DNA of 64,000 nt from Amycolatopsis benzoatilytica AK 16/65 (GTDB taxonomy: Bacteria > Actinomycetota > Actinomycetes > Mycobacteriales > Pseudonocardiaceae): NCBI RefSeq assembly GCF_000383915.1, contig NZ_KB912942.1, positions 4,989,039 to 5,053,038 of the forward strand, in the 5' to 3' direction. Position numbers and translations under genes: made by a program. Below are positions 1-64,000 of the stretch, piece by piece (position 1 is the first letter of the stretch; each line of letters starts with the position of its first letter). The notes beneath the pieces are model-generated. The model did no database searches. It had not been told where the DNA came from and was given only the letters and a program-made list of their open reading frames with translations.

Positions 1-183
1 GTCGTGCTGATCACCCACAATCCGCACCACGCGTACCCGGTGGCGGACCGGTTCCTGCTGCTCAAACGAGGCGCGCCGCTGGGGTCCTACGAGAAGTCCG
101 AGATCGGCCTGCCGGAGCTGACCCAGCAGATGGCAGGCGGTGCCGAGCTGGCAGCGCTGGAACACGAACTCCGGCAGGCGTAG
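1..183 (+). CDS. Sugar ABC transporter ATP-binding protein, C-terminal fragment
   Basis: Only the last 60 codons are inside the window, ending at TAG 181-183. The fragment opens at the H-loop region (VLITHNPHHAYPVADR), where the switch histidine of an ABC ATPase lies. It then runs through the usual C-terminal tail (RFLLLKRGAPLGSYEKSEI) of single-domain sugar ABC ATPases of the FrcA/XylG type. These energise carbohydrate uptake at the inner face of the membrane. The sugar and the partner permease lie to the left and cannot be judged. A long hairpin follows seven bases after the stop. The family call is fairly safe; the substrate is unknown. Confidence 0.8.
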   Translation, partial: VVLITHNPHHAYPVADRFLLLKRGAPLGSYEKSEIGLPELTQQMAGGAELAALEHELRQA

Positions 184-189
184 CGATCT

Positions 190-231
190 CGTGAGTGGCT
201 GAGCCGGTTGTCCGCGGCTCAGCCACTCACG
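190..231. terminator. Bidirectional hairpin terminator between convergent genes
   Basis: Positions 190-206 and 215-231 form a perfect 17-bp stem (CGTGAGTGGCTGAGCCG with its complement) around an 8-base loop. It sits between two converging genes, and its right arm includes the stop codon and last codons of the hydrolase on the minus strand. There is no T-tract, as is usual in actinomycetes. It is a one-off sequence, unrelated to the dispersed palindrome family. Confidence 0.75.
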
Positions 232-1046
232 GCGGCTTCCAGCCACGGCCGGACGACCGGCAGCACCACCGCCGCCTGCATCGCGCCCATATGGTCCAGC
301 CCCGGCAGCACCTCGACCGTCCAGCCGCGCGCTTGCAGCTCAAGCCGCTCCCGCACCATCGGCCCGGCGATGTCGACCGTCACCCCGCCCCACCGCTCGG
401 CGTAAACGATCCGGTCCTTCTCGCCGGCGAAGCACATTCGCGGGCACGACAGTTCGACCGCCCGGTCGTCGAAGTCCCGCAACGCCTCGTACAGCGTCAC
501 GAACTGCTTCGTCTGCGCGGTCGACAAAGCGATGTCGACCGAGTCCCAGTCCCCCGGTTCGGCCGGTCCCGACTGCTCGGCCGCGGGCCCGGCCAGCGCC
601 ATCTCCCAGGTAGCCCGGGTCACCGCGAGCATCTCCGCGTACGGCCCGTCCACCGGCGGATACCCGCCCATCACCAGCGCGGACAGCCGGTCGGTGCGCA
701 TCGCCAGCTGCAGCCCGGAAAGCGCCAGCCAGGAGTAGCCGTAATACGCGAACCGGTCCGCCCCGACCGCGTCCGCGACCGTCAGGAAGTCGGCCGCCAC
801 CAGGTCCGGGGTCAGGTCCGCCGGATGCGCCATCCGGTGCGCTTGATAGCCGAACGCCGCCACCCGGAACCCGTCGAGCCCGGCGATCAGCGAACGCCCC
901 AGTTCCGGGTCGGCGCCCCATTGCCGGGCGGCCTCGGCTTCCGGTCCCGACGCCGGGCGCGGATCTTCCGGCACCAGCAGCACCGGACCGTCGCCGTACT
1001 CGAAAACCTCGATCGTCGAGCCGTCGGACAATCTCGCTTCCGTCAT
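219..1046 (-). CDS. Alpha/beta-hydrolase fold protein
   Basis: 275 residues, about the usual length for a single-domain alpha/beta hydrolase. The nucleophile elbow reads GYSWL near residue 124, so the serine is present but the final glycine of the GxSxG elbow is replaced. A late histidine in GLDHMGAM is the likely catalytic base. An aspartate in FAGEKDRI could be the acid. There is no signal peptide, so it should be cytoplasmic. The ATG at 1046 has a GA-rich ribosome site (GAGATGGTGGG) just upstream. Two dyads directly upstream suggest repression by a TetR-type protein that is not encoded nearby. Substrate unknown; esterase, lactonase or peptidase activity are all possible. Confidence 0.75.
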   Translation of the reverse strand: MTEARLSDGSTIEVFEYGDGPVLLVPEDPRPASGPEAEAARQWGADPELGRSLIAGLDGFRVAAFGYQAHRMAHPADLTPDLVAADFLTVADAVGADRFAYYGYSWLALSGLQLAMRTDRLSALVMGGYPPVDGPYAEMLAVTRATWEMALAGPAAEQSGPAEPGDWDSVDIALSTAQTKQFVTLYEALRDFDDRAVELSCPRMCFAGEKDRIVYAERWGGVTVDIAGPMVRERLELQARGWTVEVLPGLDHMGAMQAAVVLPVVRPWLEAAVSG

Positions 1047-1056
1047 CCCACCATCT

Positions 1057-1105
1057 CTTTACGTTGTAAAGTATTACCGGCCGGCAGGATACTTTACGTA
1101 GTATC
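1057..1105. promoter_or_regulatory. Two dyads, probable TetR-type operator pair
   Basis: Two related palindromes lie 10-60 bp upstream of the hydrolase start. CTTTACGTTGTAAAG (1057-1071) has 6-bp arms. GATACTTTACGTAGTATC (1088-1105) has 6-bp outer arms. Both contain the direct repeat CTTTACGTWGTA, so one protein probably binds both. The sequence is AT-rich against a GC-rich background. TetR family is inferred from the look of the site only. Confidence 0.55.
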
Positions 1106-1158
1106 GAGTTGTCGAATCAGAGCTTGTCTCATGTGGTGCGCCGAATGGTCCGCTGGCC

Positions 1159-1215
1159 TGTCCGTGAAGGGCCCTTTGAGGGAATCCAAGTCCCCGAAGG
1201 GGCCCTTCACGGACA
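1159..1215. repeat. Dispersed 3'-end palindrome, copy 1
   Basis: The 16-base arms 1159-1174 and 1200-1215 are perfectly complementary (TGTCCGTGAAGGGCCC and its complement). The middle carries a second, less perfect dyad (GAGGGAATCCAAGTCCCC). It lies 53 bp beyond the stop of the beta-propeller gene at 1269. It is the first of nine loci in this window with the same design. Confidence 0.85.
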
Positions 1216-1268
1216 GACCGGCACACCGGCCGCCCAGAGATCACGACAGCACCACGGGAAACAAGCTT

Positions 1269-2216
1269 TCAGTGCGTGACCGCGGGCGAGGCGGCATCCG
1301 CGACGAGCTTGCGCGGGACCCCGGACCCGTCCGCGGGCACCGACCACACGGCGTTGTCCAGGCCGTACAGGATCGTGTGGTCGTCCTGCCACAGCGCCTG
1401 GTCGTCGACACTGCGGGTCTCCGCGAGCGGGGTCTCGCGCAAGGTCTTCAGGTCGAGCACGGACAGCCGCCAGACGCCTTCGCCGATCTTCTTCTTGAAC
1501 GCGATCCGCGTTTCGTCCGGCGAAAGCGACGGGCATTCCACGTTCTCCCGCAGCGCCTGGCCGCGGTAGCTGTCGTAGTCGCCCTGGACCAGATAGGTCT
1601 TCCCCTTGCTGCCCATCGTCGCGTAGAAGCGCTTGCCGTCCTTCGCGAACGTGATGCCCCAGTAGTTGACATCCGGGGCGAAGTACCGGTGCCCGCCGAC
1701 CGCCACCGGCAGCTCTTCGATGGTCTTTTCCAGCTCGCCGTTGGCCAGCTGGTAGACCCCGGCCCGGGTGGAGAACCCGGTGGAGGCATAAGAATCGCCA
1801 GTGACGAACACCGTCCAGTACACCCGGTCACCGGTCGGCGAAACCCGCGCGCGGCTCGGCGTCCCGGGCAGGTACTCCTTGTGCACGGGGCCGAAGTTCT
1901 TGTCCAGCACGGTGAAGTCGCTGACCGCGGGCAGCGTGCCGGGCCGGACCGCGAGACACATCCCGGTCCGCTCGGACACCGCGAACCGGTCGCACTTCAG
2001 GTCACTGTACTTCGGGGCGGCGCCCGGGTCGGCCAGCGGAACGACGCCGACGTGCCCGGTCGTGGTGCTGCGGAAGAACAACTGCCCGGGCGCGAGCGTG
2101 AGGTGCTCGGTCTTCAGCGGCTCGGCTTCCGGCGCGGACCGCGCGGTCACGACGTAGACGACCGCGGCCGCCGCGAGAACGACCGTCCCGAGGACTGCGA
2201 GGAGAATCTTTTTCAC
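1269..2216 (-). CDS. Membrane-anchored TolB-like beta-propeller protein
   Basis: 315 residues with a GTG start at 2216. The start overlaps the stop of the upstream MFS gene as GTGA, so the two are probably translationally coupled. A short positively charged N-terminus and one hydrophobic segment (about residues 5-24, VLGTVVLAAAAVVYVV) anchor it in the membrane. The rest faces outward and shows repeated blade-like phrases such as SPTGDRVYW, AKDGKRFYA and SPDETRIAF, typical of WD40-like/TolB propellers. It has no recognisable enzymatic motif. Pairing with an exporter suggests an accessory or substrate-sensing role, but that is inference. A longer upstream reading would run into the MFS gene and was not used. 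Confidence 0.75.
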   Translation of the reverse strand: MKKILLAVLGTVVLAAAAVVYVVTARSAPEAEPLKTEHLTLAPGQLFFRSTTTGHVGVVPLADPGAAPKYSDLKCDRFAVSERTGMCLAVRPGTLPAVSDFTVLDKNFGPVHKEYLPGTPSRARVSPTGDRVYWTVFVTGDSYASTGFSTRAGVYQLANGELEKTIEELPVAVGGHRYFAPDVNYWGITFAKDGKRFYATMGSKGKTYLVQGDYDSYRGQALRENVECPSLSPDETRIAFKKKIGEGVWRLSVLDLKTLRETPLAETRSVDDQALWQDDHTILYGLDNAVWSVPADGSGVPRKLVADAASPAVTH

Positions 2217-3448
2217 GGGCGCACCGGCTTCGCGAAGGCGGCGCCGAGCGCCACGACGGCAAGGGCTCCGGCCGCGACCAGCACCGCGGGCCGCAGGTCC
2301 CACACGGTCCAGGCGAGTCCGAAGAGGACAGACGAGAGCATCCGGGCGGCGGCCTGCCCGGTCTGCACCACCGCGAGCCCGGTGGCGCGCAGGTCGGCGG
2401 GCACCAGCGGCCCGGCGGCAGCCATCAGCACGCCGTCGGTGGCCGCGTAGAACACGCCGTGCAGGCCGAGCGCGAGCGCCGCGAGCCAGAACCCGGACAC
2501 CGGACCGCACAGCGCGAGCAGCGCGCCGGTCAACGCGACGTGCCCGCCGAGGAACACCGGCCAGCGGCCGATCTTGTCAGCCAGTTTGCCGAGCGGGATC
2601 GCCAGCACCAGGTACACGCCGGCGGTGCCAAGCGGCAGCAACGGAAAGAACGTCGCCGCGACGTCCCAGCGCCGCTGCAGGACCAGGTAGACGAACGAGT
2701 CGCCGAGCGTCACCAACCCGAGCAGTGCCGCCCAGATCACCACGCGGCGGAACCCCCGCTCGCGCAGCAGCCCGAACGCGGCCCGCGCGGACACCTTCGC
2801 CCGGTCGACGACTTCCTGCTGGTGGTCGCGCACGAACAGCACCAGCAGCAGCACCGCGATCGCCGCGATGCAGAAACTGGTGAAGAACACCGAGGTGTAG
2901 CTGCCGAGGCTCACCGCGAGCACAGCCATCGCCACCAGCGGTCCGAGGAACGCACCGACGGTGTCCATCGCCCGGTGCACGCCGAACGACCGGCCGAGCG
3001 CGCCGGGCTCGCTGCTGAGCGAGATCAACGCGTCGCGCGGGGCCGTGCGCAGCCCCTTGCCGGTCCGGTCGGCGGCGAGCACCACGCCGATCGCCGCGAC
3101 CGAGGAACCGGCCGCGACCAGTCCGAGCTTGCACACCGCGGACAAGCCGTAGCCCGCTCCGGCGACCGCCTTGAGCCGGTTCCACCGGTCGGCCAGGTGC
3201 CCGCCGAGCACCCGCACCACCGCCGTCGCCCCGGCGTAGAGCCCGTCGAGCAGACCGAACTGCAGCGGATTGAGGCCGAGGCCGAGCACCAGGTACAGCG
3301 GCAGCACCGCGGTCACCATCTCCGAGGAGATGTCGGTGACCAGGCTGACCGCGCCGAGTGCGACGACATTCGCCGACACCCGGCGCAGGCCGGCCTTCCG
3401 GCCGGTGCCCGCCGCGACGTCCGAACTACGGCTTGTCGCGATGTACAT
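2213..3448 (-). CDS. MFS transporter
   Basis: 411 residues with about 12 hydrophobic segments, the standard size for the major facilitator superfamily. The loop between helices 2 and 3 reads GGHLADRWNRLK, a recognisable form of the MFS motif A. A second, weaker copy (GKLADKIGRWP) lies in the C-terminal half. The early sequence LVTDISSEMVTAVLPLYL recalls the branch of MFS exporters annotated in actinomycetes as drug or metabolite efflux pumps. It is the first gene of a two-gene unit with the beta-propeller protein (GTGA overlap). The substrate cannot be told from sequence. Confidence 0.85.
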   Translation of the reverse strand: MYIATSRSSDVAAGTGRKAGLRRVSANVVALGAVSLVTDISSEMVTAVLPLYLVLGLGLNPLQFGLLDGLYAGATAVVRVLGGHLADRWNRLKAVAGAGYGLSAVCKLGLVAAGSSVAAIGVVLAADRTGKGLRTAPRDALISLSSEPGALGRSFGVHRAMDTVGAFLGPLVAMAVLAVSLGSYTSVFFTSFCIAAIAVLLLVLFVRDHQQEVVDRAKVSARAAFGLLRERGFRRVVIWAALLGLVTLGDSFVYLVLQRRWDVAATFFPLLPLGTAGVYLVLAIPLGKLADKIGRWPVFLGGHVALTGALLALCGPVSGFWLAALALGLHGVFYAATDGVLMAAAGPLVPADLRATGLAVVQTGQAAARMLSSVLFGLAWTVWDLRPAVLVAAGALAVVALGAAFAKPVRP

Positions 3449-3549
3449 GCCAGATCCCTACTGTGTTTGCCAACCCGAGCACAGCCACGGCCGAAGGACT
3501 TCGCCCCGACGGTTGCCTGCCGCTTCGGGGCCGGACTGCTTTGCCCGGA

Positions 3550-5196
3550 TCAGCCCTTGGCGTGGCAGGTGTAGGTCGGGCTGCTGTCCAGGACCTTGCT
3601 GTCGGTGCCGATCAACTGCTCGGAGAAGGAGTTGTCGGTCATCGTCAGCTTCAGCACGCCGAAGGTGTGATCCAGCAGCTTCTCCGTGGTCGAGTGCGGC
3701 GACTTGACGTCGTACGGGTTCGCGCCGCCCATGCCGCCGAGGATCTCGACCGGGCCGTTCGGGTCCGCCTTGCCGGACGCGTCCTGCGGCTTGAACCGCT
3801 CGTAGTGGTGGTCGTGGCCGTTGAGCACCAGGTCGGCCTTGTACTGGGTGAGCAGGTCCCACACCGGCTTGGAGCCGCGCTGGTCGCCGTGGTCGCCGGA
3901 ACTCCACCGCGGGTGGTGGTAGTACGCGGCGACGCAGCCCTTGGTGTTCTTCGCCAGATCCTGCTTGATCCAGTCCAGCTGCTCGGTGTCGGTCAGCGCG
4001 CCGTCGTCGTTCACGAAGCCGTTCGAATCGATGGCGATGAAGTGCCAGTTGCCCATTTCCCAGCTGTAGTACCGCTTGCCGTTCGGCGTCGCGGCCTTGC
4101 CGAAGTACTGCTGGTATGCCTCGAACGGCTTGTTGTCGTCGTAGGTCTCGTGGTTGCCCGGGATCGGGTGCGTGATGCTCTTGAACTTGCCCCAGGTCTT
4201 GTCGTAGTAGTCCTTGAAGTTCTGCAGCGTCAGGCCGACGTTCTCGCTGTCGTACTGGTTGTCGCCCATGGTGATCACCGCGGCCGGGTTCATCTGCTCG
4301 ACGAGCTTCGCGGTCTTCGGGTGCTGGCAGCTGGAGCTGCTCGCGGTGCACTGCTCCGCGATGTCGCCGGCAGCGGCGAGGACGAAGCTCGTGCCCGCGT
4401 TCCCCGGTTTGGTGTGCACCTTGATCGAAGAGCTGACCGGCGAGACGTTGCCGGCCTCGTCGCGGGCGCGAACGGTGTAGGCGTAGTCGGTATTCGGCGC
4501 GACCGTCGTATCGGTGTAGGACGTGCCCTGGCTGGTGGCGACGGACTTGCCGTCGCGGAGGATGTCGTAGCCGGCCACGCCGACGTTGTCGGTCGCCGCT
4601 GCCCAGGTCAGCGCGACGCTGCCGGAGCCGATTTCTCCCGCGGCGAGGTTCGACGGCGTGCTGGGCGGCTGGGTGTCGCCGGTGGAGTCCGCGTTGCCGT
4701 AAGCCTGGATCTCCCAGAACGAGTAGCCGTACTTCGTGGCGCGCTCAGTGCCGACGAAGCGCAGGAACCGGCCGTGCCCGTTCAGCCCGGTGAGGTCGTC
4801 GGTCTTGCCGTCGCCGTCGGTGACCGTCGCGATCGGCGTGTAGGTCTTGCCGTCGTCGGACATCTCGATGCGGTACTTCTTGGCGTAGGCCGCTTCCCAG
4901 TCGATCTTGACCCGGTGGACCTTGGACGCCGTGCCCAGGTCGACGTTCAGCCACTGCGCGTCGGAGCTGACCGAACTGGCCCAGCGCGTCTTGCCGTTGC
5001 CGTCGACGGCGTTCTCGGCACCGTACGCGGATGCTTCGCGGGTGGAAGAGCTGGCCTGTTTTCCCTGCGAAAGCAGCACATCCGCGGCGGGGGCGACGGA
5101 GTCGCGCGGCGCGGCGGACACCACGGCGGGCAGCATCACCACCGCTGCCACCGGCAACGCGAACCGGGTGATATTTCGGACACGGGACGAGGACAC
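3550..5196 (-). CDS. Secreted metallophosphoesterase with F5/8C and FN3 domains
   Basis: 548 residues. A signal peptide (about 1-28) is followed by a discoidin/F5-8 type C carbohydrate-binding-like domain (about 38-165, with EAYAKKYRIEMSDDGKTYT and the closing FWEIQAYG). Next is a fibronectin type III domain (about 175-262), then a calcineurin-like phosphoesterase domain (about 270-545). Metal-binding motifs are visible: AAGDIA, GDNQYD, GNHE, YYHHPR and NGHDHHYE. It should act outside the cell on phosphate esters, possibly tethered to a polysaccharide. Two lectin-like domains on a phosphatase suggest a wall or biopolymer substrate. An operator-like dyad about 70 bp upstream suggests induced expression. 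Exact substrate unknown. Confidence 0.88.
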   Translation of the reverse strand: MSSSRVRNITRFALPVAAVVMLPAVVSAAPRDSVAPAADVLLSQGKQASSSTREASAYGAENAVDGNGKTRWASSVSSDAQWLNVDLGTASKVHRVKIDWEAAYAKKYRIEMSDDGKTYTPIATVTDGDGKTDDLTGLNGHGRFLRFVGTERATKYGYSFWEIQAYGNADSTGDTQPPSTPSNLAAGEIGSGSVALTWAAATDNVGVAGYDILRDGKSVATSQGTSYTDTTVAPNTDYAYTVRARDEAGNVSPVSSSIKVHTKPGNAGTSFVLAAAGDIAEQCTASSSSCQHPKTAKLVEQMNPAAVITMGDNQYDSENVGLTLQNFKDYYDKTWGKFKSITHPIPGNHETYDDNKPFEAYQQYFGKAATPNGKRYYSWEMGNWHFIAIDSNGFVNDDGALTDTEQLDWIKQDLAKNTKGCVAAYYHHPRWSSGDHGDQRGSKPVWDLLTQYKADLVLNGHDHHYERFKPQDASGKADPNGPVEILGGMGGANPYDVKSPHSTTEKLLDHTFGVLKLTMTDNSFSEQLIGTDSKVLDSSPTYTCHAKG

Positions 5197-5264
5197 GTCG
5201 CACTCCTTCGGGCCGGACGGGAACTGGGCGGCGGCGTTGCGGCGTCTTCTGGTGTTCGGTTTGC

Positions 5265-5283
5265 GTTAAGAAAGTTTCCTAAC
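5265..5283. promoter_or_regulatory. 19-bp operator-like palindrome upstream of the phosphoesterase
   Basis: GTTAAGAAAGTTTCCTAAC has 9-base arms matching at 8 of 9 positions around a central G. It lies about 70 bp upstream of the ATG at 5196. It resembles the AGGAAA/TTTCCT dyads I recall upstream of secreted hydrolase genes in streptomycetes (CsnR/ROK-type control). That comparison is from memory and unverified. Confidence 0.5.
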
Positions 5284-5457
5284 TAAAACGGGAGAGTAGC
5301 GGGGGCGGTTTGTCCCGGCAAGGGCGATGTGGGCATGAAACGATCAAGAACCTCGTTATGCAGGCGGGTCCCGGCCTAGCGTGCGGACTGGTTGACCCGA
5401 ACGCGGCAGCGCCGCATTCCGGTGAGCGGGATCGGGTTAGCCGGGTCCTGTCCAAGC

Positions 5458-5573
5458 GTCCGTGAAGGGCCCCTTGACGGAATCCAAGTCCCTCAAGGGG
5501 CCCTTCACGGAATCCAAGTCCCTCAAGGGGCCCCTCACGGAACCCACGTCCCTCAAGGGGCCCCTCACGGACG
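5458..5573. repeat. Dispersed 3'-end palindrome expanded into a 30-bp tandem array, copy 2
   Basis: An inverted half (about 5458-5480, GTCCGTGAAGGGCCCCTT) is followed by three direct 30-bp units at 5481-5510, 5511-5540 and 5541-5570. Each unit has the core GTCCCTCAAGGGGCCC. Each unit can pair with the leading half, so alternative hairpins are possible. The array ends 12 bp before the stop of the oxidoreductase gene at 5586. Because 30 is a multiple of three, the array reads open in several frames. Confidence 0.85.
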
Positions 5574-5585
5574 TTTGCCGGCGGG

Positions 5586-6638
5586 TTAGCGGTCGAGCAG
5601 GCGGCGGACTTCTTGCACGGCGGCACGGCCCGCCCGGTTCGCGCCTACAGTGCTGGCAGAAGGGCCGTAGCCGACCAGGTGCAGGCGCGGCTCGCCGACG
5701 ACCCGCGTGCCGTCCATGCGGATGCCACCGCCAGGGGTACGCAGGTGAAGCGGCGCCAAGTGGTCAATCGAGGCACGGAAGCCGGTTGCCCACAGGATCA
5801 TGTCGGCGGGCTCGAAGGCGCCGTCGGCCCAGACGACTCCCCCGGGAACCAGCCGCTCGAACATGGGGCGGCGGTCCAGGTATCCCGCAGCACGGGCGGC
5901 CACGACTTCCGGCGTCACGGCCAGGTCCGTCACGCTCACCACGCTTTCCGGCGGCAGCCCGGCGCGTACGCGCTCTTCGACCTTGGCGACTGCCTGGCGT
6001 CCCCAGTCCTCGCTGAACGGCTGGTCCCGCCAGACCGGCGGGCGCCGCGTCACCCAGACCGTCGAGCGGGCAACTGGGCCGATTTCCGTCAGCAGCTGCA
6101 CCGCGGAGGTTCCGCCGCCGACGACCACTACTCGCTGGTTCGTGAACTCGCCGGGGCCGCGGTAGTCCGCGGTGTGCAGCTGGCGTCCGGCGAATTCGCC
6201 CGGATAGCGCGGCCAGAACGGCCGGTCCCAGGTGCCAGTCGCGCTGATCACCGCGCGCGCCGCCCAAGTCTCAGCAGGCGATTCGACCAGCAGCCGCTCC
6301 CCTTCGCGACGCACGGCGGTTACGTCGACCGGACGGTGCACCGGCAGGTCATACGTCTTCTCGAAGCGGCCGAAGTACTCCGACACGACCTCGCTCGCCG
6401 GGCGGTTCAGGTCCGGCGTTCCGAAGGCCATCCCGGGCAGGTCGTAGATCCCGTGCACCTTGCGCATCACCAGCGACGGCCACCGGTGCTGCCACGCGCC
6501 GCCCGGGCGTTTGCCGTGGTCGAGCACCACGAAACCGCGCTCGTTGACGAACCCGGCGCGACGCAGGTGATACGCCGCGGACAGACCGGCCTGCCCAGCC
6601 CCGACGACCACCACGTCGGTCTCGTGATCCACGCTCAT
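5586..6638 (-). CDS. FAD-dependent NAD(P)-binding oxidoreductase (CzcO/YhjG-like)
   Basis: 350 residues. The N-terminal Rossmann motif VVVVGAGQAGLSAAYHLRRAG (about residues 9-29) binds FAD. A second dinucleotide motif VVVGGGTSAVQL near residue 170 binds NAD(P)H, and ATGFRASIDHLAPL near residue 309 is the usual closing motif. This is the single-component flavin monooxygenase/CzcO-like group, annotated variously as monooxygenase or thioredoxin-reductase-like. I see no FxGxxxHxxxW Baeyer-Villiger fingerprint. There is no clear Shine-Dalgarno before the ATG at 6638. It appears to be a single-gene unit, ending 12 bp from palindrome array 2. Substrate unknown. Confidence 0.78.
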   Translation of the reverse strand: MSVDHETDVVVVGAGQAGLSAAYHLRRAGFVNERGFVVLDHGKRPGGAWQHRWPSLVMRKVHGIYDLPGMAFGTPDLNRPASEVVSEYFGRFEKTYDLPVHRPVDVTAVRREGERLLVESPAETWAARAVISATGTWDRPFWPRYPGEFAGRQLHTADYRGPGEFTNQRVVVVGGGTSAVQLLTEIGPVARSTVWVTRRPPVWRDQPFSEDWGRQAVAKVEERVRAGLPPESVVSVTDLAVTPEVVAARAAGYLDRRPMFERLVPGGVVWADGAFEPADMILWATGFRASIDHLAPLHLRTPGGGIRMDGTRVVGEPRLHLVGYGPSASTVGANRAGRAAVQEVRRLLDR

Positions 6639-6681
6639 ATAGCGTTCAACAATTGCACGCGCCCGGTATTTCCGGCCGGAC

Positions 6682-7968
6682 TCAGATCGAGACGCGGTTC
6701 CGGCCTGCGTCCTTGGCGCGGTACAGCGCCGCGTCGGCCGAGCGCAACACCTCGTCCAGCGTGGTCCCGGCTTCTGGATAACTCGCGACGCCGACCGACA
6801 CCGAAAGCCCGTCGATCCGCACCGGGCCGCCCACCGCGACGGTCAGCTCCCCCACTGCGACCCGCACGCGTTCCGCGATGCCGAGCACGTCGGTTCTCCC
6901 GGTCGCGGGCACCAGCACGACGAACTCCTCGCCGCCGAACCGGCCGACCGTGTCGCTCTGCCGCACCGACGCCTCGATCGCCACCGCGACCGCGGCGAGC
7001 ACTTCGTCGCCGGTCAGGTGGCCGTAGGTGTCGTTGATGCGCTTGAAGTGGTCCAGGTCGATCATCAGGACGGCGAACCCGCTGCCTTCGCCGCGCCTGC
7101 GCACGCGGGCGAGCTCGTTCGTCGCGAGGTCATGCCAGCCCGCGGTGTTGAGCAGACCGGTCTTCTCGTCGGTCACGACCGCTACCTGTAACTGCTGCTT
7201 CAGCAACAGGTAGCGGTGCAGCAGCAACAACGGCGGCAACACGAACACCACCAGCACCGGCTGATGCACGAACGCCAACGCGACCAGCCCGCCCAGGCAC
7301 AACGTCGCGAGCTCGAAGGCGTTGTCCTCCCAGGTACCGACGAGGTCCGCAGGCGAGCGGCTGTTCGTGTACAGGTAAATGCCGGTCGCTACGAACACGA
7401 CATTCGACAGTTCGAAGACAGCGGCCGCGAGGATGAGCGCGAAGACACCGTGCGCCGTGTCGAGCGGGCTTCGATTCAAACCGCCGACCGTCAACACGGC
7501 CGATGCCGCGAAGCACGACAGCATCGCCCAAGCCGTACTAGCCGCGAAGCGATGCGCGGGCCTCGTACGCACGTGACGCCACACTCGCAGCCACAAGTGC
7601 AGGTACAGCACCAACGCCAACACCGCGACCCAGGCCGGCGGAAGCAGAAACGCGCCGGCGAGATACCAGACCGACGTGACGTTGATGTGCGTCTGCCCGC
7701 TCATCCACCGCCGCAGGACCTCGATCCGCCGTGACAGCTCGGCCTGCGCGATCCCCAGCCCGGCCAGCACCGCGAACGAACCGAACTGAACAGCCCCGCC
7801 GAACCCGGTCACGAGCCCGGCGATCGTCACCGCCGCGGCGGCGGCCTCGGACCCCATGGCGTATCCGATCCACCGTCGCCGAGCCACCGCCCACATCGTC
7901 CACCGGGACGGCCAGCCTCGCCAGGCCGCCACCGCACCACGCATCCCGATGAGGACAGATGCCTGCAT
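6682..7968 (-). CDS. Membrane diguanylate cyclase (GGDEF protein)
   Basis: 428 residues. The first 220 or so hold six or seven hydrophobic segments forming an unassigned membrane sensor domain. The C-terminal 170 residues are a GGDEF domain that would make cyclic di-GMP from two GTP. The active-site motif reads GGEEF (an accepted variant) within TVGRFGGEEFVVLVP. The substrate-binding stretch DHFKRINDTYGHLTGDEVL precedes it. RQSD lies exactly five residues before GGEEF and fits the RxxD inhibitory site, so product feedback is expected. No EAL domain is present. The gene stands alone between two other minus-strand genes. Confidence 0.9.
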   Translation of the reverse strand: MQASVLIGMRGAVAAWRGWPSRWTMWAVARRRWIGYAMGSEAAAAAVTIAGLVTGFGGAVQFGSFAVLAGLGIAQAELSRRIEVLRRWMSGQTHINVTSVWYLAGAFLLPPAWVAVLALVLYLHLWLRVWRHVRTRPAHRFAASTAWAMLSCFAASAVLTVGGLNRSPLDTAHGVFALILAAAVFELSNVVFVATGIYLYTNSRSPADLVGTWEDNAFELATLCLGGLVALAFVHQPVLVVFVLPPLLLLHRYLLLKQQLQVAVVTDEKTGLLNTAGWHDLATNELARVRRRGEGSGFAVLMIDLDHFKRINDTYGHLTGDEVLAAVAVAIEASVRQSDTVGRFGGEEFVVLVPATGRTDVLGIAERVRVAVGELTVAVGGPVRIDGLSVSVGVASYPEAGTTLDEVLRSADAALYRAKDAGRNRVSI

Positions 7969-8061
7969 CGTGACGCCCCCACGTGACTAGGCCGACGGTA
8001 GTGGCCCAGGGTAGCCGGTCCGCCGCCAGCACAACCGGGCACAGCCACCGGCCCACGGAGG

Positions 8062-8112
8062 CCGTGAAGGGCCCCTTGCCGGAATCTGATTCCGGCAAGG
8101 GGCCCTTCACGG
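8062..8112. repeat. Dispersed 3'-end palindrome, copy 3 (perfect 25-bp arms)
   Basis: 8062-8086 and 8088-8112 are exactly complementary around a single central base, giving a 51-bp perfect palindrome. The arm begins CCGTGAAGGGCCCCTTGCCG. It sits 58 bp beyond the stop of the CoxG gene (8171). Confidence 0.9.
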
Positions 8113-8170
8113 ACACGCGGCCCCAGCCGACCCGAAGGCCAGTGCCCGGACGTGGTCCGGGGTCAGGCAG

Positions 8171-8887
8171 TCAGCGCCGCCGCAACTTCCGCAGCACCGC
8201 CACCAGAACCACCAGCAAGACGACCCCGATCGCCACCGGAGCAACCCGCTTGGCCACCGACTGTCCCGCATAATCCAGCAGGTCGATCGCTTCCGCCTCG
8301 CCGGTAGCCCCACCGGCGGGCACGCTGCGCAACCGCGGCTTCTCCTCCTCGGCCGGCTTCTCCGCGACCGGCTTTTCCGCCGCCTTCTCGCTCGCGGCCG
8401 GAACAGCTTCAACCGGCTTCGCTTCCTCAGCCGGAGCCTCCTCCGGCCCGGTCAAAGAAGCAGCCAGGTTCCCCGCGAAAGTATCCAGGATCTTCCCGCC
8501 GACCTCGGAAATCAGCCCGCGCCCGAACTGCGCCGGCCGCCCGGTGATCGCCAGGTCCGTGGCGACCGCCCCGTGCGTCCCGCCGTCCCGCTCGCTCAGC
8601 GTCAGCGTGACGGTCGCGGCCGCGGTGCCGCCGCCCCGGGCGTCTTTCCCGGACGCCTTGATCACGACCTTCCGGGCCGCCTCGTCCTTCTCCAGGAACT
8701 CACCGTGTCCCTTGTACAGCAACGAGATCGGCCCCAGCTTGACCTTCACCGTGCCTGAGAAGGTGTCCCCTTCCACCTTGGTGAGCGAGGCCCCGGGCAT
8801 GCACGGGGCAACCCGCTCCGGGTCGATGACGGCCTGCCAGACCTCCCCGATCGGGGCGGGGACGGTGAATTCGTGGTCGAGCCGCAC
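8171..8887 (-). CDS. coxG: CoxG-like SRPBCC protein with C-terminal membrane anchor
   Basis: 238 residues from a GTG at 8887, chosen because GAGAGGAGG lies seven bases upstream. An ATG 24 bases further up would place that ribosome site inside the gene. Residues 1-150 form a CO-dehydrogenase subunit G/SRPBCC domain (LDHEFTVPAPIGEVWQAVID, CMPGASLTKVEGDTFSG). An Ala/Glu/Pro-rich linker of about 60 residues follows, then one hydrophobic segment and the basic end LRKLRRR. This fits CoxG's proposed job of recruiting molybdenum hydroxylase to the membrane. It follows coxM after a 71-bp gap carrying a palindrome, so it may be transcribed at a lower level. Confidence 0.85.
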   Translation of the reverse strand: MRLDHEFTVPAPIGEVWQAVIDPERVAPCMPGASLTKVEGDTFSGTVKVKLGPISLLYKGHGEFLEKDEAARKVVIKASGKDARGGGTAAATVTLTLSERDGGTHGAVATDLAITGRPAQFGRGLISEVGGKILDTFAGNLAASLTGPEEAPAEEAKPVEAVPAASEKAAEKPVAEKPAEEEKPRLRSVPAGGATGEAEAIDLLDYAGQSVAKRVAPVAIGVVLLVVLVAVLRKLRRR

Positions 8888-8958
8888 GGGCCGACCTCCT
8901 CTCCTGCGCACTTCGTCGAGCCGTTGCCTCCACCTTACGGCCGCCGCCCGCGAAGTGG

Positions 8959-9006
8959 TCCGGGAAGGACTCGTTGGAGGAATTCCCGCAACGAGTCCTT
9001 CCCGGA
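8959..9006. repeat. Variant 3'-end palindrome, copy 4
   Basis: 8959-8976 and 8989-9006 are perfectly complementary 18-base arms (TCCGGGAAGGACTCGTTG). The loop GAGGAATTCCCG itself contains a small dyad. The layout matches the main family but the arm core differs (GGACTCGTT instead of GGGCCCCTT), and both sides changed together. It begins four bases past the coxM stop at 9011. Confidence 0.8.
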
Positions 9007-9010
9007 ACGA

Positions 9011-9865
9011 TCAGGCGCCCACCGCGGCCGCGACGGCGCGTCCGGTCAGCACCCGGACGAGATGCTGGCGGTACTCGGCGTCGGAATTGCCGTCGGCGAC
9101 CGGGTTGGTGCCGTCGGCCGCGTGCGCGGCGGCCGCGCGGATCGTCTCCGCGGTAGCCGGCGCGCCGAGCAGCGCCTGCTCCACGCTGGTGGCCCGGATC
9201 GGCGTCGCGCCCATGTTCGTGAGCGCGACCCGGGCCTCCTCGATCACGCCGCCCTCGGTGCGCACGGTGGCCGCCACCGCGCACATCGACCAGGCTTGCG
9301 CGACCCGGTTGAACTTCTCGTAGTGCGCCCGCCAGCCGGTGTGTTTCGGCAGCCGCACCTCCACGAGCAGCTCGTCCGGCGCCAGCGCGGTGGTGAAGTA
9401 GTCCTGGAAGAACTCCGCCGCCGAGACCGTCCGCCGCCCGTTCGGGCCGGCCAGCACCAGCTCGCCGTCCAGTGCGAGCACGGGAGCCAGCAGGTCGCCT
9501 GCCGGGTCCGCATGCGCGATCGCACCGCCGAACGTGCCGCGGTGGCGCACCTGCGGGTCCGCGACGGTGTCGGTGGCTTCCTTCACCAGCGCGGCGTGCT
9601 CGGCGATCAGCCGGTCGCGCTGCACGTCGTAATGCGTCGTCATCGCACCGACCACCAGCGCGTCGCCGTCCTCGCGCACGCCGCGCATTTCGGCGACCTT
9701 GCCGAGATCGATCAGCGTTGTCGGCGCGGCGAGCCGCATCCGCAGCACCGGCAGCAGGCTTTGCCCGCCGGCCAGCACCTTCGCGTCCTCGCCCGCCGCC
9801 GCGAGCGCCTGCACGGCTTCGTCCACGGTGGACGGAGCGACGTAGTCGAACTGGGCCGGGATCAC
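9011..9865 (-). CDS. coxM: Molybdenum hydroxylase FAD-binding subunit (CoxM-like)
   Basis: 284 residues with a GTG start at 9865 that overlaps the coxL stop as GTGA. It begins [18 protein letters not shown], as CoxM proteins do. The FAD-binding motifs of the CoxM/CutM family are present: AGGQSLLPVLRMR near residue 33 and GTFGGAIAHADPAGD near residue 110. It passes electrons from the 2Fe-2S subunit through FAD to an acceptor, in a (LMS)2 complex. It is the third gene of coxS-coxL-coxM. It belongs with the aerobic CO dehydrogenase/hydroxylase family; the substrate depends on the L subunit. Confidence 0.9.
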   Translation of the reverse strand: MIPAQFDYVAPSTVDEAVQALAAAGEDAKVLAGGQSLLPVLRMRLAAPTTLIDLGKVAEMRGVREDGDALVVGAMTTHYDVQRDRLIAEHAALVKEATDTVADPQVRHRGTFGGAIAHADPAGDLLAPVLALDGELVLAGPNGRRTVSAAEFFQDYFTTALAPDELLVEVRLPKHTGWRAHYEKFNRVAQAWSMCAVAATVRTEGGVIEEARVALTNMGATPIRATSVEQALLGAPATAETIRAAAAHAADGTNPVADGNSDAEYRQHLVRVLTGRAVAAAVGA

Positions 9866-12255
9866 TGGGCACCTCCGTCGGTCGAAGCAGCGCCGGACTG
9901 GATCGCGCGCCATACGCGCATCGGACTGAGCGGCATTTCGATGTCGTTCACCCCGAACTGGCGCACCGCGTCGACCACGGCGTTGACCACTGCCGGCGTG
10001 GACGCGATCGTGCCCGCCTCGCCGACGCCCTTGGCGCCCAACGGGTTCGTGGTCGACGGAGTCTCCGTCCGGTCGGTCGTGAACGACGGCAGGTCCGCCG
10101 CGGACGGCAGCAGGTAGTCGGCGAACGTGCCGGTGGTGAGCGTGCCGCTCTCATCGTGCACGGCCTCCTCGTACAGCGCCTGCGCGATGCCCTGGGCGAG
10201 CCCGCCGTGCACCTGGCCTTCCACGATCAGCGGGTTGACCACGTTGCCGACGTCGTCCACGCAGACGTAGGAGCGCAGCTTCACCTGTCCGGTCTCGGTG
10301 TCCACTTCGGCCGCGCACAGGTGCGTGCCGTGCGGGAAAGAGAAGTTCTCCGGGTCGAAGGTGGCGTCCGAGTCGAGCGAGGGTTCGAGCCCGTCCGGGA
10401 GGTTGTGCGCGGCGAACACGGCGAGCGCGATCTCCTGGATGGACGTCGACGAATCCGTGCCCTTCACGGTGAACTTGCCGCCGGAGAACTCCAGGTCGTC
10501 CTCCGAGCACTCCAGCAGGTGCGCGGCGATCGGCTTCGCCTTCGCGACCACCTTTTCGGCCGCCTTGACGACCGCGATGCCGCCGACGACCAGCGAACGC
10601 GACCCGTAGGTGTCGAGCCCCTTGTGCGACGACTGCGTGTCGCCGTGCAGCACTTCCACGTCTTCGAACGGCACGCCCAGCTGGTCGGCGACGATCTGGC
10701 TCCACGCCGTCTCGTGCCCTTGGCCGTGCGCCGACGCGCCCGTGGTGACCTCGACCTTGCCGGTGGGCAGCATCCGCAGCGACGCGTACTCCCAGCCGCC
10801 CGCGCCGTAGTCGAGCGAACCGAGCACCCGGGACGGCGCGAGACCGCACATTTCGGTGAACGTCGAGATGCCGATGCCGAGCTGCACCGGGTCGTTCGAT
10901 TCACGGCGTTCCTTCTGCTCGCGGCGCAGCGCGTCGTAGCCGAAGAGTTCCTTCGCCTTGTTCGTCGCGGCTTCGTAGTTGCCGGAGTCGTAGGTGAGCC
11001 CGCAGACCGTGGTGTACGGGAATTCCTCGTGCTTGATCCAGTTCTTCTCGCGCAGCTCCACGGGATCCATGCCCAGTTCGTCGGCGAGCTCGTCCATGAT
11101 CCGCTCGATCGCGAACGTCGCTTCCGGACGGCCCGCGCCGCGGTAGGCGTCGGTGAGCGTGGTCGTGGTGAACACGTTGGTGCAGGCGAAGTGGTAGGCC
11201 GGGAACTTGTAGATCGCGTTGAACATGAACGCGCCGAGGATCGGCACGCCCGGCCCGACCAGGCCGTTGTAGGCGCCGAGGTTGGCCAGCAGCTCCACTT
11301 TCAGCCCGGTGACCGTGCCGTCCGCCTTCGCCGAGATGGTGATGTCCTGGATCTGGTCCCGGCCGTGGTGCGCGGCAAGCATGGTCTCGGACCGGGATTC
11401 GTTCCACTTCACCGGTTTGCCGAGCTTCCTGGCGACCAGCATGGCCATCATTTCCTCGGGCAGCACCCCGATCTTGCCGCCGAAGCCCCCGCCGACGTCC
11501 GGCGCGATGACGCGCACCTTGTGCTCCGGGATGCCCAGCGTCAAGGCGGACATCACGCGCAGGATGTGCGGAACCTGGGTCGCCGACCACATGGTGATCT
11601 GCGCACCGGTCGGATCGACCACGCAAGCGCGCGGCTCCATGAACGCCGGGACCAGGCGCTGCTGCCGGAACCGGCGCTTCAGCACGACTTCCGAAGAGGA
11701 CAGTGCTTCTTCGACATTGCCGCCCGTGCCCGCCTCGGCGGAGTCGAACACCCACAATGCGTTCTTGTTGCTGCCCAGCTCCTCGTGCACGAGCGGAGCA
11801 CCGTCCGCGAGCGCCGTTTCCATGTCGAGCACCGGCGGCAGGTCGTCGTACTCGACTTCAATGGCCTCCAGCGCGTCGCGCGCCTCGCTCGCCGACCGCG
11901 CGACGACGACGGCCACGCCCTCACCAGCGAAATTGACCTGGTCCGCAGCGAGGACGGGACGTCGCGGCGCGGCCATGTCCGGGGTGATCGGCCACGCGCA
12001 CGGCATCCCGATCGCGCCTTCCGGATCAAGATCGCGCGCCGTGTAAACCGCGACCACCCCGGCCGCTTCCTTGGCCGCCGACGTGTCGATCGAAACGATC
12101 TTCGCGTGCGCCAACGGACTGCGCAGCACCGCGAGGTGCAGCATTCCGGGCAGCACGATGTTGTCCGTCCACCGGGTGCGTCCGGTGATCAACCGCTCGT
12201 CTTCCTTGCGGCGACGGGCTTTGCCGACTTCGGGTTCGATCGTGGCCGTCATCAT
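9862..12255 (-). CDS. coxL: Molybdenum hydroxylase large subunit, form II CoxL type
   Basis: 797 residues, the normal length for the molybdopterin-binding subunit. Residues 370-376 read AYRGAGR, the form II signature, not the AYxCSFR of proven CO dehydrogenases (form I). The catalytic glutamate motif GVGEAG is present near the C-terminus. Other family stretches are [15 protein letters not shown] and [14 protein letters not shown]. It holds Mo-molybdopterin cytosine dinucleotide and would hydroxylate or oxidise its substrate. Form II enzymes have poorly defined substrates, and CO oxidation should not be assumed. The start (ATGATG at 12255) overlaps the coxS stop; both genes ends are coupled. 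Confidence 0.9.
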
Positions 12256-12767
12256 TCACCACCCACGCCGACGTGGTTGATCTTCTCCGCGGCCGGCCCG
12301 GCGCCCGGGCTCATCCGCCCCGCCGCGTCCCGCACCGCGCGAACGATGTTCTGATACCCAGTGCAGCGGCAGAGATTGCCTTCGAGTCCTTCGCGTACCG
12401 CTTGCTCGTCCGGGTCCGGGTTGTCGGCCAGGAGGTCGATCGACTGCATGATCATGCCGGGGGTGCAGTACCCGCACTGCAGCGCGTGGTTGTCGTGAAA
12501 CGCTTGCTGGACCGGGTGCAGCTGCCCGTCGCGGGCGAGGCCCTCGACGGTGGTGACCTCGCTGCCGTCGGCTTGCACAGCCAGCACGGAGCAGGATTTC
12601 ACGCTGTGCCCGTCGAGGTGGACGGTGCACGCGCCGCAGTTGCTGGTGTCACACCCGACGACGGTGCCCACCTTCCCGACGCGTTCCCGTAAGTAGTGGA
12701 CGAGCAGGGTGCGCGGCTCGACGTCATCGGTGTATTTCGTGCCGTCGACAGTGACGGTGATGCGCAT
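12252..12767 (-). CDS. coxS: Molybdenum hydroxylase 2Fe-2S subunit (CoxS-like)
   Basis: 171 residues. The ATG at 12767 is preceded by TTGGAGG with correct spacing, so a much longer upstream reading was rejected. The first half is a plant-ferredoxin-like domain with CDTSNCGAC for one 2Fe-2S cluster. The second half is the four-helix domain with CGYCTPGM and [11 protein letters not shown] for the second cluster. It carries electrons from the Mo site to FAD. It is the first gene of the coxS-coxL-coxM operon and overlaps coxL by four bases (ATGA). All cluster cysteines are present. Confidence 0.93.
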
Positions 12768-13124
12768 CAAGGGCCTCCAAGTGCAAATGCCCGCCAGGCC
12801 CGGAAGGGCGGCGGGCCGGTTCGGGAACGGCCAAGGCGCGGTGGTGATCGGCCTCACAGGCGAGCGTGCTACTCCTTTCGCGCGCGGACAAGTCCCGTTG
12901 TCGCACGTCAGGAGGTCGGTTCCGTATTTGCGGGAACTTTTCGCGACTGGATCCGCACATGCGGGACTCCGGACGGGTGATTTTTCCGCCGCCAGAAGTG
13001 CGGACGGATCTTCGCGCAGAGGGCCGCTTTCGGGTGCGGAGTTCACCGACGGTGCGGTGGTGACGCGATTATGCAGCGATTGCCGGGGAAACGGCGCGAT
13101 GAGGCGCGAAACGGTCCGCTGGCC
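12768..13124 (-). other. Upstream region of the coxSLM operon
   Basis: About 360 bp without a supported gene. It must hold the coxS promoter, but I see no convincing -35/-10 pair or strong dyad. The 12890-13010 part is less GC-rich (TATTTGCGGGAACTTTT, GGTGATTTTTCC) and is the likeliest promoter area. Confidence 0.4.
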
Positions 13125-13180
13125 TGTCCGTGAAGGGCCCCTTGAGGGACTTGGATTCCCGCAAGGGGCCCTTCACGGAC
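13125..13180. repeat. Dispersed 3'-end palindrome, copy 5
   Basis: TGTCCGTGAAGGGCCCCTTG (from 13125) pairs with CAAGGGGCCCTTCACGGAC ending at 13180. The centre is AGGGACTTGGATTCCCG. It lies 68 bp beyond the stop of the XdhC-family gene (13249). Confidence 0.85.
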
Positions 13181-13248
13181 CGACCAGCAAACTGGCTGCC
13201 GGCCGCCCAAGCATCACGACAGCATCACTTTCTCCCCGCCGCGAGGCG

Positions 13249-14361
13249 TCAGGTGTGGATCCGCCCGGTCAACGCTCCGAGCCGCCGTCCCGTTCCGCTC
13301 CAGCGCAGCGCGATGATCTCCGCCGCGATCGACACCGCGGTTTCCTCCGGGGTGCGCGCGCCCAGGTCGAGGCCGATCGGCGACGACAGCCGTTCCAGCT
13401 CCGGCTCCGTGATGCCCGCGTCGCGCAGCCGTGCGAAGCGATCGTCGTGCGTCTTGCGGGAGCCCATCGCGCCGACGTACCCGACGTCCAGGCGCAACGC
13501 GACTTCCAGCAGCGGCACGTCGAACTTCGGGTCGTGCGTCAGCACCGCGATCGCCGTGCGCGAGTCGATCCGGCCCGCTTCGGCTTCGGCCTTCAGGTAA
13601 CGGTGCGGCCAGTCGACGACGACCTCGTGCGCGTCCGGGAACCGGCTGCTGGTCGCGAACACCGGGCGTGCGTCGCAGACCGTCACCTGGTAGCCGAGAT
13701 AAGCACCCATCCGGGCCATCGCGGCCGCGAAATCGATGGCACCGAACACAAGCAGTCGCGGCGGCGGTTCGAACGAGTTCACGAACACCGCCATTCCCTC
13801 GCCGCGGCGCTGGCCGTCCGGTCCGTAGTGCAGGGTGCCGGTGCGTCCGGAGGCGAGCAGCCCGCGCGCGTCGTCCGCGACCGCGTCGTCCATCCGGGAC
13901 GAGCCGAGCGTTCCTTCGGTCCGGTCCGGCCACACGATCATGTGCTCGCCGACCAGCCCGGCCGTCTCGTGCTCCACGATCGTGACCACCGCGACCGGCT
14001 CGCCGCCGCGCACCGACTCGACGACGCGTTCCAGCTCGGGCATCGACTCGCGGTCCACCGGCTCGACGTAGATGTCGATGATCCCGCCGCAGGTCAGGCC
14101 CACCGCGAACGCGTCGTCGTCGCTCACGCCATAACGCTGCAGCACCGGCTTGCGCTCCGCGACCACCTCGTTGGCCAGCTCGTACACCGCGCCTTCGATG
14201 CAGCCGCCGGACACGCTGCCGACGACGGTGCCGTCCGGCGCGACCATCATCGACGCGCCCGGCGACCGCGGCGCCGACGAGAAGGTGGCCACGACTGTGC
14301 CGAGCCCGACCGTTTCGCCCGCCTGCCAGCGGCGGTACACGTCGTCCAATACGTCACGCAT
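13249..14361 (-). CDS. XdhC/CoxI family molybdenum-cofactor insertion protein
   Basis: 370 residues starting at ATG 14361, overlapping the end of the VWA gene by eight bases. The N-terminal XdhC domain contains VSGGCIEGAVYELANEV. The C-terminal XdhC Rossmann domain contains LLVFGAIDFAAAMARMGAYLGY and VGYVGAMGSRKTHDDRFARL. XdhC proteins bind and sulphurate the molybdenum cofactor and hand it to xanthine-dehydrogenase-like enzymes. Here it would serve the hydroxylase encoded 500 bp downstream. It is last in the minus-strand run MocA-MoxR-VWA-XdhC. A substrate-specific role is inferred from context. Confidence 0.9.
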   Translation of the reverse strand: MRDVLDDVYRRWQAGETVGLGTVVATFSSAPRSPGASMMVAPDGTVVGSVSGGCIEGAVYELANEVVAERKPVLQRYGVSDDDAFAVGLTCGGIIDIYVEPVDRESMPELERVVESVRGGEPVAVVTIVEHETAGLVGEHMIVWPDRTEGTLGSSRMDDAVADDARGLLASGRTGTLHYGPDGQRRGEGMAVFVNSFEPPPRLLVFGAIDFAAAMARMGAYLGYQVTVCDARPVFATSSRFPDAHEVVVDWPHRYLKAEAEAGRIDSRTAIAVLTHDPKFDVPLLEVALRLDVGYVGAMGSRKTHDDRFARLRDAGITEPELERLSSPIGLDLGARTPEETAVSIAAEIIALRWSGTGRRLGALTGRIHT

Positions 14362-15481
14362 CGGCAATCTCCCCGAGGAGTCGTTCCAAGGTCGCCAGGC
14401 TGTGCCCGGCGAGCAACCGGTCGATGTGCGGCAGTGCGGCCACGATGCCGGATTGGACCGGAGCATAGCCGTCGCGTCCCGCGTGCGGATTCACCCAGAA
14501 TACGGCGTGCGCGAGCCGGCGCAGCCTGCCGAGCTGTTCGGACAGCAGGCTGACGTCGCCGCGCTCCCACCCGTCGGAGAACACGGTGACGACTGCACGC
14601 CGGGCGAACCCGCGCTGCCCCCAGCGGTCGAGAAAGACGCGCAGCGTCTCGCCCAGCCGCGTCCCGCCGGCGAAATCCGGCACCGCGGTGCCGGCCGCGA
14701 GCATCGCCTGCTCCGGGTCGCGCTGCCGCAGCTGCCGGGACACCCGGGTCATCCGCGTGCCCAGCGTGAAGACCTCGACCGACATCGGCGACGACCGCGC
14801 GACGACGTGCGCGAACCGCAGCAACGCGTCCGCGTACGGGCTCATCGAACCGGAAACGTCGATCAGCAGAACGACCTTCCGCGCCCGTGTCCCCCGCCGG
14901 TAATGCGCCAGCCGGACCGGCTCGCCGCCGGCCGCGAGCATGGCCCGCAGCGTCCGTGCCGGATCGAGCGCGCCGCGATGCGCAGACGCCCGCCGGGCAG
15001 CGCGGCGCTTCGGGAGCACGGGACGCAATGTCGCCAGCAACTCCCGCAGATGAGCCCGTTCCGACTTGGTCAGGTCGGCGAGATCCCGATGCCGGAGAAT
15101 CTCGTGGTCGCTCGCCGCGACGCGAAGCGTGTCGTGCGCGGCCTCGGCACTGTCTCCGTCCCCGCCCTCGGCGGCGACCAGCGGCGCGATCCGAGCCTGC
15201 TTCTTGACCGGAGTCCCCGCCGTGGCGTTCGGCCGGTCGGCGCCCTCGAACCACCGCGCGAACGCTTCCTCGTACCGGGCCAGGTCGTCCGGGTCGGAGC
15301 AGAGGGTGAGCCGGCCTGCCCAGTACAGCTGGACACGCTGCGCGACGTCGACCTTCGCGACGGCCGACAGGTACGCCTGAACCCGGCGCGCGTTGCACGC
15401 GACGCCCGCTTCCCGCAACGCCGCGGCGAACCCGGCGTAACCGGCGAGAGGGTCAGCGACTTCGGTGCTCATGGGATCCAT
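14354..15481 (-). CDS. coxE: VWA-domain protein, CoxE family
   Basis: 375 residues from ATG 15481, chosen because GAGGG lies five bases upstream. A second ATG three codons in (15472) is also possible but is too far from that site. The C-terminal half is a von Willebrand A domain with the metal-ion site DVSGSMS and later FAGGTRLGETL and FSDGWERGD. The N-terminal half contains the CoxE-type basic stretch LPKRRAARRASAHRG. CoxE works with a MoxR ATPase (CoxD) to mature the Mo/S/Cu centre of CO dehydrogenase. The MoxR gene lies upstream, but about 670 bp separate them, so they may be transcribed separately. Confidence 0.88.
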   Translation of the reverse strand: MDPMSTEVADPLAGYAGFAAALREAGVACNARRVQAYLSAVAKVDVAQRVQLYWAGRLTLCSDPDDLARYEEAFARWFEGADRPNATAGTPVKKQARIAPLVAAEGGDGDSAEAAHDTLRVAASDHEILRHRDLADLTKSERAHLRELLATLRPVLPKRRAARRASAHRGALDPARTLRAMLAAGGEPVRLAHYRRGTRARKVVLLIDVSGSMSPYADALLRFAHVVARSSPMSVEVFTLGTRMTRVSRQLRQRDPEQAMLAAGTAVPDFAGGTRLGETLRVFLDRWGQRGFARRAVVTVFSDGWERGDVSLLSEQLGRLRRLAHAVFWVNPHAGRDGYAPVQSGIVAALPHIDRLLAGHSLATLERLLGEIADA

Positions 15482-16153
15482 TGTGACCCTCGGCTGAGAA
15501 CCCGCGGCGCGCCCAGCCGCAGGATTTCGCTTCGCGGAATCGCGCGCCGAAGCGGCGGCGGGCACGGCGATAGGGGCTTTGCCCGCCGAAGGCCGCGAGT
15601 CGGTGTCGTGGTCCGACGGGACGGTCTGGCCGGCGGCGGTTCCGGGCAGGGCGGCGGCCGGGTTGGAGCTGCTCCAGCCCGGCGGTGTTGGGTGCAGGCG
15701 CCACTTTGATGGAACCGGTCGAGCGGCTCGAATGTTCCGCCGGATCTTCCCCCGCTACCGGCACTGGCGCTGGCGGCAGCGCAGGCCGCGGCCTTTCCCC
15801 GCGCAAAGCTGCGACGGGCGGCAGCCTTCCCGAGCGCAAGTTAGGGCGGTCCGCAGCCTTTCCGGGCGCGGGTTAGGGCGGTCCGCGCGCACCATCCCGC
15901 CTCCGGGACGGCGCGCGCGGACCGTGGTTGCGCGCGGCGGCCGACCCCGGTAGCGCAGGGCGGGCGCGCGGAACCTTCAGAAAAGAACTGGAGTCAGCGG
16001 ACGGCCGGGAGGGCAGTCCGGACGACGTCGGTCACGAACCCTCCCTCCGGCGCAGTCGCACGATCATTCATCGACCGGTCAAGCATGACCGGACGCGCCG
16101 CCCGGCGCAACGCCAATTAGCTCAAACGTCCACAATGGACACGATGGACACGA
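15482..16153. other. Gene-free interval between the VWA and MoxR genes
   Basis: 672 bp with no supported gene. A nearly perfect dyad at 15658-15682 (CCGGGTTGGAGCTGCTCCAG and onward, 25 bases) could be the MoxR terminator or an operator. A 32-bp tandem repeat lies at 15821-15884. The CATGACCGGACGCGCC area and the sequence 16100-16150 look unremarkable. Confidence 0.5.
15821..15884. repeat. 32-bp tandem repeat, two copies
   Basis: 15821-15852 and 15853-15884 are adjacent 32-bp units differing at four positions. The shared core is GTTAGGGCGGTCC in the second unit and AGTTAGGGCGGTCC in the first. A weaker third unit may precede them at 15788-15820. It lies in the non-coding gap between the MoxR and VWA genes. 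Confidence 0.7.
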
Positions 16154-17032
16154 TCACGAGAACAGCGTGTCCAGTTTCGCTCGCACGCGGTCGAGATCCT
16201 CGCTGTACTTCAGCACCGCGCCGAGGGTGCGCGCAGCGGTCGCGGCGTCGAGTTCGTCCTGGTTGAGGGCGAGCAAGGCGCGCGCCCAGTCCAAGGATTC
16301 GGCGACCCCGGGCGGTTTGAGCAGGTCCATCGCGCGCAGCCGGTGCACCGCGTCGGCGATCTGCCGCGCGAGCGTCTCGCCGATGCCTGGCAGCCGGCGG
16401 CGCAGGATGCTGATCTCGCGGGCGAGATCGGGGTGTTCGAGCCAGTGGTACAGGCAGCGGCGCTTGAGCGCGTCATGCACCTCGCGAGTGCGGTTGGACG
16501 TCAGCACGACCAGCGGCGGCTGCTCGGCGCGCACCTCCCCGTACTCCGGAATGGTGACTGCGTACTCGTCCAGCAGCTGCAGCAGGAACGCCTCGAACTC
16601 GTCGTCCGCACGGTCGATCTCGTCGATGAGCAGCACACACGGCGACGTCTTCAACGCTTGCAGAAGGGGGCGGGCCAGCAGGAACCGCTCGGTGTACAGG
16701 GACCGTTCGGCGGATTCCGGATCGAGCCGTCCGCCGTCGGCGGCTTCGAGCGCGCGCAGGTGCAGCAGTTGGCGGGGGAAATCCCATTCGTAGAGGGCTT
16801 GCGCGGCGTCGATGCCCTCGTGGCATTGGAGTCGCACAAGCGGCCACTTCAGCGCCTCGGCCAACGCGAGCGCCAGTGAGGTCTTCCCGGTGCCTGGCTC
16901 GCCTTCGCAGAACAGCGGGCGCTGCATCTGCACCGCGAGGAATCCCGCGGTGGCCAGCCCCTCGTCGGCGAGGTAACCAGTGGTGTCGAGGGCGGCCGCG
17001 AGCGCGTCGGGCGAGGAGAGGGGCTCTGTCAC
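16154..17032 (-). CDS. MoxR-type AAA ATPase (CoxD-like)
   Basis: 292 residues from a GTG at 17032 (VTEPLSSPDALAAALDTTGY). The ribosome site GGGAG is very close to this GTG, so the start is uncertain by a few codons. Walker A is GEPGTGKTSLA, Walker B is VLLIDEIDRAD, and sensor 1 is VLTSNRTRE. MoxR ATPases act as chaperones with a VWA partner; in cox loci CoxD and CoxE mature the hydroxylase metal centre. The VWA gene follows on the same strand after about 670 bp. A cox-locus role is inferred from position. Confidence 0.88.
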   Translation of the reverse strand: MTEPLSSPDALAAALDTTGYLADEGLATAGFLAVQMQRPLFCEGEPGTGKTSLALALAEALKWPLVRLQCHEGIDAAQALYEWDFPRQLLHLRALEAADGGRLDPESAERSLYTERFLLARPLLQALKTSPCVLLIDEIDRADDEFEAFLLQLLDEYAVTIPEYGEVRAEQPPLVVLTSNRTREVHDALKRRCLYHWLEHPDLAREISILRRRLPGIGETLARQIADAVHRLRAMDLLKPPGVAESLDWARALLALNQDELDAATAARTLGAVLKYSEDLDRVRAKLDTLFS

Positions 17033-17181
17033 ACTCCCGATCGTAAAGCCGCGACTGTCGATTGCGCCGTTCGCCGCCGATCCGTTCGCGAACCGGCTTG
17101 GCCACTGCCCCGGCCGGTTCGGGCCGTGCTCATACCGGAGCGGGCCGGGCGGCCGCGGTCGAGCCGAAGCGCCGGCCCGGG

Positions 17182-17772
17182 TCAGCGCCGTTCCGGGCCT
17201 GGGCCAGTCAAGTCTGCCGGACGGTCGACATCGCTGCCGCTGCCGAGGTCGCCGCACTCGATCAGCTGGACATCGGTCCGGCCGCGCAGCCAGTCCCGCG
17301 CCCCGTGGTCGCCGCGCGCCGACGCCGCGATCTCGGCCCACCACCGCCGCCCGAAGAGCACTGGATGCCCGGGAATTCCCTGGTATGCGGCTCTGGCCAC
17401 GACCTGCTCCCCAGCGGTGCCTGCGATCCGCGCCAGTGCCTCGGCCGGCACCCACGGCAGGTCCACCAAGTGCACCAGCACCGCGGCCGCCGGGTCGTCC
17501 GAAAGAGACTCGAGCCCGGCTTTCAGCGACTCGCCCATCCCGTCCTGCCACCGCTCGGCGAACACCGGCCTGACGTCTGGCGGCAGCAACTCCCGCACCT
17601 GCTGAGCGGATGCGCCGAGCACGACCCGAACCGAAGCGCAGCCCGCCTCGGCCAGGTTCCGCACCGCACGCTGGACCAGCGGTTCCCCGTCGTACTCGAC
17701 CAGCGCTTTGGGCCCGCCGAACCGCCGCCCCGCCCCGGCGGCGAGCAGCAGCCCGGCAACTGGCTCGGACAT
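17182..17772 (-). CDS. MocA-like molybdenum-cofactor nucleotidyltransferase
   Basis: 196 residues. The N-terminal nucleotide-binding signature LLLAAGAGRRFGGPKAL and HLVDLPWVP near residue 100 mark the MobA/MocA glycosyltransferase-like NTP transferases. MocA adds CMP to molybdopterin, giving the cytosine dinucleotide form used by CoxL-type enzymes, which suits its place beside the cox genes. MocA rather than MobA is inferred from that context. It starts seven bases after the stop of the IclR gene, so the two may be co-transcribed. That would link the pca and cox regions. Confidence 0.85.
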   Translation of the reverse strand: MSEPVAGLLLAAGAGRRFGGPKALVEYDGEPLVQRAVRNLAEAGCASVRVVLGASAQQVRELLPPDVRPVFAERWQDGMGESLKAGLESLSDDPAAAVLVHLVDLPWVPAEALARIAGTAGEQVVARAAYQGIPGHPVLFGRRWWAEIAASARGDHGARDWLRGRTDVQLIECGDLGSGSDVDRPADLTGPGPERR

Positions 17773-17779
17773 CCGCGCC

Positions 17780-18586
17780 TCAGCCCTGGATCGCCTGGCC
17801 GGGCGACGCCGCGGCGAGGTCTTCCGAAATGGCGGTGGCGGTGGCGAGCAGGCGCGGCACGAGTTCGGTGCGGACTGTCTCCACGGACGTCCGGCTGGCG
17901 TGCGTGGAGATGTTCACCGCGGCCACCGCGCGGCCGGCCCGGTTGCGGATCGGCGCGGCGACCGAACGCAGGCCCTCCTCGAGTTCCTGGTCGACCATCG
18001 CCCAGCCCTGCTTCCGCACGCGCGCCAGTTCGGCCTCCAGCGCGGCCTGGTGGGTGAGCGTACGCGGCGTCAGCCTGTCGAGGTCGGCGATGACGAAATA
18101 CGCCTTCAGCTCGGTCGGGTCCATGTCCGCGAGCAGCACGTGCCCCATCGACGTCGCGTGCGCCGGAAACCGCGTGCCGACGTTGATGCTCACGGTCATG
18201 ATCCGCGAAACCGCGACGCGCGCCACGTACACGATGTCGGTGATCTCCAGAACCGACACCGAGCTCGATTCGTGCACTTCCGCGGACAGCCGCTCCAGGT
18301 GCGGCTGCGCGATCTCGGACAAGCTCAGGCTGGACAGGTAGGCGTAACCGAGTTCCAGCACCCGGGCGGTGAGCGAGAAGTACTTGCCGTCGGTGCGGAC
18401 GTACCCGAGGTCGACGAGCGTCAGCAGGAACCGGCGCGCGGCCGCTCGCGTCAGCCCGGTGACACGCGCAACGTCGCTGAGCGTCCGATGCGGCGCCTCG
18501 GCGCTGAACGCCTTGATCACCGCCAGCCCGCGCTCCAGCGACTGCACGTGATGCGCACCGCGTTCGGCCTGCTCCTCGGATTCCAT
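17780..18586 (-). CDS. pcaR: IclR-family regulator, PcaR/PcaU type
   Basis: 268 residues. The N-terminal winged helix (about 15-75: VQSLERGLAVIKAFSAEA, LTRAAARRFLLTLVDLGYV) is the form shared by PcaR, PcaU and PobR. The C-terminal IclR effector domain follows (GHVLLADMDPTELKAYF, GLRSVAAPIRNRAGRAVAAVN). Such proteins sense beta-ketoadipate or protocatechuate and control pca operons. The gene lies 10 bp after pcaC, on the same strand. A PcaR-like box upstream of pcaI (23888-23902) supports direct control. I infer the effector; only the family and the site are seen. Confidence 0.88.
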   Translation of the reverse strand: MESEEQAERGAHHVQSLERGLAVIKAFSAEAPHRTLSDVARVTGLTRAAARRFLLTLVDLGYVRTDGKYFSLTARVLELGYAYLSSLSLSEIAQPHLERLSAEVHESSSVSVLEITDIVYVARVAVSRIMTVSINVGTRFPAHATSMGHVLLADMDPTELKAYFVIADLDRLTPRTLTHQAALEAELARVRKQGWAMVDQELEEGLRSVAAPIRNRAGRAVAAVNISTHASRTSVETVRTELVPRLLATATAISEDLAAASPGQAIQG

Positions 18587-18596
18587 GCGGCGAACC

Positions 18597-18998
18597 CTAT
18601 CCGGCTGGGGGCTGGGCGGTGGGTTCTCCCAGCTCGGCGAGCACCCGCTGGGCGATGCCGATCGCGGTGTTCGCCGCCGGCACTCCCGCGTAGACGCCGG
18701 TGTGCAGCAGAACCTCGCGGATCTCCTCCGCGGTGAGGCCGTTGCGCACTGCCGCGCGGACGTGCATCGCCAGCTCGTCGTGGCAGTGCAGTGCGGTGAG
18801 CGCGGCCAGCGTGATGCAGCTGCGGGTCCGCCGGTCGAGCCCGTCGCGCGTCCACACCGAGCCCCAGGCCGCCTCGGTGATGTACTCCTGGAACGGCTTG
18901 CTGAACTCGGTGGTCCGCGCGACCGCCCGGTCCACGTGCTCGTCCCCGAGCACCTCGCGGCGCACCCGCATGCCCGCGTCGTAGCGGTCTCCGGTCAT
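18597..18998 (-). CDS. pcaC: 4-carboxymuconolactone decarboxylase
   Basis: 133 residues, the standard PcaC length. The core motifs GLDRRTRSCITLAALTAL and HCHDELAMHVRAAVRNGLT, then VLLHTGVYAGVPAANTAI, are characteristic. It converts 4-carboxymuconolactone to beta-ketoadipate enol-lactone with loss of CO2. The ATG at 18998 overlaps the pcaD stop (ATGA), so it is coupled to the next enzyme of the pathway. In many actinomycetes PcaC and PcaD are fused as PcaL; here they are separate. Confidence 0.95.
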   Translation of the reverse strand: MTGDRYDAGMRVRREVLGDEHVDRAVARTTEFSKPFQEYITEAAWGSVWTRDGLDRRTRSCITLAALTALHCHDELAMHVRAAVRNGLTAEEIREVLLHTGVYAGVPAANTAIGIAQRVLAELGEPTAQPPAG

Positions 18999-19774
18999 CG
19001 CTGCCCTTCGATCTGCCCGAGGATCAGCCGGGTGAACTCGCCCGGCTGCTCGAAGTTGCCCAGATGCGCGGCGGACTCGACGATCTCCAGCCGTGCGCCG
19101 GGAATGCCGGCCGCGATGACCTTGCCGTGGGTTTCGGCGGGCGTCGACGGGTCTTCCGCGCCGGCGATCACCAGCGTCGGCACCGAGATCTTCGGCAGGT
19201 CTCCGGTGAGGTCCATCCGCTCGATCGCGCCGCAGCACTCGGCGTACCCCTCGTCCGACTGGGCTCCGACCATTTCGCGCAGATAGCCGGCCTGGTCCGG
19301 ATGTGCCTGCGCGTAGCCCGGCGTGACCCAGCGCCCGACGCTCGCCTCCGCGACCGCCTCGGTGCCCTCGGCCCGGACTGTGCGCGCCCGGTCGGCCCAC
19401 ATCTGCGCTGGGCCGAGCAGCGCCGACGTGCAGCACAGCGTGAGGCTCGCCAGCCGATCGCCGGCGTGCACGCCGAGCCACATGCCCGTCATCCCGCCCA
19501 GCGACAGGCCGACGAAGTGCGCCCGCTCGATGCCGAGCTCGTCGAGCAGCGCAAGCACATCGCCGCCGAGATCGGACTGGTCGTACGGCCCGGCAGGGGC
19601 CGGTGACGCGCCGTGGCCGCGCGTGTCGTACCGGACCACGCGGAAGCCGCGTTCGGTCAGCGGCGCGACCTGCGGCTCCCACATCCGGTGGTCGGCTCCG
19701 AGCGAGTTCGACATCACCACTACCGGACCCGTCTCCGGGCCTTCGACGACCCGGTGCACCCGGACGCTGTTCAC
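18995..19774 (-). CDS. pcaD: 3-oxoadipate enol-lactonase
   Basis: 259 residues from a GTG at 19774 with GGAGG upstream. It is an alpha/beta hydrolase with oxyanion-side SNSLGADHRMW, the nucleophile elbow GLSLGGMTG (serine near residue 93) and a catalytic histidine in SAAHLGNFEQP. It opens beta-ketoadipate enol-lactone to beta-ketoadipate. It lies 39 bp after pcaG and overlaps pcaC by four bases. The position where pcaB is often found, between pcaG and pcaD, is empty here. Confidence 0.95.
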   Translation of the reverse strand: MNSVRVHRVVEGPETGPVVVMSNSLGADHRMWEPQVAPLTERGFRVVRYDTRGHGASPAPAGPYDQSDLGGDVLALLDELGIERAHFVGLSLGGMTGMWLGVHAGDRLASLTLCCTSALLGPAQMWADRARTVRAEGTEAVAEASVGRWVTPGYAQAHPDQAGYLREMVGAQSDEGYAECCGAIERMDLTGDLPKISVPTLVIAGAEDPSTPAETHGKVIAAGIPGARLEIVESAAHLGNFEQPGEFTRLILGQIEGQR

Positions 19775-19813
19775 GCTTGAACCTCCACAGTGGACTCCTG
19801 AGACCTCGGCCGG

Positions 19814-20365
19814 TCAGACCGCGAAGAAAACCGTCTCGCCTTCGCCCTGCAATCGCACGTCGAACCGGTAGCCGTCGCCGTCTTTCCGCGCCAGCAAGGT
19901 TTCCCGCCGATCCGCGGGAACGCTCGCCAGGACGGCGTCGCCCGCGTTGTCCTGATCCGCGAAGTAGATGCGGGTGACGACCCGGTTCAGCAACCCGCGG
20001 GCGAACACCGACACGTCGATGTGCCGGGCCTGCGGGGTCCCGGAGGCGTCCGGCACCGGCCCCGGCAGCAGGGTCAGGATCCGGTACTGGCCTTGGTCGT
20101 CGGTCGGGCATCGGCCGAAGGCCCGGAACGGGGCCGCCGGCTTGCCGCGCGGGTCGTCCGGGTGGTCGAAGCCGCCGGACGGGTCGGCCTGCCAGGTCTC
20201 GATCATCGCGTCCGGCACCGGGTTCCCGGCGCCGTCGTAGACGACGCCGCGGATCCAGATCGCCCCTTCGGTGCCTTCCGGGACCACGAACGGGCCGTCG
20301 TCCCACGGCAGCCCGATGGACAGGTACGGCCCGACCGTCTGCGAGGGCGTGCTTTCGAGACTCAC
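19814..20365 (-). CDS. pcaG: Protocatechuate 3,4-dioxygenase alpha subunit
   Basis: 183 residues from a GTG at 20365 that overlaps the pcaH stop as GTGA. It shows the intradiol dioxygenase fold: SQTVGPYLSIGLPW, VPDAMIETWQADPSGGFDH and RHIDVSVFARGLLNRVVTRIYF. The alpha subunit lacks the full iron-binding set and completes the active site with PcaH. Together they cleave protocatechuate to 3-carboxy-cis,cis-muconate. Confidence 0.95.
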   Translation of the reverse strand: MSLESTPSQTVGPYLSIGLPWDDGPFVVPEGTEGAIWIRGVVYDGAGNPVPDAMIETWQADPSGGFDHPDDPRGKPAAPFRAFGRCPTDDQGQYRILTLLPGPVPDASGTPQARHIDVSVFARGLLNRVVTRIYFADQDNAGDAVLASVPADRRETLLARKDGDGYRFDVRLQGEGETVFFAV

Positions 20366-21084
20366 TCGTCTTCCTCCTCGTCCTCGAACACCGACTGGTC
20401 GCGCCCGCGCACCACGATGTCGAACTGGAACGCCAGCGCCCATTCCTCTTCGGTGCGCTCGAGGTCGAACCGGGAGATCATCCGCTGCCGGGCCTTCTCG
20501 TCCGGAACCGCGTTGAAGATCGGGTCCTGGGAGAACAGCGGATCGTCCGGGAAGTACATCTGCGTGACCAGCCGCTGGGTGAACGCCGAGCCGAACACGG
20601 AGAAGTGGATGTGCGCCGGGCGCCACGCGTTGTCGTGGTTCTTCCACGGGTACGCGCCGGGCTTGATCGTGGTGAACTGGTAGCGCCCGTCGCGGTCGGT
20701 GAGAGTGCGGCCGAGCCCGTCGAAGTTCGGGTCGAGCGGCGAGGGCCAGCGGTCGCCGGTGTGCCGGTAGCGGCCGCCGGCGTTGGCCTGCCAGATCTCG
20801 ACGAGCGAGTCGCGGATCGGCCGTCCGTCTCCGTCGAGGAGCCGGCCGGTGACGATGATCCGCTGTCCCTGCGGTTCGCCCGCGTGCTGGCGGGTGAGAT
20901 CGTTGTCGAGCTCGCCGATCCGGCCAGGGCCCAGCAGCGGCCCGGTGACCTCGGTGAGCATCTGCGGCAGCAGGACCAACGGCTGCTTCGGATGCCGCAG
21001 CGCGGTGGAACGGTATTGCGGACTGTCCAGCGCCGGATGCGTGCCTTCCGGGTCGGGCCGGTATCGCGGCAGAGGTGTCGTCAC
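20362..21084 (-). CDS. pcaH: Protocatechuate 3,4-dioxygenase beta subunit
   Basis: 240 residues from a GTG at 21084 with GAGGAGGAG upstream. The four iron ligands are visible: tyrosines in GRYRHTGD and PGAYPW, and the two histidines in RPAHIHF. The N-terminal PcaH extension (ALDSPQYRSTALRHPKQPL) is also typical. It binds Fe(III) and performs the ring cleavage with PcaG. It is the fourth gene of pcaIJFHGDC, 11 bp after pcaF. The unusually acidic end (FEDEEEDE) has no known meaning. Confidence 0.96.
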   Translation of the reverse strand: MTTPLPRYRPDPEGTHPALDSPQYRSTALRHPKQPLVLLPQMLTEVTGPLLGPGRIGELDNDLTRQHAGEPQGQRIIVTGRLLDGDGRPIRDSLVEIWQANAGGRYRHTGDRWPSPLDPNFDGLGRTLTDRDGRYQFTTIKPGAYPWKNHDNAWRPAHIHFSVFGSAFTQRLVTQMYFPDDPLFSQDPIFNAVPDEKARQRMISRFDLERTEEEWALAFQFDIVVRGRDQSVFEDEEEDE

Positions 21085-21095
21085 GGTGCTCCTCC

Positions 21096-22277
21096 TCAGC
21101 GGTTCTCGAGCACGACGGCCAGGCCCTGGCCGACGCCGATGCAGATGGCGGCGAGCCCCCAGCGCGCCCCGGTGCGGCGCAACTGGTGCGCGACCGCGCC
21201 GATGATCCGGCCGCCGGACGCGCCGAGCGGGTGGCCGATCGCGATGGCGCCGCCGTTCACGTTCACGATCTCCGGATCCAGCTTGGACCATTCTTTCAGG
21301 CACGCCAGCGACTGCGCGGCGAACGCCTCGTTCAGCTCCACCACGGCGAGGTCGTCCCAGCCGATTCCGGCCCGCTCGATCGCGATCTCCGCGGCGCGCA
21401 CCGGCCCGATGCCGAACACGTCGGGATCGACTCCGGCCGCGCCCCGTCCGGCGATGCGGGCGAGCGGCGTCTTGCCCAGCCGTTCGGCCGCGGCCTCGTC
21501 GCCGAGCAGCAGCGCCGAGGCACCGTCGTTCAGCGGAGACGCGTTGCCGGCCGTCACGGTGCCGTTTTCCTTGCGGAACACCGTCTTCAGCTTCGCCAGC
21601 TTCTCGGCCGTGGAGTCCGGCCGGATGCCCTCGTCCCGGGTCAGCTCGACGCCCTCGACCGGCACCACGTGGTCGTCGTAGAAGCCCTCGTCCCACGCCC
21701 GGGCGGCGTTCGCGTGGCTGCGCGCGGCGAACGCGTCCTGTTCCTCCCGGCTGATGCCGTAGCGTTCGGCGAGCAATTCGGTGGACTCGCCGAGGGAAAC
21801 CGTCCAGTGCGACGGCATCGCCGGGTTGACCATCCGCCAGCCGAGCGCGGTGTTGTACAGCGTCTGGTTTCCGGCCGGGAACGCCTTGTCCGGCTTGGGC
21901 ATCACCAGCGGCGAGCGGCTCATCGACTCCACGCCGCCGGCGACGACCAGCGACGCGTCGCCGACCTGGATGGCCCGGCTGGCCTGCACAGTCGCCTCGA
22001 CGCCAGACCCGCACAGCCGGTTGACCGTCGCCCCGGGAACCGACGTCGGCCAGCCCGCGAGCAGTGCGGCCATGCGCGCCACATTGCGGTTGTCCTCCCC
22101 CGCGCCGTTGGCGTCGCCGAGCAGCACCTCGTCCACAGTGGACGGATCGAGCCCGTTGCGCTCGGCCAGCGCGCGCAGGACGCCCGCGGCGAGGTCGTCG
22201 GGGCGCACTCCGGACAGGGCGCCGCCGTAGCGCCCGAAGGGGGTGCGGATCGCGTCGAGTACGTAAGCGTCGCTCAT
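21096..22277 (-). CDS. pcaF: Beta-ketoadipyl-CoA thiolase
   Basis: 393 residues from ATG 22277, overlapping the pcaJ stop (ATGA). Thiolase motifs are complete: the acyl-accepting cysteine in NRLCGSGVEA (near residue 90), NEAFAAQ, the histidine in GGAIAIGHPLGASG and the second cysteine in AICIGVGQG. It splits beta-ketoadipyl-CoA into succinyl-CoA and acetyl-CoA, the last step of the pathway. Context selects PcaF over other thiolases. Confidence 0.94.
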   Translation of the reverse strand: MSDAYVLDAIRTPFGRYGGALSGVRPDDLAAGVLRALAERNGLDPSTVDEVLLGDANGAGEDNRNVARMAALLAGWPTSVPGATVNRLCGSGVEATVQASRAIQVGDASLVVAGGVESMSRSPLVMPKPDKAFPAGNQTLYNTALGWRMVNPAMPSHWTVSLGESTELLAERYGISREEQDAFAARSHANAARAWDEGFYDDHVVPVEGVELTRDEGIRPDSTAEKLAKLKTVFRKENGTVTAGNASPLNDGASALLLGDEAAAERLGKTPLARIAGRGAAGVDPDVFGIGPVRAAEIAIERAGIGWDDLAVVELNEAFAAQSLACLKEWSKLDPEIVNVNGGAIAIGHPLGASGGRIIGAVAHQLRRTGARWGLAAICIGVGQGLAVVLENR

Positions 22278-23029
22278 TCGCCGGCCTTCTTCAGTTCGCG
22301 GAGCAGGGTCAGTTCGCGTTCGGTGGGTGCGGGGGTGGTCTTGAGGTCCGCGGCCGCCTTCAGTGTCCACCCGGTGGCTGCCACCGCTTGCTCCAGCTCG
22401 ACCCCCGGGTGCAGTTCGGTGAGCGTCAGCTCGGCGGTCTCCGGGTCGGGCCGCATCAGGCCGAGGTCGGTGACCACCAGCGTAGGCCCGGCGCCGCGCA
22501 GGCCGAGCCGTTCCCGGTCGCCCCGGCCGGAGCCATGGCCGAACGAGGTGATGAAATCGACCTTGTCCACGAACGTCCGCTTGCTCTGCCGCAGGACGAC
22601 GAAGACTTCCTTGCAGGACGCCGCGATCTCGGGCGCGCCGCCCGCGCCGGGCAGCCGCACCTTCGGATCGTGGTAGTCGGCGCCGATCACCGTGGTGTTG
22701 ATGTTGCCGAACTTGTCCAGCTGAGCCGCGCCGAGGAAGCCGACGTCGATCCGGCCGGGCTGGAGCCAGTAGTTGAACACCTCGGGCACGCTGATCACCG
22801 CGTCCGCCGTGTCGGCCAGCTCGCCGTCGCCGATCGACAGCGGCAGCCGGCTCGGCTTCGCGCCGAGACAGCCCGATTCGTAGATCAGCGTGAGGTTCGG
22901 CGCGTGCGTGCGCCGGGCCAGGTTCGCCGCGGTGCTGGGCAGCCCGATCCCGACGAAGCAGGACATCCCTTCGCCGAGCGCACGGGCCGCGGCGATGCTC
23001 ATCATCTCGTCGGCGGTGTACTCGCTCAT
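22274..23029 (-). CDS. pcaJ: 3-oxoadipate CoA-transferase beta subunit
   Basis: 251 residues from ATG 23029, overlapping pcaI by four bases. It is a class I CoA-transferase beta subunit. The glutamate in LTLIYESGCLG is the probable catalytic residue, and GAAQLDKFGNINTT is the usual family stretch. With PcaI it moves CoA from succinyl-CoA to beta-ketoadipate. The subunits resemble the IpdAB/glutaconate-type branch, so the pca assignment leans on the operon. Confidence 0.88.
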   Translation of the reverse strand: MSEYTADEMMSIAAARALGEGMSCFVGIGLPSTAANLARRTHAPNLTLIYESGCLGAKPSRLPLSIGDGELADTADAVISVPEVFNYWLQPGRIDVGFLGAAQLDKFGNINTTVIGADYHDPKVRLPGAGGAPEIAASCKEVFVVLRQSKRTFVDKVDFITSFGHGSGRGDRERLGLRGAGPTLVVTDLGLMRPDPETAELTLTELHPGVELEQAVAATGWTLKAAADLKTTPAPTERELTLLRELKKAGE

Positions 23030-23835
23030 GCCGTCACCCCGGTCAGCTCGTCCAGCCACTTGGCGAACTCCGCGCGATCCCGCCCGATCGCGTCCCATGC
23101 CTGATAAGCCGCGTTGTCTCGTTCGTAGTACCCGGCGGCGTACGACGGCGCCGCCCCGCGCGGAACCTCGGCGACCGCGGTGACCGCCCAGGACGGCAGG
23201 ACCAGCGCTCCCGGCCGGGGTTCCAGCTCGTCGACGACCTCTTCCACGGTGACCAGCGACCGCTTCGCCGCGAGCACCGCTTCCTTCTGCACGCCCGCGA
23301 TGCCCCACAGCTGCACGTTGCCCGCCCGGTCGGCCCGCTGCGCGTGCACGATCGTGACGTCCGGGTTCAGCGCGGGCACCGCGGTGAGCTGCTCGCCGGT
23401 GAACGGGCAGGTGATCGGCTTGATCGTGTCCGTCTGCGCGGGAAGGTCGGTGCCGGTGTACCCGCGCAGCACGGCGAACGGCAGCCCGGAAGCGCCTGCC
23501 ACGTAGCGGTTCGCCATGCCGGCGTGGCTGTGCTCCTCGATCTCCAGCGGCACCGGCCACCCCTGCTGGACCGCGTCGCGGAACCGGTGCAGCGAGCCGA
23601 CGCCCGGGTTGCCGCCCCAGGAGAAGATCAGCTTGCTCGCGCAGCCCGCGCCGATGAGCTGGTCGTAGACGATGTCCGGAGTCATCCGCACGAGAGTGAG
23701 ACCCCGTCGGCCTTGACGGATGATCTCGTGGCCGGCCGCGACCGGGATGAGGTGCGTGAAGCCCTCGAGAGCGACCGTGTCCCCGTCGTGCACCAGCTCG
23801 GCGACCGCCTCGCCGAGCGACAGCACCCTTGCCAT
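23026..23835 (-). CDS. pcaI: 3-oxoadipate CoA-transferase alpha subunit
   Basis: 269 residues from ATG 23835. A GTG sits one codon earlier, but AAAGG is six bases from the ATG and only three from the GTG. Family motifs are VALEGFTHLIPVAAGHEI, FSWGGNPGVGSL and EEHSHAGMANRYVAGASGLPF. It is the first gene of pcaIJFHGDC, all with overlaps or very short gaps. Two dyads 50-90 bp upstream match PcaR-type operators. Sequence alone would not separate it from IpdA-like CoA-transferases; the operon decides. Confidence 0.88.
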   Translation of the reverse strand: MARVLSLGEAVAELVHDGDTVALEGFTHLIPVAAGHEIIRQGRRGLTLVRMTPDIVYDQLIGAGCASKLIFSWGGNPGVGSLHRFRDAVQQGWPVPLEIEEHSHAGMANRYVAGASGLPFAVLRGYTGTDLPAQTDTIKPITCPFTGEQLTAVPALNPDVTIVHAQRADRAGNVQLWGIAGVQKEAVLAAKRSLVTVEEVVDELEPRPGALVLPSWAVTAVAEVPRGAAPSYAAGYYERDNAAYQAWDAIGRDRAEFAKWLDELTGVTA

Positions 23836-23887
23836 CACGAGCCTTTCCGTCTGGATCTTCCTGCTTCTGCCAGTTCCGCGTTATGGT

Positions 23888-23921
23888 GTTCGCATCGCGC
23901 ACACTCGTTCTGCATTCGAAC
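23888..23921. promoter_or_regulatory. PcaR-type operator pair upstream of pcaI
   Basis: GTTCGCATCGCGCAC (23888-23902) matches both 5-base ends of the known PcaR/PcaU box GTTCGATAATCGCAC. GTTCTGCATTCGAAC (23907-23921) is a GTTC/GAAC dyad. The two centres are 19 bp apart, about two helical turns, on one face of the DNA. Binding by the IclR protein at 17780-18586 is inferred. Confidence 0.65.
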
Positions 23922-24345
23922 ATAGCATGGATCGGCGGCCCGGGCGAGAGGTCAGCCGAAGGAAGCGAGGGACAGCGGGACCGAGCGGAAGAATCGGGCG
24001 GCTCAGCCGAGAGCCGGACGGAAGCTGTCGCAGCACAATGCGTCTTCAATCGAAAAACGGAGCGCGATGCTTTGGCTGCGCCGCGATAACCGTTTCAGGA
24101 CAACAAGTCTGACCCGAAAAGCCGAACCGGGACGATCGCACGGCCGCGCGATCGCGACGCGGCGGCGGTCCGGTCCGGAACGGCGACGGCCGAGCGGTTT
24201 TCGCTGCGCAGTACCGCGATGCGGAAAACAGTCAGCGGCGGCGACGGCTGCCGTCGAGCACGGGGAATACGGTCCCCGCAGCTCAGGCGGCTATCTGCGG
24301 CGCGAACCTCGCTCTGCCGACGTCCGGGGCATTAGGCTGCTCGGC
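23922..24345. other. Non-coding part of the divergent pcaI / dehydrogenase gap
   Basis: About 420 bp. No supported gene. It must carry the promoter of the hydroxyacid dehydrogenase gene at 24346. I see no strong dyad or -35/-10 pair, only scattered short inverted repeats. Confidence 0.4.
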
Positions 24346-25293
24346 ATGCCCAAGATCGCTGTCACCCGCTGGATCCCAGCCGAGGCCGCACAGGTTCTCG
24401 CCGAGGCAGGCGACGTCGAGATCTCCCCGGAGGACCGGCCGCTCACGCCCGAGGAACTACGGAAATTCGTGGCCGGCTCGTCCGCGGTGGTGTCGATGCT
24501 GCACGACCGGATCGACGGCTCGGTGGCGGAAGCGGCCGGGCCCGGGCTGAAGGTCGTCGCGAACGTCGCCGTGGGCTACGACAACGTGGACGTCGGCGCA
24601 CTCGCCGAACGCGGCGTGGTCGTCACCAACACCCCGGGCGTGCTCACCGAAGCGACGGCGGACCTCACGTTCGGGCTGCTGCTGTCCGTTTCGCGGCGGC
24701 TCGGCGAAGGCGAACGCCTGCTGCGCGCCCGGAAGCCGTGGTCGTTCCATCTCGGATTCCTGCGCGGGTCCGGGTTGCAGGGCAAGACGCTGGGCATCGT
24801 CGGGCTCGGGCAGATCGGCCGCGCGGTGGCGGGCCGGGCCGCGGCGTTCGGGATGCGGGTCGTCTACTCGGGACGGTCCGCGAAGCCCGATTTCGACGGC
24901 GAGTTCGTGTCCTTCGAAGAGCTGCTGCACCGGTCGGACTTCGTGTCGCTGCACTGCCCGCTCACGCCGCAGACGCGACATCTCGTCGACGCGGCCGCGT
25001 TGCGGGCGATGAAGCCGAGCGCGTACCTGGTGAACATGACGCGCGGCCCGGTCGTCGACGAGGCGGCGCTGGCGGACGCACTCGAAGCCGGCGAGATCGC
25101 CGGTGCGGCGCTGGACGTGTTCGAGAAGGAACCGGATGTGCAGCCGCGGCTGCTGGATCGCGACGACGTGGTGCTGACGCCGCACCTCGGTTCGGCGACG
25201 GTGGAAACGCGGACCGCGATGGCGGTGCTGGCCGCGCGGAACGTCGTCTCGGTGCTCGCCGGCGCCGAGCCGCTGACGGAGGCGGGCCGATGA
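24346..25293 (+). CDS. D-2-hydroxyacid dehydrogenase (glyoxylate/hydroxypyruvate reductase type)
   Basis: 315 residues from ATG 24346. The NAD-binding motif is GIVGLGQIGRAVAGRA. The catalytic triad is visible: arginine in VNMTRGPVVDE, glutamate in VFEKEPDV and histidine in LTPHLGSAT. The gene overlaps the glycerate kinase gene by four bases (ATGA). That pairing suggests reduction of hydroxypyruvate or tartronate semialdehyde to D-glycerate, which the kinase then phosphorylates. Other 2-oxoacids (gluconate ketoreductase type) are possible. A longer reading upstream has no ribosome site. Confidence 0.88.
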   Translation: MPKIAVTRWIPAEAAQVLAEAGDVEISPEDRPLTPEELRKFVAGSSAVVSMLHDRIDGSVAEAAGPGLKVVANVAVGYDNVDVGALAERGVVVTNTPGVLTEATADLTFGLLLSVSRRLGEGERLLRARKPWSFHLGFLRGSGLQGKTLGIVGLGQIGRAVAGRAAAFGMRVVYSGRSAKPDFDGEFVSFEELLHRSDFVSLHCPLTPQTRHLVDAAALRAMKPSAYLVNMTRGPVVDEAALADALEAGEIAGAALDVFEKEPDVQPRLLDRDDVVLTPHLGSATVETRTAMAVLAARNVVSVLAGAEPLTEAGR

Positions 25294-26417
25294 CCCGGGT
25301 CGTGATCGCGCCGGACAAGTTCAAGGGGAGCTTGACCGCGGTCGAGGTAACCGAAGCGATCGCGCAAGGCGTGCGCGACGTCGTGCCGGATGCCGAGATC
25401 GCCGCGTGCCCGGTCGCGGACGGCGGCGAGGGAACGCTCGAAGTCCTGGAGAACGCCGGCGGTTCGGTGGTGCGCAAGACAGTGCGCGGCCCGCTCGGCG
25501 ATCCGGTCGACGCGCGCTACGTGCTGCTCGACGGCACGGCGTACATCGAGTCGGCGCGCGCGTGCGGGATCGAGTTCGTGACGCCGAGTCCGGAAGTCGC
25601 GCTGACCGCGCACACCTGGGGCGTCGGCGAGTTGCTGAACGATGCCCTGGCCCGAGGCGCGCGGCGGCTCGTGCTGACCGTCGGCGGCACTGCCAGCACC
25701 GACGGCGGCGCCGGAATGCTCGCCGCGATGGGGGCTGCGGTCGTCGATTCGGCAGGCGGACCCGTGGGCCTGGGCGGCGGTGCCCTGGCGCGCGTCGCGA
25801 ATGTCGACTTGGCCCCGGCGCGCGAACGCCTCGGCGCGGTTCCGGTGGCAGTCGCGACGGACGTGACCAACCCGCTGCTCGGCACGAACGGCGCGGCTGC
25901 TGTCTTCGGCCCGCAGAAGGGCGCACGCCCGGCTGACGTGCAAACCCTGGACGACGCGTTGTCGCAGTGGGCCAAAGCGCTCGTCCAGGCGGGCGCGCCG
26001 GACGCTTCCGACCTTCCGGGGGCCGGAGCGGGCGGCGGTGTCGCCGCGGGCGCGATCGCCGGGCTGGGCGCGACCGTCGAGTCCGGCTTCGACCTGATCG
26101 CGGCGCTGGTCGGGGTAGACACCGCCTTGCGCGGAGCGGACCTCGTGATCACCGGAGAGGGTTCGCTGGACGAGCAGTCGCTGGCCGGCAAAGCCCCGGC
26201 GGGCATCGCGGCGCGAGCCGGGCAGGCTGGCGTCCCGCTGCTGGTACTGGCCGGCCGGATCCAGCTGGACACGGCCGCACTGGCCGGACTGGGCGTGGTC
26301 GGCAGCAGCGCGCTCATCGACCACGCACCGTCACTGGACTACGCCCGGGCGCACGCCGCGGAACTGCTGCGCGAACGGACGGCAGCGCTGGTCCGGGAGT
26401 GGCTGCAATCGAGGTGA
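25290..26417 (+). CDS. Glycerate kinase, GlxK/GarK family
   Basis: 375 residues. It begins MTRVVIAPDKFKGSLTAVEV, the hallmark N-terminus of class II glycerate kinases. It continues with CPVADGGEGTLEVL, GGTASTDGGAGMLAAMG, ATDVTNPLLGTNGAA and ITGEGSLDEQSLAGKAP. It phosphorylates D-glycerate, usually to 2-phosphoglycerate in this family. Translation is coupled to the dehydrogenase by ATGA. Together they feed glyoxylate-derived carbon into glycolysis. A hairpin terminator follows 43 bp downstream. Confidence 0.93.
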   Translation: MTRVVIAPDKFKGSLTAVEVTEAIAQGVRDVVPDAEIAACPVADGGEGTLEVLENAGGSVVRKTVRGPLGDPVDARYVLLDGTAYIESARACGIEFVTPSPEVALTAHTWGVGELLNDALARGARRLVLTVGGTASTDGGAGMLAAMGAAVVDSAGGPVGLGGGALARVANVDLAPARERLGAVPVAVATDVTNPLLGTNGAAAVFGPQKGARPADVQTLDDALSQWAKALVQAGAPDASDLPGAGAGGGVAAGAIAGLGATVESGFDLIAALVGVDTALRGADLVITGEGSLDEQSLAGKAPAGIAARAGQAGVPLLVLAGRIQLDTAALAGLGVVGSSALIDHAPSLDYARAHAAELLRERTAALVREWLQSR

Positions 26418-26460
26418 CGCCGCCTCCGCCGCTGGAGAGCTAGCTGCGGCAACTCGCGCA

Positions 26461-26500
26461 GATGGCCTGCCGGCCGGGTGACTCGGTGCGGCAGGCCATC
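26461..26500. terminator. Hairpin terminator between convergent genes
   Basis: GATGGCCTGCCG (26461-26472) pairs perfectly over 12 bp with CGGCAGGCCATC (26489-26500) around a 16-base loop. It lies between the glycerate kinase and the HesB-like gene, which converge. No T-tract. Confidence 0.8.
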
Positions 26501-26549
26501 AACTCACATCGCGCGCGGACTAGAAGGGCTCTACAGAGGCCATGGACGC

Positions 26550-26852
26550 TCAGGCGGACTGCTGCGGCAGCACTGCGAACGCGACATCCCCTGTTTCGTC
26601 CTGCTGGACGTCCAGCACCTTGTCGTCGAGCAAAGCGGCGGCCTGGGGCTCGAGGAAGACCTTCGCCCCGCCGTCCGCGCCGACGATCCGGTCGCCGTCC
26701 TCCGGCGACGGGGCGACCGACAGTGCCAGCTGTGCCCCGTCGCCTTCCATGCTTTGCAGGGCGAACCGCAGGCCGCTCTGTTCGGAATCAGTGCCTTGCT
26801 CGGCGGTCAGCGCGGTGATCGCCTCGGCGGCGGCTTCGGTGACGGTCAGCAT
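26550..26852 (-). CDS. HesB/IscA-like small protein without cysteines
   Basis: 100 residues. The overall pattern (LTVTEAAAEAITALTAEQG, LRFALQSMEGDGAQLALSV, VFLEPQAAALLDDKVLDVQ) is that of HesB/IscA A-type iron-sulphur proteins. However, the protein has no cysteine, so the three conserved cluster ligands are missing. It cannot bind a cluster as canonical IscA does. Similar cysteine-free homologues occur in actinomycetes, to my recollection, sometimes annotated as adhesin. Function unknown. It converges with the glycerate kinase gene. Confidence 0.75.
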   Translation of the reverse strand: MLTVTEAAAEAITALTAEQGTDSEQSGLRFALQSMEGDGAQLALSVAPSPEDGDRIVGADGGAKVFLEPQAAALLDDKVLDVQQDETGDVAFAVLPQQSA

Positions 26853-26992
26853 CTCTCGGCCTTCCCTTCGTCGCAGTCGGATGCGCGGTCGGTTGCAGGT
26901 GGTTTTTCACGCTAAGGGCGGTGCGGCGGCGGCGCAGTGTGAGCGGGAAGCCGTCGCCGCGACGGTGGAACCGGTCACAAACACGTTTGAGA

Positions 26993-27214
26993 TCACGATC
27001 TCCGGGCCATGGCTGACCGGATCGCATCGGCGACCGTGCCGCCCCCGCGGTCGACCCGTTCGCCGCGACCGGGTGTCTCCGGCGGCTCGGATCCGTCCTC
27101 CCCGGTCGGGCCGGTCGCGATGGCCGCCGGGCTGGGCGTGTCGAGCGGGTCGGCGCGAAGGCTGTCGGCACCGGGTGCTTGACTCTGGTCGTCACCGAGT
27201 TCGCGCACGGGCAT
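26993..27214 (-). CDS. Possible small hypothetical protein
   Basis: 73 residues, ATG at 27214. Third codon positions are GC-rich, as in real genes here, and the end VADAIRSAMARRS looks helical. The rest is Gly/Pro/Asp-rich and low in complexity. GGGAG sits directly against the ATG, which is too close for a good ribosome site. I do not recognise it. The surrounding 26853-27355 interval has no better candidate. Confidence 0.3.
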   Translation of the reverse strand: MPVRELGDDQSQAPGADSLRADPLDTPSPAAIATGPTGEDGSEPPETPGRGERVDRGGGTVADAIRSAMARRS

Positions 27215-27355
27215 CTCCCGAAGTCCGGAGTGGTTCGTGGTGAGCTACCCGAGGCGACATCGGGTGAAACGGGCCGAACGGCTGTCGCTGGAATCACAAC
27301 CGTTCATCGGGTTCAACAAGTTCACGATTCTGTGAAGCGGGGTTAGCGTCACAGC

Positions 27356-28240
27356 ATGACCACCACCAGGTGGGTGCCTCGCGGCCGGAGCACGCTCCGC
27401 CGCGGGCGCACGTCCGGGCAGGACGCCGTGCCCGGCAGCGACCGGCCAGGCGGCGCTTCCGGCGACCGCTCGTCCGAGCCGGACCGGAATGTCGGAAGCC
27501 AGTCGCCAGGGAACGGCGAAGTGACCGATCGCCTGGACACCTCCGTCACGAGTTCGCCGCCGGCGGAGCGCTCCCCCGGCACCCCGGGCAAGCCTGATCG
27601 CCGCCAGCCGGCGAACGACGGCGGCACAGCTTCCGGCGGCAGCGCCGGAACCGATGCCAGGCGGTCTTTCGAGCCGAGCACTTTCGCACAGGACACCGCC
27701 GCCAACCTCCGCGGCACCGGCAGCTCAGAGACCGGCGCGCACGCTGCCCGGCATCTCGCCCCGGGCGGGCGGATCCCGGAAGCCGCCAGCCTCGCTGTCG
27801 CACCGGCGCCCGGCCGCCACGAACTCGGCGGACACGCCGCCTGGTATCTCGCCGCCGGCGTCGTCACCACCGGGCTGCAAGCCGTCCTCTTCCTGGTTTT
27901 CCGTCCGGAGTTCGGCGCGCAATGGGCGAACCTCGCCGCACTCGCGATCACGACCGTCGGGAACACCGAATTCCACCGGCGCGTCACGTTCGCCGGGCGA
28001 AGCAGCCGGGCAGGCAAACGGCATCTGCAGGATCTCGTCACTTTCGCCTTCTACGCGGGCTACGGCTCAGCCGTTCTCGCCACCCTCGACGCTGTCGCCG
28101 GGCAGCCCTCGGCGCAGCAGCAGACTGTCGCCTTGCTCGCGGCCAGCTTCGTCGGCGGAGTAGTCCGATTCGGCGCCCTGCGGTGGTGGGTGTTCGCCCG
28201 TCGGCCGGATGCCGACGCCGCCCAAGATCACCAGGAGTAA
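27356..28240 (+). CDS. GtrA-family membrane protein with long disordered N-terminus
   Basis: 294 residues. The last 140 or so form a GtrA domain with four hydrophobic segments (HAAWYLAAGVVTTGLQAVLFL, NLAALAITTVGNTEFHRRVTF, DLVTFAFYAGYGSAVLATL, VALLAASFVGGVVRFGALRWWVF). GtrA proteins are thought to help move lipid-linked sugars across the membrane. The first 150 residues are rich in Ser, Gly, Pro and charged residues and look disordered, which is unusual because typical GtrA proteins are about 130-160 residues. The start could lie further in. No glycosyltransferase gene is adjacent. Confidence 0.75.
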   Translation: MTTTRWVPRGRSTLRRGRTSGQDAVPGSDRPGGASGDRSSEPDRNVGSQSPGNGEVTDRLDTSVTSSPPAERSPGTPGKPDRRQPANDGGTASGGSAGTDARRSFEPSTFAQDTAANLRGTGSSETGAHAARHLAPGGRIPEAASLAVAPAPGRHELGGHAAWYLAAGVVTTGLQAVLFLVFRPEFGAQWANLAALAITTVGNTEFHRRVTFAGRSSRAGKRHLQDLVTFAFYAGYGSAVLATLDAVAGQPSAQQQTVALLAASFVGGVVRFGALRWWVFARRPDADAAQDHQE

Positions 28241-28565
28241 GGAACGCCGCGCTACCCGCGGTACGACCATTCTCTGTCGCGCTACGTGGCCGTCACTCTT
28301 CGTGAGGCGGATATCCGGCCATCCGCACATGCTGCGAGGCCGAATTCGTACTGTGCGTCGCCCGGTCTCGTTTGTGTCAAGACCACTGCTGCTAACGGGG
28401 TATTCGTAGTTGAAATGTGGACGGTCAGCCTCCGGCCGCTTAAAGTTACGGAGCGTCGCAACGGTCACAGCTTCCCCCTCGATCGATCGGAGTAGCTGCG
28501 ACCGCAACATCACAGAGTGTTGACCCCAAGACAGCGACGGTCGCAGGGTCGCCGGGGAGACGACC
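28241..28565. other. Upstream region of the sigma factor gene
   Basis: 325 bp with no supported gene and a lower GC content than its surroundings (for example TATTCGTAGTTGAAATGTGG at 28401-28420). It probably holds the sigma factor promoter and a leader. I could not fix a -35/-10 pair. Confidence 0.4.
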
Positions 28566-29222
28566 ATGACAGCACCGTCGAAGACGTCCCACAGCGCGGA
28601 CTCCGGTGTCGCGGGGTACGTAAGACCCGAAACGCTGCCGCGGCCCGGCGCGCGCCTGACCAAGGAAGACCTCGATCCGCTCGTGCGCGCTGCGGGCCAG
28701 GGCGACCGGACCGCCATCGCCGGTCTGCTGCACGTTCTCCGCCCGGTCGTCGCCCGCTACTGCCGAGCCCGGATGGGCGGCCGCGACCTGTCCTACCTGT
28801 CCGCCGACGACGTCGCCCAGGACGTCTGCATGGCGGTTCTCAAGGCCCTGCCCGACTATCAGGACCGCGGAGGTTCGTTCCTCTACCTCGTGCACGCGAT
28901 CGCCGCCAACAAGGTCGCCGACGCCTACCGGGCGGTGGCGCGCGACCGTTCCGAGCCGGTGCCCGAGCTGCCGGAACACCCGCTCAGCCACGGAAACGAG
29001 CCAGAAACGCACGCATTGCGGCTCGACCTCGGCAGCCGCTTGCAGGAACTGCTCACCCGGCTCGCCCCGCTGCAGCAGGAAATCCTCGCGCTGCGCATCG
29101 TCGTCGGGCTCAGCGCGAACGAGACCGCCGAAACGCTCGGCATCTCGGCCGGCAACGTCCGCGTCACCCAGCATCGCGCTCTGACCAAACTCCGCGAAAT
29201 GGTGCAGGGCCTGGACCTCTGA
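28566..29222 (+). CDS. shbA: RNA polymerase sigma factor, ShbA/SigD type
   Basis: 218 residues with GGGGAG upstream of the ATG. It is an ECF-like sigma-70 protein. Region 2 (about 35-105) includes LSADDVAQDVCMAVLKALPDY, and region 4 (about 150-215) includes LTRLAPLQQEILALRIVVGLSANETAETLG and GNVRVTQHRALTKLRE. The fit is to the ShbA group that drives hrdB in streptomycetes, equivalent to mycobacterial SigD. No anti-sigma gene is adjacent, as expected for ShbA. The ShbA label is by resemblance. Confidence 0.85.
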   Translation: MTAPSKTSHSADSGVAGYVRPETLPRPGARLTKEDLDPLVRAAGQGDRTAIAGLLHVLRPVVARYCRARMGGRDLSYLSADDVAQDVCMAVLKALPDYQDRGGSFLYLVHAIAANKVADAYRAVARDRSEPVPELPEHPLSHGNEPETHALRLDLGSRLQELLTRLAPLQQEILALRIVVGLSANETAETLGISAGNVRVTQHRALTKLREMVQGLDL

Positions 29223-29236
29223 GCCGCCTCGTCACC

Positions 29237-29254
29237 CGAACGGCTTGCCGTTCG
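29237..29254. terminator. Short hairpin between convergent genes
   Basis: CGAACGG (29237-29243) pairs with CCGTTCG (29248-29254) around a CTTG loop, 15 bp after the sigma factor stop. It is small but stable and sits between converging genes. Confidence 0.6.
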
Positions 29255-29309
29255 CGACAGGCTCGACAACGCGTCATCCGCGAAGGCACTCTGGAACGAG
29301 CCGCCGCGC

Positions 29310-30140
29310 TCAGCCCAGTCGATAAGTCCGTTTCGCCGTGTGCTCGAAAACCTCCAGCCGCTCCGGATCGCTCAGCCCGCCGGTGAGCGACACCGCCGCG
29401 TCCAGGACGACCTCGTAGGCTGCCGCCAGTTCGCAGACCGGCCAGTCCGACCCGAACATGACCCGGCTCGGGCCGAACGACGCGAAAACGTGGTCCGCGT
29501 AGCGGCGCAAGTGGCCGACCTGCCACTCGCGCCAGTCGGCTTCGGTCACCAAACCGGACAGTTTGCAGTGGACGTTGTCATGAGCGGCCAGCGCGGCGAC
29601 ATCGTCCGCCCACGGTTGCCAGTCGCCGGCCGCGATGCCGGGTTTCGCGGCGTGGTCGAGGACCAGCCGCACCTCCGGGAGTCGTTCGGCCACTTGCCGC
29701 GCGGCGGCGAGCTGGGCCGGGCCGACCAGGAGGTCGTAGACCAGTCCGGCGTCGCCGACCGCGGTCAGTCCGCGCAGGATTTCCGGACGCAGCAGCCAGT
29801 CCGGGTCCGGCTCGTCCTCGACCTGGTGCCGGATGCCGACCAGCGGGCCCAGCTCGCCCAGCCGGGCCAGCCGGTCGGCGACGTCCGGCGCGGCCAGGTC
29901 GACCCAGCCGACCACACCGGCCACGAGCGGCTCCGCCGCCGCGGTGGCGAGGAACTCCTCGGTCTCCGCCTGATCCGGCACGGTCTGCGCCAGGACGGTG
30001 GCATGCACGCCGGCCGCGGTCGTCACGGCACGGAGGTCGCCGACGGTGTACGGCCGGCGGATCGGGGCCAGCGCGTCGCCGGACATCCACGGGTAGGCGC
30101 GGCGCGTCGGATCCCAGAGATGGTGGTGCGAGTCGATCAC
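29310..30140 (-). CDS. Amidohydrolase, probable L-fuconolactonase
   Basis: 276 residues from a GTG at 30140 with GGAGG upstream. The TIM-barrel amidohydrolase pattern starts with VIDSHHHLWDPTRRAYPWM, where H-x-H binds metal. LVLDHAAKPGI and FGSDWPVCELAA supply the later metal and catalytic residues. This is the COG3618/fuconolactonase branch, which hydrolyses L-fucono-1,5-lactone to L-fuconate. It is the last gene of a coupled unit: mutarotase, aldo-keto reductase, a 79-residue protein, then this. The neighbouring fuconate dehydratase supports the assignment. Confidence 0.85.
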   Translation of the reverse strand: MIDSHHHLWDPTRRAYPWMSGDALAPIRRPYTVGDLRAVTTAAGVHATVLAQTVPDQAETEEFLATAAAEPLVAGVVGWVDLAAPDVADRLARLGELGPLVGIRHQVEDEPDPDWLLRPEILRGLTAVGDAGLVYDLLVGPAQLAAARQVAERLPEVRLVLDHAAKPGIAAGDWQPWADDVAALAAHDNVHCKLSGLVTEADWREWQVGHLRRYADHVFASFGPSRVMFGSDWPVCELAAAYEVVLDAAVSLTGGLSDPERLEVFEHTAKRTYRLG

Positions 30141-30376
30141 TGCGTTCCTCCATGCGGGGCTGGGCGGGCGGGCGGCCGGGGCCGCCCTGTCGGGTTGGAC
30201 GGCGGGGCTGTCGGGCGGCCGAGCGCATCGGTCACGGCGGTCGGCGAGACGCCTCGCGGCCACCGCGCGTCACCAGTCGGCAGCTCCGTCGCCACACGCC
30301 CCGCCACGTAGGGCATCGTCACTGTCCTCGAGCCGTTCGGCCCCGAGACAGCCCAGACACCGTTCAACACCGTCAC
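30137..30376 (-). CDS. 79-residue protein coupled at both ends in the fucose operon
   Basis: GTG at 30376 with AGGAGG six bases upstream. Its start overlaps the reductase stop (GTGA) and its stop overlaps the lactonase start (GTGA). The N-terminus VTVLNGVWAVSGPNGSRTV resembles the opening of glycoside hydrolase sandwich domains (LNGxW). After about residue 30 it becomes Pro/Ala/Arg-rich and ends PARPAPHGGTQ. It could be a small gene, a decayed remnant of a hydrolase gene, or a leader that keeps ribosomes moving to the lactonase gene. I do not recognise it as a known family. Confidence 0.55.
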   Translation of the reverse strand: MTVLNGVWAVSGPNGSRTVTMPYVAGRVATELPTGDARWPRGVSPTAVTDALGRPTAPPSNPTGRPRPPARPAPHGGTQ

Positions 30377-31347
30377 TGTCCGCCTCCTGACCCCGCTCGG
30401 CTGGCAGCCAAGCGAAGCAGTCCAGCGTCCGCGAGGTCGTCCCACAACGCGGCCGGGATTTTCGCCGCTGCCCGGCGGACGTTGAGCGCTACTTGCTCCG
30501 CATCGTGCGCGCCGACGACCACTGAAACCACCGCTGGATGGGTGCGGGGCAGCGCCAGCGCGGCTTCGGGCAGCGAAACCCCATGGCGAGCGCAGATTGC
30601 CGCGATCTTCCGGGCCTTCTCCACGAGATCCGCGGGTGCGGCGGCGTAGTCGTAGATCGCGCCGGGTTCTTCGGTGGCAAGGATCCCGCCGTTGAAGACC
30701 CCGCCCGCCACCACGCCGACTCCGCGTTCGGCGCACAGCGGCAGAAGATCGTCCAGGGCAGGCTGGTTCAGCAGGGTGTAGCGACCCGCCATCAGCACGT
30801 GGTCGACGTCGAACCGGCGGACGAACTCCGCCAGCATCGGCGCCTGGTTCATTCCGGCCCCGATCGCGCGCACCACGCCCTGCTCGCGCAGTTCCAGCAG
30901 CGCCGGGAACGCGCCCGAGACCGCGTCCTCGAAATGGTCGTCCGGGTCGTGCACGTAAACCAGGTCGATCCGGTCGAGGCCGAGCCGGGTCAGGCTCGAC
31001 TCAAGCGAGCGCAGCACGCCGTCGCGGCTGAAGTCCCAGCGGCGGCGATAGGTCGCGGGGACGTCGAAGCCCTCGTCGTCGCGCTCGCCGGGGGCCGCCG
31101 CGCGCGGTTCCAGCACTCGTCCGACCTTCGTCGACAGGACGTACTCGTCACGCGGATGACCGGCCAGCGCGGCCCCGAGCCGGCGCTCGGACAGGCCAAG
31201 GCCGTAATGCGGTGCCGTGTCGAAGTAGCGGATGCCCTCGTCCCACGCCCGCCGGACGCTCGCCGCGGCCACTTCGTCCGGTATCGCGTGGTAGAGATTG
31301 CCCAGCTGCGCGCCGCCGAGTCCCAGCGGGGGAAGGTCCACGCTCAC
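30373..31347 (-). CDS. Aldo/keto reductase, probable L-fucose dehydrogenase
   Basis: 324 residues from a GTG at 31347 overlapping the mutarotase stop (GTGA). The aldo-keto reductase tetrad is visible: Asp in YFDTAPHYGLGLSE, Tyr in the same motif, Lys in LSTKVGRVLEP and His in DLVYVHDPDD. The pattern matches D-threo-aldose 1-dehydrogenase/L-fucose dehydrogenase. These oxidise L-fucose to its lactone with NAD(P)+. Substrate is inferred from the whole cluster. Confidence 0.87.
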   Translation of the reverse strand: MSVDLPPLGLGGAQLGNLYHAIPDEVAAASVRRAWDEGIRYFDTAPHYGLGLSERRLGAALAGHPRDEYVLSTKVGRVLEPRAAAPGERDDEGFDVPATYRRRWDFSRDGVLRSLESSLTRLGLDRIDLVYVHDPDDHFEDAVSGAFPALLELREQGVVRAIGAGMNQAPMLAEFVRRFDVDHVLMAGRYTLLNQPALDDLLPLCAERGVGVVAGGVFNGGILATEEPGAIYDYAAAPADLVEKARKIAAICARHGVSLPEAALALPRTHPAVVSVVVGAHDAEQVALNVRRAAAKIPAALWDDLADAGLLRLAASRAGSGGGQ

Positions 31348-31676
31348 GCCTCCGCCGGGAGTTCCCACACCAGGCCGAGGCCATGGGCGAGTTCGGAACG
31401 GTCGAGGTCGAGCAGCGCGTTGATCCGTTCCTGCCAGGCGATATCGGCCGGGTCGACGGCGAGTTTCGCGCGCATCTGCTCGAAATCGTCCACCTCGACG
31501 AAGTGGAACAAGTCGAGCCCGTCGCGCCAGATCCGCCACGACCGCACGCCGGCCCGGCGCAGCGCGGCATCCAGATCCTGCGGAATGACGGCGTGCACCT
31601 CCTCATACGTGCTCTCCGTGCCGGGCTTGAGCCGGGTGCGCAAGGCCACTGTCTGCGGGGCCGAGGCGTGGGTCAT
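31344..31676 (-). CDS. L-fucose/L-rhamnose mutarotase (RhaM/FucU-like)
   Basis: 110 residues, the usual size, with GGAG before the ATG at 31676. It shows the RhaM-type pattern LRTRLKPGTESTYEEVHAVI, SWRIWRDGLDLFHFVEVDD and DPADIAWQERINALL. It interconverts alpha and beta sugar anomers to speed supply to the dehydrogenase. It is the first gene of this operon and faces a FadR-type regulator across 74 bp. Family members act on rhamnose or fucose; the downstream genes favour fucose. Confidence 0.88.
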   Translation of the reverse strand: MTHASAPQTVALRTRLKPGTESTYEEVHAVIPQDLDAALRRAGVRSWRIWRDGLDLFHFVEVDDFEQMRAKLAVDPADIAWQERINALLDLDRSELAHGLGLVWELPAEA

Positions 31677-31715
31677 CGTCGCTCCTGTCTGGTCTCGTGG
31701 CACGCTGTAGGGAGT

Positions 31716-31730
31716 AAACATCCGAGGTCT
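31716..31730. promoter_or_regulatory. FadR-type operator in the mutarotase/regulator gap
   Basis: AAACATCCGAGGTCT shares the core ACATCCGA with the perfect palindrome ATACATCCGATGTAT at 39143-39157. Its arms match at 5 of 7 positions. It lies between two divergent promoters, 20 bp before the regulator start. Autoregulation and control of the fucose operon are inferred. Confidence 0.55.
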
Positions 31731-31750
31731 CTGCAGGGAGGGCGATTCCG

Positions 31751-32461
31751 ATGCCCGTCACCGATGTCGCGATCGACAAGATCAAGGACATGATCATCTC
31801 GGGCGAGCTGGCTCCGGGCGACCGGCTCCCCAAGGAGGCCGAGCTGGCGCAGCGGCTGGGACTTTCCCGCAGCTCGCTGCGGGAAGCGGTGAAAGCGCTG
31901 TGCCTGATCCGGGTCCTGGACGTCCGGCAAGGAGACGGCACCTACGTCACCAGCCTCGAGCCGAACCTGCTGCTCGACGCGATGACGTTCGTCGTCGACT
32001 TCCACCGTGACGACACCGTGCTCGATTTCCTTGCGGTACGCCGGATCCTCGAGCCCGCGGCGACCGCGCTGGCGGCGCTGCACATGAGCGACGAGGACAT
32101 CGACGAGCTCGGCGCGATGCTGGGCGAGCTGCAGGATTCGCCGACCGTCGAGGCACTGGTGGCCAACGACCTCCAGTTCCACCGCAAGATCGCCGACGGC
32201 TCGGGAAACCCGGTGCTGTGCTCGCTGCTCGAAAGCTTGTCCGGGCCGACCGCGCGGGCGCGAATCTGGCGCGGGCTCACTCAGGAGGGCGCGGTGGCGC
32301 GAACCCGGGAACAGCACGGTGCAATCTACGACGCGATCGCCGCCCGGGAGCCGGAACTGGCCCGTTCGTGGGCGACGGTGCACGTGGCCGGGGTGGAGCA
32401 GTGGCTGCGCAGCACGCTGGTGGACGAGGAATCGGCCGGGGAGACGCCGGCGGCTTCCTGA
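31751..32461 (+). CDS. GntR/FadR-family regulator of fucose catabolism
   Basis: 236 residues. The N-terminal winged helix reads IKDMIISGELAPGDRLPKEAELAQRLGLSRSSLREAVKAL, classic for the FadR branch. The C-terminal FCD domain has the metal/effector-binding pattern (RRILEPAATALAAL, NDLQFHRKIADGSGN, EQHGAIYDAI). It is divergent from the mutarotase operon and 150 bp from the ABC transporter genes. Matching dyads at 31716 and 39143 suggest it controls both halves of the cluster. The effector is unknown; a fucose catabolite is likely. Confidence 0.88.
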   Translation: MPVTDVAIDKIKDMIISGELAPGDRLPKEAELAQRLGLSRSSLREAVKALCLIRVLDVRQGDGTYVTSLEPNLLLDAMTFVVDFHRDDTVLDFLAVRRILEPAATALAALHMSDEDIDELGAMLGELQDSPTVEALVANDLQFHRKIADGSGNPVLCSLLESLSGPTARARIWRGLTQEGAVARTREQHGAIYDAIAAREPELARSWATVHVAGVEQWLRSTLVDEESAGETPAAS

Positions 32462-32524
32462 ACGAGGGAACCCGCCCGGTCGCGGCCGGCGGGAATCCCC
32501 GGCCCGCCCCCGAGACGCGGTGTT

Positions 32525-32579
32525 GTCCGTGAAGGGCCCCTTCGCGGACTTAGATTCCGGCAAGGGGCCCTTCACGGCA
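32525..32579. repeat. Dispersed 3'-end palindrome, copy 6
   Basis: GTCCGTGAAGGGCCCCTT (from 32525) pairs with AAGGGGCCCTTCACGG near 32576, with CGCGGACTTAGATTCCGGC in the middle. It lies in a convergent gap, 63 bp after the regulator stop and 28 bp from the permease stop. Confidence 0.85.
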
Positions 32580-32607
32580 CGAAGCTCCTTCGACATCCCA
32601 GTGCCGA

Positions 32608-33624
32608 TCAGGTCTGCGGCTTCCCGCCGGCGTACCGGCTGATGATCAGCGCGACCAGGATGATCCCGCCGTAGATCGCCTTCAGCCATTCCGCCGGGAC
32701 CTGGGCGATGCGCAGCAGGCTGTCCACCGACTGCAGCAGCAGCACCCCGGTCAGAGCGCCGACCAGCGTGCCCCGTCCGCCGTCCAGCGAGACGCCGCCG
32801 ATCACGGCCGCGGCGAAGACCTGCAGGATCAGCCCGTCGCCCTGGCCGGCGCCGAGCGCGCCGACGTAGCCGGTGTAGGCCAGGCCGCCGATCGCCGCCA
32901 GCACGCCGGCCACCACGAAGACCGCCCAGGAAATCCGGTCCACCCGGATGCCCGCCGCCCGCGCCGCCTCGCGGTTGCCGCCGATGGCGTACAGCGACCG
33001 GCCCACCCGGTGGTAGCGCAGGCCCAGTCCGAAGACCACGAACAACACCGCGGCCAGCCACACCGACATCGGCAGGCCGGCGAACGTCGTCGTCGCCAAA
33101 CCGGTGAACGCGTCCAGATGGTCGAACAGCGTCTTGCCGTTCGTCGTGCCGATCTGGGTTCCGCGCAGCACGGTCAGCATGGCCAGCGTCACGATGAACG
33201 CGTTCAGCTTCAGCTTCACGATCAGGAAGCCGTTCACGAACCCGATCAGCGCGCCCACCACGGGAATCGCGACCAGGCCCAGAGCGGCCGGCCACTGCGT
33301 GCCGAAGCCGGACGACGCGGCCGGGATCACCAGCATCGCGCCGATCGCCGGCGCGATGCCCATCGTCGATTCCAGCGACAGGTCGAACTTTCCGGTCAGC
33401 AGCACCAGCGATTCGCCCAGCACCACCAGCGACAGCGCGGCCGCCGCGGACAGGATGCTGATCACGTTGTCGAAGGTGAAGAACGTGTCGCTGATCAGCC
33501 CGCCGATCACGAACACGACCACGAGCGCGGGCAGCAGCGCCAGCTCGCGCAGCCACGCCGTCTTCCGCCGCTTGGCGAGCGGCGCGGGCAGCGCCGTCTG
33601 CGGGTCGCTCATCAGGTCAGTCAT
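32608..33624 (-). CDS. Sugar ABC transporter permease (CUT2/RbsC-like)
   Basis: 338 residues with about ten hydrophobic segments. The family patterns are LTGKFDLSLESTMGIAPAIG, GFVNGFLIVKLKLNAFIVTLAML and GGVSLDGGRGTLVGALTGVLLL. The ATG at 33624 lies inside the ATPase gene (8-base overlap) with GGAG upstream. It forms the membrane channel for the sugar delivered by the binding protein. The operon order is binding protein, ATPase, permease. L-fucose as substrate is inferred from flanking catabolic genes. Confidence 0.92.
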   Translation of the reverse strand: MTDLMSDPQTALPAPLAKRRKTAWLRELALLPALVVVFVIGGLISDTFFTFDNVISILSAAAALSLVVLGESLVLLTGKFDLSLESTMGIAPAIGAMLVIPAASSGFGTQWPAALGLVAIPVVGALIGFVNGFLIVKLKLNAFIVTLAMLTVLRGTQIGTTNGKTLFDHLDAFTGLATTTFAGLPMSVWLAAVLFVVFGLGLRYHRVGRSLYAIGGNREAARAAGIRVDRISWAVFVVAGVLAAIGGLAYTGYVGALGAGQGDGLILQVFAAAVIGGVSLDGGRGTLVGALTGVLLLQSVDSLLRIAQVPAEWLKAIYGGIILVALIISRYAGGKPQT

Positions 33625-35119
33625 GGAGCCCGACTCCTTCGATGTCCGCCACCAGGTCCCCGTCGGACCAGCCGGCCTGGTGAACGGCCGCCACCGCGCC
33701 CGCGCGCAGGACCAGCACCCGGTCCGCCAGGCGCAGGTCGTCCAGCTCGTCACTCACGAGCAGCACCGCCTTCCCCTCGGCCCGCACCCGGTCCACGACC
33801 GCGAGCAGGGCCTCTTTCGACTTCACGTCCACGCCCGCGGTGGGGTTGATCAGCACGACCACCCGCGGATCGCTCGCCAGCGCACGGGCGAGCACGACTT
33901 TCTGCTGGTTCCCGCCGGAAAGATCGGACACCGGCTGGTCCGGACCGGCCGCCACGATGTCGTAGTCGGCCAGCGCCGTGGTCCCGCGCTCGCGGCGGGC
34001 TTTCGGCGACGCGATGCCGCCGGAACCCATCCGGTCCAGAATGGACAGCGTCGCGTTGTCCATGATGGAGTGTTCCAGCACGAGACCTTCGTGGTGCCGA
34101 TCCCGCGGAACACAACCGATTCCCGCGTGCAGCGCCGCCGGAATGTCGCCCGGGGGAAGCTGCTTTCCTTCCACCGAAACAGTTCCGGCGGTCGGCGCGC
34201 GGAGCCCGTACACCGTCTCGGCCACCTGGTGCTTGCCGCTCGCGTTGCTGCCCGCCAGGCCGACCACCTCGCCGCGGTGCACCCGCAGCGAGACGTCCGC
34301 GAACCCTTCGCCGGACAGCGAATCGACCGTCAGCACTTCTTCGGCGTCGGCCGCCAGCGGATCACGTGACGCGGCGTCTCGGACGGCGAGACCGCCCTGC
34401 TCCCCCGTCATCGCGTCGACCAGCGCGGCGCGGCTGACCTCTTCCACCGGCGCGGTGAGCACGTGCCGCGCGTCGCGCAGCACGGTCACCGCTTGGCACA
34501 CCTCGTAAACCTCGTGCAGGTGGTGCGAGATGAACAGGAAGGTGACCCCGCTGCGCCGCATCTGGCGCATTCGCTCGAACAGCCGCTCGATCGCCTGGCT
34601 GTCCAGCTGCGCGGTCGGTTCGTCCAGCACGATGAACCGGGCGCCGTAGCTCAGCGCGCGGGCGATCTCCACGAACTGCCGGTCCTCGACCGACAGTTCG
34701 CCCGCCGGGGTGTCCACATCGACCCGCACGTCCCACGAGTCGAGCAGCTCCCGCGCCTGCCGGCGCAGCTTCTTCCAGCCGATCGCGAACCCGCCGCCCG
34801 CCTGCCGGTTCAGGAACAAGTTCTCCGCGACGGTCAGCTGCGGCACCACCATCGCGTGCTGGTACACGCACGCCACGCGGGCCTTCCAGTCGTCCTGTTT
34901 GGACAGCGGAGGGGCCGGCGCGCCGCCGAAGGAGACGCTTCCGGTGTCCGTGGTGGACAGTCCGGTGAGGATGGAGACCAGGGTGGACTTGCCCGCCCCG
35001 TTCCGGCCGACGAGCGCGTGCGACTCGCCGGGCCGGACGGTGAGGCTGACGTCGTGCAGCGCGACGGTGGGACCGTAGCGCTTCCCGACGCCGTCCGCCT
35101 GTACTACCGGCGCGCTCAC
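33617..35119 (-). CDS. Sugar ABC transporter ATP-binding protein (RbsA/MglA-like, two domains)
   Basis: 500 residues, two fused ATPase domains. Domain 1 has intact Walker A (GRNGAGKST, 38-46) and Walker B (FIVLDEPTAQLD) but a drifted signature (LSVEDRQ). Domain 2 has a drifted Walker A (GSNASGKHQ, 290-298) and a Walker B lacking the catalytic glutamate (VVVLINPTAGVDV, Asn at 425). Its signature is intact (LSGGNQQKV). So only one of the two composite ATP sites looks competent. GTG start at 35119 overlaps the binding-protein stop (GTGA). Confidence 0.92.
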   Translation of the reverse strand: MSAPVVQADGVGKRYGPTVALHDVSLTVRPGESHALVGRNGAGKSTLVSILTGLSTTDTGSVSFGGAPAPPLSKQDDWKARVACVYQHAMVVPQLTVAENLFLNRQAGGGFAIGWKKLRRQARELLDSWDVRVDVDTPAGELSVEDRQFVEIARALSYGARFIVLDEPTAQLDSQAIERLFERMRQMRRSGVTFLFISHHLHEVYEVCQAVTVLRDARHVLTAPVEEVSRAALVDAMTGEQGGLAVRDAASRDPLAADAEEVLTVDSLSGEGFADVSLRVHRGEVVGLAGSNASGKHQVAETVYGLRAPTAGTVSVEGKQLPPGDIPAALHAGIGCVPRDRHHEGLVLEHSIMDNATLSILDRMGSGGIASPKARRERGTTALADYDIVAAGPDQPVSDLSGGNQQKVVLARALASDPRVVVLINPTAGVDVKSKEALLAVVDRVRAEGKAVLLVSDELDDLRLADRVLVLRAGAVAAVHQAGWSDGDLVADIEGVGLHD

Positions 35120-36156
35120 AGGTTGTTACCCCACAAGGCTTTGTCGTCCACGTTCTCCTTGGTCACGACCGGCGCGGGCAGCTGGTCCTCCAGGATGCCC
35201 GGGCTGATCTCGACGATCGTGGAGCCGTGGTCGGTCGGTCCCGGCTTGAACGTCTCGCCCGCCATCGCCTTCTTCAGCCAGTACATGCCGTACTTGGCGT
35301 AGGCGTCGGCAGGCTGCGAGACCGTCGCGTCCAGTTCGCCGTTGCGGATCGCGGCGAGCTCCTGCGGGATGCCGTCGTTGCTGACCAGCACCACGTGCTT
35401 CGGGTCGCCGACCGGGAAGAACAGGTTCTTGCGCTTGAGCGCCTGCTCGGTCGGCGCCAGGTACACGCCGCCCGCCTGCATGTACACGCCCTTGATGTCC
35501 GGGTTCGCGGTGAGCAGGCTGTCCAGGCCGGACGAAGCCTTGTCCGCCTTCCACTCGGCGGCGACCTCGAGCACCTTGATGTCCGGGTACTTCGTCTTCA
35601 TGCAGTCGCGGAACGCCGCCGAGCGGTCGCGGCCGTTGATCGACGCGAGGTCGCCCATCACCTGCACGACCTTGCCGCTCTTGACCCGCTTGCCGATTTC
35701 GTCGCACGCCTTGGCGCCGTAGGCCTTGTTGTCCGCGCGCACCACCATCGCGACCTTGCCGCTCTCCGGGGCGACGTCCACCGCGACCACCGGGACGTTC
35801 TTGTTCTCCGCCTGCTTGAGGCCGGCGACGACCGCCGCCGAGTCGAGCGGGGTCACCAGCAGGCCCTTGACGCCCTGGTTCAGCAACGTGCCGATGTCAG
35901 TGATGAGCTTGGCCGGGTCGCTGTCGGCGTTCACCGTCGGCAGCGCGTCGAGGGCCTGCTCCTTGGCCATCTGCGGCACGTATTTGTTGTACGCCTGCCA
36001 GAACGGAGAGGTCAACAACGGCACTGTCGCCCCGATCTTGCCGGTTCCGCCGCTGCCGCCGGCCGCCGCTGGCTTGTCCTTCGTGGACCCGCACGCGCCG
36101 AGCGCCAAACCGCACGCAGCCACTGCGGCGGCCAGCCGAATCACCTTTGTACGCAC
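35116..36156 (-). CDS. Sugar ABC transporter substrate-binding lipoprotein
   Basis: 346 residues from a GTG at 36156 with AAGGAGG upstream. The signal ends in the lipobox LALGACGS, so the mature protein is a lipid-anchored surface protein. The body is a periplasmic-binding-protein type 1 fold (KIGATVPLLTSPFWQAYNKY, NQGVKGLLVTPLDSAAVVAGLK, VVAVDVAPESGKVAMVV). This is the CUT2 class of pentose/hexose binders. It is the first of the three transport genes and lies 41 bp after the SDR gene, probably in the same long transcript. L-fucose specificity is inferred. Confidence 0.9.
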   Translation of the reverse strand: MRTKVIRLAAAVAACGLALGACGSTKDKPAAAGGSGGTGKIGATVPLLTSPFWQAYNKYVPQMAKEQALDALPTVNADSDPAKLITDIGTLLNQGVKGLLVTPLDSAAVVAGLKQAENKNVPVVAVDVAPESGKVAMVVRADNKAYGAKACDEIGKRVKSGKVVQVMGDLASINGRDRSAAFRDCMKTKYPDIKVLEVAAEWKADKASSGLDSLLTANPDIKGVYMQAGGVYLAPTEQALKRKNLFFPVGDPKHVVLVSNDGIPQELAAIRNGELDATVSQPADAYAKYGMYWLKKAMAGETFKPGPTDHGSTIVEISPGILEDQLPAPVVTKENVDDKALWGNNL

Positions 36157-36197
36157 CGCATCCTCCTTGATGACAGGTCTTGTGGGCAGGGCAGAGT

Positions 36198-36956
36198 TCA
36201 GTGCTGGACGGGTCCGCGCGGGCGCAGGCCGTACATGCCTCCGTCGACCGCGAGCGCGGTGCCGGTGGTCGACGCGGACAGCGGGCTGGCCAGGTACGCG
36301 ATGGCGTTCGCGACCTCGTCCGCGGTGACCAGCCGGCCCATCGGCTGCCGGGCGGCGAGCGCGGCCCGTTCGGCCGCCGGGTCCGCCGCGGTGTCGAGCA
36401 GCCGCCCGACCCAAGGGGTGTCCGCGGTGCCGGGGCACACGCAGTTGACCCGGATCCGGTCCGGCAGGTGGTCGGTCGCCATCGCCAGGGTCAGCGAGAG
36501 CACCGCGCCTTTGGTGGCCGAGTAAAGCGCCCGGGCGGGCAGCCCGGCCCAAGCCGCGATCGAGCAGGTGTTGACGATCGCCGCCCAGGGCGAGTTCTTC
36601 AGGTGCGGCAGCGCCGCACGAGCGGTGCGGACCATCCCGACGACGTTCACGTCGTAGGCGCGGTGCCACTCGTCGTCGTCGTTCGCGGTGACGTCGCCTT
36701 GCGCACCGATTCCCGCGTTGTTGACCAGGATGTCCAGCCGGCCGAAGCGCTCGACGACCGCGTCGACCGAGCCGCGCACCTCGGCGTCGGACGTCACGTC
36801 GCAGCGGAACCCGGCCAGCGGCTCGGGCACCTCGTCGGTTTTGAGGTCCAGCACCGCTACCCGCGCGCCGCGGGCGGCGAGCAGGTTCGCCGCCGCGAGG
36901 CCGATGCCGGAGGCTCCGCCGGTGACCGCGGCGACCAGGCCGTCGAATTCGCTCAC
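36198..36956 (-). CDS. SDR oxidoreductase, probable 2-keto-3-deoxy-L-fuconate dehydrogenase
   Basis: 252 residues from a GTG at 36956 that overlaps the dehydratase stop (GTGA). An ATG 18 bases upstream is less likely. NAD-binding [15 protein letters not shown], structural NNAG, and catalytic Ser-Tyr-Lys ([17 protein letters not shown]) are all present. In the non-phosphorylative pathway this enzyme oxidises 2-keto-3-deoxy-L-fuconate to the 2,4-diketo acid. The fold alone does not give the substrate; its coupling to fuconate dehydratase does. Confidence 0.85.
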
Positions 36957-38254
36957 TGCGCGTTCTCCGTCCATTCAGGACCGTCCGGGAAGCTGAACCG
37001 GCGCAGCGTAGCGTCGTGCATGCGCGCGGAGAACCCCGGAGCGGAGGGGGCGAGGTAGCGGCCGCCCTCGACGACCGCCGGGTCGGTGAAGTGGTCGTGC
37101 AGGTGGTCCACCCACTCGATGCTGCGGTCGGCGTCCGAGCCGGAGACCGCGACGAAGTCGAACATGGACAGGTGCCGGACCAGCTCGCACAGCCCGACCC
37201 CGCCGGCGTGCGGGCACACCGGAATGCCGAACTTGGCGGCCAGCAACAGGATCGCCAGGTTTTCGTTCACCCCGCCGACCCGGGCGGCGTCCAGCTGCAG
37301 CACGTCGATCGCGCCCGCCTGCAGCAACTGCTTGAACACCACCCGGTTCTGCACGTGCTCGCCGGTCGCGACCTTGATCGGCGCGACCGCCTTCGCGATG
37401 GCGGCGTGGCCGAGCACGTCGTCCGGCGACGTGGGTTCTTCGATCCAGTACGGGTCGTAGGGCGCGAGCGCGGTCATCCACGACACCGCGGTCGCGACGT
37501 CCCAGCGCTGGTTCGCGTCGACCGCCACCCGGATGTCCGGGCCGACCGTCTCGCGGGCCAGCTTCATCCGCCGGACGTCGTCCTCGAGATTGCCGCCGAC
37601 CTTCAGCTTGATCATCTCGAAGCCGTCGGCCACCGCCTGTTCGGCCAGCCGGACCAGCTTCGCGTCGGAGTAGCCGAGCCAGCCCGCCGACGTGCTGTAC
37701 GCGCGGTAGCCGTCGGCCTCGATCTTGGCGATCCGCTCCGCCTTGCCGGGTTCGGCGGCGCGGAGGATGTCCAGCGCTTCGGCTTCGGTGAGCGCGTCGG
37801 AGAGATAGCGGAAGTCCACCAGGGAAACCAGTTCCTCCGGCGTCATCCGCGCCGCGAACTTCCACACCGGCAGCCCGGCGCGGCGCGCGGCGAGGTCCCA
37901 CGCGGCGTTGACGATCGCGCCGATCGCCATGTGCGCGACGCCCTTTTCCGGTCCCAGCCACCGGAACTGCGAGTCGCCGATCAGCACTCGGGAAATCTCG
38001 CCGAGCGCTGCCGCGTCCTCCGGGACGGCACGGCCGACCACGTGCGGCGCGAGCGCGCGGATGGCGGCGGCCTGCACGTCGTTGCCGCGGCCGATGGTGA
38101 ACGCGAGGCCGTAGCCGTCCGGACCGGCGTCGGTGTGCAGCTCGACGTAAGCGGCCGAGTAGTCCGGGTCCGGGTTCATCGCGTCCGAACCGTCGAGCTC
38201 GCGCGACGTCGGGAAGCGGACGTCGCGGACCTCCATGCCGATGATCTTCGCCAT
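36953..38254 (-). CDS. fucD: L-fuconate dehydratase (enolase superfamily)
   Basis: 433 residues, matching the length of known L-fuconate dehydratases. It is a mandelate-racemase-group enolase protein. The base motif is KLKVGG, metal ligands lie in [18 protein letters not shown] and ATGEHVQN, and HAGGVGL holds the second base. The N-terminal [23 protein letters not shown] is specific for the fuconate dehydratase/ENOSF1 branch. It removes water from L-fuconate to give 2-keto-3-deoxy-L-fuconate. It starts one base after the FAH gene and is coupled to the SDR gene. This gene anchors the fucose interpretation. Confidence 0.92.
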
Positions 38255-38255
38255 G

Positions 38256-39110
38256 TCAGGCCTGCCCGAAGGTCTGGCGCTGCTTGCCGAGGCCGTCGAT
38301 TTCCAGCTCGACGACGTCGCCCGCGCGCAGGTACGGCTTCGGCTCCGGCTGTCCGAGCGCGACGCCTTCCGGGGTGCCGGTGTTGATCAGGTCGCCGGGA
38401 CGCAGCACCATGAACTGGCTCAGGTAGCGGACGATCTCGGCGACCGGGAAGATCATGTCCTGGGTGGAAGAGTCCTGGAACTTCACGCCGTTGACCCAGG
38501 TGCGCAGGCCGAGCGCCTGCGGATCCGGCACCTCGTCGGCGGTGACCAGCTCCGGGCCGAGCGGGTTGAACGTCTCGCAGTTCTTGCCCTTGTCCCACTG
38601 GCCGCCGCGGTTCATCTGGAAGTCGCGCTCGGACACGTCGTTCGACACGACGTACCCGGCGACGTGCGCCAGCGCCTCCTCCGGGCTTTCCAGGTAGCGG
38701 GCCGTCTTGCCGATCACCACGCCGAGTTCGACCTCCCAGTCGGTGGCCGTGGAGCCGCGCGGGACGAGCACCTCGTCGAACGGCCCGACCATGACGTCGG
38801 GCGCCTTCATGAACAGCACCGGCTCGGCCGGCGGCCGCGCGCCGGTTTCCTCGGCGTGGCGGCGGTAGTTCATGCCGATGCAGACGATCTTTCCGGGCGC
38901 GGCGATCGGCGCGCCGACCCGCAGCCCGGTCCCGTCGACCTCCGGGAGTCCGCCCGCCGCGAGCGCTCGCGCGGCTTTCGCGGGCCCGTCGCCGGCGAGG
39001 AACGCGCCGTCGATGTCCGGCGTGACCCCGGAGAGGTCGTGAAGGGTGCCGTCACCAGCACGGACGAACGGGCGCTCAGCCCCCGCTGCCCCGAGACGCA
39101 CAAAACGCAC
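38256..39110 (-). CDS. FAH-family hydrolase, probable 2,4-diketo-3-deoxy-L-fuconate hydrolase
   Basis: 284 residues from a GTG at 39110 with AAGG upstream. An ATG at 39164 was rejected because it would put the operator at 39143 inside the gene. The C-terminal fumarylacetoacetate-hydrolase domain is clear: [18 protein letters not shown], the metal site [11 protein letters not shown], and [21 protein letters not shown]. It cleaves the diketo acid to pyruvate and L-lactate. It is the first gene of the transcript FAH, dehydratase, SDR, binding protein, ATPase, permease. Confidence 0.88.
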
Positions 39111-39142
39111 GGACGATCCCTTCTCTCTACACCCACTTCGCG

Positions 39143-39157
39143 ATACATCCGATGTAT
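39143..39157. promoter_or_regulatory. Perfect FadR-type operator upstream of the FAH gene
   Basis: ATACATCCGATGTAT has perfect 7-base arms around a central C, 33 bp upstream of the GTG at 39110. It fits GntR/FadR-type sites. The related site at 31716-31730 lies beside a FadR-family gene 7.4 kb away, the likely binder. Confidence 0.75.
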
Positions 39158-39306
39158 AGCGCATCGGTGGGCGGTGAATCTAGAGCGAGACGGGATTTTC
39201 CGGGGAAAGTGGTCCGATCACCGGTCAGTGCCGGGCATTCGGACCCGATAACGGACACTGAGCAGGCGGGATCGGCCCGCCCGAGCGAAGGAGACGGACA
39301 GCGCGG

Positions 39307-40578
39307 ATGGGCACGAAACCGGGCGACCCGGCGGGACCAGTAGCGGCGAGCCAGCCGAGCGCGGCGCACGGCAAGATCCGACGTCTGCTCATCCTCGGCG
39401 GCCTCTCCGCGTTCGGCCCGCTCTCCATCGACATGTACCTGCCGGCGCTGCCCCGGATGGCGAACGACTTCCGGGCCGCCGACACCACCGTCCAGCTGAC
39501 GCTGACCGCGTTCGTGATCGGACTGGCTGTCGGGCAGATCGTCGCCGGTCCGCTGTCGGACTCGTTCGGCCGCCGGCGACCGCTGCTGGCCGGGCTCGTG
39601 CTGTACCTCGCCGGTTCGGTCGCCGCCGCGGCCAGCCCGAGCGTCGAACTGCTGATCGCGGCCCGGTCCGTGCAGGCGCTGGGCGCGGCGGCCGGGATCG
39701 TGATCGCCCGCGCGACCGTCCGCGATCTCTACACCGGCACCGCGATGACGAAATTCTTCTCGCTGCTGCTGCTTGTCAACGGTCTCGCGCCGATCCTCGC
39801 CCCGGTGGTCGGCGGGCAGCTGCTCACGTTCACGTCCTGGCGCGGCGTTTTCGTGGTGCTGACCGGGTTCGGCGCGGTGCTGCTCGCCGCCGTCGCCTTC
39901 CTGCTGCCGGAATCCCTCGCGCCCGCCCACCGGCATCCGGCGCACCTGGGCAGCGTGCTGCGGACCTACGGGCGGCTGCTGACGGAACGGGCCTTTCTCG
40001 GCTACGCACTCACCGCTGGGCTGAACTTCGCGGCGCTGTTCGCGTATATCTCGGGTTCGTCGTTCGCACTGCAGGACGTCTATCACCTCAGCCCGCAGGA
40101 GTTCAGCCTCGTTTTCGGGCTCAACGGCGTCGGGATCGTGCTTACCGGACAGCTCAACGGATGGCTCGTCGGCCGGTTCCCGGAGCGGACGCTGCTGCGT
40201 ACCGGAGTCTGCCTGTCGGCGACGTCCGGCGTGCTCACCCTGGTGGCCGCCGCATTCGGGCTTCCGCTGATCGCATTGCTGATCCCGTTGCTGGCCATGG
40301 TTTCCTGCATCGGGATCATCAACCCGAACGCCAGTTCGCTGGCGCTGGCCGGGCACGCGCGCACCGCCGGCTCGGCGTCCGCCCTGCTGGGCGTGCTGCA
40401 GTTCGCGGTCGGCGGGATCGCGACCCCGCTGGTCGGGCTCGGCGGCCCGGGCACCGCGCTCCCGATGGCCGCGACGATGGCCGGGTTCAGCGTGCTGGCC
40501 CTGCTCTCGTACCTGGCCCTGGCGCGGCCGGTCAAGCCAGCTCAGCCAGGTTCCCCTTCCGCAGCTGGTCGTCAGTGA
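39307..40578 (+). CDS. Bcr/CflA-family drug resistance MFS transporter
   Basis: 423 residues, 12 hydrophobic segments. The family phrase FGPLSIDMYLPALP near residue 40 and motif A GPLSDSFGRRRPLL are typical of Bcr/CflA pumps. An early ARSVQALGAAAGIVIARA matches motif C-like helix 5. Such pumps export small molecules such as bicyclomycin or chloramphenicol; the substrate here is unknown. The predicted ribosome site (AAGGAG) is about 14 bases from the ATG, so the start is not certain. Its 3' end overlaps the converging flavoprotein gene by 47 bp. Confidence 0.87.
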   Translation: MGTKPGDPAGPVAASQPSAAHGKIRRLLILGGLSAFGPLSIDMYLPALPRMANDFRAADTTVQLTLTAFVIGLAVGQIVAGPLSDSFGRRRPLLAGLVLYLAGSVAAAASPSVELLIAARSVQALGAAAGIVIARATVRDLYTGTAMTKFFSLLLLVNGLAPILAPVVGGQLLTFTSWRGVFVVLTGFGAVLLAAVAFLLPESLAPAHRHPAHLGSVLRTYGRLLTERAFLGYALTAGLNFAALFAYISGSSFALQDVYHLSPQEFSLVFGLNGVGIVLTGQLNGWLVGRFPERTLLRTGVCLSATSGVLTLVAAAFGLPLIALLIPLLAMVSCIGIINPNASSLALAGHARTAGSASALLGVLQFAVGGIATPLVGLGGPGTALPMAATMAGFSVLALLSYLALARPVKPAQPGSPSAAGRQ

Positions 40579-41776
40579 CCACGACCCGGTTGTCCACCAG
40601 GTTTTCCAGCGCGTCGCCGTCGTCCCACTGATTGACGTTCATCGCGGCGGACACCTCGCCGCCCGGGGTCACCCAGAACGCGGTGAAGTCGTAGCCGGCT
40701 AGATCGCCGCGGACCACGACCCGGTCGCGGTCGAGGTCCGGCAGACCGCGGTACTCGCAGCCGATCGCCGGGCCCCCGTGCTCGGGGTCGTACTGGTCGG
40801 AGAAGAAGTACGGGCTCTTCAAGTACGGCTCGTGCTCGCCGACGAGGTTTCCAGCGACCAATTCTCCTTGCGTACGCGCGGTTGCCCAGTGCTCGACGCG
40901 TACGCGATGTCCGTAGCGCGGGTGGAACTGCGAAGCAATGTCGCCGATCGCGTACACGTCCGGAGCCGCCGTACGCAGGCCAGCGTCGACGCACACCCCG
41001 CCGTCGTCAGCCAGCTCCAGACCGGCGACGTGCGCAAGGTCCACGTTCGGTGCCGCGCCGACTGCGATCAGCACGACGTCGGCCGACAGCTCGTCGCCGT
41101 TCGACAGCCGAACGCCTGTCGCCGTCGTATCGCCAGTGATCGCCGAAACGCCTTCGCCGAGACGCCACTGCACGCCGTGCTCGGTGTGCAGACGGTGGAA
41201 CACTCCAGCGATCTCTTCGCCGAGAACGTTCGCGAGCGGCTGTTTTTCCGGCGCGACAACGGTCACCTCCGCTCCGTGCGTACGCGCGGCGGCGGCGGCT
41301 TCGGTGCCGATCCAGCCCGCACCGACGATCACCACCCGCTTCGCGGCTTCGAAGGCCGCGCGCAGCCGTAGGGAATCGTCGAGGGTGCGAAGCGTGTACA
41401 AGCCGGGAAGGTCGCCTCCAGGCACTTTCAGCGCGCGCGGGCGCGAGCCGGTGGCAAGGACCAGGCGGTCGTAGCGGTGCTCGCCACCGGTGTCGTCCAG
41501 GACAAGGCGCGCGCCCAGTTCTATCCGCGTCGCGGCGACGCCGGAGACGAGGCGAATGTCGTGCTCGGCCCAGTAACCCTCTTCACGCACCCAGTCGGGC
41601 TCGTCGGCATTGCCGAGCAGCACTGCTTTCGACAGCGGAGGCAGCTCGTACGGCCGATGCGGATCAGCTCCGAGCACCAGCACGTCCCCTTCGAAACCGC
41701 GTTCCCGGACGGTGGCCGCAGCGGTGGCCCCAGCCAGTCCCGATCCGACGACGACGATGTTCCGCGGTTCCGACAT
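40532..41776 (-). CDS. Ferredoxin-reductase-like FAD/NAD(P) oxidoreductase
   Basis: 414 residues. FAD motif VVVGSGLAGATAAATVRERG, NAD(P) motif VVIVGAGWIGTEAAAAAR, and DVYAIGDIA near residue 280 are typical of ferredoxin/rubredoxin reductases partnering cytochrome P450s or dioxygenases. The C-terminal reductase domain (YDPEHGGPAIGCEYRGLPD, NQWDDGDALENL) is present. No ferredoxin or oxygenase gene lies beside it, so its partner is elsewhere. The 3' end overlaps the converging MFS gene. Confidence 0.88.
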   Translation of the reverse strand: MSEPRNIVVVGSGLAGATAAATVRERGFEGDVLVLGADPHRPYELPPLSKAVLLGNADEPDWVREEGYWAEHDIRLVSGVAATRIELGARLVLDDTGGEHRYDRLVLATGSRPRALKVPGGDLPGLYTLRTLDDSLRLRAAFEAAKRVVIVGAGWIGTEAAAAARTHGAEVTVVAPEKQPLANVLGEEIAGVFHRLHTEHGVQWRLGEGVSAITGDTTATGVRLSNGDELSADVVLIAVGAAPNVDLAHVAGLELADDGGVCVDAGLRTAAPDVYAIGDIASQFHPRYGHRVRVEHWATARTQGELVAGNLVGEHEPYLKSPYFFSDQYDPEHGGPAIGCEYRGLPDLDRDRVVVRGDLAGYDFTAFWVTPGGEVSAAMNVNQWDDGDALENLVDNRVVVTDDQLRKGNLAELA

Positions 41777-41950
41777 CCGTCCTCCCTTGGTGCCTGTGAC
41801 CTGCGGGAACCGACGCTACTCCGGTCCGTCGCGGCCTGCCGGAAACCGGCCGGTAGGCAATTCGGGTGAACCGGCGTAAGACGCCCGTCACCGGGTCGTC
41901 CCCCCTCCGCACGAAGGACACGGGCAGTACGTGATCGGAGGGCGAGGACC

Positions 41951-42187
41951 GTGACAGGGCACGACATCGGTGCGGAACGGAACGAGTGGACGGTCGGATG
42001 CCGGGACCTGGCGGGAAGGCGGCGGGACGTCACGGTCTTCGTGAGCAGCGACGACAAGGTCGTGGTGGTCGCGCCGCCGGGCGAGGCCGCCGTACTGGGC
42101 CCGCTGGAGGTCGGCCGGCTGCGCGCGGCCCTGCGCGACGCCGTCGTGGCCACCGCCACGCAGCACCATCGCACCGGAACCGACTGA
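41951..42187 (+). CDS. Small conserved-looking hypothetical protein
   Basis: 78 residues from a GTG at 41951 with GGCGAGGACC upstream. Codon use is like real genes here. The sequence (WTVGCRDLAGRRRDVTVFVSSDDKVVVVAPPGEAAVLGPLEVGRLRAALRDAV) suggests two beta strands and a helix. There is no signal peptide or metal motif. It faces away from the reductase gene, with which it shares a 174-bp promoter gap. I do not recognise its family. Confidence 0.65.
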   Translation: MTGHDIGAERNEWTVGCRDLAGRRRDVTVFVSSDDKVVVVAPPGEAAVLGPLEVGRLRAALRDAVVATATQHHRTGTD

Positions 42188-42198
42188 CAACTACCGTT

Positions 42199-42214
42199 CC
42201 TACTCGTGAGTAGG
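42199..42214. promoter_or_regulatory. 16-bp perfect palindrome, probable TetR-type operator
   Basis: CCTACTCGTGAGTAGG has perfect 7-base arms around GT, with a longer CTAC...GTAG outer pair. It lies 38 bp upstream of the two-domain reductase start and just after the small gene's stop. TACTC/GAGTA dyads are a common TetR-family form. No TetR gene lies in the window. Confidence 0.65.
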
Positions 42215-42251
42215 TAGAGTCGGCGCCCGCAGACCCCGAAAGGTGCCGGCC

Positions 42252-44210
42252 ATGACCACCTATTTCGTCACGGGCGCTACGGGCTTCCTCGGGAAGCGCC
42301 TGGTCGCCCGGTTGCTCGCGCGGCGGGACACCGCCGCAGTCCACGTACTCGTCCGCAACACTTCGCGCGAGCGGCTCGCCGCGCTCGCGCGGGACTGGCC
42401 GAACTCAGACCGCCTGGTCCCCGCCGTCGGCGACCTCACCGAGCCCCTGCTCGGCCTCGACCCGGCCGGCTACGACGGGGTCGACCACGTCGTGCACCTC
42501 GGCGCGGTCTACGACTTGACCGCCGACGAGGCGGCGAACCGGTCCGCGAACGTCGAAGGCACCCGCAACGTGCTCGCCTTCGCCGCCGCCGCCGGTGCCG
42601 GGCTGGTGCACCATGTCTCGTCGATCGCGGTCGCGGGCGACCACGCCGGCCGGTTCACCGAGGCGGACTTCGACCTCGGCCAGTCGTTCAGTTCTCCCTA
42701 CCACGCGACGAAGTTCGAAGCGGAGAAGCTGGTCCGCGCCGCCGGCCTGCCGTTCCGCGTCTACCGGCCCTCGGCCGTCGTCGGCGATTCGCGCACCGGC
42801 GAAATGGACAAGGTCGACGGCCCGTATTACTTCCTGCCGGCGATTTCCCGGCTCGCCGCGCTGCCCCGGCAGCTGCCGCTCCTCGCGCCCGACCTCGGTG
42901 CCACGAACCTCGTGCCGGTGGACTATGTGGTCGCCGCGATGGAGTACCTCATGCACCGCGACGCGCCTTCAGGCAGCACCTATCATCTCGCTTCGCCGCG
43001 ACCGCAGAAGCTGCACGAGGTCTACAACGCCTTCGCGCGCGTCGCGGGCGCGCCTCGGGTACGCACGACAGTGCCGTCCGGACTACTTCGCGCGACAGCA
43101 TCCCGTCTCGCAGCCGTGGTCGACCGTGTCCCAACTGGACGTGCGACGCGCGCTGCGGTGTTGACTGAGCTGGGCGTTCCGCTCGAAGTACTCCCCCACC
43201 TGAACGCAGAGGTGGAGTTCGATACTGCGCGCACCACTTCGGAGCTGTACGGCAGCGGTGTGCACCTTGCCGAGCTTCCCAACTACGCCGAACCGCTGTA
43301 CCGCTACTGGCGCGCGCACCTCGACCCGGACCACGCTCGCCGCCCGGGACTCAACGGACGCATCGTGCTGGTGACTGGTGCGTCTTCGGGCATTGGCCGA
43401 GCTAGCGCACTCGCTGTAGCACGACGCGGCGCGAAGGTACTTCTCGTCGCGCGTCGCGCCGAAGAACTCGAAGAGGTGCGTAGCGAGATCGCCGCGGCAG
43501 GAGGCGATGCAGCGGCGTACCCGTGCGACCTGACGGACGGCGACGCGGTCGACGCGCTCGTCAAGGCAGTCCTCGCGGACCACGGCGCGGTCGACATACT
43601 GGTGAACAACGCAGGCCGGTCCATTCGCCGTTCGGTGCAGCTGTCCACCGAACGGTTCCACGACTACGAACGCACCATGGCCATCAACTACTTCGGCCCG
43701 GTGCGGTTGATCCTGGGGCTGCTGCCATCGATGACCGAGCGGCGGTTCGGGCACGTCGTGAACGTGACGACGCAGGGTCTGCAGACCGACACTCCGCGGT
43801 TTTCCGCTTACCTGGCTTCGAAAGCGGCGCTTGAGGAGTTCGGCCTGACGGCCGGCCGCGAGACGCTGTCGGACGGCGTGACGTTCTCGTCGGTCCGCAT
43901 GCCATTGGTGCGCACCGACATGATCGCGCCGACCGGTTCGTACCGCGGAATGCCAGCCAGCTCGCCGGAACGCGCGGCGGCGCTCGTGGTGAAGGCGATC
44001 GAACAGCGGCCGCAGGTGCTCAGCCTGCCCGAGGGACGAGCGGCAGAGCTGAGCGCGCTGGCGATGCCGGGCTTGGCGCGGTTCGCGGCACATCTGGTGT
44101 ACCGGGTGATGCCGGAATCCGCGCCGGAAGCCCGGAAGCGTCCGCGGCAACCCGCTGCGGCGGCGGTGGCGGGGACCCTGACGCGATTGGTTTGGCGACG
44201 GCGGGCCTGA
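42252..44210 (+). CDS. Two-domain SDR protein, AcrA1-like fatty acyl-CoA reductase
   Basis: 652 residues. Residues 1-360 form an extended SDR (FVTGATGFLGKRLVARLL, VVHLGAVYDLTADEAAN, catalytic YHATKFEAEKLV). Residues 375-640 form a classical SDR (VLVTGASSGIGRASALAV, LVNNAGRSI, YLASKAALEEFG). This order and length match mycobacterial AcrA1 (Rv3391), described as a fatty acyl-CoA reductase. It would reduce acyl-CoA, through the aldehyde, toward a fatty alcohol. The ATG at 42252 has AAAGG upstream; a GTG nine bases earlier is less likely. A TetR-type dyad upstream suggests repression. Confidence 0.85.
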   Translation: MTTYFVTGATGFLGKRLVARLLARRDTAAVHVLVRNTSRERLAALARDWPNSDRLVPAVGDLTEPLLGLDPAGYDGVDHVVHLGAVYDLTADEAANRSANVEGTRNVLAFAAAAGAGLVHHVSSIAVAGDHAGRFTEADFDLGQSFSSPYHATKFEAEKLVRAAGLPFRVYRPSAVVGDSRTGEMDKVDGPYYFLPAISRLAALPRQLPLLAPDLGATNLVPVDYVVAAMEYLMHRDAPSGSTYHLASPRPQKLHEVYNAFARVAGAPRVRTTVPSGLLRATASRLAAVVDRVPTGRATRAAVLTELGVPLEVLPHLNAEVEFDTARTTSELYGSGVHLAELPNYAEPLYRYWRAHLDPDHARRPGLNGRIVLVTGASSGIGRASALAVARRGAKVLLVARRAEELEEVRSEIAAAGGDAAAYPCDLTDGDAVDALVKAVLADHGAVDILVNNAGRSIRRSVQLSTERFHDYERTMAINYFGPVRLILGLLPSMTERRFGHVVNVTTQGLQTDTPRFSAYLASKAALEEFGLTAGRETLSDGVTFSSVRMPLVRTDMIAPTGSYRGMPASSPERAAALVVKAIEQRPQVLSLPEGRAAELSALAMPGLARFAAHLVYRVMPESAPEARKRPRQPAAAAVAGTLTRLVWRRRA

Positions 44211-44244
44211 GGCAGCCAGCACCCGTCGCCTCACCTCGCCCACG

Positions 44245-44299
44245 GTCCGTGAAGGGCCCCTTGAGGGACTTGGATTCCGTGAAGGGCCCCTTCACAGAC
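44245..44299. repeat. Dispersed 3'-end palindrome, copy 7
   Basis: GGTCCGTGAAGGGCCCCTT (from about 44244) and GTGAAGGGCCCCTTCAC AGACC (ending 44299) can pair in more than one register, because the second half carries its own full GTGAAGGGCCCCTTCAC dyad. It lies 34 bp after the AcrA1-like stop, in a convergent gap. Confidence 0.8.
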
Positions 44300-44342
44300 C
44301 GCTGCCCAGCCGCTCTGCCCAGCCGCTGTCCGCCGCCACCTC

Positions 44343-44399
44343 TGGCCGTGAAGGGAACATTGAGGGACTCTGAGTCCCTCAATGTTCCCTTCACGGCCA
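44343..44399. repeat. Variant 3'-end palindrome, copy 8 (perfect 28-bp arms)
   Basis: 44343-44370 and 44372-44399 are exactly complementary around one base: a 57-bp perfect palindrome. The outer part TGGCCGTGAAGGG is as in the family, but the core is AACATT where others have CCCCTT, with matching changes in the other arm. It lies 29 bp from the MocR stop (44429). Confidence 0.9.
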
Positions 44400-44428
44400 C
44401 CAACGACCTTCACGGCCACCAACGACGC

Positions 44429-45757
44429 TCACTCCGCCAACGCGTCCTCCGGTGACCCGGCGGCCAACGCGGCCAGCACCTGCAACGCACTCCCCAACGT
44501 CTCCTGCGCCGGCGCGGACACCGCGATCCGCACCGCGTTCGGCGCATGCCCCGGCACCACCGAGAACGCCGCCGCCGGAGACAACGCGATCCCCCGCCGG
44601 GCCGCCGCCGCGACGAACGTTTCCGCTCGCCACTGCTCCGGCAGCTCCCACCACCGGTGGTACGCGGCCGCGTCGCCGCGCACCCGGAACCCCGCCAGCC
44701 GGTCCGCGACGATCTCGGCGCGGACCGCCGCGTCCGCTCGTTTCGCGGCTTCCACCTCAGCCAGCACCCCGCCGGTGATCCAACGGCGCGCCGCTTCCGC
44801 CGAAAACCTCGACGCGGTCCACCCACCGGAGCGGATCGCGCTGGCCAGGCGCGGCAGCCAAGCCGGCGGCACCACCAGGAACCCGGCCGTCAGCCCCGGC
44901 GCGACCCGCTTCGACAGGCTGTCCACGAAAACCGTCCGCTCCGGCATCAGCGAGGCCAGCGGCTCGGTGTCCGGGCGGAGGAACGTGTAGATCCCGTCTT
45001 CGACCACCGGCAGGTCCAGCCGTCGGACGACCTCGGCCAGTTCCGCCCGGCGCGCGGGCGGCATCGTGATGCCGAGCGGGTTGTGCAAGGTCGGCTGGAC
45101 GTACAGCGCCCGCACCGGAGCGGCAGCCGCCAGCGCGGCGGGGACCAGGCCGTGCGAGTCGGTCTCGATCGGGACCAGTTCGATGCCGAGCCGGGTCGCG
45201 GCGGCCTTGACCACGGGGTAGGTCAACGATTCCACCGCGAGCCGCTCGCCGGTCGGGACGAACGCGGACAGCGCGGCGGCGATGCCTTGCCGTCCGTTGC
45301 CGGCGACGAGGACCGATTCCGGGTCCGGTGCCCAGGATCCGCGCGAGAGCATCGCGACCGCCGCCTCGCGGACCTGCTTCGTGGCGGCCGCGCCGAGGGG
45401 GTGCAGAGCATCGGTGAAGACGTCCGCGCGCAGCACCGGTTCCAGCGCCCGCGCGAGTTTCGGCGACTGACTCGGCAATACGGCGAAGTTCAGTTCCAGG
45501 TCGATCCGCGCGTCGCCGGGCTCGGACAATGCCGGTTCCGGCCCCGGCCGGGCCGCGCGCACGAACGTGCCCCGGCCCACTTCGCCGACCGCGAGGCCGC
45601 GCCGGACGAGTTCGCCGTACACCCGCGCCGCCGTGGAACCGGCGATGCCGCGCTCGCGCGCGAACCGGCGTTGCGGGGGCAGCCGGTCGCCCGGACGCAG
45701 CCGCCCGGCCTCGATGTCGGCGGCGAGTTCGTCCGCGACGACGCGGTAGTCGTCCAT
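44429..45757 (-). CDS. MocR-type GntR regulator with aminotransferase-like domain
   Basis: 442 residues. The N-terminal GntR winged helix (about 5-70: YRVVADELAADIEAGRLRPGDRLPPQRRFARERG) is joined to a fold-type I aminotransferase domain. The PLP lysine lies in VDSLSKRVAPGL, and LYVQPTLHNPLGITMP and VVEDGIYTFL carry other PLP contacts. MocR proteins use PLP as an effector; PdxR members control vitamin B6 synthesis. No pdx gene is adjacent, so the target is unknown. It faces the FepC-like gene across 118 bp. Confidence 0.9.
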   Translation of the reverse strand: MDDYRVVADELAADIEAGRLRPGDRLPPQRRFARERGIAGSTAARVYGELVRRGLAVGEVGRGTFVRAARPGPEPALSEPGDARIDLELNFAVLPSQSPKLARALEPVLRADVFTDALHPLGAAATKQVREAAVAMLSRGSWAPDPESVLVAGNGRQGIAAALSAFVPTGERLAVESLTYPVVKAAATRLGIELVPIETDSHGLVPAALAAAAPVRALYVQPTLHNPLGITMPPARRAELAEVVRRLDLPVVEDGIYTFLRPDTEPLASLMPERTVFVDSLSKRVAPGLTAGFLVVPPAWLPRLASAIRSGGWTASRFSAEAARRWITGGVLAEVEAAKRADAAVRAEIVADRLAGFRVRGDAAAYHRWWELPEQWRAETFVAAAARRGIALSPAAAFSVVPGHAPNAVRIAVSAPAQETLGSALQVLAALAAGSPEDALAE

Positions 45758-45856
45758 CGCACCCTCGCTCTGCCCCGGGATCCGCCCGGACGCATCATGG
45801 CACCAGCCGGTCGCCTTGGGCTTCAGCGGCCCAGGGAACTCCCCGAACGGGCGTCA

Positions 45857-45875
45857 CTAGGTTAGCCTTACCTAC
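45857..45875. promoter_or_regulatory. DtxR/IdeR-type iron box
   Basis: CTAGGTTAGCCTTACCTAC matches the 19-base consensus TTAGGTTAGGCTAACCTAA at 15 of 19 positions. Its last base touches the GTG start of the FepC-like gene, so there is no room for a ribosome site. Repression by iron-loaded DtxR/IdeR and leaderless translation are inferred. Confidence 0.82.
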
Positions 45876-46676
45876 GTGGTACAGACGACGCGGCTGCACG
45901 CCGAAGACCTCACTCTGGCCTACGACGGCCGGACCGTCGCCGAGCGGCTCGGCGTGGTCATCCCGGACCAGTCGTTCACGGTGATCGTCGGCCCGAACGC
46001 CTGCGGCAAGACGACTCTGCTGCGCGCGCTCGCCCGGATGCTGAAGCCTCGCACGGGCGCGGTCTACCTGGACGGCGAGGTGATCTCCAGCTACGGCGCG
46101 AAGGAGGTCGCGCGCCGGCTCGGGCTGCTGCCGCAGAGCTCGATCGCACCGGACGGGATCACGGTGGCCGACCTCGTCGCGCGCGGCCGCTACCCGCATC
46201 AGAAACTGCTGCGCCAATGGTCCCGCGAGGACGCGACGGTCGTCGCCGGCTCGATGCGCGCGACCGGCGTCGACGACCTGGCCGAGCGACTGGTCGACGA
46301 ACTGTCCGGCGGGCAGCGGCAGCGCGTCTGGATGGCGATGGCGCTGGCCCAGCAGACCGACTTGCTGCTTCTCGACGAGCCGACGACGTACCTGGACATC
46401 GCGCACCAACTCGACCTGCTCGACCTGTGCGCGACGCTGCACAGCGAGCAGGGCCGCACGCTCGTCGCGGTGCTGCACGACCTGAACCACGCGGCCAGGT
46501 ACGCGACCCACCTGATCGCGATGCGCGACGGGAAGGTGCTGGCGACCGGGACGCCGGAAGAGGTGGTGACGGCGGAGAACGTGGAGCGGATCTTCGAGTT
46601 GCCCTGCCGGGTGATGGAGTGCCCGGAGAGCGGGAGCCCGATGGTGATCCCGAAGGTCAGCCGCCGAGCCGCGTGA
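45876..46676 (+). CDS. Iron-siderophore ABC transporter ATP-binding protein (FepC-like)
   Basis: 266 residues. Walker A is GPNACGKTTLL, the signature is LSGGQRQRVWMAMAL, Walker B is LLLLDEPTTYLDI, and the H-loop is VLHDLNHAARY. LGLLPQSSIAPDGITVADLVARGRYPHQ is the usual phrase of siderophore/cobalamin importer ATPases. It drives uptake through FepDG-type permeases, which are not in this window. Control by iron is shown by the box directly upstream. The GTG start abuts that box; no Shine-Dalgarno is possible. Confidence 0.92.
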   Translation: MVQTTRLHAEDLTLAYDGRTVAERLGVVIPDQSFTVIVGPNACGKTTLLRALARMLKPRTGAVYLDGEVISSYGAKEVARRLGLLPQSSIAPDGITVADLVARGRYPHQKLLRQWSREDATVVAGSMRATGVDDLAERLVDELSGGQRQRVWMAMALAQQTDLLLLDEPTTYLDIAHQLDLLDLCATLHSEQGRTLVAVLHDLNHAARYATHLIAMRDGKVLATGTPEEVVTAENVERIFELPCRVMECPESGSPMVIPKVSRRAA

Positions 46677-46707
46677 ACAGGGCTGCCGCGGTGGATTGGC
46701 CGGCGCG

Positions 46708-46735
46708 TCGGCGGCGCTTTCCCAGCAGCCGCCGA
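46708..46735. terminator. Hairpin between convergent genes
   Basis: TCGGCGGC (46708-46715) pairs with GCCGCCGA (46728-46735) around a 12-base loop, 31 bp after the FepC-like stop and 46 bp from the PBP stop. It is the only dyad I see in this gap. Confidence 0.5.
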
Positions 46736-46781
46736 GGCCCGGCCGCGACCGGCCTTCGCCTGACGTGCGCACGCGCCGCCC

Positions 46782-48608
46782 TCACCGCTGCACCAGGAAC
46801 GACCGCCATATCTCAGCGGGCAAGCCCGAGCCCGTCACCTTCGTCCCGTCACCGTCGACCAGCTTCCGGTCGTCGTCCGTGCCGATCCACACCGAGGCCG
46901 CCAGCTTCTCCGTGTAGCCGACCGCCCACGCGTCCTGGTTGTCCTGAGAGTTCCCGCGCTCGGACTCACCGGTCCGCAACGCGGCCGAGCCGCCGTCCGG
47001 CAGCGTCGTGCGCAGCGCCTCGGTGACGTCCCGTGCCACCTCGGGCGCGACGGTCGCGGTCGGCTCTTTCTCGTACTGCCACACGACTTTCCCGGACTGG
47101 TCCAGCACCTTGTCGACCAGATGCGCCGGCGCGTGCCGCCCGTCCGCGGCGAAGGTCGCATACGCGCTGGCGACATCGAGCGGCCGCAGCGGATACCGGC
47201 CGACCACGATGCCGGAGCCGATGGTGACGCCGTCCTTTTCCCGCATTGTCGGCGTGCTGTCGACCTCGTCCGGGATCCCGGCCGAACGGGCGGCAGCGCT
47301 CACCGCGTCGACGCCGACCTTCCTCGCCAGCGAAATGAACGGAGTGGTCGCTCCCGAAGCCAGCGCGCTGCGGACGGTGCACGGCTGCGGGCACTTCGCC
47401 GGGTACTCGAACTTCTCGCCCAGATACTCGATCCGCGCCGGTTCATCGAGCCGGTCGGTCAGCCGCATCCCGGACGCCAGCCCGGCCGCGGCGGTGAACG
47501 GGTGGAACGCGGAGCCGAGCGGGTGCCCGGTCCCGGCGTAGTCGCGGACGCCGTTGTTGCCGCCGTCGTAGGCCCGCACCGCCCCGCTCGCCGGGTCAAT
47601 CGCCACCAGCGCGCCGCGAAACTCGGCCGGTGCGGCTTTGAGCCGGTCGTCCAGCGACGCGTGCGCGGCGGCCTGCAACTTCGGGTCCAAAGTGGTCTGA
47701 ACGGTCAGGTTCCCTTGCTGCAACCGGGAAAGCGGGAACCCGGCCTCCTCCAGCTCGGCGAGCGCCTGCTGCTTGAGGTGATACTGGTCGTAGTTCACGC
47801 TGACCCGGGTCTCGGCGGGCGGCTTGATCTCCGCGCCCGGGTACGCCATGCCGTCGGCGTTCTTGAGATAGCCGCGCTCCACCAGCTTGTCGCGTACGTA
47901 CCGCCAGCGCTTCGCGGCGTGCTCGTCGCCGGACACCGCGGGGTCGTGCACCGACGGCGACTGGATCATCCCGGCGAGGAACGCTGCCTCGCTCCAGGTG
48001 ATGCTGTCGTCGAGCGGGCGGCCGAAGAACGCGTTCATCGCCGCGGCCGGGCCGAAGGTGTTGCGGCCGAAGGAGATGATGTTGACGTAGCTTTCGAAGA
48101 TCTGCTCTTTGCTCTGCTGCTGGGTGATCTTCGTGGCGAGCACGAGCTCCTGCATTTTGCGCGACAGCGTCGAGTCCTCGTCGCCGGTCGACTTCTTGAT
48201 GTACTGCTGGGTGATGCCGGACCCGCCGCCGACGCCGGTCAGGAACGCCCGGCCGATCCCGGTCGGGTCGAAGCCGGCGTTGTCCCAGAAGGTCGGGTCC
48301 TCGGTGGCGACGATCGCGTCCCGCAGCTTCGCCGGCACCTGGTCGAACGGCACGAACCGGCGGTCGCCGCCCGCGGGCACGATGCGCAGCAGGTCGCTGC
48401 CGTCCGCGTACTTCAGCACGACGGTCTTGTCCAGCGAGGCGAGCACGTCCTGCGGGCTGCGCACGTCCAGCAGCAGATAGGCGATCCAGAACGCGATCAG
48501 CGGCACGCCGACGGCCAGGCCGGTCGCGCAGTACGCGATCCGGCGAATCCGCCGCCACTTGCCCGGCCGGACGACAGCGGTTTGGTCACTCTCCGAGTCT
48601 GACTCCAC
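46782..48608 (-). CDS. Class A penicillin-binding protein with degenerate transpeptidase domain
   Basis: 608 residues. A cytoplasmic tail and one membrane helix (about 25-48) precede a GT51 glycosyltransferase domain. Its motifs are intact: ATEDPTFWDNAGFDPTGIGRA and GGSGITQQYIKKS, with the catalytic glutamate present. In the transpeptidase domain all three active-site motifs are altered: SxxK reads SAFH (Ser366, His369), SxN reads SGA (418-420), and KTG reads RTG (545-547). It should polymerise glycan strands but probably cannot cross-link. GTG start at 48608 without a clear ribosome site, so the start is uncertain. Confidence 0.88.
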   Translation of the reverse strand: MESDSESDQTAVVRPGKWRRIRRIAYCATGLAVGVPLIAFWIAYLLLDVRSPQDVLASLDKTVVLKYADGSDLLRIVPAGGDRRFVPFDQVPAKLRDAIVATEDPTFWDNAGFDPTGIGRAFLTGVGGGSGITQQYIKKSTGDEDSTLSRKMQELVLATKITQQQSKEQIFESYVNIISFGRNTFGPAAAMNAFFGRPLDDSITWSEAAFLAGMIQSPSVHDPAVSGDEHAAKRWRYVRDKLVERGYLKNADGMAYPGAEIKPPAETRVSVNYDQYHLKQQALAELEEAGFPLSRLQQGNLTVQTTLDPKLQAAAHASLDDRLKAAPAEFRGALVAIDPASGAVRAYDGGNNGVRDYAGTGHPLGSAFHPFTAAAGLASGMRLTDRLDEPARIEYLGEKFEYPAKCPQPCTVRSALASGATTPFISLARKVGVDAVSAAARSAGIPDEVDSTPTMREKDGVTIGSGIVVGRYPLRPLDVASAYATFAADGRHAPAHLVDKVLDQSGKVVWQYEKEPTATVAPEVARDVTEALRTTLPDGGSAALRTGESERGNSQDNQDAWAVGYTEKLAASVWIGTDDDRKLVDGDGTKVTGSGLPAEIWRSFLVQR

Positions 48609-48660
48609 TTATGGTGGACGGGTGAACGGGCGACAAGGTTCTGCCGATCCGGTGAATTGA

Positions 48661-49383
48661 TCACGAGAGGAAGGCGCGCAGCAGTGACGCGGTTCCTTCG
48701 ATGTGCTCGGCCATCGCGTGCCGCGCGGCCGCCGGGTCGCCGGCCAGGATCGCGTCCACGATCGCCGCGTGCTGGGCGTTCGAGTGCTCCAGGTTGGGCT
48801 CCAGCAGCGGGATCCGGTCGAGCAGCTGGTTGATCCGGGTCCGCGCGTCGGCGAGCGCGCCGGTCAGCGACGCGGACCCGGTGACCTCGGCGATCGCCAG
48901 GTGCAGCCGGGAGTCCTTGCGCCGGTAGTCGGCGAGGTCGGCGGTCGCGGCTTCGGCCAGGGTGCTGGTGAGGTGCTGGCGATCGGCCGGGCTGAGCGTG
49001 CGCGCGGCGGCCGCCTCGGCCGCTCCGGTCTCCAGCACCTGCCGCAGGCAGAACGCGTCTTCCAGGCCGGCCGCGTCGATCTCCCCGACCGTGCGTTCGG
49101 CCGGGGCCGGCAGCTGCTCGTTCACGAACGTGCCGCCGTAGCGGCCGCGCCGGGATTCCACGTAACCCGCGTCGGCCAGCGCGCGGATCGCCTCGCGCAG
49201 GGTCACCCGGCTCACCCCGAGCCGTTCGGCCAGCTCCCGCTCGGACGGCAGCCGGTCACCCGCCCCGACCACCCCGAGCCGGATCGCCTGCAACAGCCGC
49301 TCAACGGTCTCCTCGAAGGCGTTCCCGGCCCTCACCGGCCGGAACAGCGCCTCGTTCGCGCTCACCACCGAGGTCGATTCCAC
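48661..49383 (-). CDS. GntR/FadR-family regulator
   Basis: 240 residues. The winged helix (about 25-90) includes RLGVVGAGDRLPSERELAERLGVSRVTLREAIRALADAGYVES. The FCD effector domain follows (FCLRQVLETGAAEAAAAR, DSRLHLAIAEVTGSASL, HAAIVDAILAGDPAAARHAMAEHI). It is of the type often found beside gamma-glutamyl amine catabolism or amino-acid genes, but here it lies 12 kb from that operon. It is divergent from an ArsR-type gene. Target unknown. Confidence 0.87.
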   Translation of the reverse strand: MESTSVVSANEALFRPVRAGNAFEETVERLLQAIRLGVVGAGDRLPSERELAERLGVSRVTLREAIRALADAGYVESRRGRYGGTFVNEQLPAPAERTVGEIDAAGLEDAFCLRQVLETGAAEAAAARTLSPADRQHLTSTLAEAATADLADYRRKDSRLHLAIAEVTGSASLTGALADARTRINQLLDRIPLLEPNLEHSNAQHAAIVDAILAGDPAAARHAMAEHIEGTASLLRAFLS

Positions 49384-49405
49384 GGTCCGAGTCTAGGCGG
49401 TCTTA

Positions 49406-49437
49406 TTGCAGAGAAGTATTTGCAAAGGATCCTCTGC
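49406..49437. promoter_or_regulatory. Operator-like repeats in the FadR/ArsR divergent gap
   Basis: TTGCAGAGAA (49406-49415) and TTGCAAAGGA (49420-49429) are direct repeats 14 bases apart. GCAGAG (49408-49413) and CTCTGC (49432-49437) are inverted, and TTTGCAAA (49419-49426) is a small dyad. The region is AT-rich and lies 17-48 bp upstream of the ArsR-type gene. Autoregulation is likely. Confidence 0.55.
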
Positions 49438-49453
49438 GGTCTAGAGTGAGGCC

Positions 49454-50026
49454 ATGGCCCTTGAACGCCGCACCCGGCAGCTCGACCCGCGCACCTTGCG
49501 CGCGCTGGCCCACCCGCTGCGGATGGAGCTGCTGGACCTGCTGACCGTCGAGGGCCCGGCCACCGCGACCGGGCTCGGCAAGCGGGTCGGCGAAAGCTCC
49601 GGGACCACGTCGTGGCATCTGCGCCAGCTGGCGGACGCCGGCCTGGTCGAGGAGGACCCCGGGCGCGGGTCGAAGCGCGAACGCTGGTGGAAGGCCGCGC
49701 AGGATTCGACGCGGATGGAACCGGAGGACTTCCTCGACGACCCGCGTACGGCCGGAACGATGCTGGCCTACATGCACCACTACCTCGACCAGAATTACCG
49801 CGAGCAAGCACAGGCCGTCGCGGATCTTCCGCGCTGGACGAAGGAATGGCGCGACAGCTCGACGTTGGGCCGCGCCGCACTGGAACTCACGCCCGGCGAA
49901 ACCCGGCAGATGGTCGAAGAGATCGAAGCAGTCGTCGACCGCTACCGCCGTCCCGCCGCCCCCGGCGACGAAACCGTCATCGCGCATTGGGCGGCGTTCC
50001 CGCGTTCGGCCGACGAAACCACCTAG
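49454..50026 (+). CDS. ArsR-like winged-helix regulator
   Basis: 190 residues. The N-terminal domain (about 10-80) reads LDPRTLRALAHPLRMELLDLLTVEGPATATGLGKRVGESSGTTSWHLRQLADAGLVEE, a clear ArsR/helix-turn-helix_20 type. There are no cysteines for a metal site, so it is not a heavy-metal sensor. The C-terminal 100 residues are helical and of unknown role. It is followed 11 bp later by a 69-residue gene and is probably co-transcribed with it. Repeats in its promoter suggest autoregulation. Confidence 0.85.
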   Translation: MALERRTRQLDPRTLRALAHPLRMELLDLLTVEGPATATGLGKRVGESSGTTSWHLRQLADAGLVEEDPGRGSKRERWWKAAQDSTRMEPEDFLDDPRTAGTMLAYMHHYLDQNYREQAQAVADLPRWTKEWRDSSTLGRAALELTPGETRQMVEEIEAVVDRYRRPAAPGDETVIAHWAAFPRSADETT

Positions 50027-50037
50027 GGGGAATCCTG

Positions 50038-50247
50038 ATGAAAGACTTCATGATCGAGTACGTCGCTGCCCGCCAGGCCGAACTGCGCGCCGCCGCCCGC
50101 CCGCAGCTGCGCCCGGTCCGCACCTCCCCGGCCCGGCAGCGACTCGGCTGGTGGCTGATGGAACTGGGCCTGCGCCTGGCCGCTCCCCCAGCCCCGGCCC
50201 CGGCCCCGGCCCCGAGATTCCGTGAAGGGCCCCTTCAGGGAATCTAA
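50038..50247 (+). CDS. 69-residue protein whose end is encoded by the palindromic repeat
   Basis: ATG at 50038 with AGGGGGAATCCTG upstream, 11 bp after the ArsR-type gene. The N-terminal half is basic and helical (MKDFMIEYVAARQAELRAAA, RQRLGWWLMELGLRLAAP). A run of Pro-Ala repeats follows. The last residues (FREGPLQGI) and the stop codon come from the dispersed palindrome that starts at about 50219. This suggests the element replaced the original 3' end. Such short proteins encoded after ArsR/PadR-type regulators are common, but I do not recognise this one. Confidence 0.6.
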   Translation: MKDFMIEYVAARQAELRAAARPQLRPVRTSPARQRLGWWLMELGLRLAAPPAPAPAPAPRFREGPLQGI

Positions 50248-50426
50248 GTCCCTGAATGTTCCCCTCACGCGCGCCGAAGTCCCTGAAGGTTCCCCTCACG
50301 CACGCCGAAGTCCCTGAAGGGGCCCCTCACGGAACCCAAGTCCCTCAAGGTTCCCCTCACGCACGCCGAAGTCCCTGAAGGGGCCCCTCACGGAATCCAA
50401 GTCCCGCAAGGGGCCCCTCACGGACG
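50219..50426. repeat. Dispersed 3'-end palindrome expanded into a six-unit array, copy 9
   Basis: A leading half CCGTGAAGGGCCCCTTCAGG (from 50220) is followed by six units of AGTCCCTnAAnGnnCCCCTCACG, joined by either GGAAYCCA or CGCGCGCCGA/CACGCCGA linkers. Cores alternate between GGGGCCC and GGTTCCC/TGTTCCC. The array covers the whole convergent gap and ends five bases from the sdaA stop (50432). Confidence 0.85.
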
Positions 50427-50431
50427 GGAAG

Positions 50432-51805
50432 TCAGCACTCGATGACGTTCACGGCGAGCCCGCCGCGAGCGGTCTCCTTGTATTTCACGGACATGTCCGC
50501 ACCGGTCTCGCGCATCGTCTTGATCGCCTTGTCCAGCGTCACCACGTGGCTGCCGTCGCCGCGCAACGCCATCCGGGACGCGTGGATGGCCTTCGACGCG
50601 CCCACCGCGTTGCGTTCGATGCACGGGATCTGCACCAGGCCGCCGACCGGGTCGCAAGTGAGGCCCAGGTGGTGTTCGACGCCGATCTCGGCGGCGTTCT
50701 CCACCTGCGCCGGCGTGCCGCCCTGCACCTCGGTCAGGCCGGCCGCGGCCATCGCCGACGCCGAGCCGACCTCGCCCTGGCAGCCGACCTCGGCGCCGGA
50801 GATCGACCCGGTCTGCTTGAGGATCGAGCCGATCGCGCCCGCGGTCAGCAAGAACGTGACGATGCCGTCGTCGGACGCGTCGCGCACGAACCGCTGGTAG
50901 TAGTGCAGCACCGCGGGAATGATCCCGGCCGCGCCGTTCGTCGGAGCGGTGACAACGCGCCCGCCCGCGGCGTTCTCCTCGTTGACGGCGAGCGCGTACA
51001 GGCTCACCCAGTCCATCGCGTACAACGGATCGTCCGCGCCGTCTTCAGCGAGCAGCTTGTCGTGCAGCGACTTCGCTCGCCGCGGCACCTTCAGCCCGCC
51101 GGGCAGCACACCTTCGTGCGTGTAGCCGTTGCGTACGCATTCGGCCATCACCTGCCAGATGCCGAGCAGGCCGTCTCGAACTTCTTCCTCGCTGCGCCAG
51201 GAAAGTTCGTTCTGCAGCATGATTTCGCTGATCGGCAGGCCAGTGTCCGAGCAGTGCTTCAGCAGGTCCGCGCCGGTGCGGAACGGGTACGGCACCGGTG
51301 TGGAATCCTCCACGAACACGGTGTCGGTCTCGTACGACTCGTCGCGCACGAAACCGCCGCCCACCGAGTAGTACGTGCGTTCCCGCAGCAGAGCGCCGTT
51401 CTCGCTGAACGCGCGGAACACCATGCCGTTCGGGTGCGCGGGCAGCGATTTGCGCCGGTGCATGGTCAGGTCGGCATCCTCGGCGAAGGCCACCTCGTGC
51501 GTGCCGCCGACGGAGAGCCGCCCGGACTCCCGGATCGCCGCGACCTTGGCAGCCACCGTGTCGGTGTCGACGTCCTCCGGCCGCTCGCCGGAAAGCCCGA
51601 GCAGCACCGCTTTGTCGCTGCCGTGGCCGAAGCCGGTCGCGCCGAGGGAGCCGAACAGCTCAGCTTCCACCCGCGCGACCTGGCTCAGCTCGCTGTCCTC
51701 GACGAGGCCGTCCACAAAGGTCTTGGCCGCCCGCATCGGGCCGACCGTGTGCGAACTGGACGGCCCGATGCCGATCGAAAACAGGTCGAAGACGCTGATC
51801 GCCAT
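50432..51805 (-). CDS. sdaA: L-serine ammonia-lyase, iron-sulphur type
   Basis: 457 residues, single-chain type 2 form. The beta domain is N-terminal ([20 protein letters not shown]) and the catalytic alpha domain C-terminal. Cluster cysteines lie in [12 protein letters not shown] and [19 protein letters not shown]. The chain ends in cysteine (NVIEC), matching the Legionella enzyme, where the C-terminal cysteine enters the active site. It turns L-serine into pyruvate and ammonia. It is the last gene of the glycine riboswitch operon, 16 bp after lipA, so glycine carbon can pass through serine to pyruvate. Confidence 0.95.
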
Positions 51806-51821
51806 TGATCCGCCCCTTCTC

Positions 51822-52826
51822 TTAGTGTCTCGCCAGCACGCTGCTGGCTTCTTGTGCTGCTGGTCCTTCGGCGGTGAGGTGGGCCAGGTTTTCCGGGAGT
51901 TCCTCGCCCCGGTGCGCCTTCGTCTGGGCGTAGAGCCGGCCCGCCCGATACGACGACCGCACCAACGGACCCGCCATCACACCCGGGAACCCGATCCCCT
52001 CCGCAGTCCGCGCGTGCTCCACGAACTCCTCCGGCTTCACCCACCGGTCCACCGGATGATGCCGCGGCGACGGCCGCAGGTACTGGGTGATCGTGATGAT
52101 CTCGCACCCCGCGTCAAACAACTCCCGCAACGCGACAGCGACCTCGTCCGGAGTCTCGCCCATCCCCAGAATCAGGTTCGACTTCGTCACCAGCCCCGCC
52201 GCACGAGCCTGCGTGATCACCTCCAGCGACCGCGCGTACCGGAAACCCGGCCGGATCCGCTTGAAAATCCGCGGCACCGTCTCCACGTTGTGCGCCAGCA
52301 CCTCCGGCCGCGACCCGAACACCTCCGCCAGCTGACCCGGCTCCGCATTGAAGTCCGGAATCAACAACTCCACACCCGTGCCCGGGTTCAACGCGTGAAT
52401 CTGCCGCACCGTCTCCGCATACAGCCACGCACCCCCATCAGCCAGGTCGTCCCGAGCCACCCCGGTGACCGTCGAATACCGCAACCCCATCGCCTGCACC
52501 GACTCCGCGACCTTCCGCGGCTCACTACGGTCCAACGCAGCAGGCTTGCCCGTATCGATCTGACAGAAATCACACCGCCGCGTGCACTGATCCCCACCGA
52601 TCAAGAACGTCGCTTCCCGATCCTCCCAACACTCGTAAATGTTGGGACACCCCGCCTCCTCGCAAACCGTGTGCAGACCCTCCCGCCTCACCAAACCCTT
52701 CAGCTCAGTGAACTCCGGACCCATCCGCACCTTGGTCTTGATCCACGACGGCTTCTTCTCAATCGGCGTCTCACTGTTGCGGACCTCAAGCCGAAGCAGT
52801 TTGCGGCCTTCGGGCTGCGCGCTCAT
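51822..52826 (-). CDS. lipA: Lipoyl synthase
   Basis: 334 residues from ATG 52826, overlapping the glyA stop (ATGA). Both clusters are visible: the auxiliary motif [12 protein letters not shown] (CX4CX5C) and the radical SAM motif CTRRCDFC (CX3CX2C). VRSSYRAG near the C-terminus supplies the serine ligand. It inserts two sulphur atoms into octanoyl groups, for example on GcvH encoded two genes upstream. A lipA copy inside a glycine-cleavage operon suggests supply of lipoyl-GcvH when glycine is high. Another lipA-lipB pair may exist elsewhere. Confidence 0.96.
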
Positions 52827-54100
52827 CGGCCGAGCTCCGCGTACAGCGGGTGCTTCTTGGCGAGCAGCTCGACGCGGGCGCGCAGCGCCTGCTGGGCCGC
52901 CTCGTCGAAGTCCGGCTTGAGCGTCTCGGCGATGATGTCGGCGACCTCGGTGAAGTCTTCGGCGCCGAAGCCGCGGGTGGCCAGCGCCGGGGTGCCGATC
53001 CGCAGGCCGGAGGTGACCATCGGCGGGCGCGGGTCGAACGGCACCGCGTTGCGGTTCACGGTGATGCCGACCTCGTGCAGCCGGTCTTCCGCCTGCTGGC
53101 CGTTCAGCTCCGAGTTGACCAGGTCGACCAGCACCAGGTGCACGTCGGTGCCGCCGGTGAGGACGCGGACGCCCGCCTCGGCGCAGTCGGTGCGCGACAG
53201 CCGGTCGGCGAGGATCTTCGCGCCCTGCAGCGTGCGCTCCTGGCGCTCGCGGAACCCGTCGGTGGCGGCGATCTTCAGCGCCACCGCCTTGGCCGCGATG
53301 ACGTGCTCCAGCGGACCGCCCTGCTGCCCGGGGAACACCGCCGAGTTGATCTTCTTCGCCAGCTCCTCGCGGCACAGGATCAAGCCGCCGCGCGGGCCGC
53401 CCAGGGTTTTGTGCGTGGTGGTGGTGACGATGTCGGCGTGCGGAACCGGCGACGGGTGCAGTCCGGCGGCCACCAGGCCGGCGAAGTGCGCCATGTCGAC
53501 CATCAGCTTGGCGTCGACCAGGTCGGCGATCCGGCGGAACTCGGCGAAGTCCAGCTGACGCGGGTAGGCCGACCAGCCGGCCACGATCAGCTTCGGCTTG
53601 TGCTCGACCGCCAGCCGCTCGATCTCGGCGACGTCGACGATCCCGGTCTCCTTGTCGACGTGGTAGGCGACCACGTTGTACAGCTTGCCGGAGAAGTTGA
53701 TCTTCATCCCGTGCGTCAGGTGGCCGCCGTGCGCCAGGTCGAGGCCGAGGATGGTGTCGCCCGGCTTCAGCACCGCGAACATCGCCGCCGCGTTGGCCTG
53801 CGCGCCCGAGTGCGGCTGCACGTTCGCGTGCTCCGCGCCGAACAACGCCTTGGCCCGGTCGATCGCGAGCTGCTCGACCACGTCGACGTGCTCGCAGCCG
53901 CCGTAGTAGCGGCGGCCCGGGTAGCCCTCGGCGTACTTGTTGGTCAGCACCGAGCCCTGCGCCTCGAGCACGCCGACCGGCGCGAAGTTCTCCGAGGCGA
54001 TCATCTCCAGGGTCGACTGCTGGCGGTGCAGCTCCGCGGCGACCGCCGCGGCGACCTCGGGATCGATCTCGGACAGGTGGGCGTCGAACGGGGAGGTCAT
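52823..54100 (-). CDS. glyA: Serine hydroxymethyltransferase
   Basis: 425 residues. Motifs: [30 protein letters not shown], the PLP lysine in [15 protein letters not shown], and [14 protein letters not shown]. It moves one carbon between serine and glycine with tetrahydrofolate and takes up the methylene-THF made by glycine cleavage. The ATG at 54100 overlaps the last base of the gcvH stop (TGATG). It is the fourth gene of the riboswitch operon. A second, housekeeping glyA elsewhere is likely but not seen. Confidence 0.96.
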
Positions 54101-54477
54101 CAGTTCTCCTGGGTCAGCTCGGCGTACGCGGAGGCGTCGAGCAGCTCCGGGACGTCGCCCGTGAGCCGCACCTTCAGCAGCCATCCTTCGGTGTACGGGT
54201 CCGAGTTGATGACCTCGGGGGTGTCCGATGTGGTCTCGTTCACCGCCACCACCTCGCCGCTCACCGGCGAGTACAGCTCGCTGACCGATTTGGTCGACTC
54301 GACCTCGCCGAAGACCTCGCCCGCGGTGACCGTGTCGCCGACTCCGGGCAGCTGCACGAACACGATGTCGCCGAGCGAGCCGGCCGCGAACGCGGTGATG
54401 CCCACCGTCGCGACGCCGTCCTCCACCGACAGCCACTCGTGTTCCTTGGTGTAGGACAGGTTCTGGGGGATGCTCAC
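54100..54477 (-). CDS. gcvH: Glycine cleavage system H protein
   Basis: 125 residues from a GTG at 54477. The lipoyl attachment site is [11 protein letters not shown] with lysine near residue 62. The N-terminal [21 protein letters not shown] and closing [10 protein letters not shown] are typical. It shuttles the aminomethyl group between GcvP, GcvT and lipoamide dehydrogenase. It lies 14 bp after gcvT and its stop shares a base with the glyA start. Confidence 0.96.
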
Positions 54478-54491
54478 AGTTCTGGCTCTTT

Positions 54492-55583
54492 TCAGGCTCG
54501 GGAGTAGAAGGGCAGGGCGACGACCTCGACCGGCTCGACACGGCCCCGGATGTCGACGGACAGCGCGGTGCCGGGCTCGGCGTGCTCCCGGTCTACATAC
54601 GCCATGGCGATCGGGTAGCCCAGCGTCGGCGACAGCGCGCCGCTGGTGATCTCCCCGATAGTGGCATCCCCGGCGAGCACGGCGTACCCGTGCCGCGGGG
54701 CGCGGCGGCCGGTGCCGCGCAGGCCGACCCGCACCCGCGGGACGTCGGCTTTGGCAAGCTCCGCCAGAGACGCGCGGCCCACGAAGTCGCCCGGCTTCTC
54801 GAACTTCACGACCCGGCCGAGACCAGCCGCGAACGGGTTCAGCTCGCGAGTGAGTTCGTTGCCGTACAACGGCATTCCGGCTTCCAGCCGCAGCGTGTCG
54901 CGGCAGGCGAGCCCGCACGGGACCAGGCCGTGCTCCTGGCCGGCCTCGGTCAGCAGCTGCCACAGCGCCGGGGCTTCGGCGGCCGGCACGAACAGTTCGA
55001 AGCCGTCCTCCCCGGTGTAGCCGGTGCGGGCCAGCAGCACGTCGTGCCCCTTCACGACCGCCGGGACGCTCGCGTAGTACTTGAGCGCGCCGAGGTCGGC
55101 ATCGGTGACCGCGCCGAGCACCGCGACCGCGTTCGGGCCCTGCACCGCGATCAGCGCGGTGTCCGCCGACCGGTTCTCCACCACCGCGTCGAACCCGGCG
55201 ACCCGCTCGGCCAGCGCGTCCGCGACCACGTCGGCGTTGCCGGCGTTGGCCACCACGAGGTACTCCTGGTCGGCGAGCCGGTAGACGACCAGGTCGTCCA
55301 GCACGCCGCCGTCGGCGTCGCAGATCATCGTGTACCGGGCCCGGCCCGGCTTCACGCCGGTCAGGTTGCCGACCAGCGCGTAGTCGAGCACGTCGGCGGC
55401 CTGCGGGCCGACCACGTGGATCTCGGCCATGTGCGACAGGTCGAACAGCCCGGCCGCCTCGCGGACCGCCTTGTGCTCGGCCAGTTCGCTGGCGTAGCGC
55501 ACCGGCATCGACCAGCCCGCGAAGTCGGTGAACAGCGCGCCGAGGCCCCGGTGGACTTCGTGCAGAGAGGTTTCCTTGGACAC
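54492..55583 (-). CDS. gcvT: Glycine cleavage system T protein (aminomethyltransferase)
   Basis: 363 residues from a GTG at 55583, five bases after gcvP. Motifs: [19 protein letters not shown], the folate-binding aspartate in [24 protein letters not shown], and [13 protein letters not shown] with [15 protein letters not shown]. The C-terminal barrel ([19 protein letters not shown]) is complete. It releases ammonia and makes methylene-THF from the aminomethyl group on GcvH. Confidence 0.96.
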
Positions 55584-55588
55584 GGGGC

Positions 55589-58459
<2,871 letters not shown>

Positions 58460-58462
58460 TGG

Positions 58463-58657
58463 GAACTCCCCCTCTGTCATGGGCACCTGAGAGTTTCACC
58501 GCGCGCTCGGCACGGCTTTCACCTTGGGTGAGGCGCGCGGATGCGCCTTCTTTCCAGAGTGGCCTCGCCAAAAGCGGTAGCGGTTACCTGAGAGATTCCG
58601 GGGAGTTTGCTCCTTCGGTGTCCCACTGATCTCATGGGACTCTCCCGCTCCGGCTCG
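58463..58657 (-). ncRNA. Tandem glycine riboswitch
   Basis: Read on the minus strand, aptamer 1 (about 58657-58570) has GGAGCGGGAGAGTCCC, CACCGAAGGAGCAA and AATCTCTCAGGTAACC. Aptamer 2 (about 58560-58463) has CACTCTGGAAAG, CACCCAAGGTGAAAG, GAAACTCTCAGG and ATGACAGAGGGGGAG. Both have the glycine-binding core of the gcvT motif. The pair lies directly before gcvP and probably turns the operon on when glycine is high. The 3' strand of aptamer 2 contains GGGGGAG, which could also act as the ribosome site. Confidence 0.95.
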
Positions 58658-58780
58658 AACGGCCCGATATTCGGTTGGGCGGATCTGTTGTGGACTGTGC
58701 ACGTGGTGGCGGCCACTCTACCTGCCGCTTCACGCGCCAGTCTAGCGCGCCGGACGTACGCCACACCGCTCCGGAGAGAG

Positions 58781-58831
58781 CCGTGAAGGGCCCGTTGCCG
58801 GACTTAGATTCCGGCAAGGGGCCCTTCACGG
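58781..58831. repeat. Dispersed 3'-end palindrome, copy 10 sequence at the ninth locus
   Basis: CCGTGAAGGGCCCGTTGCCG (from 58781) pairs with CGGCAAGGGGCCCTTCACGG (ending 58831) with one mismatch, around GACTTAGATTC. It lies four bases beyond the SDR stop at 58836 and upstream of the glycine riboswitch. Confidence 0.88.
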
Positions 58832-58835
58832 ACAG

Positions 58836-59603
58836 TCACAGCGGGGTCACATAGGCACCGGAGATGCCGCCGTCGACCAGGAACTGCGAAGCGGTGATGA
58901 AGCTCGCGTCGTCGCTCGCGAGGAAGGCGACGGCGGCCGCGATTTCCTCCGGCTCCGCGAACCGGCCGACCGGCACGTGGACCAGCCGCCGCGCGGCGCG
59001 CTCCGGGTCCTTCGCGAACAGCTCCTTCAGCAGCGGGGTGTTGACCGGCCCCGGGCACAGCGCGTTGACCCGGATGTTCTCCCGGGCGAACTGCACGCCC
59101 AGCTCGCGCGTCATGGCGAGCACGCCGCCCTTCGACGCGGTGTAGGAAATCTGCGAGGTCGCCGCTCCCATCACCGCCACGAACGACGCGGTGTTCACGA
59201 TCGAACCGCGGCCCTGGCGCTGCATGTGCGGCAGGACCGCCTTGCAGCACAGGTAAACCGAGGTCAGGTTGACGCGCTGTACCTTCTCCCAGGCTTCGAT
59301 GCCGGTGGTGAGGATCGAGTCGTCCTCCGGCGGCGAGATGCCCGCGTTGTTGAACGCGACGTCGACCGCGCCGAACTGGTCGACGGTCGTCTGGAAGAGG
59401 GCTTCGACCTGGTCCGCGTCGGTCACGTCGACCTGGACGAACTGCCCGCCCACCTCGTCCGCGGCGGCTTTGCCCTGCTCCGGCGTGACGTCGCCGATCA
59501 CTACCTTCGCGCCCTCGCTCGCCAGCCGCTTGGCAGTGGCGAGGCCGATTCCGCTCGCGCCGCCGGTGATCACCGCGACCCGGCCGTCGAAACGCTGCAC
59601 CAT
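58836..59603 (-). CDS. SDR oxidoreductase in the gamma-glutamyl amine operon
   Basis: 255 residues. NAD-binding [24 protein letters not shown], and catalytic Ser/Tyr/Lys (NTASFVAVMG, YTASKGG) are present. Basic residues for NADP are absent and GDV after strand 2 favours NAD(H). The gene starts two bases after the aldehyde dehydrogenase stop, so it is last in a four-gene operon. 3-oxoacyl-ACP-reductase-like annotation is common for this group, but the operon suggests oxidation of an amine-derived alcohol or aldehyde. Substrate unknown. Confidence 0.85.
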   Translation of the reverse strand: MVQRFDGRVAVITGGASGIGLATAKRLASEGAKVVIGDVTPEQGKAAADEVGGQFVQVDVTDADQVEALFQTTVDQFGAVDVAFNNAGISPPEDDSILTTGIEAWEKVQRVNLTSVYLCCKAVLPHMQRQGRGSIVNTASFVAVMGAATSQISYTASKGGVLAMTRELGVQFARENIRVNALCPGPVNTPLLKELFAKDPERAARRLVHVPVGRFAEPEEIAAAVAFLASDDASFITASQFLVDGGISGAYVTPL

Positions 59604-59605
59604 CT

Positions 59606-60976
59606 CTAGTTCTCCGTACTCAGAAAGACGTTCTTGGTCTCGGTGAAGGCGGCTGCCGCGTCCGGGCCGAGCTCGCGGCCGAGCCCGGACTGCTTGAAGC
59701 CGCCGAAGGGGGTCCAGTATCGGACCGACGAATGCGAGTTGACCGACAGGTTCCCCGACTCGACGCCGCGGGCGACCCGGAACGCCCGGCCGGCGTCGCG
59801 GGTCCAGATCGAGCCGGACAGTCCGTAGTCGGTGCCGTTGGCCATCCGGACCGCCTCGTCCTCGTCGCGGAACCGGACCACCGCGACGACCGGGCCGAAG
59901 ATCTCGTCCCGGGCCAGCGGGTCGTCCAGCCCGGACGGGAGCACGACGGTGGGCGCGAACCAGTAGCCCGGCCCGGCCGGCGCGCTGCCGCGGAAGGCGA
60001 CCGGCGTCTCGTCGGTGACGTAGGAGGCGACCTTGGCGTGGTGGCCGGCCGAGATGAGCGGACCCATCTCGGTCGCCTCGTCCGCCGGGTTCCCGACGAC
60101 GACGCCCCGAACCGCGGGTTCCAGCAGTTCCAGGAACCGGTCGTACACGGTGTCCTGCACCAGGATCAGCGACCGCGCGCAGCAGTCCTGCCCGGCGTTG
60201 TCGAACACGCCGTACGGCGCGGTGGCGGCGGCCTTCTCCAGATCGGAGTCGGCGAACACGATGTTCGCGTTCTTGCCGCCCAGCTCCAGGGTGACCCGCT
60301 TGACCTGCGCCGCGCAGCCGGCCATCACCTGCTTGCCGACCTCGGTGGAGCCGGTGAACACCACCTTGCGCACCGCGGGATGCGTCACGAACCGTTGCCC
60401 GACAACGGATCCCTTGCCCGGCAGCACCTGGAAGACGCCGTCCGGGATCCCCGCTTCGCGGGCCAGCTCGGCCAGCCGGAGCGCGGTGAGCGGGGTCAGC
60501 TCGGCGGGCTTGAGCACCACCGTGTTGCCCGCGGCCAGCGCCGGCGCGAAGCCCCAGCCGGCGATCGGCATCGGGAAGTTCCACGGCACGATCACCCCGA
60601 CCACGCCGAGCGGCTCGTGGAAGGTCACGTTGATGCCGCCGGCGACCGGGATCTGCTTGCCCAGCAGCCGTTCCGGCGCACCCGCGGAGTACTCCAGCAG
60701 GTCGCGGACGTTGCCCGCCTCCCAGCGGGCGTTGCCGATGGTGTGCCCGGAGTTCTCGACCTCCAGCCGGGCGAGGTTCTCCAGGTCCCCCTCGACCGCG
60801 TCGGCGAACCGGCGCAGCAGCCTCGCCCGGTCGCCCGGGGCGACGTCCCGCCAGGCCGGGAACGCGGCTTGCGCGCGGGCGATCGCGGCGTCGGTCTGCG
60901 CGAGCGTGGTCAGCTCGACCTGGCGCACCACTTGCTCGGTGGCCGGGTTGCGCACGTCGAATACGGTCTCGGTCAT
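59606..60976 (-). CDS. Aldehyde dehydrogenase (gamma-glutamyl aminoaldehyde type)
   Basis: 456 residues. Aldehyde dehydrogenase motifs: VVPWNFPMPIAGWGFAPALA, VVFTGSTEVGKQVM, the general base in VTLELGGKNANIV, and the nucleophile in NAGQDCCARS (first or second Cys). It overlaps the PuuD-like gene by four bases (ATGA). In gamma-glutamylated amine catabolism it would oxidise gamma-glutamyl-aminobutyraldehyde or a related aldehyde. The exact substrate is inferred from the neighbours. Confidence 0.9.
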   Translation of the reverse strand: MTETVFDVRNPATEQVVRQVELTTLAQTDAAIARAQAAFPAWRDVAPGDRARLLRRFADAVEGDLENLARLEVENSGHTIGNARWEAGNVRDLLEYSAGAPERLLGKQIPVAGGINVTFHEPLGVVGVIVPWNFPMPIAGWGFAPALAAGNTVVLKPAELTPLTALRLAELAREAGIPDGVFQVLPGKGSVVGQRFVTHPAVRKVVFTGSTEVGKQVMAGCAAQVKRVTLELGGKNANIVFADSDLEKAAATAPYGVFDNAGQDCCARSLILVQDTVYDRFLELLEPAVRGVVVGNPADEATEMGPLISAGHHAKVASYVTDETPVAFRGSAPAGPGYWFAPTVVLPSGLDDPLARDEIFGPVVAVVRFRDEDEAVRMANGTDYGLSGSIWTRDAGRAFRVARGVESGNLSVNSHSSVRYWTPFGGFKQSGLGRELGPDAAAAFTETKNVFLSTEN

Positions 60977-61686
60977 TTACCCTCCTGCGCGGCGTCCGCC
61001 AGGGCGGCGAACAGCCGGACGTCGCTGATGTCCTGCTCCGGGTGCCACTGCACGCCGAGCACGAACTCCCCCGGCAGCTCCGCGGCCTCGACGGTGCCGT
61101 CGGCCGCGTGCCCGGAGGCGACCAGCCCGGCGCCGAGCCGGTCGATCGCCTGGTGGTGGTAGCACTGGACCTTCGTTTCCGAGCCGAGGATCGCCGCCGC
61201 GCGGGTGCCGTCGACCAAGCGCACCGTGCTGGCGCCGAAGGTCGCCGGGGCCGGTTGATGCGCGGTGCCGCCGAGAGTTTCCGGCAGATGCTGCGTCAGC
61301 GTGCCGCCGAGCGCGACACTGATCACCTGCAGCCCGCGACAAACGCCGAGCACTGGCTTGCCCGCTGCGCGCGCTGCCTCGAACAAGCCGAACTCGAACG
61401 CGTCGCGCGCCTCGCGGGTGTAGGTCTTCGGGTGCGCTTGCTGGCCGTAGCGGCTGGGCTGAACGTCCGCGCCACCAGTGAGGACCAGGCCGTCAATGCG
61501 TTCGACGAGCTTGTCGTACGCAGTGGAGACCGGAGGCAGCAGTACCGGGATCCCGCCCGCCGCGACCACGCTGTCCGCGTACGCGCGGTGAAGCAGTGTT
61601 GCTTCGGTGTCCCAGGCGAGAAACTTCGCCTGCTCCGAGTACATGCTGAGGCCGATGACGGGTGGGTCAGAGTCGTTCGAAACCAC
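60973..61686 (-). CDS. Gamma-glutamyl hydrolase, class I amidotransferase fold (PuuD-like)
   Basis: 237 residues. The nucleophile lies in LGVCRGLQVISVALGG and the histidine-glutamate pair in GVQWHPEQD. GLVLTGGADVQPSRYG is typical of PuuD. It removes the gamma-glutamyl group from gamma-glutamyl-GABA or a similar product, recycling glutamate. Its start overlaps the end of the glutamine-synthetase-like gene by 20 bp and its end is coupled to the aldehyde dehydrogenase gene. Confidence 0.9.
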   Translation of the reverse strand: MVSNDSDPPVIGLSMYSEQAKFLAWDTEATLLHRAYADSVVAAGGIPVLLPPVSTAYDKLVERIDGLVLTGGADVQPSRYGQQAHPKTYTREARDAFEFGLFEAARAAGKPVLGVCRGLQVISVALGGTLTQHLPETLGGTAHQPAPATFGASTVRLVDGTRAAAILGSETKVQCYHHQAIDRLGAGLVASGHAADGTVEAAELPGEFVLGVQWHPEQDISDVRLFAALADAAQEGK

Positions 61687-63031
61687 GGATGCGCTCCCAG
61701 TCGGTCACAGCTCGGTCGTACGCCTCGCGCTCGATCCGCGCGGCGTTGAGGTAATGGTCAACCACGTCGTCCCCGAAGGCATGTCGTGCGATACGGCTGC
61801 CGTCGAGCGCGGCTTCGGCTTCAGCGAGCGTCGACGGCACGCGGGGCTTGTCGGATCCGTACGCGTCACCGACGAACTCCGGCTCCAACGGCAGTTCGTT
61901 CTCGATGCCGTACAGCCCTGCGGCGACCATCGCGGCGACACCGAGGTACGGGTTCACGTCTCCGCCGGGTACGCGGTTCTCGACGCGCAACCCGTCGCCG
62001 TGGCCCACAACGCGCAACGCGCACGTGCGGTTGTCGTGGCCCCACGCGATCGCAGTCGGTGCGAAGCTTCCTCGAACGTAACGCTTGTAAGAGTTGATAT
62101 TCGGCGCGAAGAAGTAGGTCAGCTCGCGCAGCGCTTCGAGCTGACCAGCAAGGTAGTGCTGCATCAGTTTCGAGAAGCCGTGCTCGCCATCACCGGGCAG
62201 CACCGCTTCGCCGGACTTGCTGCGCAGGCTGAGGTGGATGTGACAGGAGTTGCCCTCGCGTTCGTTGTACTTCGCCATGAACGTGAGGCTTTTGCCTTCC
62301 TGCGCGGCGATTTCTTTCGCGCCGTTCTTGTAGATCCCGTGGTTGTCGCAGGTGGCGAGCGCCTCGGTGTAGCGGAAGGCGATCTCGTGCTGGCCTGGGT
62401 TGCACTCGCCTTTCGCCGACTCCGGGTACAGCCCCGCGCCGGCCATCTCGTTCCGGATGCGGCGCAGCAGCGGCTCGATCCGCGCGGTGCCGAGCATCGA
62501 GTAGTCGACGTTGTACTGGTTGGCGGGCTTGAGGTTCTGGTAGCGCTTGTCCCACGCGGACTCGTAGCTCTCGTCGAAGACGATGAACTCGAGTTCGGTG
62601 CCCGCGTACGCGACGAGCCCGTGCTCGGCGAGCCGGTCGAGCTGCCGGCGCAGCACCTGACGCGGCGAGACGGACACTGGTCCGCCTTCCACCCGTTCGA
62701 CGTCCGCGAGGACCAGCGCGGTGCCCTCCTGCCACGGAATCTCGCGCAACGTCGAGAAGTCCGGGCGGAGCACGAAGTCGCCGTAGCCGCTTTCCCAGGA
62801 AGACACCGCGTAGCCGTCGACGGTGTTCATGTCGACGTCGACCGCGAGCAGATAGTTGCACGCCTCGGTCGCGTGGCTCGCCACCTCTTCGAGGAAGTAC
62901 TCCGCCGAACAACGTTTTCCCTGCAGCCGCCCCTGCATGTCGGTGATCGCGACCAGCACCGTGTCGATCGTGCCGGCCGTCACCCGTTCGCGCAGAGCTT
63001 CGAGCGTGAGCATTCCTCGCCTGACTGCCAT
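61667..63031 (-). CDS. Glutamine-synthetase-like gamma-glutamyl amine ligase (GlnA3/GlnA4/PuuA type)
   Basis: 454 residues from ATG 63031 (a GTG lies one codon up). Glutamine-synthetase motifs include AGTELEFIVFDE, ECNPGQHEIAFRYTEAL, NSCHIHLSL and the ATP region GSFAPTAIAWGHDNRTCALRV. The N-terminus ITDMQGRLQGKR and the absence of a Tyr adenylylation loop mark it as a non-housekeeping member. Those ligate glutamate to polyamines (GlnA3/PuuA) or ethanolamine (GlnA4). PuuD and aldehyde dehydrogenase follow; the oxidase and aminotransferase steps are missing, so polyamine versus monoamine stays open. Confidence 0.9.
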   Translation of the reverse strand: MAVRRGMLTLEALRERVTAGTIDTVLVAITDMQGRLQGKRCSAEYFLEEVASHATEACNYLLAVDVDMNTVDGYAVSSWESGYGDFVLRPDFSTLREIPWQEGTALVLADVERVEGGPVSVSPRQVLRRQLDRLAEHGLVAYAGTELEFIVFDESYESAWDKRYQNLKPANQYNVDYSMLGTARIEPLLRRIRNEMAGAGLYPESAKGECNPGQHEIAFRYTEALATCDNHGIYKNGAKEIAAQEGKSLTFMAKYNEREGNSCHIHLSLRSKSGEAVLPGDGEHGFSKLMQHYLAGQLEALRELTYFFAPNINSYKRYVRGSFAPTAIAWGHDNRTCALRVVGHGDGLRVENRVPGGDVNPYLGVAAMVAAGLYGIENELPLEPEFVGDAYGSDKPRVPSTLAEAEAALDGSRIARHAFGDDVVDHYLNAARIEREAYDRAVTDWERIRGFERL

Positions 63032-63258
63032 CACACCGCCCCAAAGGTTCGGATCAGGTCCTTTGCGGGTTCTTCCTACCTGGAGGTGCCGTCGGGGTCA
63101 ATCCGCTAAAAGGTATTTTTTTGATCCATTAACCGCGCTGCCACCGGCGGGCGTCGGCTATGTCCGGGTTGCCCGGCTGAGAAGATACTGTGAATCGGGT
63201 GCGTCCGGGACCAAATCCGCCGCCTCGTGCGTTGGACCGGGCAAGAGAGGTGAGAGGG
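63032..63258. other. Divergent gap between the amine operon and the stress protein gene
   Basis: 227 bp with two outward promoters. An AT-rich patch at 63110-63131 (AAAAGGTATTTTTTTGATCC and onward) is the clearest promoter-like area. I could not define an operator. Confidence 0.4.
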
Positions 63259-63780
63259 ATGACTGAAGCATTCACGCAGACCACGTTCAGCCAGCAGCAG
63301 GCGCGGCCGCAGCTCCCCACGCTGCCCACTGGGTGGCCGATCGGGTCGTACGAGTCCTACGAGCAGGCCCAGCGGGCCGTCGACCACCTCGCGAACGCTG
63401 ACTTCCCGGTCGCCGACGTGACGATCGTCGGCGTGCAGCCGATGCTCGTGGAACGCGTGGCGGGCCGGATGACCTGGGGTCGGATGCTGAGCTCGGCGGC
63501 GATGTCGGGTGCGGTGTTCGGGCTGTTCCTGGGGCTGGTGCTGAGCTTGCTCAACCCGGCGGGGGGAATGCTGGTGATCGTGCTCGGCCTGGCGGCCGGG
63601 ATCGTGTTCAATGTCGCGTTCGGGGCGCTGGGGTATGCCGCGAACCGGAACAAGCGCGGGTTCATCTCGCAGAGCCAGCTGGTGGCGCAGCGGTACGACG
63701 TGCTGTCGCAGCCGCGCAACGCGGAGAAGGGGCGCGAGCTGCTGGCCGATCTGGCCGCGCGGTCCGCGTTCAACCACTGA
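63259..63780 (+). CDS. General stress protein 17M-like membrane protein
   Basis: 173 residues from ATG 63259 with GAGAGG upstream. Residues 28-72 (GWPIGSYESYEQAQRAVDHLANADFPVADVTIVG) form the small alpha/beta domain of the general stress protein 17M family. Two hydrophobic segments follow (about 85-103 and 107-130). A basic cytoplasmic tail ends the protein. It is sometimes annotated as a magnesium-transporter-like protein, without support here. Role unknown, probably stress-related. Confidence 0.8.
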   Translation: MTEAFTQTTFSQQQARPQLPTLPTGWPIGSYESYEQAQRAVDHLANADFPVADVTIVGVQPMLVERVAGRMTWGRMLSSAAMSGAVFGLFLGLVLSLLNPAGGMLVIVLGLAAGIVFNVAFGALGYAANRNKRGFISQSQLVAQRYDVLSQPRNAEKGRELLADLAARSAFNH

Positions 63781-63832
63781 GTTTCCCGCAACTCGCCCCC
63801 ACCGGGCGTCCGGGCCGCATGGCCGGGACGCC

Positions 63833-63917
63833 CGGTTTCGCGTTCCGGACCTGGCGGCGCGGGAGCCCGGGAAGCCCGGCTGAGCGTTCCGGACCTGGCC
63901 GCCGAGACGCCCAGTTG
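63833..63917. repeat. Degenerate tandem repeat of about 44 bp
   Basis: GCGTTCCGGACCTGGC occurs at 63840-63855 and 63884-63899, each preceded by GCCCGG. A third partial unit (GCCCAGTTGGCCTTCGG) starts near 63909. It lies downstream of the stress protein gene, so it may be another 3'-end element. The rest of 63781-64000 shows no gene. Confidence 0.6.
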
Positions 63918-64000
63918 GCCTTCGGCACCCGCCGCACGGTGACGCGGCAACTGCCGGTCGCGGCTCGGAGCACGCCAAACCGCCGTCGCGAGTGCTTGCA

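Follow-up and report, generated by a model that had tools for sequence, protein, structure and literature searches.

A palindromic DNA family of quantised length, amplified in Amycolatopsis genomes and probably taking over terminator slots at gene 3′ ends

The genome of Amycolatopsis benzoatilytica (G000, the own genome; other G numbers denote relatives' genomes) is rich in a 47-bp palindrome with ends GTGAAGG/CCTTCAC, called the family core throughout. We favour, at a probability of roughly 0.6, the reading that it belongs to a palindromic DNA family of 17+30n bp which is copied round the chromosome, colonises terminator slots and takes them over. The observed parts of this explanation are amplification, a set length across genera, placement at gene 3′ ends, differing dialects and slot differences between species. 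The initial annotation had proposed a recurrently copied element, and hundreds of copies, species-specific dialects, a patchy distribution and an empty site for a longer form bear this out.

The window is a 64,000-nt stretch in which nine places had been listed: 1159, 5458, 8062, 8959, 13125, 32525, 44245/44343, 50219 and 58781. Reading and scanning the window revealed inverted repeats of the described design at all nine. A strict hairpin scan found seven, each at a listed place, and gave 0 hairpins at the same threshold in three block-shuffled copies of the window; those at 1159, 44245 and 50219 were detected by motif or with a looser finder, outside the strict scan's seven. The arms, said to be often perfect, are strictly so in two places, 25 bp long at 8062-8112 and 28 bp long at 44343-44399; elsewhere in the list they are 78-96% complementary. 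The common unit is a 47-mer, starting at 1164, 5462, 8064, 13130, 32529, 44249, 44348, 50222 and 58783. The place at 8959 is missing from this list and its arms differ (GGGAAGGACTCGTTG); in eight relatives, its slot has a recognisable family member. The inner dyad GGAATCCAAGTCC is present, its identity being refined to a 13-bp spacer that separates two 17-bp half-units. At 5459 and 50219 the family forms arrays that repeat every 30 bases or so, and the copy at 1159 lies within a long form of about 150 bp bearing terminal inverted repeats. The features, given without strand, are:

1117-1119 and 1269-1271, TCA flanks of the long form, a 3-bp flanking duplication
1120..1268, long form, about 150 bp, MITE-like, surrounding the 1164 core; ends GAGCTTGTCTCA and ACAAGCTT; boundaries by eye
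1164..1210, 47-bp core, CCCC-like arms, 14/17 outer pairs
5459..5577, array of a 30-base unit (17-bp and 13-bp dyads); units by eye
5462..5508, 47-bp core, the array's first element
8064..8110, 47-bp core, 17/17 outer pairs; perfect full hairpin at 8062-8112
8959..9006, diverged member with GGGAAGGACTCGTTG arms; slot compared with relatives
13130..13176, 47-bp core within a second, partial long-form copy
32529..32575, 47-bp core between convergent genes
44249..44295, 47-bp core; its right half is a 17-mer complementary to itself
44348..44394, 47-bp core, AACA dialect, 17/17 outer pairs, in a convergent spacer
50222..50334, array whose family units are mixed in arm type, the first being the core 50222-50268
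58783..58829, 47-bp core following the minus-strand gene 58836-59603, 6 nt past its stop

Gene 8171-8887 is on the minus strand, and the end of the core at 8064..8110 lies 60 nt beyond the gene's stop. Three further elements were seen in the window. A distinct palindrome at 190-231, CGTGAGTGGCTGAGCCG...CGGCTCAGCCACTCACG, is of CGTGAGTG type; this type recurs in G344 at convergent gene ends, with conserved ends and tip (GGTTCTAACC) and a variable, complementary middle. An inverted repeat at 1052-1111, ATCTCTTTACG...CGTAAAGAGAT, adjoins the inserted long form and is only 74% paired in the own genome; it pairs well in most of nine aligned relatives. A glycine riboswitch lies at 58464-58567 on the minus strand, upstream of gene 55589-58360. 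It is the sole match of the window to Rfam at gathering score, and the palindromes match no curated family there at that score. For one protein encoded in the window, the nearest named relatives, at 90-96% identity, are those of A. orientalis, A. saalfeldensis and A. thailandensis, which places the host in Amycolatopsis.

Further copies, for which the initial annotation had proposed a search of the full genome, are plentiful. In the whole genome, searched as one contig of 8,704,271 bases (8.7 Mb), GTGAAGGGNNNNTT has 370+364 sites against 12+8 for the reversed pattern; copies were counted by fixed-pattern searches with reversed-pattern controls, in place of a covariance model. The 47-bp unit consists of a 17-bp half (GTGAAGG, 3 bases and a CCTT-like end), a 13-bp dyad, which is GGANTCWGANTCC or GGAATCCAAGTCC in the own clade, and a second 17-bp half. 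Its ends are constant, the interior variable yet complementary, with two main arm types in the own genome, GGGCCCC and GGGAACA. Lengths are quantised at 17+30n bp, mostly 47, longer copies gaining 30-bp units. Across 1.664 Mb of the own genome, CCYTCAC follows GTGARGG at a distance of 33 in 92 cases, of 63 in 10, of 3 in 5, of 93 in 4 and of 32 in 4, every other listed distance having at most 3; the reversed-sequence control gave 2 pairs in total. Tips seen inside this 47-bp frame include, among the matches listed, GACTCAGAGTC, CCCTGAAGG, GCGCTAGACGC and CGGCTGAGCCG. Single 17-mers are also common in the congener G246, which has 2445 GTGAAGGGNNNNTT sites.

The AACA copies (n=25) show 1.8% change per arm base. 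Double changes in the arms are paired in 62 cases and unpaired in 5, with 18 expected, counts that are biased upward by the pairing threshold (≥12/17) used to pick the core sets. Past the core, complementarity of the flanks is near expectation except in AACA copies, where the second flanking base is paired in 74% against 53% and, in small numbers, 4 of 27 copies have at least 5 flanking pairs against 1.0 expected. A second 30-base repeat, CCCAATGCCACATTGGG with a TGCATCWGATGCA-like part, has the 17+13 design too and a different sequence; it forms short arrays close to gene 3′ ends (L054 ~136, L074 ~7202, L076 ~5047, L079 ~9504 and L091 ~5662).

We counted GTGAAGG-N33-CCTTCAC in 297 genomes of the bacterial family and compared it with spacings N18-48, as variable-gap pattern matches whose overlaps may affect totals. 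Carriers, with at least 20 exact copies, number 28, and the remaining 269 genomes have at most 13 copies apiece. Summed over the carriers, 4168 of the 4630 pairs spaced 18-48 are at exactly 33: 3063/3478 in 16 Amycolatopsis carriers and 1105/1152 in 12 carriers of other genera. The share is 311/325 in the own genome, 272/301 in G107, 276/288 in G254, 123/124 in G053, 187/191 in G084, 64/64 in G020 and 137/146 in G249, and lowest in G157 (90/125), G183 (88/119) and G273 (34/44). Some non-carriers pair at other spacings, with 0/14 (G141), 3/22 (G239) and 1/16 (G291) at 33.

The clade-specific pattern GTGARGGNNNNNNTNNNGGANTCWGANTCC is present in 27 of 80 congeners and absent in 53, with control matches in 0/80. 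Counts run from 783 in G305 through 480 (G246), 465 (G344), 350 (G311), 326 (own), 315 (G223), 219 (G318) and 160 (G298) down to single copies. At least seven of the 53 negative congeners (G124, G157, G183, G205, G254, G283 and G287) carry 88-276 47-bp frames, with other interiors where these were listed. Arm dialects differ between species: among the copies listed, G298 has GCCTCC, G305 has GAACCC and CTCC, and the own genome AACA and CCCC. Short terminator-like hairpins in other genera (e.g. G152 and G045) also start with GTGAAGG and finish with CCTTCAC, which may hint at the origin of the constant ends.

Genes were called with a codon-usage script written for this analysis. The 118 cores in 1.664 Mb comprise 57 in convergent spacers, 53 in tandem and 5 in divergent ones, 2 at an edge and 1 inside a called gene; intergenic bases alone predict 24/59/33 (convergent/tandem/divergent) for the 115 intergenic cores. 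Among spacers of at least 60 nt, a core is held by 54/145 convergent, 51/456 tandem and 5/215 divergent ones. A search for strong hairpins in 1.264 Mb returned 160, of which a loose motif assigns 72 to the family (37 in convergent, 34 in tandem and 1 in divergent spacers); 32 of the 34 tandem ones are closer to the upstream stop. The other 88 lie in convergent (36), tandem (40) and divergent (4) spacers or in genes (8). Since ordinary hairpins are placed similarly, placement alone cannot separate the family from them. An apparent mutual exclusion with ordinary hairpins within the own spacers (0/22 against 17/30 short convergent spacers at first) was dropped after a control of the same end-window length, which gave 7 convergent cases against 8.1 expected and 8 tandem against 5.8.

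The cores could be sites of an abundant DNA-binding protein of the nucleoid, gyrase or segregation type, with a dimer on each 17-bp dyad, the 30-bp phase setting dyads on one helix face and copies being kept for that role. The 17-bp palindromes at 30-bp phase, the arrays of extra 30-bp units and the many cores found between convergent genes, a likely gathering place of supercoils, would fit such sites. We consider this unlikely: interior bases are unconserved between dialects, and 10 of the 26 Amycolatopsis genomes in the N33 survey have at most 5 exact copies, which speaks against a general host need.

A stable hairpin just downstream of stop codons is a feature of intrinsic terminators, and the cores show it. 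They might be ordinary RNA terminators, vertically inherited, alike through convergence of GC-rich hairpins and with arms that covary under RNA selection; their 3′-end placement resembles that of the own genome's ordinary hairpins, and the core hairpins are very stable. However, no T tract follows the cores (T is 12.4% in the 15 nt after and 19.3% before 41 tandem cores). Nor is there a G-U excess in the arms: on the sense strand, 53 tandem cores have 22 G-U and 22 A-C among 99 mismatches in 901 pairs, whereas 91 ordinary tandem hairpins of the same genome have 29 and 13 (73 mismatches in 1381 pairs; p=0.02), the two sets differing at p=0.08. The absence of both signs speaks against long RNA selection on pairing. 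With the exact length of 47 and constant ends across genera, and dialects that differ between species, it leaves this account quite improbable. A fresh copy may nonetheless work as an RNA hairpin. Of the earlier suggestion of a structural RNA 3′ end, the position at gene 3′ ends and in terminator slots is supported; an RNA-level constraint is not.

Comparison of orthologous slots shows that, where the own genome has a core, relatives carry ordinary terminators or unrelated palindromes at several of the slots compared. The initial annotation had proposed looking for empty orthologous sites, and one was found for the long form at 1120..1268: nine relatives that aligned (14 loci searched) have a short spacer where the own genome has about 150 bp. 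For the bare 47-bp core, a clean empty/filled pair was not seen among the slots compared, with one genome per species; its movement is something we infer. Family palindromes whose arms mostly differ occupy the 8959 slot in eight relatives: GTGAAGGACTCC in G307, G223, G318, G344, G273 and G305, GGGAAGGACTCC in G309 and GTGAAGGGAACCATC in G311, with a rearranged one in G321; the more distant G312, G171, G348, G246 and G205 lack a family core at this position. A core is absent from the 8062 slot in the relatives that aligned, and at 13126 the relatives' spacers, some visible in part, are unrelated, long or short. In G344 the slot of 44348..44394 holds an unrelated palindrome and that of 58783..58829 a core with different arms.

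Three slots were followed through more genomes. Downstream of a gene that we take to be ispG-like from the start of its protein, the own genome and 12 relatives divide into 2 with a core (AACA in the own genome, CTCC in G305), 7 with an ordinary terminator hairpin, 2 with other palindromes and 2 with none evident. The ordinary hairpin, with a GGGCTCC-like stem, occurs in G344, G309, G223, G273, G321, G318 and G307, and is followed by TTTCTTTTT in G344, G223 and G318. The other palindromes are an unrelated CTCGTGAGTG... in G171 and another, farther down, in G311; G312 and G246 have nothing significant. Slot 390808 has a hairpin in the own genome and all 10 relatives, of at least five unrelated kinds (weak in G171, z -1.4); this comparison leaves out G309 and G311, whose matches are on different contigs. 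Cores are found there in the own genome, G223, G307, G344 and G273, the GGACTCC type being common to G223 and G307 and the others differing; G305 has the CTCGTGAGTG type, G318, G312, G171 and G321 have other hairpins, and G246, by eye, a long form with a core. Slot 90732 has cores in the own genome and G311. Neither core nor obvious hairpin was seen in the plain sequence of G312 and G171, and no core in the fetched ends of G344, G223 and G307, whose flanks lie about 1.6 kb apart; this comparison covers these seven of the 13 genomes. A long palindrome, GCTTGTCAAGGC...GCCTTGACAAGC, found in either orientation and common to two species (L317 of G321 and L294 of G311), occupies slots that have GTGAAGG cores in other genomes; a motif scan of the own and G344 stretches did not find it.

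The systematic comparison covers one species pair, the own genome and G344, with 10 informative spacers. Among 94 orthologous 3′ spacers, a core is shared by both genomes in 5, confined to the own genome in 10 and to G344 in 2, and absent from both in 77 (p=0.0009); 8959 is one of the two G344-only cases, with a diverged own copy, and scoring it as shared gives p=6e-5. In the 10 own-only spacers, an ordinary hairpin is present in 0/10 of the own genome and in 6/10 of the G344 partners. Among the 77 spacers with no core, 6 have an ordinary hairpin only in G344 and 3 only in the own genome, and among the five shared spacers the count is one for each genome; 6/10 against 6/77 gives p=0.0003. Among the six hairpins of G344, three are members of different palindrome families (two of CTCGTG and one of CCCAATG type), and one, in a short spacer, is an ordinary terminator that has a T run. 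The remaining two lie in spacers above 600 nt, as does one of CTCGTG type (601 nt).

It could also be that the true mobile unit is a conventional MITE, the long form of about 150 bp with a TNA duplication, and that bare cores are its decayed passengers. Terminal inverted repeats and the TCA flank at 1117/1269, a site that is empty in nine aligned relatives, speak for it. A different long form in G246 also holds a core, and 27 of the 118 cores have at least a loose long-form match alongside. Yet the near-identical AACA cores are mostly bordered by unrelated sequence that reaches to the core's edge, as 23 compared flanks show, and 22 of 25 lack even a loose long-form match; the same core also sits on two unrelated backbones. 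No clear target duplication surrounds the cores (over the many offsets compared, the best excess is 6 against 0.9, and long-form copies are among the 91 in the set); terminal inverted repeats with a target duplication, as in MITEs, are seen for the long form at 1120-1268. We give this account very little chance. The G246 palindromes at L236 6950-7400 and L239 3150-3320 lie within that genome's own long repeat, which has ends GGCAAAGTCGG/CCGACTTTGCC and carries either a single 17-mer or a pair of them at one fixed position. At G000:C1 ~4,972,540, outside the window, the left half of a long form and a core are fused directly to the right flank GGCTTTTC, which in G344 adjoins that genome's own core; the arrangement suggests that a long form was inserted beside a resident core and that the stretch between cores was then deleted.

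The absence of a RAYT gene, noted for the window, holds beyond it: the whole own genome has 0 matches to PF01797, with 5/14 control genomes positive. The same domain (Y1_Tnp) is found in 0/11 Amycolatopsis genomes tested, including G246 with its 2445 sites; eight of the 11 carry the palindrome family in numbers. On the genomes tested, a RAYT is rejected as the copying enzyme in Amycolatopsis. Other genera gave a match in 3/7 genomes tested, one of them partial. By eye, no transposase was seen in the first 60 residues of genes enclosed by 24 core pairs less than 4.5 kb apart, and two query sequences found no match to the family in plasmid and phage collections.

Under the preferred reading of a copied family that takes over terminator slots, a trans-acting protein would recognise either the ends of the unit or its 17-bp dyads, phased at 30 bp, and copy or insert it. 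The unit would settle in hairpin slots just 3′ of stop codons, chiefly between convergent genes, and the resident copy would become the transcript's 3′ hairpin, so that the host tolerates loss of the old terminator. Arm matching may come from perfect masters giving rise to new copies, from one arm templating repair of the other, or from both, rather than from RNA selection. It is possible, and we suggest it only tentatively, that this is an undescribed class of mobile palindrome whose machinery reads only constant 7-bp ends at 17+30n bp and accepts any complementary interior; genomes would then swap terminator sets, and unrelated palindrome families would compete for slots.

Among known systems, the closest in anatomy are REP sequences and REPINs, the latter defined in PMC3116915, with RAYT also called TnpA-REP. 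In the accessible parts of PMC3116915 and PMC3733652, these are short extragenic palindromes with hundreds of copies, tandem clusters and lineage-specific types, in which two inverted half-units round a spacer form one hairpin, with a variable middle and compensatory changes. The family likewise has an extragenic half-unit pair with a spacer at high copy number, yet two tested defining features of REPINs fail. Y1_Tnp is missing from 11/11 Amycolatopsis genomes tested, and the own-genome consensus, with ends GTGAAGG/CCTTCAC and flanks GTCC or GCC, lacks the GTAG/CGTC tag as defined in the available portion of PMC3733652. Unlike REPINs, too, the family has a total length fixed at 17+30n and occurs in place of terminators at orthologous slots. 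The long form is like a MITE in its terminal inverted repeats, in the 3 bp duplicated at its flanks and in the relatives' empty site, whereas the bare core has no clear target duplication and is a near-perfect palindrome throughout. Intrinsic (Rho-independent) terminators, hairpin clusters lacking poly-U among them, are alike in their stable hairpin shortly after the stop codon; the family differs in being repeated in sequence, of set length and copied within the genome, with neither a T tract nor a G-U bias. Inverted pairs of the neisserial uptake sequence, with their dialects and terminator-like position at 3′ ends, also resemble it, but their motif is much shorter and linked to DNA uptake.

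The initial annotation knew of no named family of this description, and our literature search (Amycolatopsis, Pseudonocardiaceae and actinobacteria, with motif or repeats, partly by title) likewise found none. The words actinobacteria, Amycolatopsis, Streptomyces and Mycobacterium are absent from the accessible part of the REP superfamily survey (PMC3733652). As far as their available sections go, PMC8355165 describes clustered hairpins and devotes a section to poly A/U trails being dispensable, the palindromes mentioned in PMC7852140 are regulator sites, and PMC6749651 lists A. mediterranei with 23 satellites and nothing further on it; PMC8266576 and PMC1525189, likewise available in part, give context.

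If the preferred reading is true, copied DNA elements would provide the terminator hairpins of some members of a large actinobacterial genus and exchange them again and again, keeping length and symmetry but not sequence. It makes testable a RAYT-free spread of interspersed palindromes and the joint change of both palindrome arms. As a marker family the copies may help in strain typing, and they bear on terminator prediction in antibiotic-producing Amycolatopsis.
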